Program-made: the position numbers and the translations under genes
NCBI GenBank assembly: GCA_012517825.1
Contig: JAAYUG010000185.1
Location: 1 to 44,879 of the forward strand
Direction of reading: 5' to 3'
DNA from: Bacteroidales bacterium
Lineage (GTDB): Bacteria > Bacteroidota > Bacteroidia > Bacteroidales > JAAYUG01
Length of the DNA stretch: 44,879 bases
Shown: piece after piece, positions 1-44,879 of the stretch
How positions within the stretch are numbered: the first letter of the stretch is position 1
Layout: each line of letters begins with the position of its first letter
The notes under the pieces: model-generated
Database searches by the model: none
The model's input: only the letters and a program-made list of their open reading frames with translations
Told to the model about the DNA's origin: nothing

Positions 1-2
1 AT

Positions 3-104
3 CCACAGATTGGTACCTTTAAAGACGATATCTTTGCGGATGGTTGCATCAGTATTCCCAAAATCCTCCAGCTCCGGTTCAAGGTTGAGGTAATGAAGAA
101 ATAA
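3..104 (+). CDS. C-terminal end of an unknown protein (partial)
   Basis: The window opens inside an open frame that runs 33 codons to a TAA at 102-104. The visible residues are a mixed polar and hydrophobic tail ending in EVMKK. The composition is protein-like, but nothing is diagnostic of a family. The two other forward frames stop as early or earlier (TAA at 20-22 and at 91-93), so this frame is preferred but not proven. Bases 105-274 after it hold nothing recognised. The function is unknown and the call rests only on an open frame at the edge. Confidence 0.4.
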   Translation, partial: PQIGTFKDDIFADGCISIPKILQLRFKVEVMKK

Positions 105-274
105 GCGGAAGTAATGTGATAAGTTCATGGCGGGTAAACCATAATTTAGGCAAAGTTGGCAAAATTTAACCTGATTTTTTCCATTACTGCTCACTTTTTT
201 GGTGTACACTTAAGTCAGGTTTATCCCTCCCGATGTAACAGGATTCCTTTCAATTCGGCCCAAGCGCAATGTTA

Positions 275-690
275 GCCCGGATTGCGCATCAGGAGCGAAA
301 GCGAACTGATGCGCAGTGGGTTTGCCTTGTGCGAAAGCATCCGGGCAAATCCCGCTGAAACGAAGTGAAAGCGGCCCAACGGGCACATTGCGAATGCTCT
401 CATGAGCAATGCGGATTAAGCCCGGATTGCACATCAGGAGTGTAAGCGAACTGATGCGCAGTGCGCAGGCCTTGCGCGAAAGCATCCGGGCAAATCCCGC
501 TGAAACGAAGTGAAAGCGGCCCAACGGGCACATTGCGAATGCTCTCATGAGCAATGCGGATTAAGCCCGGATTGCGCATCAGGAGTGTAAGCGAACTGAT
601 GCGCAGTGCGCAGGCCTTGCGCGAAAGCATCCGGGCAAATCCCGCTGAAACGAAGTGGAAGCGGCCCTTGCGGCAACTGGCGCATTTTTA
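275..690. repeat. Array of 145-base palindromic repeat units
   Basis: Three head-to-tail units start at 275, 420 and 565, each opening with GCCCGGATTGC. Units 1 and 2 are 145 bases long and nearly identical. Unit 3 diverges after about position 667. Each unit has two halves. Half A (275-346 in unit 1) is a nested palindrome: outer arms GCCCGGAT (275-282) and ATCCGGGC (339-346), inner arms GCGCATCAG (284-292) and CTGATGCGC (306-314). Half B holds weaker stems, among them CCGCT/AGCGG and TGCTC/GAGCA. Short open frames cross the array in several phases, but their repeated translations look like by-products. Truncated copies lie elsewhere in the window. The array looks like a REP/BIME-type or small non-autonomous element; its family is not recognised. 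Confidence 0.9.
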
Positions 691-713
691 AGATACCCAA
701 TACAGGAATGATT

Positions 714-748
714 CGCATTGCATGAGAATTTTTTTCTAATGCAATGCG
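714..748 (-). terminator. Perfect 10-bp stem downstream of lpxH
   Basis: The arms CGCATTGCAT (714-723) and ATGCAATGCG (739-748) are perfectly complementary, with a 15-base loop containing a T tract on the plus strand. The hairpin begins 16 bases past the lpxH stop codon on the minus strand, where a terminator is expected. No U run follows the stem in that direction, so it could instead be part of the adjacent repeat array, which shares CATTGC and GCAATGCG motifs. Confidence 0.4.
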
Positions 749-763
749 TTTGACAAAATATCT

Positions 764-1510
764 TCAAAAATCAGGCTGATATTCTTTAAGCAGGCATACT
801 TCACCGTCAAACACCGCATAGCTGCTGCCAAATATCCATTCTCCAAGGTTGATGAGGCGGGATGTGCCGTTGAGGTTGATATCAATGGCCACATGCCGGT
901 GGCCAAATACAAAATAGTCGAAATGCTCCCTTTCCAGAATCTTTCTCGCAAATACAATTTGTTCTTCTTTTTCCTCCCCCTGAAATGCTTCTGATACCCC
1001 TTTGGAATACCTGCTCTTTTTTGACCACCAGTGGGCAAAGGCTGTTGAAGCATTGGGATGGATACGTGCATAGAACCATTGCAATACTTTGGAATGGAAA
1101 ATGGCCTTCAGCAGCTTGTACCCAGGATCACCGGGACCCAATCCATCACCATGGGCAATATAGAAACGTTTCCCTTTAAGCACGGTTATCAGCGGTCCAT
1201 TATGAACGGTAAGCCCTATTTCGGAAGGCAGGTAATCAAAAACCCATACATCATGGTTGCCGGTAAAAAAATGGATATCAATGCCGCGATCAGATAATTC
1301 GGCCAGTTTTCCCAGGGTCCGCACAAACCCCCTGGGCACAACCTTCCTGTATTCAAACCAGTAATCAAAGATGTCGCCTAACAGATACAGAGCTTCGGCA
1401 TCCTGTTTGATCTCATCAAGCCACTGAACAAATTTCCTCTCTCTTTGCCTGCTTTTTTCAACCGGGTGCAGGCCCAGATGGAGATCGGAAACAAAATAAA
1501 TGTTACCCAT
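764..1510 (-). CDS. lpxH: UDP-2,3-diacylglucosamine diphosphatase LpxH
   Basis: This is a calcineurin-like metallophosphoesterase of 248 residues. LpxH hydrolyses UDP-2,3-diacylglucosamine to lipid X and UMP, the fourth step of lipid A synthesis, at the inner membrane. The metal-binding motifs appear in order: DLHLG (D9, H11), GDIFD (D46), GNHD (N85, H86), AHGDG (H120) and FGHRH near residue 205. Length and motif spacing fit the LpxH family, as known from other Gram-negatives. It is the last gene of a minus-strand cluster, starting 6 bases after the stop of a TlpA-like lipoprotein gene, so co-transcription is likely. A link between lipid A synthesis and those lipoproteins is only suggested by position. 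Other UDP-diacylglucosamine hydrolases (LpxI, LpxG) are less like it. Confidence 0.9.
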   Translation of the reverse strand: MGNIYFVSDLHLGLHPVEKSRQRERKFVQWLDEIKQDAEALYLLGDIFDYWFEYRKVVPRGFVRTLGKLAELSDRGIDIHFFTGNHDVWVFDYLPSEIGLTVHNGPLITVLKGKRFYIAHGDGLGPGDPGYKLLKAIFHSKVLQWFYARIHPNASTAFAHWWSKKSRYSKGVSEAFQGEEKEEQIVFARKILEREHFDYFVFGHRHVAIDINLNGTSRLINLGEWIFGSSYAVFDGEVCLLKEYQPDF

Positions 1511-1516
1511 GCTGAT

Positions 1517-2692
1517 CTAACGTAAAAGGGGAGCAATAATGGCGGCAAGATTATCCGGGTCGGGATTTACCGCAACGATTTCTCCATCCTTGTTGATAAT
1601 GTATTCTGAAGGCAATTGCTGAACATTGTACAGCCGGGCGGCAAGTGATGTTTCGAACGGACCGCCCCAGACACTGATCCATGGATAGCCTGCATCCAGC
1701 ACAAAGGCTGCCCATTTAGGCCTGTCGGGATCAAGAGAAACCTGATAAATCCGTAATCCTTTCTTCTCAAAACGTTTATACAGTTCAACAAACTCCCGGT
1801 TCTGAACCAGGCACCCCGGCAAATCGGAACGCCAGAAACTGACAAGAATCACTTTCCCTGTGAGCGAAGAAAGCCTGATGGTGTCGGAGGAAACGTTAGG
1901 CAAACGCAGGTCGGGAAATCCGATGGATTTTTTCTGCGCCAGCGTTGTCAGTAAAAGCCGTTGCCGCTGATTCATCAGCCGGTTGAAATGGGCACGAAGG
2001 GCTTTCACTTCATCAGAATGCGGATATCTTTTCGAAAGCGAGTCACCGGCTATTTTAAAATACTGAAGGTCTTTGGCCGAATAGAAGACCCATGTACTGT
2101 CATCGTACTTCTGATAAAGTGCATAGATGCTGGCCAGGGAATTGTAGTGCGAAAGAACAAAACGAATGCTCTCCCTGTGCTGGGAATCGGCCAGTGCCCT
2201 GAATTCGGCATCAAGGCTGGCCCGGTCAGAATCATACTTCTGGTCGGTTGGTAAAGCATTGTACAGATTCCGCAGAGAATCCATTTTATGAACCGTAACA
2301 TACAGCCTTTGCCCCAATTCACGGATAGACTGCGAACCAGGCGAACCATTTACCTCGTATCCGAAAGGAAGTTTTTCCTGAGGCACCTTCAGGCGAATGC
2401 GCTCACCCGGTTCGGCCAGCAGCATAATCCATTTTTCTCCGGGAAAAACCAGTTTATAAAAACGCGGCTGGCTGGTCTGAACAGTGAACGTATGCCGTCC
2501 TGAATCCTTCAGTTTAGCCGAATCCATGGGAAATTCCCTGTCAACTTTTATTTCCTTCAGAACAACAGTGGTTTTATCCTTCCCTCCGGAATAATCAAGA
2601 ATGATCTTTACCTTATTCTGTTTCCCGCAGGAAGCCAGAACCAGCATCAGAATGTACAGAATGGCAGCCCTCTTTGTCATAAAATTATTCAT
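1517..2692 (-). CDS. TlpA-like thioredoxin-fold lipoprotein, CxxC incomplete
   Basis: The product is about 391 residues. It begins with a lipoprotein signal ending in the lipobox LASC, has an N-terminal half typical of DUF4369 proteins, and ends in an AhpC/TSA-TlpA thioredoxin domain (about residues 265-390). Family members usually carry WCxxC after the FWA strand. Here the segment reads FWRSDLPGC, so only one cysteine (C294) remains and dithiol exchange looks impossible by the usual mechanism. The ATG at 2692 is chosen because it places the signal peptide correctly and overlaps the upstream stop by 8 bases, a translational-coupling arrangement. A longer frame reaches 2761 but adds an implausible extension. 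The upstream neighbour is a paralogue. The exact role is unknown; it is probably an envelope-associated protein. Confidence 0.8.
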   Translation of the reverse strand: MNNFMTKRAAILYILMLVLASCGKQNKVKIILDYSGGKDKTTVVLKEIKVDREFPMDSAKLKDSGRHTFTVQTSQPRFYKLVFPGEKWIMLLAEPGERIRLKVPQEKLPFGYEVNGSPGSQSIRELGQRLYVTVHKMDSLRNLYNALPTDQKYDSDRASLDAEFRALADSQHRESIRFVLSHYNSLASIYALYQKYDDSTWVFYSAKDLQYFKIAGDSLSKRYPHSDEVKALRAHFNRLMNQRQRLLLTTLAQKKSIGFPDLRLPNVSSDTIRLSSLTGKVILVSFWRSDLPGCLVQNREFVELYKRFEKKGLRIYQVSLDPDRPKWAAFVLDAGYPWISVWGGPFETSLAARLYNVQQLPSEYIINKDGEIVAVNPDPDNLAAIIAPLLR

Positions 2693-3938
2693 TGGTTTCA
2701 GAGTTTTTTCGCGCTTCAGCAATAACAGCACCGAGTCGTTCGGGGGGAACATCCCGTTCATAAATGCGTCCGTCTTTCCCGATTACAATAATCAGGGGCA
2801 GTGCTTCTACCGAATAAAGTTTCACAACCGGCGAATTCCAGAATTTGAGATCACTCACCTGCGGCCATGACAAACGGTCATCGGCCACTGCTTTCTGCCA
2901 GGCATCTTTGCTCCGGTCAAGGCTAACCTGCAGAAGCTGGACCTCATTGGGATTCAACCTGAAGTATTCCTGCCGGAGCATTTTGTTCAGAGCCCTGCTT
3001 TTCTGATCCCATGAAGCCCAGAAAACAAGACAAACTACTTTGCCGCGGAAAGAACTTAGCTGCACAGTATCTCCGTTGAGCGAGAGCATAACAATTTCAG
3101 GCGCAGGCATCCCTTTCCCTGCTCTTGCAACATACGATTCCTTGGCCCTCTTCTGTTCATCCCATGCGATCATTTGCGACCGAAGCATCCGCACGGGAGT
3201 GGAGGCAGGATATAAAGCATTCAGGGCTGAATCCACCATGTGGTAGTATATATAATCTTCTTCCGGGCGCAACACCGGCTCACTCCGTGATAATCCCGCC
3301 GAAGGAACCTGCTGGTACAATGCCATCAGTCCGGCCAGGTAAGAACAGTTCTTCCTTACAAAAGCGCGGGCAAATTCTTTCTTTTCCGCAACAAGACGGC
3401 GGTAGGCCGAATCCAGCTCCGGTTTTATTTCACCGGCAAAACGGGGACTGTACAAACTATCATAAAAAGTCTTCGCCAGTGCTTTGAAATCTTCCTGGTA
3501 CAACTCCTGATTCCTGACCAGTTCACTTACCTTTTCGGAATCTTCCGATCCCCTGACTGTATAATTTTTCCAGTATTCCTTTACAGGGGAAGCAAGCGCA
3601 ATTCTCTCGCCCGGATGAACGGCAAGCACTATACTCTTTTTGCTCTCTTCAAATCGAATGGAATAAAATTCAGGAAAATCGGTATGCAATGTAAAACGGA
3701 AACGGCCCTTGTCGTCGGTAATTGCTGAATCAACCGGTTCCAGTTCCGAACTGTTCATATGAAAGCAAACCACTTTCTGATTCATAGCAAAAGGGAAAGA
3801 CCCTTCGATGACTGTTTTACCGCCTTTTCCCCTGCAGCCTCCTGCAACAAAAACAACCGCTGCTGCCAGGATCAATAACCTGCTGTTGAATCTGCATCGA
3901 ATTTGCCCGGCAGAAATGATTCTTCTCATAGTTACCAT
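2685..3938 (-). CDS. TlpA-like thioredoxin-fold lipoprotein lacking CxxC
   Basis: A predicted lipoprotein of about 417 residues. A basic N-terminus and hydrophobic stretch end in VAGGC. A DUF4369-like middle follows, then a C-terminal TlpA-like domain with the strand LVFWASW. The active-site position reads FWASWDQKS, so both catalytic cysteines are absent. It is a diverged paralogue of the next gene downstream, with the same layout and the same GKVxxLxFW lead-in. Starts at 3938 and 3929 both give a normal signal peptide. The frame is open to 3992, but that start would put the signal too far inside. It heads a minus-strand cluster that ends in lpxH. A periplasmic folding or binding role without redox chemistry is inference. 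Confidence 0.78.
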   Translation of the reverse strand: MVTMRRIISAGQIRCRFNSRLLILAAAVVFVAGGCRGKGGKTVIEGSFPFAMNQKVVCFHMNSSELEPVDSAITDDKGRFRFTLHTDFPEFYSIRFEESKKSIVLAVHPGERIALASPVKEYWKNYTVRGSEDSEKVSELVRNQELYQEDFKALAKTFYDSLYSPRFAGEIKPELDSAYRRLVAEKKEFARAFVRKNCSYLAGLMALYQQVPSAGLSRSEPVLRPEEDYIYYHMVDSALNALYPASTPVRMLRSQMIAWDEQKRAKESYVARAGKGMPAPEIVMLSLNGDTVQLSSFRGKVVCLVFWASWDQKSRALNKMLRQEYFRLNPNEVQLLQVSLDRSKDAWQKAVADDRLSWPQVSDLKFWNSPVVKLYSVEALPLIIVIGKDGRIYERDVPPERLGAVIAEARKNSETNE

Positions 3939-4026
3939 TTTCGGATGCTGCGAAGATAATTTTTTCCGGACTATGTTTCTTTTATAGCGCAAAGAAACTT
4001 CAATTGCTGAAAAACTTTTGGCAAAA

Positions 4027-4058
4027 TTTCAGGGAATGCAAATTTATTATTATATTTT
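4027..4058 (+). promoter_or_regulatory. Candidate Bacteroides-type promoter for the glycogen operon
   Basis: TTTC (4027-4030) and TATATTTT (4051-4058) are separated by 20 bases. Each is one base away from the Bacteroidetes consensus boxes TTTG and TAnnTTTG. The site lies about 80 bases ahead of the debranching enzyme ATG in an AT-rich gap between divergent genes. It is the best match in this gap, but not a strong one. Confidence 0.35.
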
Positions 4059-4136
4059 CACGTCAAATCTTAACAAGCATTCCAACTAAAACGCAAATCG
4101 TTTGTTAGTTGATGCCTTCTAAAAACATTTTGAGAT

Positions 4137-6113
4137 ATGGCCTATATCAATTTCGACAAAAATAAGCTGGTGAACCTGGAATATTCACTGAGCAAGGAAA
4201 TTCTCCGTTCCAACCGGGCCGGGTCGTATGCATCGACTACCATCATCGGCTGCAATACCAGAAAATACCATGGTTTGCTTGTATGCCCGCTGGAACAGAT
4301 TGATGGCGACAAACATGTTCTTCTTTCATCGTTTGACGAAACGGTAATACAGCACGGCAGTGAATTCAATCTGGGAATTCATAAATATGCCGGTGATACG
4401 TATTATCCGAAAGGGCATAAATATGTCCGCGATTTTGAGGTGGAATTTGTTGCCAAAACCACCTATCGGGTCGGAGGTGTGGTGCTTACCAAAGAAAGCC
4501 TTATGGTAGGAAAAGAAGAACAGATTTTACTGCGGTACACCTTGCTGGATGCCCATTCGCCCACCACTCTGCGTTTCAGGCCATTTCTTGCTTTCCGGAA
4601 TTTTCACACCCTTACCCATGCCAACCTCGATGCTAACACCAAAGCCGAACCGGTAAAAAACGGCGTCCGCATTAAAATGTACCATGGATATCCTTACCTT
4701 TATATGCAGTTTAATAAACCAGTTGATTTTGTTCCGGTTCCTGACTGGTATTATGGCATTGAATACACCGAAGAAATGAAGCGCGGATACGAATTCCGCG
4801 AAGATCTTTTTGTGCCGGGATATTTTGAACTGCCCATCGAAAAAGGCGAATCCATTATCTTTTCTGCCTCGCTCAGGGAAGCAGATCCGGCAGGGCTGAA
4901 AAGAAAGTTCCAGAATGAACTAAAAAACCGTATTCCGCGTGACAGTTTCAAAAACTGCCTTCGCAACGCAGCCGAACAATTTATTGTACGGCGCGACAAA
5001 AAAACGGAAATTACCGCCGGTTTCCCCTGGTTCGGAACATGGGGCCGTGATACGTTCATTTCTCTTCCCGGCCTCACCATCGCCCTTGATGACCCCAAAA
5101 CATTCCGGGCAGTGGTTGACACACAGATCGACAAAATGAAAGACGGCCTTTTCCCCAACATGGGAAAAGATGCGGACCCCGCTTTCAACAGTGTGGATGC
5201 CCCGCTCTGGTTCTTCTGGAGTTTACAGCAATATGCCAATGAATATCAGGCGCATGAGGAAATATGGAAAAAATATAAAAAGCCGATGCAGAACATTCTC
5301 GAAGCATACCGCCATGGCGCTCCATTCAACATCCGCATGCACGAAAACGGATTGATTTTCTCCGGTGAACCCGGACGTGCCCTTACCTGGATGGATGCCG
5401 TCATTCACGGAAAACCCGTTACCCCCCGTATCGGATATGATGTTGAAATCAATGCCCTCTGGTATAACGCAGTCCGGTTTGCCCTTGAACTTGCAAAGAA
5501 TGCCCGCGACAGCCGCTTTGTCAGTCAGTGGAAAGACATACCCGAAAAAACCGGAAAATCATTCATTGAACATTTCTGGAACCCTGAACTCGGGTATTGC
5601 GCCGATTACGTCAACGGCAATTACCGCGATTTTTCCGTAAGGCCCAATATGGTCATAGCCGCATCACTTCCCTACTCGCCTCTTTCAGATGAAATGATCA
5701 ATTCCATCCTGGGATTCGTAGAACGAGAATTGCTCACGCCAAAAGGATTACGTACCCTTTCTCCGAATGACCCTGCCTACATTGGTATTTACGAAGGAGA
5801 TCAGGCCTCCCGCGATGCCGCCTACCACCAGGGTACCGTATGGCCCTGGCTTCTGCAACCATACGCACTGGCGTATCTCAAACTTCACAAAACTTCCGGA
5901 ATCAGCCACCTTAAAAAAATCGTCGAAGGATTCGAGAGCGATATGAGCGAATACGGAATTGGTACCGTTGGTGAAATTTATGATGGCGATCCTCCCCATA
6001 TGCCCAGGGGTTCAATAAGCCAGGCATGGAGTGTAGCTGCATTACTCTGGATTGACTTTACACTGAATAAACTTGAAAAGAATCTGAAACAAGATAATTC
6101 GAAAAAACTATGA
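4137..6113 (+). CDS. Glycogen debranching enzyme (amylo-alpha-1,6-glucosidase, GH133-like)
   Basis: A 658-residue protein with the two-part layout of prokaryotic GDE proteins. The N-terminal beta-rich domain (about 1-250) contains NTRKYHGLL. The C-terminal alpha/alpha-barrel (about 275-645) contains WFGTWGRDTF (D305), VEINALWYN and YHQGTVWPWL, all typical of the amylo-alpha-1,6-glucosidase family. By homology it removes alpha-1,6 branch stubs so that phosphorylase can degrade glycogen completely. There is no signal peptide, so it should be cytoplasmic. It is the first gene of a plus-strand run of four carbohydrate genes and overlaps the next by 4 bases (ATGA). Whether it also has the 4-alpha-glucanotransferase activity of the eukaryotic enzyme cannot be told; the domain for that appears absent. 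Confidence 0.92.
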   Translation: MAYINFDKNKLVNLEYSLSKEILRSNRAGSYASTTIIGCNTRKYHGLLVCPLEQIDGDKHVLLSSFDETVIQHGSEFNLGIHKYAGDTYYPKGHKYVRDFEVEFVAKTTYRVGGVVLTKESLMVGKEEQILLRYTLLDAHSPTTLRFRPFLAFRNFHTLTHANLDANTKAEPVKNGVRIKMYHGYPYLYMQFNKPVDFVPVPDWYYGIEYTEEMKRGYEFREDLFVPGYFELPIEKGESIIFSASLREADPAGLKRKFQNELKNRIPRDSFKNCLRNAAEQFIVRRDKKTEITAGFPWFGTWGRDTFISLPGLTIALDDPKTFRAVVDTQIDKMKDGLFPNMGKDADPAFNSVDAPLWFFWSLQQYANEYQAHEEIWKKYKKPMQNILEAYRHGAPFNIRMHENGLIFSGEPGRALTWMDAVIHGKPVTPRIGYDVEINALWYNAVRFALELAKNARDSRFVSQWKDIPEKTGKSFIEHFWNPELGYCADYVNGNYRDFSVRPNMVIAASLPYSPLSDEMINSILGFVERELLTPKGLRTLSPNDPAYIGIYEGDQASRDAAYHQGTVWPWLLQPYALAYLKLHKTSGISHLKKIVEGFESDMSEYGIGTVGEIYDGDPPHMPRGSISQAWSVAALLWIDFTLNKLEKNLKQDNSKKL

Positions 6114-7399
6114 GGGTTCTAATGTTCGGATGGGAGTTCCCTCCTCATATTACCGGAGGGCTTGGCACTGCCTGTTATGGGCTTACCAAGGGACTCTCGC
6201 GGTACAAAGATGTGGATGTAACCTTTGTTGTGCCCAAAGCATATGGCGATGAAGACCAGTCTTCGGCCCGCATTATCGGAGCCGATGGTGTGCATATTAA
6301 GGAAAGAACATTCACTTTCAGCGACTTCTTGCGGAAAATGAAAATGATCGAAGTGGAATCACTTCTTGTGCCGTACCTCACCCCGGAAGAATTTGAGAAA
6401 AGCTTTGAAACACTCTCTGAAAAAGAAATCGGGGTCAGCCTCCAGACGCGGGTTCGTGGCCGGCTCCGGTTTACAGGAACCTATGGAAAAAATCTCTTTC
6501 AGGAAATTTCGAATTACGCCCTGGTCGCCACCGTGCTGGCCCATGAACATCATTTCGATATCATTCATGCCCACGATTGGCTGACATTCCCTGCCGCACT
6601 CGCTGCCAAAGCCGTTTCCGGCAAACCCCTCGTGGTGCATGTCCATGCAACCGATTTCGACCGGAGCGGAGGAAGCGTAAACCCTTCCGTCTATGAAATT
6701 GAAAGGAAAGGCATGGAAGGTGCCGATAAAGTGATTACTGTCAGCAACCTTACGCGCGAAACCGTCATCCAAAAATACGGCATCCCTCCCGAAAAAGTGG
6801 TCACCATTTATAACGCAGTGGATCCTCTGACCGAAGAAGAACGCGCCCGGGAAAAGAAAGGAATCCAGGAGAAAATCGTCACTTTCCTCGGAAGAATTAC
6901 CCTGCAAAAAGGCCCTGAGTATTTTATTGAAGCAGCCAATAAAGTCCTGCAGAGAATGGACAATGTCCGCTTTGTTATGGCCGGAAGCGGCGACATGCTG
7001 CACCGCATGATACGACGGGCCGCCCGCCTGCGGATCGTGGACCGGTTTCACTTTACCGGCTTTCTCCGGGGTGATGATGTGCAGAAAATGTTCTCCCTCA
7101 GCGATGTTTATGTTATGCCTTCCGTCTCGGAACCTTTCGGTATTAGCCCCCTCGAAGCCATGCAAAGCAGCGTGCCTGTTATTATTTCATATCAGTCAGG
7201 CGTATCTGAGGTTCTGAAATATGCCATCAAGGTGAATTTCTGGGACGTGGACGCTATGGCTGATGCGATTTATGGAATCCTTAACTACGACGCCCTCTCG
7301 GATTTCTTTAAAAAATACGGCAAGGAAGAAGTGCTTCAGATGAAATGGGAGAACTCAGCCGGAAAACTCCGGGAAGTATATAAATCATTATGCAGATAA
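6110..7399 (+). CDS. GT4-family glycosyltransferase, starch/glycogen-synthase-like
   Basis: A 429-residue retaining glycosyltransferase of GT-B fold. The N-terminal lobe begins with GWEFPPHITGGLG, a glycine-rich loop like that of nucleotide-sugar glucan synthases, and contains HAHDWLTF. The C-terminal Glycos_transf_1 lobe carries SEPFGISPLEAM, the E-x7-E motif (E341, E349). No signal peptide or membrane segment is seen. It overlaps the debranching gene by 4 bases (ATGA), implying coupled translation, and is followed by the GH57 gene after 47 bases. By context it acts on alpha-glucan or a maltodextrin primer. The donor and acceptor cannot be read from the sequence. A separate GT3 glycogen synthase lies downstream, so this may be an accessory elongating or priming enzyme. 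Confidence 0.82.
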   Translation: MRVLMFGWEFPPHITGGLGTACYGLTKGLSRYKDVDVTFVVPKAYGDEDQSSARIIGADGVHIKERTFTFSDFLRKMKMIEVESLLVPYLTPEEFEKSFETLSEKEIGVSLQTRVRGRLRFTGTYGKNLFQEISNYALVATVLAHEHHFDIIHAHDWLTFPAALAAKAVSGKPLVVHVHATDFDRSGGSVNPSVYEIERKGMEGADKVITVSNLTRETVIQKYGIPPEKVVTIYNAVDPLTEEERAREKKGIQEKIVTFLGRITLQKGPEYFIEAANKVLQRMDNVRFVMAGSGDMLHRMIRRAARLRIVDRFHFTGFLRGDDVQKMFSLSDVYVMPSVSEPFGISPLEAMQSSVPVIISYQSGVSEVLKYAIKVNFWDVDAMADAIYGILNYDALSDFFKKYGKEEVLQMKWENSAGKLREVYKSLCR

Positions 7400-7446
7400 T
7401 TGATGCCGGTATAATAATTCTCATTAATTAAAATTATCATTGCGAT

Positions 7447-9081
7447 ATGAAAACCATTTGCTTATACTTTCAGGTTCATCAGCCTTTCCGGTTCAGACGC
7501 TACCGATTCTTTGATATAGGACATGACCATTACTATTACGACGATTACAGCAACGAAAGCATTCTGCATAAAGTTGCTCAGAAATGCTATCTCCCCGCTA
7601 ATACGATCCTGTACAATCTTATCAAGGAATACGGAAGCCGCTTCAAAGTAAGTTTCAGCATATCCGGAACCGCCATCGACCAGTTCCGGCTCTATGCCCC
7701 GGAAGTTCTGGAGAGCTTTAAAAAACTGGCTAAAACAGGATATGTCGAATTTCTGGCCGAAACGTATGCCCATTCACTGAGTTCGCTCATTAACCGGGAA
7801 GAGTTTGAAGCCCAGGTGACAAAGCACAGGGAAACGATCAAGGAAATCTTCGGGCAAACCCCGACTGTTTTCCGAAATACCGAACTCGTCTATTCCGACG
7901 AAATCGGCGCTATGATAGCCGACATGGGATTTAAAACTGTGGTGACGGAAGGAGCCAAACACATTCTTGGCTGGAAAAGCCCAAACTATGTATATTGCAA
8001 TGCCATTAACCCGCGACTGAAAGTGCTTCTCAGAAATTTCAAACTCAGCGACGATATTTCCTTCCGGTTTTCCAATAAATCATGGAATGAATACCCGCTC
8101 ACGGCCGATAAGTATGTAGCATGGCTCAATGCCCTCGACAAAAAAGAACAAACGGTAAACATTTTCATGGATTACGAAACCTTTGGAGAACACCAGGACC
8201 AGAACACGGGAATTTTCGAATTCCTCAAAGCTCTGCCCCGGGCTGTATTCTCCAGATCATCCTACCATTTTGCCACTCCCTCTGATGTTGCTGACCGGCA
8301 CCAGCCAATAGCGGCCATCTCGGCTCTTCATCCCATTTCGTGGGCCGACGAAGAACGCGACATCTCTGCCTGGTTGGGAAATGAGCTTCAGCAGGCTGCC
8401 TTTAACAAACTCTATTCCCTCCGCCAGCTGGTTCTTAAAAACAATGAAGCGCAAATTTGGGAGGACTGGAAAAACCTGCAAACAGCCGACCACTTTTATT
8501 ATATGTCAACCAAAGTACTCTCTGACGGGGAAGTGCATAAATACTTCAATCCTTACGATTCTCCCTATGACGCTTTTATTAATTACATGAACATTCTGAG
8601 CGATTTCGAAATCAGGCTGAAACAGGAACAAAAAATGCCTTCCGACCCTGCATACCTTATGAAACTTCTGGAAGAAAAGGAAAGGATCATCGAAGATCTC
8701 TCGAAACAAATTCCACCAAATATATCTTCAAAAACCCCAAGTAAAACCCTAAAAACCAAAACGATGAAAAAAGAAGCAACGAAAGCTAAAAAGGAGCAGG
8801 TAGCGCCTGCCGAAAAGAATGCCAAAACGGCTGAAAAAGCACCCGCCAAGAAAACGGTAAAGAAAACTACAGCCAAGAAAACAGCGGCAAAAAAAGCAAC
8901 GGCAAAACCGGCGGCGAAAAAAACCACCGCTAAAAAAACAGCTAAGAAGACAACCGCTAAAAAAGCTGCACCCAAAAAGACAGCAGCAAAAAAGACAACC
9001 GCCAAAAAAACAGCCAAACCGGCTGCAAAAAAAGCTGTTGCCAAAAAAGCCGCGCCAAAAAAAGCAGCAGCCAAGAAATAA
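7447..9081 (+). CDS. GH57 alpha-amylase-like enzyme with a histone-H1-like tail
   Basis: Residues 1-about 405 form a GH57 domain. The family motifs are visible: HQP (H11), EFLAETYAHS (101-110), the FRNTELVYS block with the likely nucleophile E146, and MDYETFGEH with the likely acid/base D242. GH57 enzymes cut or transfer alpha-glucan chains; which of these applies here is not clear. Residues about 430-544 are an extreme Lys/Ala/Thr-rich tail made of AKKT and PAKK-type repeats, like histone H1 or bacterial HC1-type proteins. An in-frame ATG at 8764 (M440), preceded by an A-rich stretch, opens exactly this tail and could start a separate 105-residue basic protein. The enzyme sits between two glycogen-related genes. 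The tail may bind polyanions or DNA, which is inference. Confidence 0.88.
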   Translation: MKTICLYFQVHQPFRFRRYRFFDIGHDHYYYDDYSNESILHKVAQKCYLPANTILYNLIKEYGSRFKVSFSISGTAIDQFRLYAPEVLESFKKLAKTGYVEFLAETYAHSLSSLINREEFEAQVTKHRETIKEIFGQTPTVFRNTELVYSDEIGAMIADMGFKTVVTEGAKHILGWKSPNYVYCNAINPRLKVLLRNFKLSDDISFRFSNKSWNEYPLTADKYVAWLNALDKKEQTVNIFMDYETFGEHQDQNTGIFEFLKALPRAVFSRSSYHFATPSDVADRHQPIAAISALHPISWADEERDISAWLGNELQQAAFNKLYSLRQLVLKNNEAQIWEDWKNLQTADHFYYMSTKVLSDGEVHKYFNPYDSPYDAFINYMNILSDFEIRLKQEQKMPSDPAYLMKLLEEKERIIEDLSKQIPPNISSKTPSKTLKTKTMKKEATKAKKEQVAPAEKNAKTAEKAPAKKTVKKTTAKKTAAKKATAKPAAKKTTAKKTAKKTTAKKAAPKKTAAKKTTAKKTAKPAAKKAVAKKAAPKKAAAKK

Positions 9082-9130
9082 TTTTGTTTTACCACGAAGC
9101 TTTATTAACCGGCTTCTTTAATATGAATCT

Positions 9131-12100
9131 ATGACAAGTAAATTGCTCCATCCCGACTACCTCTTTGAAGTAAGCTGGGAGGTTTGCAACAAAGTGGGCG
9201 GAATCCATACCGTTCTGTCCACCAAAGCGTTAACCCTGGTTAATCAGTTAGGTGAAAAATTCCTGCTCATTGGTCCTGATGTCTACAGGGAAGAACATGC
9301 CAATTCCGAATTTTTGGAAGATCCCGGGCTTTTCAGCGACTGGAAACAGCAGGCACTGACTGAGGGTTTACGCATTCGCACAGGCCGCTGGAATATTACC
9401 GGAAATCCCATTGTTATTTTGGTTGATTTTACTTCCCTTATCAGCAGGAAAGATGAAATTTTTGCCAAACTGTGGGAAAGCTACAAACTCGATTCTATTT
9501 CCGGACAATGGGATTACATCGAACCGGCTCTTTTTGGGTATGCCGTTGGCCAGGTAATTGAAAGCTTCCTCAAATTTCACCAGCTTTTACGCGAAAAAGT
9601 TGTTGCCCAGTTTCACGAATGGATGACAGGAACAGGCATTCTCTACCTGAAAGAGAAATTGCCTCAGGTTTCCACTGTGTTTACCACCCATGCCACCGTA
9701 CTCGGCAGGGCTCTGGCAGGTAACGGAAGGCCTCTTTACAGTGGTCTTGCTTCCTACAACCCCGATGACCTGGCCCGTGAATTTAACGTGGTGGCCAAGC
9801 AAAGCCTCGAAAAACTCAGCGCAAAGCATGCCGACGCATTCACCACAGTAAGTGAGATAACCGCACGTGAATGCAAACATTTTCTCCACAGGGAAGTAGA
9901 TGTTATTACTCCCAACGGATTTGAAGATTCGTTTGTGCCTCCCCCCGGAGAATACGAACAAAAACGCCAGCTGGCGCGCAGTAAACTACACCAGGTTGCT
10001 GCAGCATTATTCAATGCACCTCTCCCCGACGATACCTTCTTTCTGGCAACAAGCGGCCGGTATGAGTTCCGCAACAAGGGAATTGACCTGGTAATCGATA
10101 CCCTTGCCAACCTGAGCAAAAATCCCGATGGAAGAACCATCGTTGCCTTTATTCTTGTGCCCGCCAACCACTTTGGACCAAGAAAAGATCTGCTCCAAAA
10201 GTTACAGGAACATACCAGTGAACCGCTGAACGGAAACATTCTTACACACAACCTCCACGATGCCGAATACGACCCCATTTTAAACCGTATCCGCGCAAAA
10301 GGACTATCCAACCACCCCGACAGCAAGGTAAAAGTTGTCTTTGTACCTTCTTATCTAAACGGAGATGACGGTATTTTCAACCTTTCCTATTACCACCTTC
10401 TTGCTGGCTTTGACCTTACGCTTTTCCCTTCCTATTACGAACCATGGGGTTATACCCCGCTGGAAAGCATTGCTTTCTCCGTGCCCACAATCACCACTTC
10501 GCTCAGCGGGTTCGGGCTCTGGGTGCGGAAAGAAGTTAAAGACCCCGACAGTGCAGTGTATGTTGTCGACCGAAACGACAACAACGACGGGGAAGTTGTT
10601 TCGGCCATGGCATCCATTGTACGGCAGGTAGCATCCCTTACCCCCGAATCGTTTGCCTCGGCCATGAACCGCTCAAGGGAAATTTCCCTTCTTGCCTTAT
10701 GGGAAAACTTTATTGACTATTATAAAGACGCTTATAAGATTGCTATTGCCAAGGCGGAAGACCGCGCCGAACTGTTCGTTTATATCGGCCCGGCTCCTCA
10801 GGTGGTCAAGCGTCCTGCAATTTCAGAACCCAAATGGACTACCCTCACCATTCAGGGCAATATCCCTCCAAAACTTGCAGCCCTTGATGAATTGGCTAAC
10901 AACCTTTGGTGGTGCTGGAATTATCCTGCACAGGAACTTTTTCAGCGCATTGACCCTCAGCTGTGGGAAGCATCGGAACATAACCCCATACTGTTGCTCG
11001 AAGGTACTGACTTCAAACGGTTCAGGGAACTGGAAAAGGATCATGATTTCCTGAACCATCTCGATTATGTGTACCGCGAGTTCAAAAACTACATGGCTGT
11101 TACCCCGCCCCAGGGCTCGCCCAAAATTGCTTACTTCAGCATGGAATTCGGCCTGCATGCTTCCCTCAAACTTTACTCCGGCGGGCTTGGCCTTCTGGCA
11201 GGAGATTACCTCAAAGAAGCCAGTGATTCCAATGTCGATATGGTAGGGATAGGCCTCCTTTACCGCTACGGTTACTTTGACCAGGTGCTTTCGGTAAACG
11301 GCGAACAACAGGCAACATACAAGCGTCAGGCATTCGGCCAGATGCCCCTGCAAAAATTAACCAATGAAAACGGTGACTGGCTCACTGTATCGCTTGCGCT
11401 TCCTGGCCGTACTGTAACCATCCGGCTCTGGAAGATTCAGATAGGGCGCGTTCCACTAATCCTCCTCGATACCGACTTTGACCTCAATGACCCGAGGGAT
11501 CAATCCATAACCCATCAGCTCTATGGCGGGGACCTTGAAAACCGCCTGAAGCAGGAAATGGTGCTCGGAATTGCCGGTGTAAGAGCTCTGCAGGCCCTGA
11601 AAATCGAACCCACCGTATTTCATAGCAATGAAGGCCACTCCGCTTTCATCGGGCTGGAAAGACTCAGATACTACATTGTTGACCGGAAACTCTCCTTCGA
11701 AGTTGCCAGAGAAATTGTCCGCTCGTCCACCCTTTTCACTACCCATACCCCTGTGCCGGCCGGCCACGATGCATTCCCTGAAGACCTTCTCCGGGTTTAC
11801 ATTTCTCACTATCCTGAAAGACTCAACATCAAATGGGAAGATCTCATCGCCCTCGGACGCTTTAACCCATACGACACTTCAGAAAAATTCTCCATGAGCG
11901 TGCTGGCGGCCAATCTTTCATGCTACATGAACGGAGTAAGCCGCCTCCATGGAAAAGTCAGCCAGGAAATGTTCGCTCCCCTTTACAAAGGATATTTCCC
12001 GGAAGAAACCCATATCGACTATGTAACCAACGGTGTTCATTATTATACCTGGACGCATAAGAAACTGCGCCAGCTCTATGAAAACTCCTTCGGAGAAGGA

Positions 12101-13360
12101 TTCCTGCACGATCAGTCCAATCCTGACTACTGGAGGAAAATTCATCATGTTCCAGATAAAGACCTCTGGAACATCAAGCAAAGCCTGAAAACTGAACTCA
12201 TCGATTACCTCAAGAAGCGCTTTCTCTCCGGCAAAGCCAGCCGCCATGAAAATCCCAGGCATCTGGTTGATATTGTGGAAAACCTCGATGACAAGGCCCT
12301 TATCATTGGCTTCGCACGGCGTTTTGCTACCTACAAACGGGGCAACCTGCTCTTCAGAAACCTGGATAGGCTGGCCCAGATCGTAAATGATCCGGACCGC
12401 CCGGTGCGCATCCTTTTTGCCGGAAAAGCACATCCCAACGATGGAGGAGGACAGGAACTCATTAAACAGATTGTTCAGATATCACGGATGCCGCAGTTTG
12501 TCGGAAAAATTGTTTTCATCGAAAATTATGATATCGAACTTGCCCAGCGCATGGTGGCCGGAGTGGATGTATGGCTGAACACTCCTACCAGAACAATGGA
12601 AGCATCGGGAACCAGCGGGGAAAAAGCTTCCATGAACGGCACCATCCATTTCAGTGTGCTTGACGGTTGGTGGTGCGAAGGCTACCGCCCTGATGCAGGA
12701 TGGGCACTGAGCGAAAAACCTACTTACGAAAACGAAGACTTCCAGAACCAGCTCGATGCGGAAACAATCTACTATACCCTGGAAGATGATATAATTCCCA
12801 AATATTACAGCCGCAACCACGAAGACGTGCCTGTGGAGTGGGTAAAGTATATCAAAAATACCATTGCCGAAGTGGCTCCCCACTTTACGATGAAGCGCCA
12901 GCTGAACGACTATATTGCCAAGTTCTATGGTAAACTCCATGAACGGTATCTGCATATCACAGCCGACGACTTCAGTGTCGCCAAGGATATTGCTCTCTGG
13001 AAGCGGATGGTTGCCAGAATCTGGAAAAACATCTCGGTGATCTCTTCCTGCATGCCCGAAAATCAGCAGCAATTGCTCAAAGTGGGGGAAGAATACCACT
13101 GTGAGGTGGTCCTCGATATCGACCGGCTTCTGCCCGAAGAGGTTGGTGTGGAACTGGTGATGTTGCGGCATGAAGGAGAGAAGAAATTCCTTGACGTCCG
13201 GCAGGAATTTGAGTTCGTAAAACAGATCGACGGAAAAGCCATTTATAAAATTGCCGTTGTGCCAACCCGTCCGGGAACCTTCAGCGCCGGCATGCGCATC
13301 TTCCCCAAAAGCAACCTTCTGCCGCACAGGCAGGATTTCTGCATGGTGAAGTGGATTTGA
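9131..13360 (+). CDS. Fused glycogen synthase (GT3) and alpha-glucan phosphorylase (GT35)
   Basis: A 1409-residue two-enzyme polypeptide. Residues 1-about 560 resemble eukaryotic-type GT3 glycogen synthase, opening with FEVSWEVCNKVGGIHTVLST and containing FPSYYEPWGYTPLES, the donor-site block. Residues about 575-1300 are a phosphorylase of the short bacterial/archaeal type. It starts with a DUF3417-like segment (NNLWWCWNYPAQELF), then AYFSMEFGLH, and the PLP-site motif EASGTSGEKASMNGT with K1165 as the expected Schiff-base lysine. About 100 C-terminal residues follow without a recognised domain. GT3 enzymes use UDP-glucose and add alpha-1,4 units; phosphorylase releases glucose-1-phosphate. 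It is the last and largest gene of the plus-strand glycogen run and ends 17 bases before the convergent branching enzyme. Both active sites look intact. How the opposing activities are controlled is unknown. Confidence 0.93.
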   Translation: MTSKLLHPDYLFEVSWEVCNKVGGIHTVLSTKALTLVNQLGEKFLLIGPDVYREEHANSEFLEDPGLFSDWKQQALTEGLRIRTGRWNITGNPIVILVDFTSLISRKDEIFAKLWESYKLDSISGQWDYIEPALFGYAVGQVIESFLKFHQLLREKVVAQFHEWMTGTGILYLKEKLPQVSTVFTTHATVLGRALAGNGRPLYSGLASYNPDDLAREFNVVAKQSLEKLSAKHADAFTTVSEITARECKHFLHREVDVITPNGFEDSFVPPPGEYEQKRQLARSKLHQVAAALFNAPLPDDTFFLATSGRYEFRNKGIDLVIDTLANLSKNPDGRTIVAFILVPANHFGPRKDLLQKLQEHTSEPLNGNILTHNLHDAEYDPILNRIRAKGLSNHPDSKVKVVFVPSYLNGDDGIFNLSYYHLLAGFDLTLFPSYYEPWGYTPLESIAFSVPTITTSLSGFGLWVRKEVKDPDSAVYVVDRNDNNDGEVVSAMASIVRQVASLTPESFASAMNRSREISLLALWENFIDYYKDAYKIAIAKAEDRAELFVYIGPAPQVVKRPAISEPKWTTLTIQGNIPPKLAALDELANNLWWCWNYPAQELFQRIDPQLWEASEHNPILLLEGTDFKRFRELEKDHDFLNHLDYVYREFKNYMAVTPPQGSPKIAYFSMEFGLHASLKLYSGGLGLLAGDYLKEASDSNVDMVGIGLLYRYGYFDQVLSVNGEQQATYKRQAFGQMPLQKLTNENGDWLTVSLALPGRTVTIRLWKIQIGRVPLILLDTDFDLNDPRDQSITHQLYGGDLENRLKQEMVLGIAGVRALQALKIEPTVFHSNEGHSAFIGLERLRYYIVDRKLSFEVAREIVRSSTLFTTHTPVPAGHDAFPEDLLRVYISHYPERLNIKWEDLIALGRFNPYDTSEKFSMSVLAANLSCYMNGVSRLHGKVSQEMFAPLYKGYFPEETHIDYVTNGVHYYTWTHKKLRQLYENSFGEGFLHDQSNPDYWRKIHHVPDKDLWNIKQSLKTELIDYLKKRFLSGKASRHENPRHLVDIVENLDDKALIIGFARRFATYKRGNLLFRNLDRLAQIVNDPDRPVRILFAGKAHPNDGGGQELIKQIVQISRMPQFVGKIVFIENYDIELAQRMVAGVDVWLNTPTRTMEASGTSGEKASMNGTIHFSVLDGWWCEGYRPDAGWALSEKPTYENEDFQNQLDAETIYYTLEDDIIPKYYSRNHEDVPVEWVKYIKNTIAEVAPHFTMKRQLNDYIAKFYGKLHERYLHITADDFSVAKDIALWKRMVARIWKNISVISSCMPENQQQLLKVGEEYHCEVVLDIDRLLPEEVGVELVMLRHEGEKKFLDVRQEFEFVKQIDGKAIYKIAVVPTRPGTFSAGMRIFPKSNLLPHRQDFCMVKWI

Positions 13361-13377
13361 TTCTCACCGGTACAGCA

Positions 13378-15399
13378 CTACCACACGCGGGGTGTGGATA
13401 TGCGCTTAAACACAAGGCCTGTCCTGCTGGGCAGGTATAGCTTCAGCTGGTTCTCTCCCATGGATGCCAGCCTTGCCAGAGGTTCGGCAAAATAGGTCAG
13501 ATTGTGATCCACCCGTGCAAAACCTCCGTACCGTGCATCGTCCGTATCCAGCACAACCGCATATTTTCCCGGATGTACCCGTACTCCGTAATCAGTAAAC
13601 GATGTAACCGGATTAAAATTGAACACAAACAGGTAATTGCGCCGCTGAAAGGCAAGCACCTGATCATGCTCAACGGCGGTCATCAATGCCGGAAAAGGCT
13701 CATCGAACAGAGAAGATTCCTTTACCAGGGCAAGCATGTCCCTGTCAAAATCGGCCAGCCAGTGGTAGCGCAAATCGTCCCTGTCGCACAAACTCCATTG
13801 CCTTCTTGCGTACAAATACGACCAGTTATTGCCTTCCCGCGGAAAATCAATCCATTCAGGATGCCCGAATTCATTCCCCATAAAATTCAGGTAGCCTGCA
13901 CCGGCCGTAGCAATGGTAACCAGCCTGATCATTTTGTGCAGTGCCATTCCCCTGTCAATAACCAGGCTTTGTTTACGTTTCGACATGTTTTCATACATGT
14001 CCTTGTCCATCAGACGGAATGCAATGGTCTTATCTCCTACCAGTGCCTGGTCATGCGACTCGACATATCCTATATTCTTTTCATCCTTCCTGCGGTTGGT
14101 CAGTTCATAGTACATTTCTGAAACATTCCATTGCTCGTCGGGTTTTTCCTTGATAATCTTTATCCAGTAATCAGGGGTACCCATGGCAAGCCGGTAATCA
14201 AAGCCATATCCGCCGTCTTTAAGGGGTACTGCCAGACCGGGCATTCCGCTCATATCCTCGGCTATGGTTATGGCATCGGGCCTCATTTCATGGATCAGCT
14301 TGTTGGCCAGAGCAAGATAGGCGATGGCATCCTCATCCTGGTTCTCATTGTAATACATGTCGTAGCTGGTAAAATTTTGTCCCAGCCCATGGTCCAGATA
14401 AATCATGCTGGTAACCCCGTCAAACCGGAAACCGTCGAAATGGTACTCTCCCAGCCAGAAAGCACAATTGGACAGTAAAAAATGAATGACCTCCGGCTTT
14501 CCGTAATTAAAACACAATGAATCCCATGCAACATGCTCCCTGCGGGGTCCGTCATGAAAAAACTGATAGGGTGTACCATCATAGCGGCCCAGGCCCTCAA
14601 TCTCATTCTTTACGGCATGGGAATGCACCAGATCCATAATCACCGACATGCCATATCCATGGGCCTCATCAATAAGGGCTTTCAGCTCTTCCGGCGTCCC
14701 GAAACGGGAGGAAACGGCAAAAAAGCTGGAAACATGGTATCCGAAGGATCCATAATACGGATGTTCCTGTATGGCCATCAATTGAAGGGTATTATACCCT
14801 GCTCTCACTATACGTGGTAATACATTGCGCCGAAATTCATCAAAAGTTCCTATACGGCATTCTTCTGTCGCCATCCCCACATGTGCTTCATAAATCAGGG
14901 GAGCAACCGGCGGTCTTTTGTAATCATGTTTCCATACATACGGCTCGGAAGGATCCCATATCTGGGCAGAAAAAATAAGGGTATCAGGATCCTGAACAGC
15001 TCTTCTGGTCCATGCCGGTATGCGCTCTCCACCGCCTCCCGGCCATTCGATAAACAATTTGTACAGGTCTTTATGACGAAGCTGGTTAGCGGCAAGACGC
15101 AATTCCCAGGTGTCATGCGAAATTCTTGAAAACGCATATTCTCCCTTCTTTTTCCAGCCCGAAAAATCTCCGATCAGATAAATAGCCGTCGCATTCGGAG
15201 CCCATTCCCTGAATACCCATCCATCCTTCTCTTTATGCACTCCATAGTACAGATGCCCTGCAGCAAAATCCGTAAGATTCCCTTTCCCCCCGGTCAGATC
15301 TTTTTCCCGCTTGTAAACATAATTGTTCCTAACTGTAATTTTCGGCAGATAAGGTTTTAACCACGGATCACGTTCAACAAAGGAAGGAACCTTTTTCAT
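13378..15399 (-). CDS. glgB: 1,4-alpha-glucan branching enzyme (GH13_8-like)
   Basis: A 673-residue GH13 protein that makes alpha-1,6 branches in glycogen. An N-terminal CBM48-type beta domain (WVFREWAPNATAIYLIGDFS, about 65-150) is followed by the catalytic barrel. The key residues are seen in DGFRFDGVTSM (nucleophile D327), ITIAEDMSG (acid/base E381) and SHDQALVGD (D450). The sequence resembles the eukaryotic-type branch more than E. coli GlgB. The ATG at 15399 (MKKVPSFVERDPW) is preferred. The frame is open to 15456, but the extra 19 residues look non-conserved. It converges on the synthase-phosphorylase fusion with only 17 bases between stops, so it has its own promoter in 15400-15735. 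Together these genes give a full glycogen synthesis and breakdown set. Confidence 0.93.
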   Translation of the reverse strand: MKKVPSFVERDPWLKPYLPKITVRNNYVYKREKDLTGGKGNLTDFAAGHLYYGVHKEKDGWVFREWAPNATAIYLIGDFSGWKKKGEYAFSRISHDTWELRLAANQLRHKDLYKLFIEWPGGGGERIPAWTRRAVQDPDTLIFSAQIWDPSEPYVWKHDYKRPPVAPLIYEAHVGMATEECRIGTFDEFRRNVLPRIVRAGYNTLQLMAIQEHPYYGSFGYHVSSFFAVSSRFGTPEELKALIDEAHGYGMSVIMDLVHSHAVKNEIEGLGRYDGTPYQFFHDGPRREHVAWDSLCFNYGKPEVIHFLLSNCAFWLGEYHFDGFRFDGVTSMIYLDHGLGQNFTSYDMYYNENQDEDAIAYLALANKLIHEMRPDAITIAEDMSGMPGLAVPLKDGGYGFDYRLAMGTPDYWIKIIKEKPDEQWNVSEMYYELTNRRKDEKNIGYVESHDQALVGDKTIAFRLMDKDMYENMSKRKQSLVIDRGMALHKMIRLVTIATAGAGYLNFMGNEFGHPEWIDFPREGNNWSYLYARRQWSLCDRDDLRYHWLADFDRDMLALVKESSLFDEPFPALMTAVEHDQVLAFQRRNYLFVFNFNPVTSFTDYGVRVHPGKYAVVLDTDDARYGGFARVDHNLTYFAEPLARLASMGENQLKLYLPSRTGLVFKRISTPRVW

Positions 15400-15532
15400 G
15401 GTGCATGGTTTTATGCAGTTTTCCCCTATGCGTGTTTGACATTCTAAATATATCAAAATATTCGGGTTCTGCCTCCCGAAAATATTTCAAAACTCTATTT
15501 TTCCATAGTATCGGCATGCTTTTTCTTTGGCA

Positions 15533-15580
15533 GAAGTGGAAACGGCCCTTGCGGCACATTGCGCAGTTGTTGATGCGCAG
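15533..15580 (+). repeat. Mosaic fragment of the intergenic repeat family
   Basis: Bases from GAAGTGGAAACGG through GCGGCACATTGCG match half B of the 275-690 repeat units. The end, TGATGCGCAG, matches the inner arm of half A. The piece lies in the 336-base gap between the branching enzyme and the Rrf2 gene. Nothing else is recognised in that gap, which must hold the branching-enzyme promoter. Confidence 0.6.
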
Positions 15581-15735
15581 GGTTTTAACCAATTCAAATT
15601 GATGACCATCAGAAAAAGCACCAAAACGATATGTTTACGAAATTCGCGCAGGAATAAATTCAATCAAAATCCTACCCCTCTTTCGTATTATCAGGAAACA
15701 TACATTGGGAGAAAAAGGCCAGAAAAGAATAAATA

Positions 15736-16134
15736 CTAAAGATATTCCTTCAAGGTCTGTTTTTTCAGATAATCTTTGAACTGCTCCGTCATGGTGCGGG
15801 TCACATTATTGAAAATGCATTTTTCAAACGGACATACCGGCTTTTCCATAGGGCAGTCCATAACGACAATTTCCCCTTCAATGGCTTCATAAATCTGAAG
15901 AAGGTTGATGTCAGCCGGTTTTTTGCGCATGACAAACCCGCCATTCGGCCCTCGTGTTGAAGAAAGAAAACCTACCTTGGCAAGACGCTGCAAAATTTTC
16001 GCAACGTGATGGCGCGAGGAACCCATTATATCAGCAATCTCCTGTGCATTCAATCCGTTTTCCGACCGGGCAATCAGAATCATTCCATGCAGCCCGATGG
16101 ATGCGGCTTCCGACAAAGAAAAAAATCTAGCCAT
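15736..16134 (-). CDS. Rrf2-family transcriptional regulator with three cysteines
   Basis: A 132-residue winged-helix regulator. The N-terminal half (GLHGMILIARSENGLNAQEI, then SSRHHVAKILQRLAKVGFL, then RGPNGGFVM) is the Rrf2 DNA-binding domain. The middle carries DCPMEKPVCPFEKC, with C94, C101 and C106, a cluster like the [Fe-S] ligands of IscR and NsrR. By family it should sense iron-sulphur status, nitric oxide or redox change and repress or activate nearby genes. The exact signal is not readable. It is divergent from the dihydroorotate-dehydrogenase-like gene across a 184-base AT-rich gap, which probably holds both promoters and its operator. No convincing palindrome was identified there by eye. 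Confidence 0.88.
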   Translation of the reverse strand: MARFFSLSEAASIGLHGMILIARSENGLNAQEIADIMGSSRHHVAKILQRLAKVGFLSSTRGPNGGFVMRKKPADINLLQIYEAIEGEIVVMDCPMEKPVCPFEKCIFNNVTRTMTEQFKDYLKKQTLKEYL

Positions 16135-16318
16135 ATCAGAACATTCTCATAGTTAATTATGTCCGCTGGCTGAAATAGGGTTGACTCTCACGAAGATAAT
16201 AATAATATTAGTTCACGGTACGCTTATAACGGAATAATTTAATGTAACTTTATGGTTTCAGAAGAAAAATTTAAGCTAACGTAGAGATATACATTAGGAT
16301 TATACTAAAATCAGACCT

Positions 16319-17338
16319 ATGAAAAATCCTTCAACATCTTGGCTGGGATTGGAATTGCGCAATCCCATTATTGCCGCCAGTTCCGGACTCACGGAACACC
16401 TGCCCGGACTGCTGGAACTTGAGAAAAACGGAGTTGGTGCCGTCGTCCTCAAATCCCTGTTTGAAGAGGAAATCCTGCTGGATATAGAAAACCGGCTGAA
16501 ACAAATGGCATCGGAATCATTTATATACCCCGAGACCGTGGAATTTTATGAGCAGGATGAACGTATCCAGGAACATACCGCACGGTACCTCGATCTGATC
16601 AGATCGGCAAAAAAAGAGTTGTCGGTACCGGTAATAGCCAGTATCAACTGCGTTACGGCCGAAAACTGGATTTATTTCCCCAGGGAAATTGAATTGGCAG
16701 GAGCAGACGCCCTTGAACTCAATGTTTTTATTTTGCCAACCGATACCAGGCGTACAGCCCAGGAAAGCGAATCGGTCTATTTCGACATTGTTAAACAGGT
16801 CCGCAAGCTGATTAAAATCCCGGTTGCCCTCAAAATCAGTCCGTATTTTACCAATCTGATATCGTTCGCTGATCAGATTTCCGGTATGGGAATTCAGGGA
16901 TTGGTACTATTCAACAGGTCGTACAATCCCGATATCGACATTGAAAAGCTGGAAATCACATCGGCAGGGGTGCTCAGCTCACCGTCCGATATCTATAATT
17001 CGCTGCGCTGGATTGCCATCCTTTCTTCCCGTGTGCAATGCGATTTAGCCGCATCCTCCGGCATTCATGACGGCACAGCACTGATCAAACAGATCCTGGC
17101 CGGCGCAAAAGCTGTTCAGATTGCTTCAGCAATTTACAAAAACGGGCCCGGCATAATTGCAAAAATGCTTGATGAACTCTCGGAGTGGGCACAGGAGAAA
17201 AAATTTGATTCCATTAAACAGTTCAGAGGCATGCTCAGCCAGTCAAAAACCGGAAATCCTGCTGCTTACGAACGTGTACAGTTTATGAAATATTTCAGGG
17301 GCTACCACCCTTCCGCCAGTTCGCCCGATTTTATCTGA
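16319..17338 (+). CDS. Dihydroorotate dehydrogenase-like flavoprotein
   Basis: A 339-residue (beta/alpha)8-barrel protein of the DHOD superfamily, in the DHOD-like subgroup rather than PyrD itself. It opens with WLGLELRNPIIAASSGLTEH, the flavin-phosphate-side loop of this group, and contains VPVIASINCVTAENW, IPVALKISPYFTNL and a late SSGIHDGTALIKQILAGAKA segment for FMN phosphate binding. The substrate is uncertain. In this subgroup the dehydrogenation of dihydroorotate is not established, so no pyr symbol is given. It is divergent from the Rrf2-type regulator and precedes the DUF434 gene by 17 bases, so the two plus-strand genes probably form an operon under that regulator. It is expected to be cytoplasmic, since no signal peptide is seen. 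Confidence 0.85.
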   Translation: MKNPSTSWLGLELRNPIIAASSGLTEHLPGLLELEKNGVGAVVLKSLFEEEILLDIENRLKQMASESFIYPETVEFYEQDERIQEHTARYLDLIRSAKKELSVPVIASINCVTAENWIYFPREIELAGADALELNVFILPTDTRRTAQESESVYFDIVKQVRKLIKIPVALKISPYFTNLISFADQISGMGIQGLVLFNRSYNPDIDIEKLEITSAGVLSSPSDIYNSLRWIAILSSRVQCDLAASSGIHDGTALIKQILAGAKAVQIASAIYKNGPGIIAKMLDELSEWAQEKKFDSIKQFRGMLSQSKTGNPAAYERVQFMKYFRGYHPSASSPDFI

Positions 17339-17355
17339 GTCAGTTTATTACCCGC

Positions 17356-18042
17356 ATGAGGGAAATCGTTAACAACGCCTTTCGTAATGCAGCCGCTGAT
17401 TACTTCTGGCTGCTGAACAGGAAGTACCCCCAGCGGCTTGTTTACAAAATTGTGTGCGACAGATACAGGCTGAATACCTTGCAGAGGGTAATTCTTTACC
17501 GGGGAATTTTCCCGGCGGAAACAGCCGCCCGGCGTCTTGAAAAACGCATCGAAGACCCGAAAGGGTATCACCTGTTGATCGATGTGTTCAATGTACTGTT
17601 TAAGATCACCAGCTACCTATCAGGCCGCCCTGTTTTTATCTGCAACGACGGATTGTTGCGGGATGCAGGAGATGCCTTTGAAAAACAGGTACCCTCAGCT
17701 CTTCTTGAACGCTCGGTCAGCCTCCTGCTTTCCTTTCTGAGGTGCGAAACTCCTGCCTCGGTGAAGTTCCTTATTGATCAGCCTGTTGATAACAGTTCCT
17801 TTTTGGAAGAAATCATCCGTAATCAGCTGGCGAATATTCCCTGCCCTGCTGAAATCAACTGCCTTTATCCGGCCGACAGGCTGATGAGGGAAAGCAGGAA
17901 TGTACTGCTTGCCACAGCCGACTCAGAAATCATCGATCGCTCGGGTTGTATGTATTACGACCTGGCGCACAAAATTCTGCAAAAAGAATTTACCCCGGCC
18001 CTTCTTTCCTTTCAGGAAATTCTTCCGGAGGCAAACCCCTGA
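17356..18042 (+). CDS. DUF434 domain protein
   Basis: A 228-residue protein. The first about 55 residues (AAADYFWLLNRKYPQR, then VCDRYRLNTLQRVILYRG) match the pattern of DUF434. The rest (LLIDVFNVLFKITSYLSGRP, then LIDQPVDNSS) looks like the companion domain usually found with it, which has a Rossmann-like, possibly PIN/Toprim-like beginning. The function is unknown for the family. A conserved aspartate in IDVFNVL and another in ATADSEIID could be metal ligands, which is inference. It lies 17 bases behind the DHOD-like gene and converges with the thioredoxin-fold gene 15 bases away. Confidence 0.75.
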   Translation: MREIVNNAFRNAAADYFWLLNRKYPQRLVYKIVCDRYRLNTLQRVILYRGIFPAETAARRLEKRIEDPKGYHLLIDVFNVLFKITSYLSGRPVFICNDGLLRDAGDAFEKQVPSALLERSVSLLLSFLRCETPASVKFLIDQPVDNSSFLEEIIRNQLANIPCPAEINCLYPADRLMRESRNVLLATADSEIIDRSGCMYYDLAHKILQKEFTPALLSFQEILPEANP

Positions 18043-18057
18043 AAACGCCGGCCGGTA

Positions 18058-18639
18058 TCAGATCAGATCACAGGCCTCTTCAGGCATCCAGTGCTTATCC
18101 TTACCCTCCCATTTGATATTGCATCCAATAGGATTGGTAACCGGTATGCTAACAGGTTTACCCGCTACCAGCTCCCCCAGGGCCCGGTCAAGGTCGTTCA
18201 CCTTCATTCTCGACGGGTCCCTCGGACTATCCACTCCGCGGCCGGTATACACCAGTTCCCTTTTTTCATTGAAAACAAAGAAATGGGGTGTTCGCAAAGC
18301 TCCGTAGTCTTTGGCCGATTTCTGGCTTTGATCATGCAGGTAAACCCAGGGAAATTCATACCGTTCCATGCGTTCCACCATATGGGGAAAATCATCCTCC
18401 TGGTAGGTGTTCGCACTATTGGCATTGATGCCAACAAACTTCACCCCGTACGGGGCATATTTTTCAGCAGTCTGGCGGGTTATCTCGTCCGATCCCAGAA
18501 CATACGGACAGTGATTGCACGTGAAAAAAACCACAAGATACCTGTACTGGTCGAAATCGCGGAGCGAATAGGTTTTACCGTCAGTTGCCGGAAGGGTAAA
18601 GTCGGGAGCTTTCTGCCCCGGTTGTAATGTGTAGGCCAT
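18058..18639 (-). CDS. Thioredoxin-fold protein (peroxiredoxin-like, redoxin domain)
   Basis: A 193-residue protein with an AhpC/TSA or redoxin fold: [19 protein letters not shown], then [13 protein letters not shown] with C41 and C44 forming an intact CxxC. Later come [15 protein letters not shown] and [12 protein letters not shown] with the cis-proline. This pattern fits the PRX-like-1 group of thioredoxin-family proteins, which may be peroxide reductases or disulfide carriers. There is no signal peptide, so it acts in the cytoplasm. It follows the TIM-barrel gene on the minus strand by 40 bases. It is unlike the two lipoproteins at 1517-3938, which have lost this active site. Confidence 0.82.
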
Positions 18640-18679
18640 ATCGTTTTTTATTTGAAAACAAAATAGGGCCTAAAAAAGT

Positions 18680-19624
18680 TCAGGTGAGTAACGGAATATT
18701 ATTTTCCCTGGCCACCGAGCGCACATAAGCCGCTGCTTCATCATAGTCACTTTCTTTTTCGAGGTGTTCCAGCATAAACGGGACATCCCCCAGCAAACTT
18801 GCCTGGGTAAGGAATTCGGCATAATTAAGGTATCCGTTTCCCGGACGACGCTCTTCAAGATGGGTTGTAAGAGACGATGTAAGGATAATATCCTTGGCAT
18901 GGATGCTCTTAATGTAGGGCCCCAGTTTTGAGAAGCATTCTCCGATGAAGGCCGTATTCTCAAAATAGCGGCGCGGACTGTTGATCATGTTCACCACGTC
19001 AAGATGCACGGCAAATGCCCGGCGGTCAATAGCTTTGATCAATTCAAGATAGGAATCGGGAGAGTCAGGATAGGCCCAGGGCATGGGTTCAAGAGTGAAA
19101 TAAGTGCGTACAGGTTTCACTTCATCAATAATGGTGCGCGTGATATCAACAATCATGTCAAACGTTTCGCGGGTCAGGTTTTTCGGATCAGGCCCATCCC
19201 ACTGTTTTCCCCTGGAGCCGCTGATATTGACGCAACAGCGGGCTCCGATTTCTTCTGCCAGAGCCAGGTTGTCAATGCATTTCTTAATAGCCGCAGCCCG
19301 GGTTTCCGGATCTTCCGAAAGAGGATTGCTCCAGGCCCCGGTTTCTGCTATGACAATATCCGCTTTGACAGCTTCCTCGGCATAAGCGCGGATTACCTCA
19401 GCCGGGGCACCGGGCTCCACCGGGCAATAAGCCGCTTTGTACCCTTTCTTTTTTACAAGGGAAACCCATTCCCCCGGTGAGGTGTACTTTCCGAAAACAG
19501 GTGCTCCCAACCTCACAGGAGCGTACCTGGGAATCCCATTTACAGCCTTCGTAATAAAAGGGAAAGAAACCATACCCGCAGCCGTGAGGCGGGTGAATCT
19601 TCGACGTGACATTTTTGTGCTCAT
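18680..19624 (-). CDS. Exported TIM-barrel protein (sugar isomerase/epimerase-like)
   Basis: A 314-residue protein beginning with a Tat-type signal (SRRRFTRLTAAG followed by a hydrophobic stretch), so it is probably folded and then exported to the periplasm. The remaining about 280 residues are an AP-endonuclease-2/xylose-isomerase-type TIM barrel with ISGSRGKQWDG, TLEPMPWAYPDS, VHLDVVNMINSPRR and FMLEHLEKESDY. Glutamate, aspartate and histidine residues are at positions typical of metal-dependent sugar isomerases. The substrate cannot be read. It starts 2 bases after the stop of the RraA-like gene, so the two are probably translated together and may act on the same carbohydrate or keto-acid substrate outside the cytoplasm (inference). 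Confidence 0.78.
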   Translation of the reverse strand: MSTKMSRRRFTRLTAAGMVSFPFITKAVNGIPRYAPVRLGAPVFGKYTSPGEWVSLVKKKGYKAAYCPVEPGAPAEVIRAYAEEAVKADIVIAETGAWSNPLSEDPETRAAAIKKCIDNLALAEEIGARCCVNISGSRGKQWDGPDPKNLTRETFDMIVDITRTIIDEVKPVRTYFTLEPMPWAYPDSPDSYLELIKAIDRRAFAVHLDVVNMINSPRRYFENTAFIGECFSKLGPYIKSIHAKDIILTSSLTTHLEERRPGNGYLNYAEFLTQASLLGDVPFMLEHLEKESDYDEAAAYVRSVARENNIPLLT

Positions 19625-19626
19625 GA

Positions 19627-20409
19627 TTATTCTACTGTAAAATCATAAGGAATCTGCAACTGATCGTATAAAGAACGCCGGCCTTTTTTGTCGGCATTCA
19701 GTACCTCCCGCGCAATACGGGCCACTTCTGCTGCATGCTCCCGGGGCACCACAATCACTCCGTCTCCATCAGCCACAATGATATCTCCCGGACGTATTAA
19801 AACCCCTCCCACAACAACCGGTCTGTTTACTGATTCCACTTCATTACGGCCCGGACGTATTCCACGCCCGCGTTTCATAACATCCATATAAACCGGAACC
19901 TGTTCCTTACTGATTTCATCCGTATCACGCACTCCGCCGGCTGACACAACACCTACGGCACCTTTTTTCTTCCAGTACAGAATATTGTTCGAACCCGTCG
20001 TTCCTGTATCATTATCACCCTGATTATCAATAACAATAATACTTCCTTGCCGGATCGAATCAACAAAGGGTTCAGGGGATATCTTTGTGTACCATTCATC
20101 CCTCCACTTCTCATACTCCTGAAGGGTAAGACCGGTAGGAAAAACCCTGTTGGTGGGAACATACCTCACTGTGAGCGCTATACCTGTTATCCGGTGTGCA
20201 AAATGCACCGGATCTTTCCAGAGTGCCGTAATGGATGGATCCAGCAAACCACAGTCATGCAACCCTATTGCATCCATTCCATCCGATACATCGGCCACGC
20301 GCAACCCTTCGTAAAGCCTGAGTATCTCTGCATCCGAAAGCGTTTTGCCCGGCTGTGCACTTACCAGCAAAGTAAAAAAACCAAAAAACAGAAAAAAAAT
20401 TGTTCTCAT
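19627..20409 (-). CDS. RraA-like aldolase-fold protein with a signal peptide
   Basis: A 260-residue protein with a clear Sec signal peptide (residues 1-18, ending VSAQ). The RraA/dimethylmenaquinone-methyltransferase-like fold then begins: VADVSDGMDAIGLHDCG, SIIVIDNQGDNDTG, GVVSAGGVRDTDEI and VIVADGDGVIVVP. The GGVRD segment with its Arg-Asp pair is the signature of the 4-hydroxy-4-methyl-2-oxoglutarate-type aldolases in this family. Most family members are cytoplasmic, so secretion is unusual. It lies 37 bases behind the Cys/Met PLP enzyme and directly ahead of the exported TIM-barrel gene. The substrate is unknown; a keto-acid aldolase or decarboxylase role is inferred from the family. Confidence 0.8.
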   Translation of the reverse strand: MRTIFFLFFGFFTLLVSAQPGKTLSDAEILRLYEGLRVADVSDGMDAIGLHDCGLLDPSITALWKDPVHFAHRITGIALTVRYVPTNRVFPTGLTLQEYEKWRDEWYTKISPEPFVDSIRQGSIIVIDNQGDNDTGTTGSNNILYWKKKGAVGVVSAGGVRDTDEISKEQVPVYMDVMKRGRGIRPGRNEVESVNRPVVVGGVLIRPGDIIVADGDGVIVVPREHAAEVARIAREVLNADKKGRRSLYDQLQIPYDFTVE

Positions 20410-20446
20410 ACCACTGGAATTTAATCTGCTCCAAGATAAGAAAATC

Positions 20447-21646
20447 TTAAAGTATTCCGGCGCTCACGAGGCACTTTCTTATTTTCGTCCAGGTGCGTTC
20501 AATGTCGTTGTCCAGTCCGACGCTGAAGCGCACCAGCCCCTCGCTGAGGCCCATTTTTCGCTGTTCTTCCACCGGGATTTCCGATGAGGTACTTTTCCCG
20601 GATGCACTGAACAGGGTTTTGAAGTACCCCAGACTTACTGCCAGGTACCCTACATCTTCCATCTGCATCATCTGCATCACCTCATTGGCCTTAGCATGGG
20701 TGCCAAGATCGATAGCCAGCATACCGCCAAAACCATATTCCTCATTCATAAGCGATCGCATAAGCTCATGCTGGGGATGAGCAGGAAGTCCGGGATAAAT
20801 CACAGGAATACCTTCCTCGACAAAACGTCGGGCAAGAAAGTCGGCATTTTTGCTGTGCTGTTTCATCCGGATGTGCAGGGTGTTCAAATTCTTTAATATG
20901 GAAGAGGAACGCAATGGATCGAGCACAGGGCCCAGAAGCATGGCTGTACCCGAATTAACATCCGAAAGAGCATTGATAAATGCCTTGCTGCCACATATGG
21001 CTCCGGCAACACAATCATTCTTACCGTTAATAAACTTCGTCATGCTGTATACAACAATATCAGCTCCAAGAATGGCCGGTGACAGAATCATGGGAGAAAA
21101 GGTGTTGTCAACCAGAAGCAGGATATTATGCCTGTGGGCAATGGCCGCCAGCCTGGGAATATCTGATACCTGCAACAACGGATTGGTCAGTGATTCTGTA
21201 TAAATGCACTTCGTATTGGGCCTGATGGCATTCTCAACTGCTTTCAGATCGGTTATGTTCACAAAGCTCACCTCAATACCAAATTTGGGCAGATAATTCT
21301 TCAGAAAAGCATAGGTGCCGCCATAAGTGGTAACGCTGGTAATAATATGATCACCGCTGTTACATAACTGAAAAATCGTGCAGGTTATTGCCGCCATTCC
21401 CGATGCCGTAATCCAGGCCAGCTCCGTTCCCTCCAGTGCAGCCATCGCTTCCGCCAGGTAACGGTTTGTGGGGTTCCAGTGCCTCGAGTAAAGAAAACAA
21501 CCTTCTGCTTCACCATGAAAAGTGGCCTCCATCAATTCAGCCTTCAGAAACGTGTACGTAGATGAATCGGTAATGCTGGGATTGACGTCACCAAACTCTC
21601 CAAACTGCCGAAGGTCCTGAATGCGGTTTGCCGGATCGTATTTCAT
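20447..21646 (-). CDS. Cys/Met-metabolism PLP enzyme (methionine gamma-lyase / cystathionine lyase type)
   Basis: A 399-residue fold-type-I PLP enzyme of the trans-sulfuration family. Visible are SRHWNPTNRYLAEAMAALEG, ASGMAAITCTIFQL, YTESLTNPLLQVSDIP, LLVDNTFSPMILSP and VVYSMTKFINGKND, with K204 as the Schiff-base lysine. These enzymes cleave or form C-S bonds in cystathionine, homocysteine or methionine. The specific reaction cannot be decided here, so no symbol is given. A tyrosine-poor substrate pocket and the HWNPTNR segment make it diverged from the well-studied members. It heads a minus-strand run with the RraA-like, TIM-barrel and thioredoxin-fold genes. Confidence 0.85.
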   Translation of the reverse strand: MKYDPANRIQDLRQFGEFGDVNPSITDSSTYTFLKAELMEATFHGEAEGCFLYSRHWNPTNRYLAEAMAALEGTELAWITASGMAAITCTIFQLCNSGDHIITSVTTYGGTYAFLKNYLPKFGIEVSFVNITDLKAVENAIRPNTKCIYTESLTNPLLQVSDIPRLAAIAHRHNILLLVDNTFSPMILSPAILGADIVVYSMTKFINGKNDCVAGAICGSKAFINALSDVNSGTAMLLGPVLDPLRSSSILKNLNTLHIRMKQHSKNADFLARRFVEEGIPVIYPGLPAHPQHELMRSLMNEEYGFGGMLAIDLGTHAKANEVMQMMQMEDVGYLAVSLGYFKTLFSASGKSTSSEIPVEEQRKMGLSEGLVRFSVGLDNDIERTWTKIRKCLVSAGIL

Positions 21647-21807
21647 AATCAGAAGAATTTAAATGTTAATATTCCTAAATTTTTTCGGGTATCTGCCGGT
21701 ATAAAAAAATCGTTTGTAAATTCACCGCTGAAATCTGTCTGCTAATTTCTGACAAAAGCAGATGATATGAAAAGAAACAAATAAGGTTATAAAACATCTT
21801 TTAGTCG

Positions 21808-22620
21808 TTGAAGCAAACTGTTAAGAATATCATCCCCTCCTCCGGTTCCGGAAAACGGAAAGCATTTTTGTTTCACATCATATTGTGGCTCTCATTGCCT
21901 CTGTTCTCACAGCAGTATTACACCGGCAATCCTGACTCCATTGTTATTCTCTCGGTGCAGTTGATGGATGAGTCCACATTGAAACCAATACAGTTCGCCC
22001 ATGTTATCAACCTGCGCACCTTCAGAGGCGGTATCAGCGATACGTCAGGCATGTTCCGTTTACCGGTAATGCATGGCGATCTTCTGCGGGTTTCCTCCAT
22101 CGGATACTTTGATCAGTATTACCTGGTACCCGATACACTCAAAGGATTTGTCAGGCTGGAAATACTTATGCGGCAAAAGGTCTATCTGATCAACGAAGTC
22201 CGGATCAATACCCTGGGCAATTATGAACAGTTCCGGAGAAAATTCGTATCAACCGAACTTCCGGATAAGGAAACACGGGAATTACAAAGAAAATTCCGGC
22301 AGATGGCCCGGGATACTGCAATGAAATCGGCACCCGTAAGAACCGGTATTCCCCTGAACTTCCCAAGCCCTGAACAACGCCTCGAAATGCAACGCCAGGA
22401 ATTGTACAAAAAACTGCGCGAACAGCGCATTATGGACGATAAGTTCAATCCGGTTATTGTCAGCCGGCTGACAGGGCTTCAGGGAGATGATCTTTACGAA
22501 TTCATGCGCTACTGCAATTTCAGCAGGGATTACCTGCTCAGCACAAACCACTACGACATTATGATAGCTACGCTTCATGCCTTTGAACAGTATAAACGAA
22601 TTAAAGGCAGAAATAAATAA
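21808..22620 (+). CDS. Exported protein with carboxypeptidase-regulatory-like domain
   Basis: A 270-residue protein of unknown function. Its only possible start is TTG at 21808: an in-frame stop lies just upstream and the next in-frame ATG falls inside the conserved domain. Residues 17-35 form a signal peptide. Residues about 45-125 (VQLMDESTLKPIQFAHVINL, then GGISDTSGMFRLPVMHGDLL, then SSIGYF) resemble the CarboxypepD_reg-like beta-sandwich common in Bacteroidetes surface proteins. The remaining half is charged and helical with several Arg/Glu-rich stretches. It sits 21 bases upstream of the threonine-dehydratase-like gene. It probably lies in the periplasm or is attached to the outer membrane. 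No catalytic motif is visible. Confidence 0.75.
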   Translation: MKQTVKNIIPSSGSGKRKAFLFHIILWLSLPLFSQQYYTGNPDSIVILSVQLMDESTLKPIQFAHVINLRTFRGGISDTSGMFRLPVMHGDLLRVSSIGYFDQYYLVPDTLKGFVRLEILMRQKVYLINEVRINTLGNYEQFRRKFVSTELPDKETRELQRKFRQMARDTAMKSAPVRTGIPLNFPSPEQRLEMQRQELYKKLREQRIMDDKFNPVIVSRLTGLQGDDLYEFMRYCNFSRDYLLSTNHYDIMIATLHAFEQYKRIKGRNK

Positions 22621-22641
22621 CAATTTGCTAATTCTTCCGGT

Positions 22642-23610
22642 ATGGAACTTCCCGGCTTTCACGACATAGAAATGGCCCATGAACGCATTCGTAAGGTAAT
22701 TCACAGAACACCGGTAATGACCTGCAGGGGAATTGATGCTATATGCGGTGTGAGCATATTTTTTAAGTGTGAGAATTTCCAGAAAGTTGGTGCCTTTAAA
22801 TTTCGCGGGGCTTCCAATGCAGTACTTTCCATGACGAAGGAAGAGATTTCCGGAGGAGTTGCTACACATTCATCGGGAAATCATGCGGCTGCCCTTGCCC
22901 TTGCTGCCTCGCAGCGTGGCGTACCGTGTTATATTGTCATGCCCCGCACAGCTCCCGGCATTAAGAAAAAAGCAGTGGAAGCCTACGGAGGAAACATTAC
23001 GTTCTGCGAACCAACACTGGAAGCCCGCGAATCAACGCTCAACCAGGTAGTCGAAAAAACAGGGGCTGTTGTTGTTCATCCGTATAACAATCCATTGGTC
23101 ATTGCAGGTCAGGGAACTGCATCCCTTGAACTGCTCCGGGATGTTCCCGGGCTGGATGCTGTCATCGCTCCGGTCGGAGGAGGAGGCCTTCTCAGCGGAA
23201 CCACAATCTGTGCAAAAAGCCTGAAACCCGACATTCAGGTCATCGGCGCCGAACCCGCTATGGCCGATGATGCCATGCGTTCCCTGCGCGAAGGCAAAAT
23301 CATCCCTTCGGTGAATCCCCGCACCATTGCCGACGGACTGCTAACCTCACTGGGGTCCATTACCTTTGCCATACTCTCTGCCTACAACACCACCATTCTA
23401 ACGGCTTCTGAGGAAAACATCGTTCGCGCCATGCAACTCATCTGGGAACGGATGAAAATCATCGCAGAACCCTCATCAGCTGTTGCCCTGGCAATTATCC
23501 TCGAACATTCCGGTTATTTCAGAAAAAACTTTTCAAGGGTGGGCATCATTCTTTCGGGCGGAAACGTTGATTTGCAGAATCTGCCGTTTGCTCCGGCAAA
23601 ACCAGCGTAG
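22642..23610 (+). CDS. Threonine dehydratase / serine racemase-like PLP enzyme
   Basis: A 322-residue fold-type-II PLP enzyme. FKCENFQKVGAFKFRGA holds the Schiff-base lysine K53. SSGNHAAALA is the substrate loop, PVGGGGLLSG the phosphate-binding loop, and SGGNVD closes the domain. Length and motifs fit the serine racemase or L-threo-3-hydroxyaspartate ammonia-lyase group, without the ACT regulatory domain of biosynthetic IlvA. It probably deaminates serine, threonine or hydroxyaspartate in the cytoplasm; which one is uncertain. Its 3' end overlaps the convergent EEP-family gene by 65 bases. Both proteins keep their conserved ends, so the overlap appears real. Confidence 0.87.
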   Translation: MELPGFHDIEMAHERIRKVIHRTPVMTCRGIDAICGVSIFFKCENFQKVGAFKFRGASNAVLSMTKEEISGGVATHSSGNHAAALALAASQRGVPCYIVMPRTAPGIKKKAVEAYGGNITFCEPTLEARESTLNQVVEKTGAVVVHPYNNPLVIAGQGTASLELLRDVPGLDAVIAPVGGGGLLSGTTICAKSLKPDIQVIGAEPAMADDAMRSLREGKIIPSVNPRTIADGLLTSLGSITFAILSAYNTTILTASEENIVRAMQLIWERMKIIAEPSSAVALAIILEHSGYFRKNFSRVGIILSGGNVDLQNLPFAPAKPA

Positions 23611-24709
23611 CCAGCACAGGAAAATGGTCGGAATAGGGAATCCTGAGGGTATTCATCTCAGCCACGCTGAAAACAGGATCACTCAGGATATAATCAATAC
23701 GAAAAAAAGGCCAGTACGGCAGATTATACGTATAGGATAATCCGCTCCCGGCCTCGGTAAACGTATCATTCAGCCTGCCCCGGATAATTCGGTACGTATA
23801 AGAAACCGGCGTGTCATTCAGATCACCGCACACAATTACCGGGTATACGCAGGACGCAATATGCCGCGCAATTTGAGTTACCTGCTCCGAACGTTTAAGA
23901 TACGCTTCCCGGAGCCTGCTGTAAATGTCTTTCACCTCCTGCAGATGACGGTCGGAATAAGTTAAACGCAGGGTGTCGAGAAAATCATAGTTGGCTTTCC
24001 TGAAACGTACCGACTGCAGATGGGCATTATAAACCCTGATGGTATCCTTTCCGAAAAGGAGGTCGGTATAAATGCATACGTTATACGTATTTTCAAACCG
24101 GATAGCCCCCTTCCGTAATATCGGATAACGGCTGTAGGTGGCGATGCCATATCGCCCCCCCTGATGATCGGTAAAGTAATAATAAAAATAGGCATGTGGA
24201 GCAAGTGAAGCTCCCTGAGGGATTTCCTTCAGGGTAAGCCTGGATTCGGCACGGGAATAAAACTCCTGAAAACAAAGCACGTCAGCCTGCAGGGAATCCA
24301 CAAAATGAAGGATTCCTCTGGCGGCATCCTTGTTGTGAGCCCAGTCATACAAATTGAAAGCCCTGACATTGTATGTAAGAATCCTCAGACTATCGCCGGA
24401 ACATGCACTTTTGTTTTCTCCTGTTTCTTTCCGTATGATGTTCGCAAAAGGGAACCTGACAAAACGCTTAATCTGCACAGAGCCTGCCAGTATAACAGCC
24501 AGGGAAATAAACAGGGCCAGACGCCGGGAAACAGCCCAGTAAACAACAAAAAAAACATTAATGATCAGCAGGAAAGGAAACATCAAGCCCAGAAAAGGCG
24601 CTATCCGCAGAAAACCCGGCGGAATAAGGGGAGAGAGTACCGATGCAAGCAGGAGCAACGCAAAGAGAACATTGATGTAAATAATAATATGCCTGAGAAA
24701 ACGTAACAC
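23546..24709 (-). CDS. Membrane-anchored endonuclease/exonuclease/phosphatase-family protein
   Basis: A 387-residue protein. Three hydrophobic helices (about 5-27, 33-55 and 62-80) anchor it. The rest is an EEP domain of the DNase-I/sphingomyelinase fold with ILTYNVRAFN, CFQEFY, YNAHLQS, CGDLNDTP, RIDYILSD and YSDHFPVLA, all the catalytic blocks being present. Substrates in this superfamily include nucleic acids, phospholipids and inositol phosphates, so the activity cannot be assigned. It is the last gene of a minus-strand cluster behind mutL and two rhomboid proteases, starting 14 bases after the preceding stop. Its last 21 codons overlap the end of the convergent PLP-enzyme gene. Confidence 0.85.
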   Translation of the reverse strand: MLRFLRHIIIYINVLFALLLLASVLSPLIPPGFLRIAPFLGLMFPFLLIINVFFVVYWAVSRRLALFISLAVILAGSVQIKRFVRFPFANIIRKETGENKSACSGDSLRILTYNVRAFNLYDWAHNKDAARGILHFVDSLQADVLCFQEFYSRAESRLTLKEIPQGASLAPHAYFYYYFTDHQGGRYGIATYSRYPILRKGAIRFENTYNVCIYTDLLFGKDTIRVYNAHLQSVRFRKANYDFLDTLRLTYSDRHLQEVKDIYSRLREAYLKRSEQVTQIARHIASCVYPVIVCGDLNDTPVSYTYRIIRGRLNDTFTEAGSGLSYTYNLPYWPFFRIDYILSDPVFSVAEMNTLRIPYSDHFPVLATLVLPEQTADSANQRFRPKE

Positions 24710-24723
24710 AGATGCAGGTTTTA

Positions 24724-25644
24724 TTATTTACCCATCCGGAAAAGCTTTTCCTTTTCCTCCCGGGTAAGGCTTTCATAGCCGCCTTTTGAGATTTTATCGA
24801 GTATTCGGTCAATTTCGGCCTGTTCATCCGCCTTGCGCCGGTTATACTCCATGTCATCCCCTGTTCTTTTGTAGGCCACATGCACTTTTGACTTCCTCCT
24901 GAAAGGGGAAGCAAGAAAAGAGAAGACGGTATCCATAAAACGTGAAAACCCGCGGCCCAGATCCTTGCCTTTTTTATACTGCCAGGCATACATAATACCG
25001 TAAAATGCTCCTCCCAGATGGGCAATATGACCGCCCGGATTCCCGTCAACGGGAATAAATATCAAATCTGTGAGAATAAAAAACAGGGCAATGTATTTGA
25101 TGCGCACCGGCCCTATAAAAATCAGATAAAACGTATAATCAGGCACCAGAAAAGAAATGGTTATGGCAACGGCCATGACGGCAGCTGAAGCTCCCAATGC
25201 CCATGAAGCGCCGGAGAAAGGAACAAGCGCCGGAATGAAAGCATAGGCCAGAACAAACAGAAAGGCCCCCGCCAAACCACCCAGCAAATAAACATTCAGC
25301 AGCTTCTTCTGGTCAAGGTACATGAGAAACACCCTCCCAAACCAATAGAACCAGAGCAAATTGAAAAGAATATGCAGAAAATCAAAATGAAGGAACATGT
25401 ACGAGATCAGGGTCCAGGGACGGAAAAGCAAGGTGGCCGGATTGGCCGGAAGCATGAGGTACTCCATCACATCGTGGTCAAAGCTCTGCCGGATGGCAGG
25501 CCCGCCAAGCAAATTCCCGCTGAAAAGGGCATATAACGTATACGTCAGCCGTATAACAATAAAAACTCCCAGGTTGATGTAAATAATCCTGGTCAGTGAA
25601 CTGCCCCTGCGGAACGATTCTTTAATTTCCTCCCATATCTTCAT
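24724..25644 (-). CDS. Rhomboid intramembrane serine protease
   Basis: A 306-residue polytopic membrane protein. The rhomboid catalytic dyad is visible: S153 in ALGASAAVM and H209 in HIAHLGGAFYG, with the HILFN segment (N95) providing the oxyanion-hole asparagine. About six membrane helices are followed by a charged cytoplasmic tail of about 80 residues (KRKSKVHVAYKRTGDD and on). Rhomboids cleave transmembrane segments of other proteins. The substrate is unknown. A second rhomboid gene lies 3 bases upstream, and the EEP-family gene follows after 14 bases. The two rhomboids are clearly different in sequence, so they are not a recent duplication. Confidence 0.88.
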   Translation of the reverse strand: MKIWEEIKESFRRGSSLTRIIYINLGVFIVIRLTYTLYALFSGNLLGGPAIRQSFDHDVMEYLMLPANPATLLFRPWTLISYMFLHFDFLHILFNLLWFYWFGRVFLMYLDQKKLLNVYLLGGLAGAFLFVLAYAFIPALVPFSGASWALGASAAVMAVAITISFLVPDYTFYLIFIGPVRIKYIALFFILTDLIFIPVDGNPGGHIAHLGGAFYGIMYAWQYKKGKDLGRGFSRFMDTVFSFLASPFRRKSKVHVAYKRTGDDMEYNRRKADEQAEIDRILDKISKGGYESLTREEKEKLFRMGK

Positions 25645-25647
25645 ACC

Positions 25648-26457
25648 TCAAAAAAAAGTTTTTCTGTCAGCTTTCCAGATTTTGATCAGAACAAACCCAA
25701 AAATCATGCCGCCCAGATGGGCAAAATGGGCTACCTGACTCCCCGGTTGCGTAATTCCCAGATACAATTCCAGCACACCATACAAAATAACAAAATACTT
25801 TGCCTTCATTGGTATCGGAGGGAAAAGCAACATAAGCTGGGTATTGGGAAACAGCATCCCGAAAGCAAGCAGAACGCCGAAAATTGCCCCCGAGGCACCA
25901 ACCGTAGGAATGTCCATCCGGAAGGTCAGCAGATCATTGAAAAAAGAACGCGCTCTTTCCAGGTACACCGGATTCGACGGATCGGCCGACCAGTAAGTAA
26001 TCAGCTTGTCATATACCTGCGTATAGTAAGCAGGAAATTGCCGCTGAATCAGATCGGCAAAACCGGCCGGCGTGGGATTACCTGCCATGAAACGGTCCAT
26101 GCCGTTCACCATCGCCTGAATCTGAAAATGATTCACCAGCAGGTGAAGCGAGGCTGCTCCCAGCCCTGTAATCATGTAGTAAATGAAAAAACGCTTCCCT
26201 CCCCATACCTGCTCAAGAACCGGCCCGAACATCCAGAGCGCAAACATATTGAAAAAAATATGCGCCAGCCCTCCGTGCATAAACATATGCGTTACCAGCT
26301 GAAGCGGTTTGAAATACGCCGATTTCCAATAGTGAAGGCCCAGAAGATTGATCAGAAAATCCGGGTTATGGTAGAGCATCCCTGCCCCCCAATTCGCAAT
26401 GAACAGTACAACATTGATCAGGATCAGGTTCTTAACTACAGGGGTAATATTCCTCAT
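25648..26457 (-). CDS. Rhomboid intramembrane serine protease
   Basis: A 269-residue polytopic protein with intact rhomboid residues: HIFFNMFALW (N70), VGASGAIFGVLLAFG (S189) and HFAHLGGMIFG (H247). A long insert of about 70 residues between helices 3 and 4 (roughly 112-183, polar, with PTPAGFADLIQRQF) is larger than in small bacterial rhomboids and should face the periplasm. The gene lies 64 bases after mutL and 3 bases before the second rhomboid gene on the minus strand, so all are probably co-transcribed. Substrates are unknown. Confidence 0.9.
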   Translation of the reverse strand: MRNITPVVKNLILINVVLFIANWGAGMLYHNPDFLINLLGLHYWKSAYFKPLQLVTHMFMHGGLAHIFFNMFALWMFGPVLEQVWGGKRFFIYYMITGLGAASLHLLVNHFQIQAMVNGMDRFMAGNPTPAGFADLIQRQFPAYYTQVYDKLITYWSADPSNPVYLERARSFFNDLLTFRMDIPTVGASGAIFGVLLAFGMLFPNTQLMLLFPPIPMKAKYFVILYGVLELYLGITQPGSQVAHFAHLGGMIFGFVLIKIWKADRKTFF

Positions 26458-26521
26458 TCTTTTTCAATAAAATAAAGTGCGAAAATACTCATCTTAATAA
26501 CTCCCCGCAATATGAATTGGT

Positions 26522-28348
26522 TCAGCGGAATTTTTTTTCTATTTCATCCATTGTTATGATGGTCAGTATGGCCCGGCCATCGAACGAAAAACTCGGGTTG
26601 GAACAGGCAAACAGTTGGTCTGTCATCAGGTTCATCTCTTCCTGCGTGAGCATCTTGCCGTAAGGAATGGCGGTCGCCCTGGCCAGGCTTTCTGCAATTT
26701 TTTCCCTTCCCATCCGGCCGGGATCTCCTTCCTCTTCCCGCACTGTATGAATAAACAATCGGATCATCTCTTCCGGATCACTCCCTTTCCATTCCGGCGG
26801 ACAGCCATACAGCACAACCGAACCGTTGCCAAAATCCCTCAGGTCAACCCCGGTTGACTGCAAATCCTGCAGCAGGGGCAGGAGAAACTGGTATTCATCT
26901 GTTGTCAGGGCTATCTGGCGCGGGAACAATTCCTGCTGGGAAGCCGCCTGCCGGCTTTTCAGTCCCTCCAGGTACCGCTCGTACAAAATCCTTTCGTGTG
27001 CCTTCTTCTGGTCAATGACCATCAGGCCCGACCTCACAGGGGTAACAATATACTTTCCCTTCACCTGAATAAACTTCCCGGGAATCTGTTCAGCCCTGCT
27101 TTCCTGCTGAAAGAGCCCGGGCTCGCCTTCTTTCTCTTCCGGTGCCTTTTCGAAACCGGAGTAAACCTTTTCCCAGTTGAGCAGTTCTGAGGTATGAAGC
27201 GAAGAAGCATACCTTGCAGTTCTCCTGCGCTCCGATTCCTTTTCAAAGGGATTGTATTCAGGGTCTATTTGTATTTCAGGTGTTCGTATTTCCGTATTTT
27301 TCTGCAGTACCGGAATTTCAATACCGGCATCAGCTTCAAAATCGAGTGAAGGGATGATGTTGAATTTGCCCAGCCCCTCCCGCACACTGGCATGAAGTAT
27401 CTGCCAGATGGCCTGTTCATCTTCAAATTTCACCTCCGTCTTGGTAGGATGAATATTCACATCAATGCTTTCAGGAGGCACTGTGAGAAAGATAAAATAC
27501 GAGGGGACCGTACCCGAGGGCAAAATCTTTTCATACGCCTGCGCCACCGCCTTATGAAGATAACCATGGCGGATAAACCGGCGATTCACAAAAAAATACT
27601 GGTCACCGTACGTTTTTTTTGCCAGCTGTGGTTTCCCGATATACCCTCCTATGGAAACAAGACTGGTTTCCGATTTAATCTCTACCAGATTCTGCAATGC
27701 CTGTCTGCCCATCAGCCGCACAATGCGCTGCAGAAGCCCTGAGGAAGGAAGGTTGTATAGCTCGGCATTGTTATGCATCAACACAAACGAAATATCATGA
27801 AAAGGAATCGCCACCCTGAAAAATTCCTGCAAAATATATTTTTGTTCCGTGGTGTCTGACTTGAGAAATTTCCTGCGTGCCGGCGTATTGAAAAACAGGT
27901 TTTTTACCTGAAACTGCGTGCCGGGATTGCATGCAACCGGTTCCTGACCCAGAAACTTTGATCCCGAAATACGAACCTCCGTTCCTGTTTCGGAATCTCT
28001 GGTACGCGTGCGCAATATAACTTCCGCCACAGCCGCAATGGAGGCCAGGGCTTCGCCACGGAATCCCATGGTACGGATGGAAAACAAATCAGAAGCTTCC
28101 CTGATCTTGGATGTGGCATGCCGCTCAAAAGCCATCCGGGCATCCGTTTCCGACATGCCGCATCCGTCATCGGTTACCTGGATCAGCGTTCGCCCGGCAT
28201 CCTTTACCACCAGCGAAATGTTCTTCCCCCCGGCATCAATTGCATTCTCGAGCAGCTCCTTTACCACCGAAGCCGGACGCTGAATAACCTCTCCTGCAGC
28301 AATCTGATTGGCAACCGAATCAGGCAACAAACGAATGATATCAGGCAT
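26522..28348 (-). CDS. mutL: DNA mismatch repair protein MutL
   Basis: A 608-residue protein that couples mismatch recognition by MutS to strand removal. The N-terminal GHKL ATPase is clear: IAAGEVIQRPASVVKELLEN, DDGCGM and GFRGEALASI, then VNRRFIRHG and DVNIHPTKTEVKF. A non-conserved linker follows, then the C-terminal dimer/endonuclease domain. There the metal-binding motif, normally DQHA(X)2E(X)4E, reads DQKKAHERILYE (D446 on): the His and Ala are both Lys, while D, E and E remain. Near the C-terminus SFDGRAILT occupies the place of the usual HGRP motif. Whether it still nicks DNA is uncertain. It lies 13 bases behind a small membrane protein gene and 64 bases ahead of the rhomboids. Confidence 0.95.
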   Translation of the reverse strand: MPDIIRLLPDSVANQIAAGEVIQRPASVVKELLENAIDAGGKNISLVVKDAGRTLIQVTDDGCGMSETDARMAFERHATSKIREASDLFSIRTMGFRGEALASIAAVAEVILRTRTRDSETGTEVRISGSKFLGQEPVACNPGTQFQVKNLFFNTPARRKFLKSDTTEQKYILQEFFRVAIPFHDISFVLMHNNAELYNLPSSGLLQRIVRLMGRQALQNLVEIKSETSLVSIGGYIGKPQLAKKTYGDQYFFVNRRFIRHGYLHKAVAQAYEKILPSGTVPSYFIFLTVPPESIDVNIHPTKTEVKFEDEQAIWQILHASVREGLGKFNIIPSLDFEADAGIEIPVLQKNTEIRTPEIQIDPEYNPFEKESERRRTARYASSLHTSELLNWEKVYSGFEKAPEEKEGEPGLFQQESRAEQIPGKFIQVKGKYIVTPVRSGLMVIDQKKAHERILYERYLEGLKSRQAASQQELFPRQIALTTDEYQFLLPLLQDLQSTGVDLRDFGNGSVVLYGCPPEWKGSDPEEMIRLFIHTVREEEGDPGRMGREKIAESLARATAIPYGKMLTQEEMNLMTDQLFACSNPSFSFDGRAILTIITMDEIEKKFR

Positions 28349-28361
28349 AGAAAATTGCTTT

Positions 28362-28649
28362 CTACCGGTACACCAGAATATAAATCAGAAACAACAAAAT
28401 GATAAGAATCGCCAGCAGCCTTAAACCGGAATTCAGATCATGCTTGCGTCTGATATCCCTGGCATCCCTCAGAAACCCCCTGCGCAAGGTTGTATAATGC
28501 TCCTCAGGATGTTTCTCTTTCTCAGCCGCAATCTCTGCCTCAATCTGCCTGATCCGTTCTTCCCTTGCCTCCTTCTGCGGATCATAATACCTCGGCGTAT
28601 AATCAAACTGCCGGGGTTTCCTGGTCTGAAAAAATGAAAAAAAACTCAT
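28362..28649 (-). CDS. Small tail-anchored membrane protein, unknown function
   Basis: A 95-residue protein. Residues 1-75 are highly charged and partly helical (KEAREERIRQIEAEIAAEKE). Residues about 78-94 form one hydrophobic helix at the very C-terminus, so the bulk faces the cytoplasm with a tail anchor. No family is recognised. It is the first gene of the mutL-rhomboid cluster, 13 bases ahead of mutL, and has a good TAnnTTTG promoter box 19 bases upstream of its ATG, which supports its being a real gene. Confidence 0.7.
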   Translation of the reverse strand: MSFFSFFQTRKPRQFDYTPRYYDPQKEAREERIRQIEAEIAAEKEKHPEEHYTTLRRGFLRDARDIRRKHDLNSGLRLLAILIILLFLIYILVYR

Positions 28650-28667
28650 GACGTACTGATTTTTTTA

Positions 28668-28675
28668 CAAAGGTA
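28668..28675 (-). promoter_or_regulatory. TAnnTTTG promoter box for the mutL cluster
   Basis: On the minus strand the bases read TACCTTTG, an exact match to the Bacteroidetes -7 box, 19 bases ahead of the ATG at 28649. No good -33 TTTG was found at the usual spacing. Confidence 0.5.
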
Positions 28676-28708
28676 TCCATTCCTGAACAATTTCCCTTGT
28701 TCATTTAT

Positions 28709-28740
28709 CCCGGATTGCACATCAGGAGTGCAAGCGAACT
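28709..28740 (+). repeat. Truncated copy of the 145-base repeat
   Basis: CCCGGATTGCACATCAGGAG followed by TGCAAGCGAACT matches the first 32 bases of a repeat unit, then stops abruptly at the point where the inner right arm should begin. It lies in the 299-base gap between divergent genes; the rest of that gap holds the two promoters and nothing else recognised. Confidence 0.8.
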
Positions 28741-28948
28741 AAAAAAATCTTTCTGATCCGGTTCTTCCTTTTTTTCATCGCAATGTGTTGTATTTCTTTG
28801 TGTTATATTTTTAAAGCATTGCCGGCACAAAAAAAAATTTCACCATGCTGTGCGAGATTTTCCCTTTTCGGGTATAAATCATAAAAAGACCGATGATGGA
28901 TCGGGCTGGAATTTTTACTTTCGTTGCTGAATTCCAAACAAAAAAAGT

Positions 28949-29539
28949 ATGGATCATTCACAGCTGACATTACAGCCCCTCATCAGAAAGTCTCTTGAAG
29001 AGGCCCGCCAGGTGATCGACCGGTTCATAGCAGACGAAAAAAACCTGCACCATATTGAACAGGCGGGGAAAATTATGGCGGAAGCCATCACCGCAGGCCA
29101 TAAAATTATTTCCTGCGGTAACGGAGGTTCCATGTGCGATGCCATGCACTTTGCCGAAGAACTGAGCGGTCGTTTCCGCGATGACCGCCGTGCGGTGGCG
29201 GCTATTTCCATCTCCGACCCTTCGCATATAACCTGTGCCGCCAACGATTACGGGTTCGAAAGCATCTTTTCCCGCTATGTCGAAGCCATCGGACAAAAAG
29301 GCGATGTACTGCTGGCAATCAGCACCAGCGGCCGCTCAGGCAATGTGATCAAAGCGGCAGAAATCGCCCGCGAAAAGGAGATGAAAGTGGTGGCCCTGAC
29401 CGGCAAAACCGGAGGAGAACTTGCCGGCATTGCCGATGTCGAAATCCGCGTCGATCACAAAGGCTATTCCGACAGAATTCAGGAAGTCCATATCAAGGTT
29501 ATCCACATCCTGATTGAGATTATCGAAAAGCATCTGTGA
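28949..29539 (+). CDS. gmhA: Phosphoheptose isomerase GmhA
   Basis: A 196-residue SIS-domain protein. It converts sedoheptulose-7-phosphate to D-glycero-D-manno-heptose-7-phosphate, the first step towards the heptose of the lipopolysaccharide core. Diagnostic blocks are [45 protein letters not shown] and the C-terminal [12 protein letters not shown] with the metal-binding histidine. Length is normal. It lies 3 bases ahead of the ComM-like gene. The later heptose genes (hldE, gmhB) are not in this window. The ATG at 28949 follows an A-rich stretch, as is usual for Bacteroidetes starts. Confidence 0.93.
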
Positions 29540-29542
29540 TCT

Positions 29543-31081
29543 ATGCTGGTAAAAACATTTGCTGCTGCAGTACAGGGAATACAGGCCATTACCGTCACTA
29601 TTGAAGTCACTACTGCCCAGGGAGCAAAGTATTTTCTGGTCGGACTGCCCGATAACGCCGTCAAGGAAAGCCAGCAGCGCATTGAATCAGCTCTGAAATC
29701 CGCCGGGTTTAAAATGCCCCAGCGAAGGCTGGTTATCAACATGGCTCCTGCTGATATCCGCAAAGAGGGCTCAGCTTACGACCTGCCCATTGCTATCGCC
29801 ATCCTGGCCGCCGAAGAACACATCAAACCCGATAAAATTGGCCGGTACATGATGATGGGAGAACTTTCCCTCGACGGAAACATCCAACCCATAAAAGGAG
29901 TGCTGCCCATGGCGCTGAGGGCTAAAGAAGACGGATTCAGAGGGTGCATCCTGCCCCGGGCCAATGCCCGCGAAGCAGCAGTGGTCAACGGCCTTGAAAT
30001 TTACGGAGTGGAACACATCAGTGATGTGATCTCCTTCATGAACAATGAAAAAGAATTGATTCCGGTTATCGTCAATGCCCAGGAAGAATTCTTTCAACAG
30101 GCAAACAAATACGATATTGACTTTTCTGATGTCAGGGGACAGGAAAATATTAAACGTGCCCTTGAGGTTGCTGTAGCCGGATCGCACAACATACTGATGA
30201 TTGGACCCCCCGGCGCAGGAAAAACCATGCTGGCCAAACGGATTCCTACCATAATTCCTCCGCTCACCCTCGAAGAAGCCCTTGAAACAACAAAAATCCA
30301 CTCCGTTGCCGGAAAAGTTGGCAAGGACATGGCCCTCCTTACCGTGCGCCCTTTCCGTGCCCCCCACCACACAACCTCCGATGTTGCCCTCGTGGGCGGT
30401 GGCACCTACCCCCAGCCGGGAGAAATTTCCCTGGCACACAACGGTGTGCTTTTTCTCGATGAACTCCCGGAATTCAAAAGAACTGTCCTCGAAGTCCTGC
30501 GACAGCCCCTCGAAGACAGAGTCATCACCGTGTCGCGGGCTAAATTCTCCGTTTCATACCCGGCCAGCTTCATGCTCGTTGCCTCCATGAACCCCTGCCC
30601 CTGCGGATATTTCAACCACCCCGAAAAAGAATGCGTCTGTTCGCCGGCCATCCGGCAAAAATACATCCACCGCATCTCAGGCCCCCTGCTCGACCGTATC
30701 GACATCCACATCGAGGTTGTGCCCGTCCCTTTCGAAAAACTCTCGGAACAACGAAACGGCGAAAGCAGTGCCGCCATCAGGGAACGGGTCATAAGAGCCA
30801 GAAAAATACAGGAAGAACGGTTCCGGGGTATCAAACATGTCCACTGCAATGCCCAGATGAGTTCCTCTCTCATCCGCAGGCACTGCCAGCTTTCTTCCCA
30901 GGGTCAGACCCTGCTGAAAAATGCCATGGATAAACTCGGACTTTCGGCCCGGGCTTACGACCGGATACTGAAGGTGGCACGCACCATTGCCGACCTCGAC
31001 CAGAGCCAGGACATACGTACCGAACATCTGGCCGAAGCAATACAATACCGCAGCCTCGACAGGGAAACCTGGGGTACCTAA
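29543..31081 (+). CDS. ComM/YifB-family AAA+ ATPase
   Basis: A 512-residue protein of the Mg-chelatase-like YifB/ComM family. The N-terminal domain (about 1-170) is the Lon-like S5/ChlI fold. The AAA+ module has Walker A GPPGAGKT and Walker [11 protein letters not shown], with [20 protein letters not shown] forming a cysteine-rich, probably zinc-binding, insert. The C-terminal ChlI-like helical domain ends the protein. In naturally competent bacteria ComM is a branch-migration helicase that helps integrate incoming DNA; its role elsewhere is less clear. Translation starts 3 bases after gmhA. The end overlaps the convergent sugar-kinase gene by 4 bases. Confidence 0.93.
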
Positions 31082-32181
31082 CGGACGATCCTGGCGCTTC
31101 CTCCCTTTACGATTTTCTCTACTTCAGCAAGAGTGGCCATCGAAGTATCGCCGGGCGTCGTCATGGCCAGTGCTCCGTGAGCAGCTCCATACGCCACGGC
31201 AAGCTGCGGATCTTTCCCTTCCAGCAAAGCGTAAATCAGTCCGGATGCGAAACTGTCTCCTCCCCCCACCCGGTCAAAGATCTCAAGATTTTCAATTACC
31301 GGTGCCTCATGAAATTCCCCGCCTGCATAACAGATAGCCCCCCACGAATTGATGGTGGCCGTTTTGACCGTACGCAGGGTGGTGGCAACAACCTTAAAAT
31401 TGGGGTAATCACGTACGGCCCTTTCAATCATTTTCCTGAATCCGGCTGTATTGAGCGAAGAAAGGTTTTCGTCAACCCCTTCTACTTCATAGCCAAGGCA
31501 GGCGGTAAAATCCTCCTCATTGCCCAGCATCACATCCACCAGCGGAGCAAGGCGCCTGTTCACTTCACGGGCCTTTTCAAGGCCGCCCGTAGCCTTCCAT
31601 AACGACGGCCGGTAATTCAGGTCATACGAAACAATGGTGCCATACCGGTGTGCTGCCTGCATTGCTTCTTCAACAACTCCGGGCGTAGTCTCAGAAAGCG
31701 CCGCATAAATGCCCCCTGTATGAAACCACCGCACGCCGAGAGTACCAAAAATATAATCCCAGTCAACATCCCCCTTCTTCATAAGAGAAGCAGCGGTGTG
31801 CCCCCGGTCCGAAACCCCCACGGCCCCGCGGATGCCATAACCGCGTTCGGTAAAATTTAAGCCGTTCCGCACGGTGCGGCCTACCCCGTCATAAGGAACC
31901 CACCGGATAAAAGAAACATCCACTCCTCCCTGCAGGATGAAATCCTCCACCAGATGCCCGACTTCATTGTCAGCCAGAGCCGTAACAACGGCCGTCTTCA
32001 ATCCGAAACACTTCCTCAATCCCCGGCTCACATTGTATTCTCCTCCTCCTTCCCATACCCTGAACGAACGGGCCGTTCGGATCCTTCCCTCACCAGGGTC
32101 GAACCGTAACATCACCTCACCCAGTGAAATACAATCAAATTGGCACTCTTCACGATTCCTGATGTGCAATCCGTTTTTCAT
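31078..32181 (-). CDS. PfkB-family sugar kinase, 2-keto-3-deoxygluconate-kinase-like
   Basis: A 367-residue ribokinase-fold enzyme. The N-terminal [14 protein letters not shown] and [12 protein letters not shown] blocks bind the sugar. [17 protein letters not shown] is the PfkB signature 2 with the catalytic aspartate. The segment order resembles KdgK proteins that phosphorylate 2-keto-3-deoxygluconate in uronate breakdown or the Entner-Doudoroff route. No KDPG aldolase or uronate gene lies beside it, so the substrate remains inferred. The protein is longer than the usual 310-340 residues because of an N-terminal extension. It is divergent from the potassium-uptake genes. Confidence 0.82.
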
Positions 32182-32268
32182 AACTGAAATTTTAAGTCAC
32201 TAATATTGAAGATATTACGATTTTTTCACTTCCTTCTGCTCCCGAACGCAATGTAACAGGAAAAGTTA

Positions 32269-32276
32269 TACCTTTG
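32269..32276 (+). promoter_or_regulatory. TAnnTTTG promoter box for the potassium uptake operon
   Basis: TACCTTTG exactly matches the Bacteroidetes -7 box and lies 21 bases ahead of the ATG at 32298. No -33 TTTG is seen at the usual distance. Confidence 0.5.
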
Positions 32277-32297
32277 TTTGCTTTTTTTGCTAAAAAT

Positions 32298-32993
32298 ATG
32301 GCAGCAAACAAATTTGCAGTCATCGGGCTTGGCCGGTTCGGCACCTCCATAGCCCGCGCACTTTCAAAAAACGGAGCCGAAGTGCTGGCGATCGATATGA
32401 ATCAGGAACGGGTGGATGTTGTTTCAGCTGACGTAGCCTATGCCATTGCTCTTGATGCCATCGACAAAAAGGCTCTTGCATCCCAGAACCTGCAGGATTT
32501 TGACGGGGTGGTGGTTGCCATAGGAAACGATTTCGAACACCTTCTGCTCTCCGTGGTAGCCTTGCAGGAACTTGGCATCAAACGGATCATCGCCCGGGCC
32601 AGCGGCCGCCGCCAGCGAATTATTCTGGAAAAACTCGGTATTACCGAAATCTTTCAGCCCGAAGAAGAAGTGGGAACACTCGTCGCCGAGCGCCTCATCA
32701 ATCCTTCGCTGATCTCCTACCTCCAGCTGCCCGACGAATACCGTATCGCCGAAATCAAAACCCCGAAGAACATTATCGGAAAAACCGTGGAGGAAGTCAG
32801 GTTCCGCGATAAATACCATATCAGCCTTGTTACCCTGAAACACGTTGAAGAAATTCTCAAGGATACAGAAATGTATTCCGAACACCATATCAAAGGCGTA
32901 CCCAGTTCTCAAACCATCATACAGGAACAGGACTTTCTGGTAGTCTTCGGTAAAGAACCTGATATTGAGCGTTTTATTGAAGTAAATTCGTAA
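32298..32993 (+). CDS. trkA: Potassium uptake regulatory subunit (KtrA/TrkA-type RCK protein)
   Basis: A 231-residue cytoplasmic RCK protein that gates the partner channel by binding nucleotides. The Rossmann GLGRFGTSIARAL motif near the N-terminus is followed by an acidic strand end (AIDMN), then RCK_N to about 130 and a TrkA_C domain to about 220. One RCK pair only, as in KtrA, not two as in E. coli TrkA. The frame is open to 32274, but the ATG at 32298 gives the normal N-terminus MAANKFAVIGLG. It lies 16 bases ahead of the channel gene. Confidence 0.92.
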   Translation: MAANKFAVIGLGRFGTSIARALSKNGAEVLAIDMNQERVDVVSADVAYAIALDAIDKKALASQNLQDFDGVVVAIGNDFEHLLLSVVALQELGIKRIIARASGRRQRIILEKLGITEIFQPEEEVGTLVAERLINPSLISYLQLPDEYRIAEIKTPKNIIGKTVEEVRFRDKYHISLVTLKHVEEILKDTEMYSEHHIKGVPSSQTIIQEQDFLVVFGKEPDIERFIEVNS

Positions 32994-33009
32994 TTTTCCT
33001 GTTGACTTC

Positions 33010-34824
33010 ATGCCATATCTATTTTTCAAGTGGAGAGAGAATCTGCGTTTAGCCATTTACGATAACCGGCAGAAAATCCTCACTACCTTGCGCATCATCG
33101 GAATGCTGGTTGCCACCACGGCCATTGTCAGCATCCTCTATCTGTACGGATTCCCGAAGACCTCCGAATCGGTGCGCATTACCCGCGAAATCATTCAGGC
33201 AAGCCTTTTGTTCTACCTGATTAAATACTGGATTAAGCTGTTTCTGAGCCTCGACTGGAAACAATTCATCCGCCAGAACCTGTTTGAATCATTTATCATG
33301 TTCTTCCTCATGATAATGATATTGCTGTATCTGTTTTTCAGAACCAGCGTACAGCAACTCTTTCAGGAGAATCTGAACATGGAGATGTTTTCCTCTTATA
33401 CCGTCATATTTGTCCAGCTGTATTTCTTCATCATCTTTGCGCTGGAACTGGGACGCGGCAGTCGTTTTATTGCAAAGGCCCATATCGGTCCGGCCCAGTT
33501 GCTCGCCCTGTCGTTTGTGCTTCTTATAACAATGGGAACCATTCTGCTTCTCCTGCCCGAAATGACTACCTCCCACCACATCAGCCTCATTGATGCGATC
33601 TTTACCGCCACCAGCGCCAGTTGTGTTACCGGCCTCACAGTGGTCGATACTGCCTCCTTCTTTACCGTCAAGGGACAGGTTGTGATTATGCTTCTGATTC
33701 AGCTGGGCGGATTGAACATTATATCGTTCGCAACTTTCTTTGCTACGCTCTACCGGCAATCCACCAGCCTGCGTTACCAGTCGCTGCTGAAAGAACTTCT
33801 GAGCGTTGAAGGTTTTTCTGACACCAGGGATCTTCTCCGGCGTATTTTTTACTTCAGTATCTCCATCGAAGCCATTGGCTGTTTCTTCATTTACTTCGTC
33901 TGGGGAAACCAGATTCTGTTTGAAGATAACGGTCAGAAAATCTTCTTTTCGGTATTTCATGCCATTTCGGCCTTTAACAATGCAGGGTTCTCCCTGTTCC
34001 CGAACGGATTGTACGAACCGGTGATCCGGAACGCCTGGTACCTGCATATCGTTATTGCCGTGCTGATCTTCTTCGGAGGAATCGGGTTCCTCGCCCTGGA
34101 AGATCTGATCAGCATCAGAAGCATCCGCGATCGCATCCGGAACCCATGGAAAAAAATATCGGTAAATACAAAAATTGTTTTGTTTACCTCACTTGCTCTT
34201 ATTCTCTTCGGTGCGGTCATGTTTTATCTTCTCGAAAAAAACAATACCCTCAAGGGCATGGATGTTTTCGGAACAATTGTTACCTGCCTCTTCCAATCGA
34301 TAACGCCACGAACGGCAGGATTTAACACAGTTGATTTTTCCCATCTTCTTACCCCTACCCTCCTTATCATTATGTTCCTCATGTTCATCGGAGCTTCACC
34401 AGGTTCCACGGGAGGAGGTATCAAAACCACTACCTTTGCGGTCATTGTCAAATCGGCCCTGGCTACCATTTCGGGCAAGAAAACCCTTGAATTTTTCCGG
34501 CAATCCATCCGCGAAGAGGCTGTTGGTAAGGCTTATGCCATCGTTTTGTTTTCCATGTCACTGATCTTTATTTCCACCTTGCTGCTTACCATTACCGAAC
34601 CCGACAAAGGTTTTCTGCAACTTATTTTTGAGGAAATTTCAGCCTTTGGCACAGTGGGTCTGAGCACAGGAATTACACCCCTCCTGTCCGAACCCGGCAA
34701 AATTATCCTCATCTTCACCATGTTTGTGGGAAGAATCGGAACCCTGACCCTTGCCCTGATTTTCAGCCGCAAGGTCCTCTATACCAAATACCGCTACGCA
34801 ACCACCTATCTGCAGATTGGTTGA
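33010..34824 (+). CDS. trkH: Potassium uptake channel subunit (KtrB/TrkH-type)
   Basis: A 604-residue integral membrane protein with four M1-P-M2 repeats. The four selectivity loops are visible: SASCVTGLTV, SAFNNAGFSLF, TPRTAGFNTV and SAFGTVGLSTG. An N-terminal region of about 160 residues holds extra hydrophobic helices not found in the roughly 450-residue KtrB proteins. Such an extension is seen in some Bacteroidetes homologues. It forms a K+ uptake system with the RCK protein encoded 16 bases upstream. Bases 34825-35212 behind it hold only repeat fragments. Confidence 0.93.
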   Translation: MPYLFFKWRENLRLAIYDNRQKILTTLRIIGMLVATTAIVSILYLYGFPKTSESVRITREIIQASLLFYLIKYWIKLFLSLDWKQFIRQNLFESFIMFFLMIMILLYLFFRTSVQQLFQENLNMEMFSSYTVIFVQLYFFIIFALELGRGSRFIAKAHIGPAQLLALSFVLLITMGTILLLLPEMTTSHHISLIDAIFTATSASCVTGLTVVDTASFFTVKGQVVIMLLIQLGGLNIISFATFFATLYRQSTSLRYQSLLKELLSVEGFSDTRDLLRRIFYFSISIEAIGCFFIYFVWGNQILFEDNGQKIFFSVFHAISAFNNAGFSLFPNGLYEPVIRNAWYLHIVIAVLIFFGGIGFLALEDLISIRSIRDRIRNPWKKISVNTKIVLFTSLALILFGAVMFYLLEKNNTLKGMDVFGTIVTCLFQSITPRTAGFNTVDFSHLLTPTLLIIMFLMFIGASPGSTGGGIKTTTFAVIVKSALATISGKKTLEFFRQSIREEAVGKAYAIVLFSMSLIFISTLLLTITEPDKGFLQLIFEEISAFGTVGLSTGITPLLSEPGKIILIFTMFVGRIGTLTLALIFSRKVLYTKYRYATTYLQIG

Positions 34825-34880
34825 TTTTTCAAGGATATTCCCCTGCCATAGCGGCATTATTGCAGACGATAGCCACAGAA

Positions 34881-34943
34881 GAATTTCAAGAACCCCGAAA
34901 GGATGGCATTATGAAAACAGCTAATTATTTCGCCCCTTCGGGA
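34881..34943 (+). repeat. Copy of a second intergenic repeat (CCCCGAA...CCCCTTCGGG)
   Basis: The segment runs from GAACCCCGAAAGGATGGCAT to CGCCCCTTCGGG, ends being imperfectly complementary. The same layout occurs at 44101-44153, and the core GAAGGGATGGCATTAT recurs at 44052-44075. An open frame of 87 codons (34821-35084) crosses it but looks fortuitous. Confidence 0.6.
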
Positions 34944-35111
34944 TTGGATAAGTATCACATTACTTTCGCAAGATTAAGACCAAACCTGGCAATAAAATAC
35001 AGACAATTCATCTGGAATGCAAAAGAGCCAATGCCTGAATCGGGCCTATCAAAACAAGAAAGTAACCGGGGTATCTGCATATAACATTTTCACATGCAGG
35101 ATTCTTCAAAA

Positions 35112-35178
35112 CGGATTATGGATCAGGAGCGAAGCGAACTAATGCGTATTGCATATGCCTTGCCCGCCGGCATCCGGC
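35112..35178 (+). repeat. Diverged half-A copy of the palindromic repeat
   Basis: The bases carry CGGAT at the left and ATCCGG at the right, with GATCAGGAGCGAAGCGAACT between, as in half A of the 275-690 array, but the inner arm pairing is degraded. It is followed by the GAF-sensor gene on the opposite strand after 34 bases. Confidence 0.75.
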
Positions 35179-35212
35179 TTTACCCCTCCGCGACGCAATG
35201 AGAACCGCCGTT

Positions 35213-36787
35213 TCACTCTTCCCCCTTGAGCCTTTTCCTGAGAGTATATACCTGCTGAAGAAGTTCATTTTCGCGTCGCTCATATTGCTCCTGCGTAGCC
35301 CTGAGTTCTTCCATGTTCTGCCGCATTTCTTCCTCCTGGGCAGCCATCTCTTCTGCCTGTTGCCTCGACTGTTCCAGAAGATGGGCAGTCTGCATGTTGG
35401 CCCTCACCTGGGCTATGGTTACAGCAGTGCTTTCAGCAACATCTTCAATGAATTCCCTTTCATGAGGCTCAAGAAGCCGGAACGAAGCAAGTTCAATCAC
35501 TCCGTACACAACATCGCCGGTTATCACCGGAACCAGCAGCAACACCCGGGGCAGGGCCTGCCCTGTTCCGGATGTAATCTGAACATAATCTTCCGGTATC
35601 TCGGTGAGATAAATTGTTTCCTTTTCCATCGCACACCGCCCCACAAGCCCTTCACCAGGTGCAAAATGTTTTTCCAGCATTTTATCGCGACCGTAAGCAT
35701 AGGCACCCCGGATAACAAGATACTGCTCTCCACCAGAATCTTCCTCAACCGTGAATAAAGCTCCCTGATTGGCCCCGACATACCGTACCAGATGGCTGAT
35801 AACCTGCCGGGCAAGATTCTGCAGGTCATTACTGTTCCGGCGCAGAATGTCGCCAAACAATGCAAGACCCCTGGCCGCCCAGTTGCGCTGTTCGTCTTCC
35901 TTCTTCCTTTTTGCCTCTTCCTCCGCCGCCTGTTTAAGTTCATCCCGCATGCTGATGAGCGCATTCCCCAGCATGTCGTTCTCGCTGAGAGGTTCATAGG
36001 AAATGGTAAAATTCCCTTTCCCAACTTCAAGCGAAAACCGCGTAATGTTGCGCATTACCCCGATCAGCTTCTGAACAGCACCGGCCATAACTCCGATTTC
36101 ATCTCCCCTTTGCGGCAATCGCGCGTCGGGAATAACCCCTTTCCCCATTTCCTCCAGAACTCCCGTCACAACACGAAGCGGCCTCACAAAAGATACCATC
36201 AGAAAAATACCGGCACCGGATAGAAGCAAAAGGAGCATCAGCAGAAAAAACTGATTCGTGCGGCTGACCTTTTTGTACAGGAAAACCTGCTCATCAATCA
36301 GCTGATGATATTTTCCTTCAGGCACTGCAGAAAAACGGCTCAGTTTTCTCAATGCCTCATCGTAACGCTCCGCCATTTTCATTCCTCCGGCTGCAAATGC
36401 ATCCTCACCAATAACTGAATCCTGCAAGAAATGATGAACGCTGTCAAATGATTCCCTGATTCCCCCGCCGGATGCCTCTGCCGCCAGCTTCATCCTCAGC
36501 AAAACCAGGTGCATGCTTTCTGCGTTCTGTCGGGTCAGTGCCTGTAACTGGCTTTCCGGGGAATATTCCGTTCCTTTCTCCGCCAGAAACATTTTCGCCT
36601 CAAGAAGATTGTACTTCAGCTCAGCAATACCCATCTGCAAAGGAACCAGCCCTGTGGTGATACAAAGGTCGTTCGCTCTCAGCTTAAGATAAATCCTGTG
36701 AACCGATAGAGACCATACCAGAACAAAAATGCCTGTTATTCCGAAAGCAAGGACAAGTTTCAGACCTACCGGTAAGCGTACTTTCAT
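35213..36787 (-). CDS. Membrane sensor protein with HAMP and GAF domains, no output domain
   Basis: A 524-residue protein. A first membrane helix (about 8-29), a periplasmic helical sensing region (about 30-180), a second helix (about 181-202), then a HAMP-type linker (PLRVVTGVLEEMGKGVIPD and a second similar segment about 250-300), a GAF domain (about 310-455, ENxxGALFTVEED-like with EGLVGRCAMEKETI) and a terminal coiled coil (EEMAAQEEEMRQNMEELRAT). No histidine kinase, GGDEF, methyl-accepting or DNA-binding output domain is present, so the signal must pass to a partner through the coiled coil. It follows the PatB-like gene by 105 bases and has its own TAnnTTTG box and a long 5' leader hairpin. 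Confidence 0.82.
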   Translation of the reverse strand: MKVRLPVGLKLVLAFGITGIFVLVWSLSVHRIYLKLRANDLCITTGLVPLQMGIAELKYNLLEAKMFLAEKGTEYSPESQLQALTRQNAESMHLVLLRMKLAAEASGGGIRESFDSVHHFLQDSVIGEDAFAAGGMKMAERYDEALRKLSRFSAVPEGKYHQLIDEQVFLYKKVSRTNQFFLLMLLLLLSGAGIFLMVSFVRPLRVVTGVLEEMGKGVIPDARLPQRGDEIGVMAGAVQKLIGVMRNITRFSLEVGKGNFTISYEPLSENDMLGNALISMRDELKQAAEEEAKRKKEDEQRNWAARGLALFGDILRRNSNDLQNLARQVISHLVRYVGANQGALFTVEEDSGGEQYLVIRGAYAYGRDKMLEKHFAPGEGLVGRCAMEKETIYLTEIPEDYVQITSGTGQALPRVLLLVPVITGDVVYGVIELASFRLLEPHEREFIEDVAESTAVTIAQVRANMQTAHLLEQSRQQAEEMAAQEEEMRQNMEELRATQEQYERRENELLQQVYTLRKRLKGEE

Positions 36788-36826
36788 GAATCAGAATTTA
36801 TTCGGCAAATTCTACCTTCCGATGAT

Positions 36827-36859
36827 GACTGCCTGTTTGTTTGTTGCTAACAGCCAGTC
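36827..36859 (-). other. Stem-loop in the leader of the GAF sensor gene
   Basis: GACTGCCTGTT (36827-36837) pairs with AACAGCCAGTC (36849-36859) over 11 positions with one mismatch and an 11-base loop. It lies between the likely promoter (36872-36879) and the start codon at 36787, so it would sit in the mRNA leader. There is no U run, so it is more likely a leader structure or operator than a terminator. Confidence 0.5.
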
Positions 36860-36871
36860 GCCATTCCATTT

Positions 36872-36879
36872 CAAAGATA
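36872..36879 (-). promoter_or_regulatory. TAnnTTTG promoter box for the GAF sensor gene
   Basis: The minus strand reads TATCTTTG here, an exact -7 match, 84 bases ahead of the ATG. The leader thus contains the 36827-36859 hairpin. Confidence 0.45.
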
Positions 36880-36892
36880 CAAGAAAATTCCT

Positions 36893-38080
36893 TTACCGGA
36901 TACTGAAATCATGGTCAATTGCCCTGCGCAGGCGTTCAAGTGCCCTTTCGAGCAATGCCCGTGGACAGGCCACGTTGAGCCGCATGAAGCCTTCTCCTCC
37001 CGGGCCAAACATAGCGCCATTGTTGAGTCCGATTCCCGCCTGCTTCACCATGAAATCCCCGAGCTGTTCCGGAGACAAGCCGAGCTTCCTGCAGTCCAGC
37101 CACATCAGATAGGTTGCTTCCGTGGGTATGGGTTCAATTACGGGTATATGCTTCCGGAAAAAATTCTGCGCAAACTGTATGTTTTCAGAAAGATACTCCA
37201 GCACCTCATTCAGCCATTCCTCACCGTACCGGTAGGCTGCCTCGGCGGCTGTGTAACCAAACAGATTGCCCGATCCGGTATGCACTTTACGGCAAAACGA
37301 TTCAAATTTTTCGCGCAGTTCGCTGTTGCTGATAATTACAGCCGAAGTGGCCAGACCAGCCAGATTGAATGTTTTGCTGGCCGATACGCAGGTAATGGTG
37401 CGCCCGGCAATTTCTTCATTCAGTGCAGCCATTGGCAGATGCCTGTAACCCGGCAGGGTCAGGTCGGCATGGATTTCGTCAGAAAGCAATATCAGATCAT
37501 ATTCGCGGCATATGTCCGCCAGTGTTTCCAGTTCTCCGGCAGTCCAGCAACGGCCTGCGGGATTGTGCGGATGACAGAAAAGAAGCATGCGGGCTCCCCG
37601 CGAAGCCTTTTCCCTGAGATCATCCCAGTTGATTGTATAACGCGAATTCTCCAGCTTCAGCTCGTTGTAGACCAGCCGACGACCGTTCTCCTTAACCGCC
37701 GAAAAGAAAGGAAAATAAACAGGCGGCTGAACAATGACCCCGTCGCCGGGCCTGGTAAAAGCATTCACGGCCAGATGAAGGGCCGCCACCACACCCGGCG
37801 AAAAGACAACCCACTCCCTGCGCACAGACCACCGGTGCCTCTTTTCCATCCAACCGGCCAGCGCTTCATAATAGCCGTCGGGAACAAAAGTGTATCCGTA
37901 AATTCCATGCTCAACCCGCTGACGCAAAGCCTCCACCACTGGCTCCGGACAACGGAAATCCATATCGGCCACCCAGAGCGGTATCACATCTTCCGAACCA
38001 AAAGTGTGCAACACCCCGTCGTATTTGACCGAGTTTGTTCCGGTGCGGGGAATGATCCTGTCAAAATTGTACTTCTTCAT
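36893..38080 (-). CDS. PatB/MalY-type C-S lyase
   Basis: A 395-residue fold-type-I PLP enzyme. The visible blocks are PLWVADMDFRCP, GIYGYTF, CHPHNPAGRCW (N173), LLSDEIHADL (D201) and CVSASKTFNLAGL, with K236 as the Schiff-base lysine. The VADMDF start and the NPAGR and DEIHAD blocks are typical of MalY/PatB cystathionine beta-lyases, which release pyruvate, ammonia and a thiol from cystathionine or related compounds. It is cytoplasmic. It begins 6 bases after the stop of the thioesterase gene, so the two are probably co-transcribed. Confidence 0.9.
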   Translation of the reverse strand: MKKYNFDRIIPRTGTNSVKYDGVLHTFGSEDVIPLWVADMDFRCPEPVVEALRQRVEHGIYGYTFVPDGYYEALAGWMEKRHRWSVRREWVVFSPGVVAALHLAVNAFTRPGDGVIVQPPVYFPFFSAVKENGRRLVYNELKLENSRYTINWDDLREKASRGARMLLFCHPHNPAGRCWTAGELETLADICREYDLILLSDEIHADLTLPGYRHLPMAALNEEIAGRTITCVSASKTFNLAGLATSAVIISNSELREKFESFCRKVHTGSGNLFGYTAAEAAYRYGEEWLNEVLEYLSENIQFAQNFFRKHIPVIEPIPTEATYLMWLDCRKLGLSPEQLGDFMVKQAGIGLNNGAMFGPGGEGFMRLNVACPRALLERALERLRRAIDHDFSIR

Positions 38081-38086
38081 CGTTTC

Positions 38087-38563
38087 CTATCCCAGAAAAA
38101 ATTCCTGCCCGGGGTACAGCAATTCCTGCCTGGCCTTCTCCGGCGGAAAAAGAAAATACTCCACCAGCCCTTCGGAACAGAGCGTACCATCCTGGTCAGT
38201 AAGAGTTACCCTGATTGCCGCCAGCCTGCGTTTCTGCTCTGCCAGACGGGCCCGTAAAACCAACGGCCCCTTGCTGATCCTGACCGGCTTATGATAGGTA
38301 ACCTCCATCCGCGCCGTTACACCCGCAGTGCCCAGCTTTGCGAAAACAAACCAGCTCGCCGCCTCATCCATTAATGTGGCCTGCACACCTCCATGCAATA
38401 CTCCCGTAAAACCCTGAAACCGCCTGTCAGGATTCCACCGGCTCACAACCTCCTCCCCTTCCTCCTCGAAATGCATCTTAAGGCCAGAATCATTATCAGG
38501 ACTGCATCCAAAACAGTTGTACCCTTCCGTTCCTCGGAAAGGATTATGAATACTTCGTGCCAT
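38087..38563 (-). CDS. PaaI-family hot-dog thioesterase
   Basis: A 158-residue hot-dog protein. NCFGCSPDNDSGLKMHFEEE at the N-terminus and VLHGGVQATLMDEAASWF in the long helix are typical of PaaI/YbgC-type acyl-CoA thioesterases with the HGG loop and catalytic acidic residue. The substrate is unknown. It precedes the PatB-like gene by 6 bases. The cysteine pair in NCFGC could be structural. Confidence 0.85.
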   Translation of the reverse strand: MARSIHNPFRGTEGYNCFGCSPDNDSGLKMHFEEEGEEVVSRWNPDRRFQGFTGVLHGGVQATLMDEAASWFVFAKLGTAGVTARMEVTYHKPVRISKGPLVLRARLAEQKRRLAAIRVTLTDQDGTLCSEGLVEYFLFPPEKARQELLYPGQEFFLG

Positions 38564-38588
38564 GGCTTTTTTTACAAGATTATGAAAT

Positions 38589-38620
38589 TTTGCGAAATAT
38601 TGAACTATTTAGTATATTTG
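38589..38620 (+). promoter_or_regulatory. Complete Bacteroides-type promoter
   Basis: TTTG (38589-38592) and TATATTTG (38613-38620) are separated by 20 bases, a full match to the TTTG/TAnnTTTG promoter. Transcription should begin near 38627. A 12-base perfect palindrome, ATTTCATGAAAT, lies at 38641-38652 just downstream, placed like an operator. Confidence 0.7.
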
Positions 38621-38662
38621 CGTACTTATTTGCTCATTACATTTCATGAAATATATACAAAC

Positions 38663-38719
38663 ATGATAAACCCAATTGAACGGCTTCTCATCCTTCTGAA
38701 AATTAAGAAACTGCCATAA
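38663..38719 (+). CDS. Putative 18-codon leader peptide
   Basis: An ATG at 38663 opens an 18-codon frame ending at TAA 38717-38719, between the promoter at 38589 and the cupin gene. The composition is hydrophobic with a basic end (LLILLKIKKLP). There is no homologue evidence. It could be a regulatory leader or chance. Confidence 0.3.
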   Translation: MINPIERLLILLKIKKLP

Positions 38720-38772
38720 CGGAAGCAAAGGGATGCAAGGCTCATCAACTGGCCCCAATAATCATATCGTTT

Positions 38773-39102
38773 ATGGAACAACAGGGAATTGAAAAATCAA
38801 CAAAGGTGGTCCTCACCGGGGAAGCCGCTTACGCCGGCGGAGCCATTGTCAGCAAAATTCTTTACAAATCGGGCTCCGGGAATCTTACCCTCTTTGCCTT
38901 TGACAAAGGCCAGGAACTCAGCGAGCATTCGGCTCCCTATGATGCCTGTGTGCAGGTCATTGACGGAACAGGGGAGATTATTATCAACAAAGTACCCTTC
39001 CGGCTTTCCGCAGGCGAGTTTATCATTATGCCGGCCAATGTTCAGCATGCGGTAAAAGCTGTGGAGCGTTTCAAAATGCTGCTCACCATGCTTCGGGGTT
39101 AA
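38773..39102 (+). CDS. Small cupin-domain protein
   Basis: A 109-residue single-domain cupin. Motif 1 is SEHSAPYDACVQVIDGTGE (histidine, then Glu) and motif 2 is PANVQHAVKA. The metal-binding set is incomplete compared with enzymes: one His in motif 1, and a Tyr/Asp where a second His is usual. It is therefore probably a small-molecule or metal-binding protein rather than a dioxygenase; that is inference. It lies 6 bases ahead of the YgbA-type gene and behind the good promoter at 38589. Confidence 0.8.
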   Translation: MEQQGIEKSTKVVLTGEAAYAGGAIVSKILYKSGSGNLTLFAFDKGQELSEHSAPYDACVQVIDGTGEIIINKVPFRLSAGEFIIMPANVQHAVKAVERFKMLLTMLRG

Positions 39103-39108
39103 AAAGCG

Positions 39109-39459
39109 ATGCGGTACGAAAACAGGGTTTGGTTCGAGAGGGAGACCGTCTCCCTGATGATTGGCATGTATTGCCGTGCCCTGCATGGCAGTCCTTCCCT
39201 GTGCGATGAATGCTCCCGTCTGCAGGAGTATGCCTTCACCCGTATTGAAAAATGCATACTGCACCCCGCCAAGCCGGTATGCTCTGAGTGCCGGATTCAT
39301 TGCTATAAACCAATGATGCGCGATCAGATAAAACAGGTAATGCGCTTTGCCGGCCCCCGCATGCTCACCCACCATCCCCTGAGGGCTCTCGTTTATCTGT
39401 GGCTGAAATACGTTGTTTCCCGAAAAACCGAAACGGCTACGAATACCCTCCGGTCATGA
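39109..39459 (+). CDS. YgbA-family protein (nitrous oxide-stimulated promoter family)
   Basis: A 116-residue cytoplasmic protein with the pattern of the YgbA_NO family: FERETVSLMIGMYCRALH, LCDECSRLQEYAFTRIEKC and KPVCSECRIHCYKP, then MRFAGPRMLTHHPLRAL. Seven cysteines (C22, C32, C35, C49, C58, C61, C65) could bind a metal or Fe-S centre. In E. coli the homologue ygbA belongs to the NsrR regulon and is needed under nitrosative stress, as known for the family. It is co-transcribed with the cupin gene (6-base gap). Its last 23 bases overlap the convergent phosphofructokinase gene. Confidence 0.85.
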   Translation: MRYENRVWFERETVSLMIGMYCRALHGSPSLCDECSRLQEYAFTRIEKCILHPAKPVCSECRIHCYKPMMRDQIKQVMRFAGPRMLTHHPLRALVYLWLKYVVSRKTETATNTLRS

Positions 39460-40648
39460 TGAACAGCGGCTGGAATTCAAAGCTTTTGTAATGCGGCCTG
39501 AGCCGTTCGGTATTGTAAAACCTGTTCACATCAACCAGTTTCTTGGTGCTGGTTACTACATCTATGGGGGCATTGTCATACCTTCCGTTGCGCAGTACAA
39601 TAAGCCTTCCGTGAATACCTTTCAGCACCAGGTCCAGCGCAAGGTTACCGTAAGCCATGGGAACGATGGAATCAATGGCATCGGGGTCACCGCCACGCAC
39701 CAGATACCCCAGCTTCTGATTGATAACTTCCACCGTCTTCCCTTTGTTGTACTTCCTGGATAGCTCCTTGATCTTTTCCGAGACAATATCGCCTATGCCT
39801 CCTAATTTCGCATGGCCAAATGCATCGGTCTCCTTGTTCTGGAAAACCATTTCGTCCATTCCCTTGAACGTGGCTCCTTCGGAAATAAGAACCACCGAAT
39901 ATTTGCTTGGATTGCGGTTCCGGTCTTCCACCAGCAGTTCAACCAGCCGGTCAATATCGAATTTGTATTCGGGGATAACACACCGGTTGGCGGCCCCGGC
40001 CATGGTGGGCAACATGGCAGTAAACCCGGCATACCGGCCGAACACTTCCATCACCAGAATGCGTTCATGCGAACCGGCTGACGTCCGGAGTTTGTTGGTA
40101 AGCTCTATGGTGCGGGTTACACAGGTGCTGAACCCGATACAGTAATCAGTGCCGGGAACATCATTGTCCATGGTTTTGGGAATGGCGATAACCCGTACAC
40201 CTTTTTTGAACAGATGTACAGCATAACTGAGGGTATCATCCCCCCCAATGGGAATCAGATAGTCAATCCCGAGAAAGTCAAGGTTTTTGATCACATCCTC
40301 GGTCAGATCATTCACATCCTTATTGTACTTATCGGCAAGATGGGCCGGAACTTCTGATTTTTTAACATTGATGGGATTCGTACGGCTGGTGTGAAGAAAT
40401 GTTCCTCCGGTTCTGCCGGCCTTGTTGACAATTTCTTCCGTAAGTACCATGTATTTGTCACTATTGTCAGCTTCCTTGTCAGGAATAATCTCCATCAAGC
40501 CAGCCCAGCCCCGTTTAAGCCCTATTACCTGAAAACCCTCTCTGAGGGCACGAATGGTAACGGCCCTGATGGCCGGGTTCAGACCGGGCACATCCCCACC
40601 ACCGGTAAGGATCCCGATCGTTGCTTTGTGATTTTTTGAGGCTGCCAT
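39437..40648 (-). CDS. 6-phosphofructokinase, pyrophosphate-type signature
   Basis: A 403-residue PfkA-family enzyme phosphorylating fructose-6-phosphate. The N-terminus is GILTGGGDVPGLNPAIR. The donor-specificity residues are diagnostic: PIGGDDT with Asp at 138, and IPKTMDNDV with Lys at 158. This D/K pair corresponds to the pyrophosphate-dependent type (Gly at both places is the ATP type of E. coli). D161 is the catalytic base. It lies 186 bases downstream of a second phosphofructokinase gene, from which it differs strongly, and has its own promoter in the gap. PPi use, making the step reversible, is inferred from these residues and not proven. Confidence 0.9.
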   Translation of the reverse strand: MAASKNHKATIGILTGGGDVPGLNPAIRAVTIRALREGFQVIGLKRGWAGLMEIIPDKEADNSDKYMVLTEEIVNKAGRTGGTFLHTSRTNPINVKKSEVPAHLADKYNKDVNDLTEDVIKNLDFLGIDYLIPIGGDDTLSYAVHLFKKGVRVIAIPKTMDNDVPGTDYCIGFSTCVTRTIELTNKLRTSAGSHERILVMEVFGRYAGFTAMLPTMAGAANRCVIPEYKFDIDRLVELLVEDRNRNPSKYSVVLISEGATFKGMDEMVFQNKETDAFGHAKLGGIGDIVSEKIKELSRKYNKGKTVEVINQKLGYLVRGGDPDAIDSIVPMAYGNLALDLVLKGIHGRLIVLRNGRYDNAPIDVVTSTKKLVDVNRFYNTERLRPHYKSFEFQPLFIMTGGYS

Positions 40649-40708
40649 AGTTGATTGTTTTTATGGTTGGATTCCGGTTCGAACATGATAAAAGTAAACC
40701 ATTTCAGC

Positions 40709-40738
40709 CAAATATACAAAAATCCGTATGGCAGCAAA
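40709..40738 (-). promoter_or_regulatory. Promoter for the downstream phosphofructokinase
   Basis: On the minus strand TATATTTG (40709-40716) is an exact -7 box, with TTTG 18 bases upstream (40735-40738), slightly short of the usual spacing. The ATG follows 60 bases on. Confidence 0.55.
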
Positions 40739-40767
40739 ACCCCATCCATTCAGGGTATAAAACATTA

Positions 40768-40805
40768 AGGGTGAAGTACTGCAACATCTTCAGCTTCTTC
40801 ACCCT
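40768..40805 (-). terminator. Terminator-like hairpin between the two phosphofructokinase genes
   Basis: AGGGTGAAG (40768-40776) and CTTCACCCT (40797-40805) form a perfect 9-bp stem with a 20-base loop, 29 bases past the stop of the upstream minus-strand gene. The bases after it on that strand are T-rich but not a clean run. It would separate the two genes. Confidence 0.5.
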
Positions 40806-40834
40806 CCGGTAGTATGTGCATCATCCTTCTTTGC

Positions 40835-42073
40835 TCAATAAGCAGAGAAATTCTCGTCCCACTCCAGAATTTTGAAAAAGTCAAATTCTTCCGGGTTCTG
40901 AACAAATTTCTTTGCCGCCTTATAGTCCTGCTTGGTTACATAATGCAGGTTGTTTCGGTAAACAAGCTGGCACTTGTTGGAATCTATGTTCACCAGGCGG
41001 GGGCGCACTTTCCCCGTTTCATCCTCAACGTCTTTCAGATAGAGGGGCGATACATTCCCTTTACGGTCAATGGTGATCATGCATCCTGTTTCCCCTTTTT
41101 CAAACAACCTGTACACACCCAATCCCAGATGGGTGGCGTAGGAAAGGTCGTAAGCAATCGGAACGCAGCAGCGCAGTTCGTAACCCAGCTCATTGGGACG
41201 GCTCTTTACCTTGATCTTCAATGTTTTAAGCTTCTGCTGGACCAGCATATTGAAAATGTGTGATTTGCTCACATTGCCCAGCTCAGGATGGCCATGATCA
41301 TCATAGGTAAAGTTAATCCCCGTACCAATGATTTCCTCATCGTTCATAAAATGAAAAACGCCTTCGCTCACAATGGCCACCCCGTAATCAATGCCCAGAA
41401 GCCTTCTTTTTACCATGGATGAGATGATGAGATTGGTGATTTTTTCGAAGGTAATCTTGGTCTTGTTGAACATTTCGGGGATGATGATCATCGGAAGATG
41501 GCATGCAGTGCCAATTCCAAAGGCCAGGTGCCCTGCTTCCCTTCCCATGGCAGAAACCACAAACCAGGTGCCGCTCGTACGGGCGTCTTCATAAATCGTA
41601 TTGACAATCCGTACCCCCTCTTCCTTGGCCGAATGGTATCCGAAAGTGGGATTGCCTTCAGGCAGGGGCAAATCGTTGTCAATGGTCTTTGGAACATGAA
41701 TGGTAACCAGTTTCAGGTTTTTCTCTTCCAGCCATCTCGACAGGCGCAATGCCGTTGATGCAGTATCGTCGCCTCCGATTGTTACAAGAAGTTTGACGTT
41801 GTTCTTCTCAAAAAACTCCTTGCGGAATTCATCATCGCGCGGTTTATACCGGCTCATCTTCAGGGCCGAACCTCCTTTGCTGTATATGGCATCGGCAAAT
41901 TCCCAGTCCAGATAATCATAAACCGGTTCCTCGGCAAAAAGGCTTTTATACCCTCCGTGAATCCCGATCACCTGATAGCCGTTCTGCAAAAAAATCTTGG
42001 TAACCGAACTTACTACCGTATTGATGCCCGGAGCCGGCCCACCGGCGCATAGTATCGCAACTGACTCTTTCAT
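40835..42073 (-). CDS. Second 6-phosphofructokinase, pyrophosphate-type signature
   Basis: A 412-residue PfkA-family protein of a different branch from its neighbour. It begins VAILCAGGPAPGINTVV. Donor residues again are Asp and Lys: TIGGDDT (D103) and VPKTIDNDLPLPEG (K129), with D132 as catalytic base. LPLPEGNPTFGYHSA and SAMGREAGHLA resemble the larger PPi-PFK and kinetoplastid-type enzymes. A C-terminal extension of about 60 residues (DVEDETGKVRPRLV and on) is not in the neighbour. The two paralogues may differ in direction, regulation or substrate, for example sedoheptulose-7-phosphate. This is inference; no regulatory site can be read. Confidence 0.88.
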   Translation of the reverse strand: MKESVAILCAGGPAPGINTVVSSVTKIFLQNGYQVIGIHGGYKSLFAEEPVYDYLDWEFADAIYSKGGSALKMSRYKPRDDEFRKEFFEKNNVKLLVTIGGDDTASTALRLSRWLEEKNLKLVTIHVPKTIDNDLPLPEGNPTFGYHSAKEEGVRIVNTIYEDARTSGTWFVVSAMGREAGHLAFGIGTACHLPMIIIPEMFNKTKITFEKITNLIISSMVKRRLLGIDYGVAIVSEGVFHFMNDEEIIGTGINFTYDDHGHPELGNVSKSHIFNMLVQQKLKTLKIKVKSRPNELGYELRCCVPIAYDLSYATHLGLGVYRLFEKGETGCMITIDRKGNVSPLYLKDVEDETGKVRPRLVNIDSNKCQLVYRNNLHYVTKQDYKAAKKFVQNPEEFDFFKILEWDENFSAY

Positions 42074-42280
42074 AGCTCGTTAAATTCGTTTAATTGTTAC
42101 TACTTGTTTATGTTTTAAGGTATTGAACCAGCAAATATGGAAAGAAATTTTTTCTGTACTCATCCGGAACAACTTTTTTTTCACTTCCGCCATGCATCCT
42201 TCTGCTGTACACGAAAGAAGAAACCTTCGTTGCAGGAACTCCGGAAAATTCCGTATTTTTACACAAATTCGCCGGGCTAC

Positions 42281-42745
42281 ATGAACAAAAATGTGGAGAT
42301 TCTGCTGGAAAAGGCACGCCGGTACTGCAGTGCACGCGAAACCTCACGGCACGATATGAAGCAGAAGCTCAGGCAATGGGGGACGCCTCCTGAAAACATG
42401 GAAGACATTCTCCTCTCCCTGGAAAAGGAAAATTTTATTAATGAATCCCGTTTTGCCCGGGCAGCAGCCGGTGACAAATTCCGCTTCGAAAAATGGGGAA
42501 GAATGAAAATACGGCATTTCCTGCTTCAGCACCACATCAGTGAACCCGTCATTGAAGAAGCTCTTCAGTCAATTGATGAAGAAGAATACCGTTCGCTCAT
42601 TTACCGCGAAATAAAAAAGAAGAACGATACCATTGCGGCAGGCAACCTATGGGAACGCAAGTCAAAACTCTTTCGTTTTGCCCAGGCCAGAGGCTATGAA
42701 AGCGAACTGGCCCTGCAGGCACTCGACCGGATTCTTAATGAATGA
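42281..42745 (+). CDS. recX: RecX regulatory protein
   Basis: A 154-residue protein made of three-helix repeats, with ARRYCSARETSRHDMKQKL, FINESRFARAAAGDKFRF and KWGRMKIRHFLLQHHISE, as in RecX. RecX binds RecA filaments and inhibits their extension. The frame is open to 42137, but the extra 48 residues are basic and do not fit RecX, so ATG 42281 is used. recA is not nearby. It lies 41 bases ahead of prfB, though prfB has its own promoter box. Confidence 0.87.
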   Translation: MNKNVEILLEKARRYCSARETSRHDMKQKLRQWGTPPENMEDILLSLEKENFINESRFARAAAGDKFRFEKWGRMKIRHFLLQHHISEPVIEEALQSIDEEEYRSLIYREIKKKNDTIAAGNLWERKSKLFRFAQARGYESELALQALDRILNE

Positions 42746-42757
42746 CTGTTTTTTTCT

Positions 42758-42765
42758 TACTTTTG
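42758..42765 (+). promoter_or_regulatory. TAnnTTTG promoter box for prfB
   Basis: TACTTTTG exactly matches the -7 box, 21 bases ahead of the ATG at 42787. The bases that follow, CGCCGCAAATAAAC, would give a short leader. No -33 match was found. Confidence 0.5.
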
Positions 42766-42786
42766 CGCCGCAAATAAACAACGAGC

Positions 42787-43879
42787 ATGATCACCACCGA
42801 AAACATCAAAGAGCTTAAGGAACGGCATGAAGCTCTCCGGAGGCATCTTTGACATCGACCGGAAGCGCATTCAGATCGAGGAAGAAGAACAGAAAACCCA
42901 TGCCCCTGACTTCTGGGACAATCCCAAAGAAGCCCAGAAACAGCTGAAGCTGATTGCCCAGCTGAAATCATGGACCAGTGCATTCGATGAAATTACCCGG
43001 AGCCTCGAGGACCTTGAGGTGATGCTTGAATTTTACAAGGAAGGCGAAGCCTCTGAAGAGGACGTAACAAACGCCTACCACCAGACGCTGACCAGGATCA
43101 GCGACCTGGAGCTTCGCAACATGCTCGGGAAAGAAGAAGATGCCCTTGGCGCCGTTCTTAAAATCAACGCCGGGGCCGGAGGCACCGAAAGCCACGACTG
43201 GGCCCAGATGCTTATGCGCATGTACCTTCGCTACTGCGAAAGAAAAGGTTTTAAGGTAAAAGAAATTGACTACCTGGCCGGCGAAGAAGCCGGCATTAAA
43301 AGTGTTACCCTCGAAATTGAAGGGGAATATGCCTACGGGTACCTGAAAAGCGAAACAGGTGTCCATCGCCTGGTGCGCATTTCTCCTTTCGATGCCAATG
43401 CCCGGCGCCATACCTCCTTTGCCTCTGTCTTCGTAGCCCCACTGGTTGACGATACAATTGAAATTGTTATCAACCCCGCCGATATTGTTTTTGAAACCTA
43501 CCGCTCAAGCGGTGCCGGAGGCCAGAACGTTAACAAGGTGGAAACGGCAGTCCGCCTGCGCCACCTGCCCACCGGCATTGTCATAGAAAACCAGGAAAGC
43601 CGTTCCCAGCTTCAGAACAAGGAAAACGCCCTCCGCCTGCTGAAATCCCAGCTCTACGAAATGGAACTACAGAAAAAAAGGGAAAAAATCGCCGAAATCG
43701 AAGGCCAGAAAAAGAAAATTGAATGGGGAAGCCAGATCCGCAACTACGTACTGCATCCCTATAAACTGGTTAAAGACCTTCGCACCGACTATGAAACCTC
43801 CAATGCCCAGGAAGTACTCGACGGAAACCTCGAGGATTTTGTAAAAGCCTACCTGATGGAATACGGAGTGGCTTCCTGA
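42787..43879 (+). CDS. prfB: Peptide chain release factor 2, programmed +1 frameshift
   Basis: RF2 reads UGA and UAA stops. Translation starts at ATG 42787 and meets an in-frame TGA at 42850-42852 after 21 codons. The body continues in the +1 frame from 42851 to 43879, giving 363 residues. The slippery site is CTT TGA C, preceded by the SD-like CGGAGG, the classic autoregulatory RF2 frameshift seen in many bacteria. The body shows ISPF for stop recognition (SPF tripeptide) and GAGGQNVNK (GGQ) for peptide release. A start at the ATG at 42827 would lose the N-terminal helix and miss the regulation. Bases 43880-44726 after it hold only repeats and remnants. Confidence 0.96.
42841..42853 (+). promoter_or_regulatory. 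prfB programmed +1 frameshift site
   Basis: CTTTGAC (42847-42853) with the SD-like CGGAGG ending at 42843. The ribosome pauses at TGA when RF2 is scarce and slips from CTT to TTT, resuming at GAC 42851. Confidence 0.92.
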
Positions 43880-43885
43880 ATCCAG

Positions 43886-43903
43886 TAAGCCCGGATTGCG
43901 CAT
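43886..43903 (+). repeat. Start of the palindromic repeat, truncated
   Basis: TAAGCCCGGATTGCGCAT reproduces the junction of one 145-base unit to the next, then stops. It begins 6 bases after the prfB stop. Confidence 0.65.
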
Positions 43904-44051
43904 TAAACCCAAGTACCATGAATTAACAAATTCAACCAGGCTATAGCAAATTATTTTTAGAGGAAATTCTACAATTGAAAAACTAATTGACGAATTTGGG
44001 ATTATCACATCTTGACTCACATCTTGAAATGGAATACAATGCTGATCCAAT

Positions 44052-44075
44052 CACGAAGGGATGGCATTATTATAG
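44052..44075 (+). repeat. Core of the second intergenic repeat
   Basis: CACGAAGGGATGGCATTATTATAG shares its core with the copies at 34881 and 44101. Confidence 0.5.
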
Positions 44076-44100
44076 AAAATTCCATCAGGAGAAACAATGA

Positions 44101-44153
44101 GAACCCCGAAGAGGTGGTATTATAAGACAGCCCATAATGCCGCCCCTTAAGGG
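44101..44153 (+). repeat. Second intergenic repeat, copy 3
   Basis: The segment opens GAACCCCGAAGAGGTGGTAT and closes CGCCCCTTAAGGG, aligning over its length with 34891-34943 with scattered changes. Confidence 0.6.
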
Positions 44154-44233
44154 CTTTTATTAGCTTCTTACCATTCGATCATTTTCATGTTTTGAACAAA
44201 CAGCACGAAAACGGAGGTTTCGAATTCCAATGT

Positions 44234-44322
44234 CCATGGTCACATCCATGGTGGGTATAACGAAAGCCGTTGCAACACCGTAGGTGTTGAAGAAAACTAC
44301 ATGTATTCAACCTTCCGGAGGT
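44234..44322. repeat. Series of three short hairpins
   Basis: Three palindromes stand about 35-40 bases apart: CCATGG/CCATGG (44234-44239 and 44246-44251), CAACACC-GTA-GGTGTTG (44273-44289, perfect 7-bp stem) and ACCT-TCCGG-AGGT (44310-44322). No gene crosses them. They look like a degraded, structured intergenic element. Confidence 0.5.
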
Positions 44323-44354
44323 GAAAATTCAGGAATCTGGTTTCAGCTGGTTTT

Positions 44355-44423
44355 GCCCGGATGCCGGCATGCAAAGGCAACGCTCTGCGCATTAATTCGC
44401 TTGCTCTCCTGATGCACAATACG
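44355..44423 (-). repeat. Inverted half-A copy of the palindromic repeat
   Basis: Read on the minus strand, GTGCATCAGGAG, CAAGCGAATTAATGCGCAG and GCCGGCATCCGGGC appear in the order of half A in the left-end array. It is the only clearly inverted copy in the window. Confidence 0.8.
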
Positions 44424-44470
44424 TTTTAAAACTAACCTCCAACGAAACCCGGATCAATCAATCCAAAAAC

Positions 44471-44645
44471 TTGACGAACTTTTACCCTGTTGGAAGGGCT
44501 GATAAAAAACAGGCTTTTGAAATCAAGAGACATTTTGCCGAAGGCTTACGTTTAAAGACCCTGTAATGCGTGAAAGGCTCAATGAAATTGAGAAGATGGA
44601 AAAAGAAGATACAAAACCATATCCTTTATGCTATTGTTGGTCTTA
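44471..44645 (+). pseudogene. Remnant of a coding region, frameshifted
   Basis: One frame reads DKKQAFEIKRHFAEGLRLK up to about 44560. A frame shifted by one base continues KDPVMRERLNEIEKMEKEDT to a stop near 44648. Joined, they look like a single helical protein, so a one-base change has probably broken it. Just before, in another frame, IQKLDELLP ends at a TGA near 44500. This faintly recalls the C-terminal ends of some transposases, but that is too short to claim. No family is assigned. Confidence 0.35.
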
Positions 44646-44682
44646 CTAAAAGTATGATACAAAAAAATATTGCTGCATAATA

Positions 44683-44716
44683 AAACAAAAAAGCCCAGTT
44701 ATGGGCTTTTTTGTTT
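44683..44716. terminator. Strong bidirectional rho-independent terminator
   Basis: AAACAAAAAAGCCCA (44683-44697) and TGGGCTTTTTTGTTT (44702-44716) form a perfect 15-bp stem with a 4-base loop and T tracts on both strands. It follows the remnant on the plus strand and the truncated gene on the minus strand. Confidence 0.88.
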
Positions 44717-44726
44717 AAAGTTAGGG

Positions 44727-44879
44727 CTATTTTACAGCTTGGCTATCTCCATATATTTCTTTCATACTTTCCTTTACTTTTAAAAAATTTTTCCGATAAG
44801 GATCAGGATATTTTTTTATCATTTCATCAATTTTGAGCATATATTTTTCATAATATTGAAAATCACCTGTTTTACATAA
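44727..44879 (-). CDS. C-terminal part of an unknown protein (partial)
   Basis: The minus strand is open from the window edge to TAG at 44727-44729, 50 residues. They are helical and charged (YYEKYMLKIDEMIKKYPDPY, then LKVKESMKEIYGD). The bases are much more AT-rich than in the rest of the window, which suggests a different origin or an accessory region. No family is recognised. The terminator 11 bases beyond the stop supports a real gene end. Confidence 0.6.
   Translation of the reverse strand, partial: LCKTGDFQYYEKYMLKIDEMIKKYPDPYRKNFLKVKESMKEIYGDSQAVK

Follow-up and report, generated by a model that had tools for sequence, protein, structure and literature searches.

The window, meaning the whole 44,879-nt stretch of Bacteroidales DNA analysed here (contig JAAYUG010000185.1), carries at positions 274-708 three head-to-tail units that follow each other with an exact period of 145 nt. 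A repeat search placed these units at 274-418, 419-563 and 564-708, spaced by 145 and 145 nt, in agreement with the sequence-only reading, which had described two full units and one partial unit. Unit 2 is 94% identical to unit 1 and unit 3 is 77% identical to it, the latter having kept its first ~104 nt and suffered decay of its tail. Comparison with relatives set the start of the element body at CCCGG, position 276. On the plus strand, the body of unit 1 occupies 276-415, with CCCGGATTGCGCATCAG as its left end and ..GCAATGCGGA as its right end; that of unit 2, delimited by the repeat search and nhmmer, occupies 421-560; and unit 3 (131.6 bits), with its first two hairpins intact and its right end decayed, extends over 566-708. 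The target-like 5-mer TTAAG forms the joint between units 1 and 2 (416-420, plus strand) and again between units 2 and 3 (561-565, plus strand). A possible decayed remnant of an extra unit, TCGGCCCAAGCGCAATG, was seen by eye just upstream of unit 1, at 251-271.

The element body consists of three hairpins whose shape is kept while their sequence has changed. In unit 1, on the plus strand, covarying stems and folding define H1 (275-346), with an outer stem at 275-282/339-346 and an inner stem at 283-292/306-315. Of the nested palindrome proposed earlier, the 8-bp outer arms are confirmed at these positions, but the inner arms measure 10 bp and not 9. Covariation further defines H2 (352-374; CCGCT at 352-356 pairing with AGCGG at 370-374, and enclosing a C-GNA-G loop at 361-365) and H3 (385-413), the outer side of which is the right terminal inverted repeat. 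The array codes for no convincing protein, as had been thought: 145 leaves a remainder of 1 on division by 3, so successive units lie in different frames, and the overlapping 114-aa minus-strand open reading frame changes frame from unit to unit and represents no conserved protein. Elsewhere in the window, nhmmer found three degenerate members of the family: a left-end fragment (28709-28741, plus strand), a copy (35112-35208, plus strand) and a copy fused to a different, repeated right half (44338-44423, minus strand).

The family is dispersed over the host genome (G000, 3.3 Mb in 207 contigs), where BLAST located it at 51 places. The search for further copies beyond the window, which the earlier reading had called for, thus gave a positive answer, and a covariance model likewise returned 56 matches in the host and 32 in its congener G001, whose approximately 32 copies are diverged. 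From 40 fetched host stretches, nhmmer yielded 76 usable units, each comprising a ~103-nt head followed by a ~40-nt tail. Both parts are usually present in single copies; many array units have no tail and then recur with a period of 106-108 nt, and many internal units have no right end. Arrays often lie at contig ends, as expected of repeats that break assemblies. Unit identity is highest within arrays (90.7%), intermediate between arrays (84.3%) and lowest between single copies (74.7%), which indicates that the arrays are younger.

Several composite structures were observed alongside these copies. Five heads (L024, L037, L049, L060 and the window copy at 44338-44423, minus strand) run into another shared right half (..AAATTCCTGAATTTTCACCGC..ACACCTCAGGTGTTG..), apparently a different palindromic repeat family. 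In the congener, the right part of the element is fused at L099:3090-5036 to a palindrome-rich tandem repeat of 330 bp (5.9 copies, 92%); the same fusion occurs in L102, L106, L128 and L162 of G001, with fragments in L024, L029 and L038 of G000, and L128 is a composite of ~760 bp carrying both element ends.

The two genomes provide signs of mobility. In G001, intact copies carry perfect target duplications: in 10 of 19, the 5 bp in front of CCC recur unchanged behind the right end (shuffled mean 1.4, maximum 8 in 100,000), and the match is found only in the exact register. The duplicated sequences are TTTAT, TTTAA, TTAAT, TTAAA, ATAAT, TTCAA and TTGAA, with TTNAW as their consensus. The terminal inverted repeats are imperfect and ~17 bp long: the left end scores 4.8 (G000) and 7.2 (G001) against the reverse-complemented right end, compared with 1.8 after shuffling. 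Among the subset of copies whose orthologous sites could be compared, at about 75-90% nucleotide identity, the array at L040/L025 is absent from G001, which has the precise empty site ACCTGCG-ATAAA-TCATTTG, and empty G001 sites were likewise found at L027 and L035/L050. Reciprocally, the L097 insertion of G001 faces an empty site in G000, and window positions 40712-40830 lack the G001 element L099. The array in the window has no counterpart in G001. The suggestion of a small mobile non-coding element is therefore well founded, since the copies are dispersed, their orthologous sites can be empty and they are flanked by 5-bp target duplications. A separate host locus, L184 (G000:C30:15000-18200), reaches 98.5% identity with G001 across 3.2 kb, whereas the other compared orthologous regions are about 75-90% identical; the contig is either a contaminant of the MAG or the product of a recent transfer.

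The exact core pattern was restricted to the congener JAKPTE01 among GTDB contigs and had no match in viral contigs. With a second covariance model, a single clear copy scoring 95.7 bits was detected in G064, which belongs to a different family of the order, and weak copies turned up in G068 and G002. The terminus pattern CCCRRATTAHGCATTAG, inverted at the two ends, reached further: of 395 class genomes, 27 contain it, at up to 35 occurrences each; its reversed control had 0 matches among the genomes listed. G209 (TTTAT), G299 (TTAAA), G309 (TTTAA) and G064 (TTAAA) also contain short elements that have these ends and identical 5-bp sequences on both flanks. Target duplications are thus seen in G001, G064, G209, G299 and G309, and are not clean in the G000 arrays.

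It was only through this terminus pattern, applied over the class, that an IS1380-family partner was found. In G295, two inverted CCCRRATTAHGCATTAG termini bracket a complete 1402-bp insertion sequence whose 448-aa protein is an IS1380 family transposase (NCBIfam, 255.9 bits; cut-off 180), and G212 has a 1285-bp version with the same termini and one stop codon. Single termini adjoin IS1380 genes in G309, G353 and G514. A search of 14 further genomes found IS1380 genes or fragments in 11, of which only 4 exceeded the cut-off. Of 17 positions, the left end of G001 copies shares 16 with the G212 end and that of G000 copies shares 14 with the G295 end; 3 of the 1334 CCC-starting 17-mers in the window reach 14, a number that may include the elements themselves. 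Two findings speak against this partnership: the two insertion sequence copies with both ends have unequal 5-bp flanks (TTTAT/ATAAA and ATAAA/TTTAT), and Pfam searches of the draft assemblies of G000, G001 and G002 returned no IS1380 transposase. End-pattern scans found no autonomous copy in the 1.19 Mb fetched from G001. Since the transposase was not detected in the host, the family is probably now stranded there, or its insertion sequence was lost in assembly. One G001 end-pattern match adjoins a transposase-like gene inside a broken copy of a second, sequence-distinct element, and we read this gene as a later insertion. This second element, CCCAAATTATTCATTGGGAG...AATAATTGGG, lies at ~7133 in L124, ~6543 in L139 and ~19220 in L148, the last copy having ATTAT on both flanks.

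The hairpins show strong signs of conservation. As RNA, unit 1 folds at -67.3 kcal/mol versus -46.8 for dinucleotide shuffles (z -5.5), and as DNA it also folds better than shuffles (z -4.7). Across 28 full units, 89.8% of cells in the assigned structure are paired and 13 pairs have changed on both sides, counts reached by 0 of 500 shuffles; as the structure was drawn from the same sequences, the paired fraction is biased, and more weight rests on the two-sided changes. When host and congener are taken together (30 sequences in all), compensatory changes affect 21 of 37 pairs, with 132 compensatory cells versus 47 after shuffling, and the signal is lost when partners are slid. In most G000 copies the loop of the middle hairpin reads C-GNA-G, with GAA, GCA or GGA at its centre, and in G001 other base pairs have replaced those of its stem. 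The three-hairpin fold recurs in the second G001 family (L148, L124, L139) and in the elements of G209 and G299, and by eye these have in common the link GGGTTAWCCC or close variants. We take this layout as a lead on common descent, not as a test of it.

Such covariation gives some substance to the earlier idea of a structured RNA, namely that the element is a transcribed RNA or 3′-UTR element selected as RNA and spread by transposition only secondarily. Most helices covary strongly, the three hairpins are kept in other families despite different sequence, and the upstream gene points in the same direction as the element in 27 of 36 cases (p 0.004, from crude gene calls). However, G-T mispairs (18) are not above A-C mispairs (27) in the four main stems, and such similar numbers single out the RNA of neither strand; Rfam has no match to the unit; and the inverted apical loop of the L048 copy indicates that hairpin-templated repair, which could also yield covariation, may contribute to it. 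We therefore consider this explanation unlikely. A REP/BIME-like element was the other possibility suggested at the outset. REP elements go with a RAYT, and we considered REP/BIME-type palindromes moved by a RAYT (a Y1 HUH transposase), like the atypical structures flanking subclass 2.6 RAYTs in Bacteroidetes. The element resembles REP/BIME in being intergenic, palindromic, present in high copy and sometimes clustered, and G000 does have one RAYT-like gene. But 5-bp target duplications are not expected of HUH enzymes and, to our knowledge, REP elements make none; the hallmarks of REP/BIME, namely lack of target duplication, a GTAG-type foot and a dedicated HUH transposase, were not found for the element; and its ends are borne by IS1380 elements. 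The single Y1_Tnp gene of G000 is surrounded by other, unrelated in-frame repeats and resembles subclass 2.4 (YIRNNP). A REP/BIME origin is thus highly improbable. At the RAYT-like locus itself, L009 (G000:C51:1-2336), the Y1 transposase (NHVH, YIRNNP) is embedded, in frame, in a long open frame resembling a DNA methyltransferase and has in-frame repeats on either side (GTIQSRDALG five times, TSIPAGE-type); the arrangement is reminiscent of subclass 2.4 RAYTs that have REP insertions in frame (PMC6006769).

Head-to-tail hairpin units would also be expected of attC-like integron cassettes without genes, and one joint, GGTTAAGC, fits GTTRRRY. Yet other joints read GATTAAGC, GGTTTAAC and GGTTCAAC, the joint triplet varies, the RYYYAAC box that marks an integron attC is not conserved, and single dispersed copies have 5-bp duplications, leaving this explanation next to no credence. 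Together with attC, a group II intron and a retron were rejected on anatomy.

By far the most probable explanation is that the array consists of copies of a ~140-bp non-autonomous element (MITE) with the ends of an IS1380-family insertion sequence. The element is a MITE on every feature tested, being short (~140 bp), non-coding (with a period that is not a multiple of 3) and multicopy (51 places), with terminal inverted repeats, target duplications and empty sites. Its ends are those of the IS1380-family insertion sequences of G295 and G212. Mobilisation by an IS1380 transposase is what these common ends and the duplication length suggest. IS1380-family insertion sequences (transposase NF033539/PF13701; the family of ISEcp1) have the same CCC-starting inverted ends and TTNAW-like flanks, whereas our element has no transposase gene, is only ~140 bp long, contains conserved internal hairpins and forms tandem arrays. 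The captured IS1380-family element IS1247 is listed with 5-bp direct repeats, and transposable modules of this family with adjacent DNA have been mentioned (PMC3281130); the family has also served as an outgroup to piggyBac (PMC10813416). Bacteroidota MITEs are already known from Porphyromonas gingivalis (MITE239, MITE464/PgRS, MITE700 and BrickBuilt), and these also match resident insertion sequences at their ends; but those are IS5-family ISPg elements, and the tandem repeats of BrickBuilt and MITE464/PgRS, of 23 or 41 nt, lie inside the MITE, whereas here the whole element is in tandem (PMC4596501). No IS1380-derived MITE is described in the works examined, part of which were represented by title and abstract.

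How such an element could form arrays can be proposed from these features. An IS1380-family DDE transposase supplied in trans would cut at the CCC ends and insert the element into TTNAW, each insertion creating a fresh TTNAW site on both sides. A second insertion beside the first would produce head-to-tail units spaced by one element plus 5 bp (145), and arrays might then expand and homogenise through recombination. The period of 145, equal to one element and one 5-bp target, fits a second copy inserting into the target duplication of the first. The trinucleotide of an array's left flank (TTA, TTT or TTC) also recurs at the joint of that array. However, most G000 arrays, eleven in number, start with TTAAG, whereas the readable orthologous G001 targets are ATAAA or TTGAA, so the left 5-mer of these arrays is no simple target duplication. 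These starts count against a simple insertion-into-duplication model, which likewise gives no account of the tail-less units. IS1380 enzymes such as ISEcp1 use alternative ends, and this is a possible lead for both. Similarly, as a DDE transposase requires ends only, the MITE model does not account for the conserved internal hairpins. A further possibility, which we consider less likely than not, is that the three-hairpin fold is under selection across the class because a single strand, folded either as DNA in the course of replication or as RNA, plays a role in mobility or array growth; the element would then be a structured cargo on DDE-transposase ends.

For the host, these findings explain the class of repeat found at many contig ends of its draft genome, and CCCRRATTAHGCATTAG offers a diagnostic terminus with which to find the family in other genomes. 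From the anatomy of the joints follows a concrete model of the way in which tandem arrays of such elements arise. It is unusual for a MITE lineage to combine ends matching those of IS1380 elements with a covarying internal fold, and this raises the testable question of why a cut-and-paste DNA element should need a conserved single-strand fold. If the fold is indeed selected in this way, the three-hairpin element would be more than a pair of IS1380 ends, with a structured cargo riding on them.
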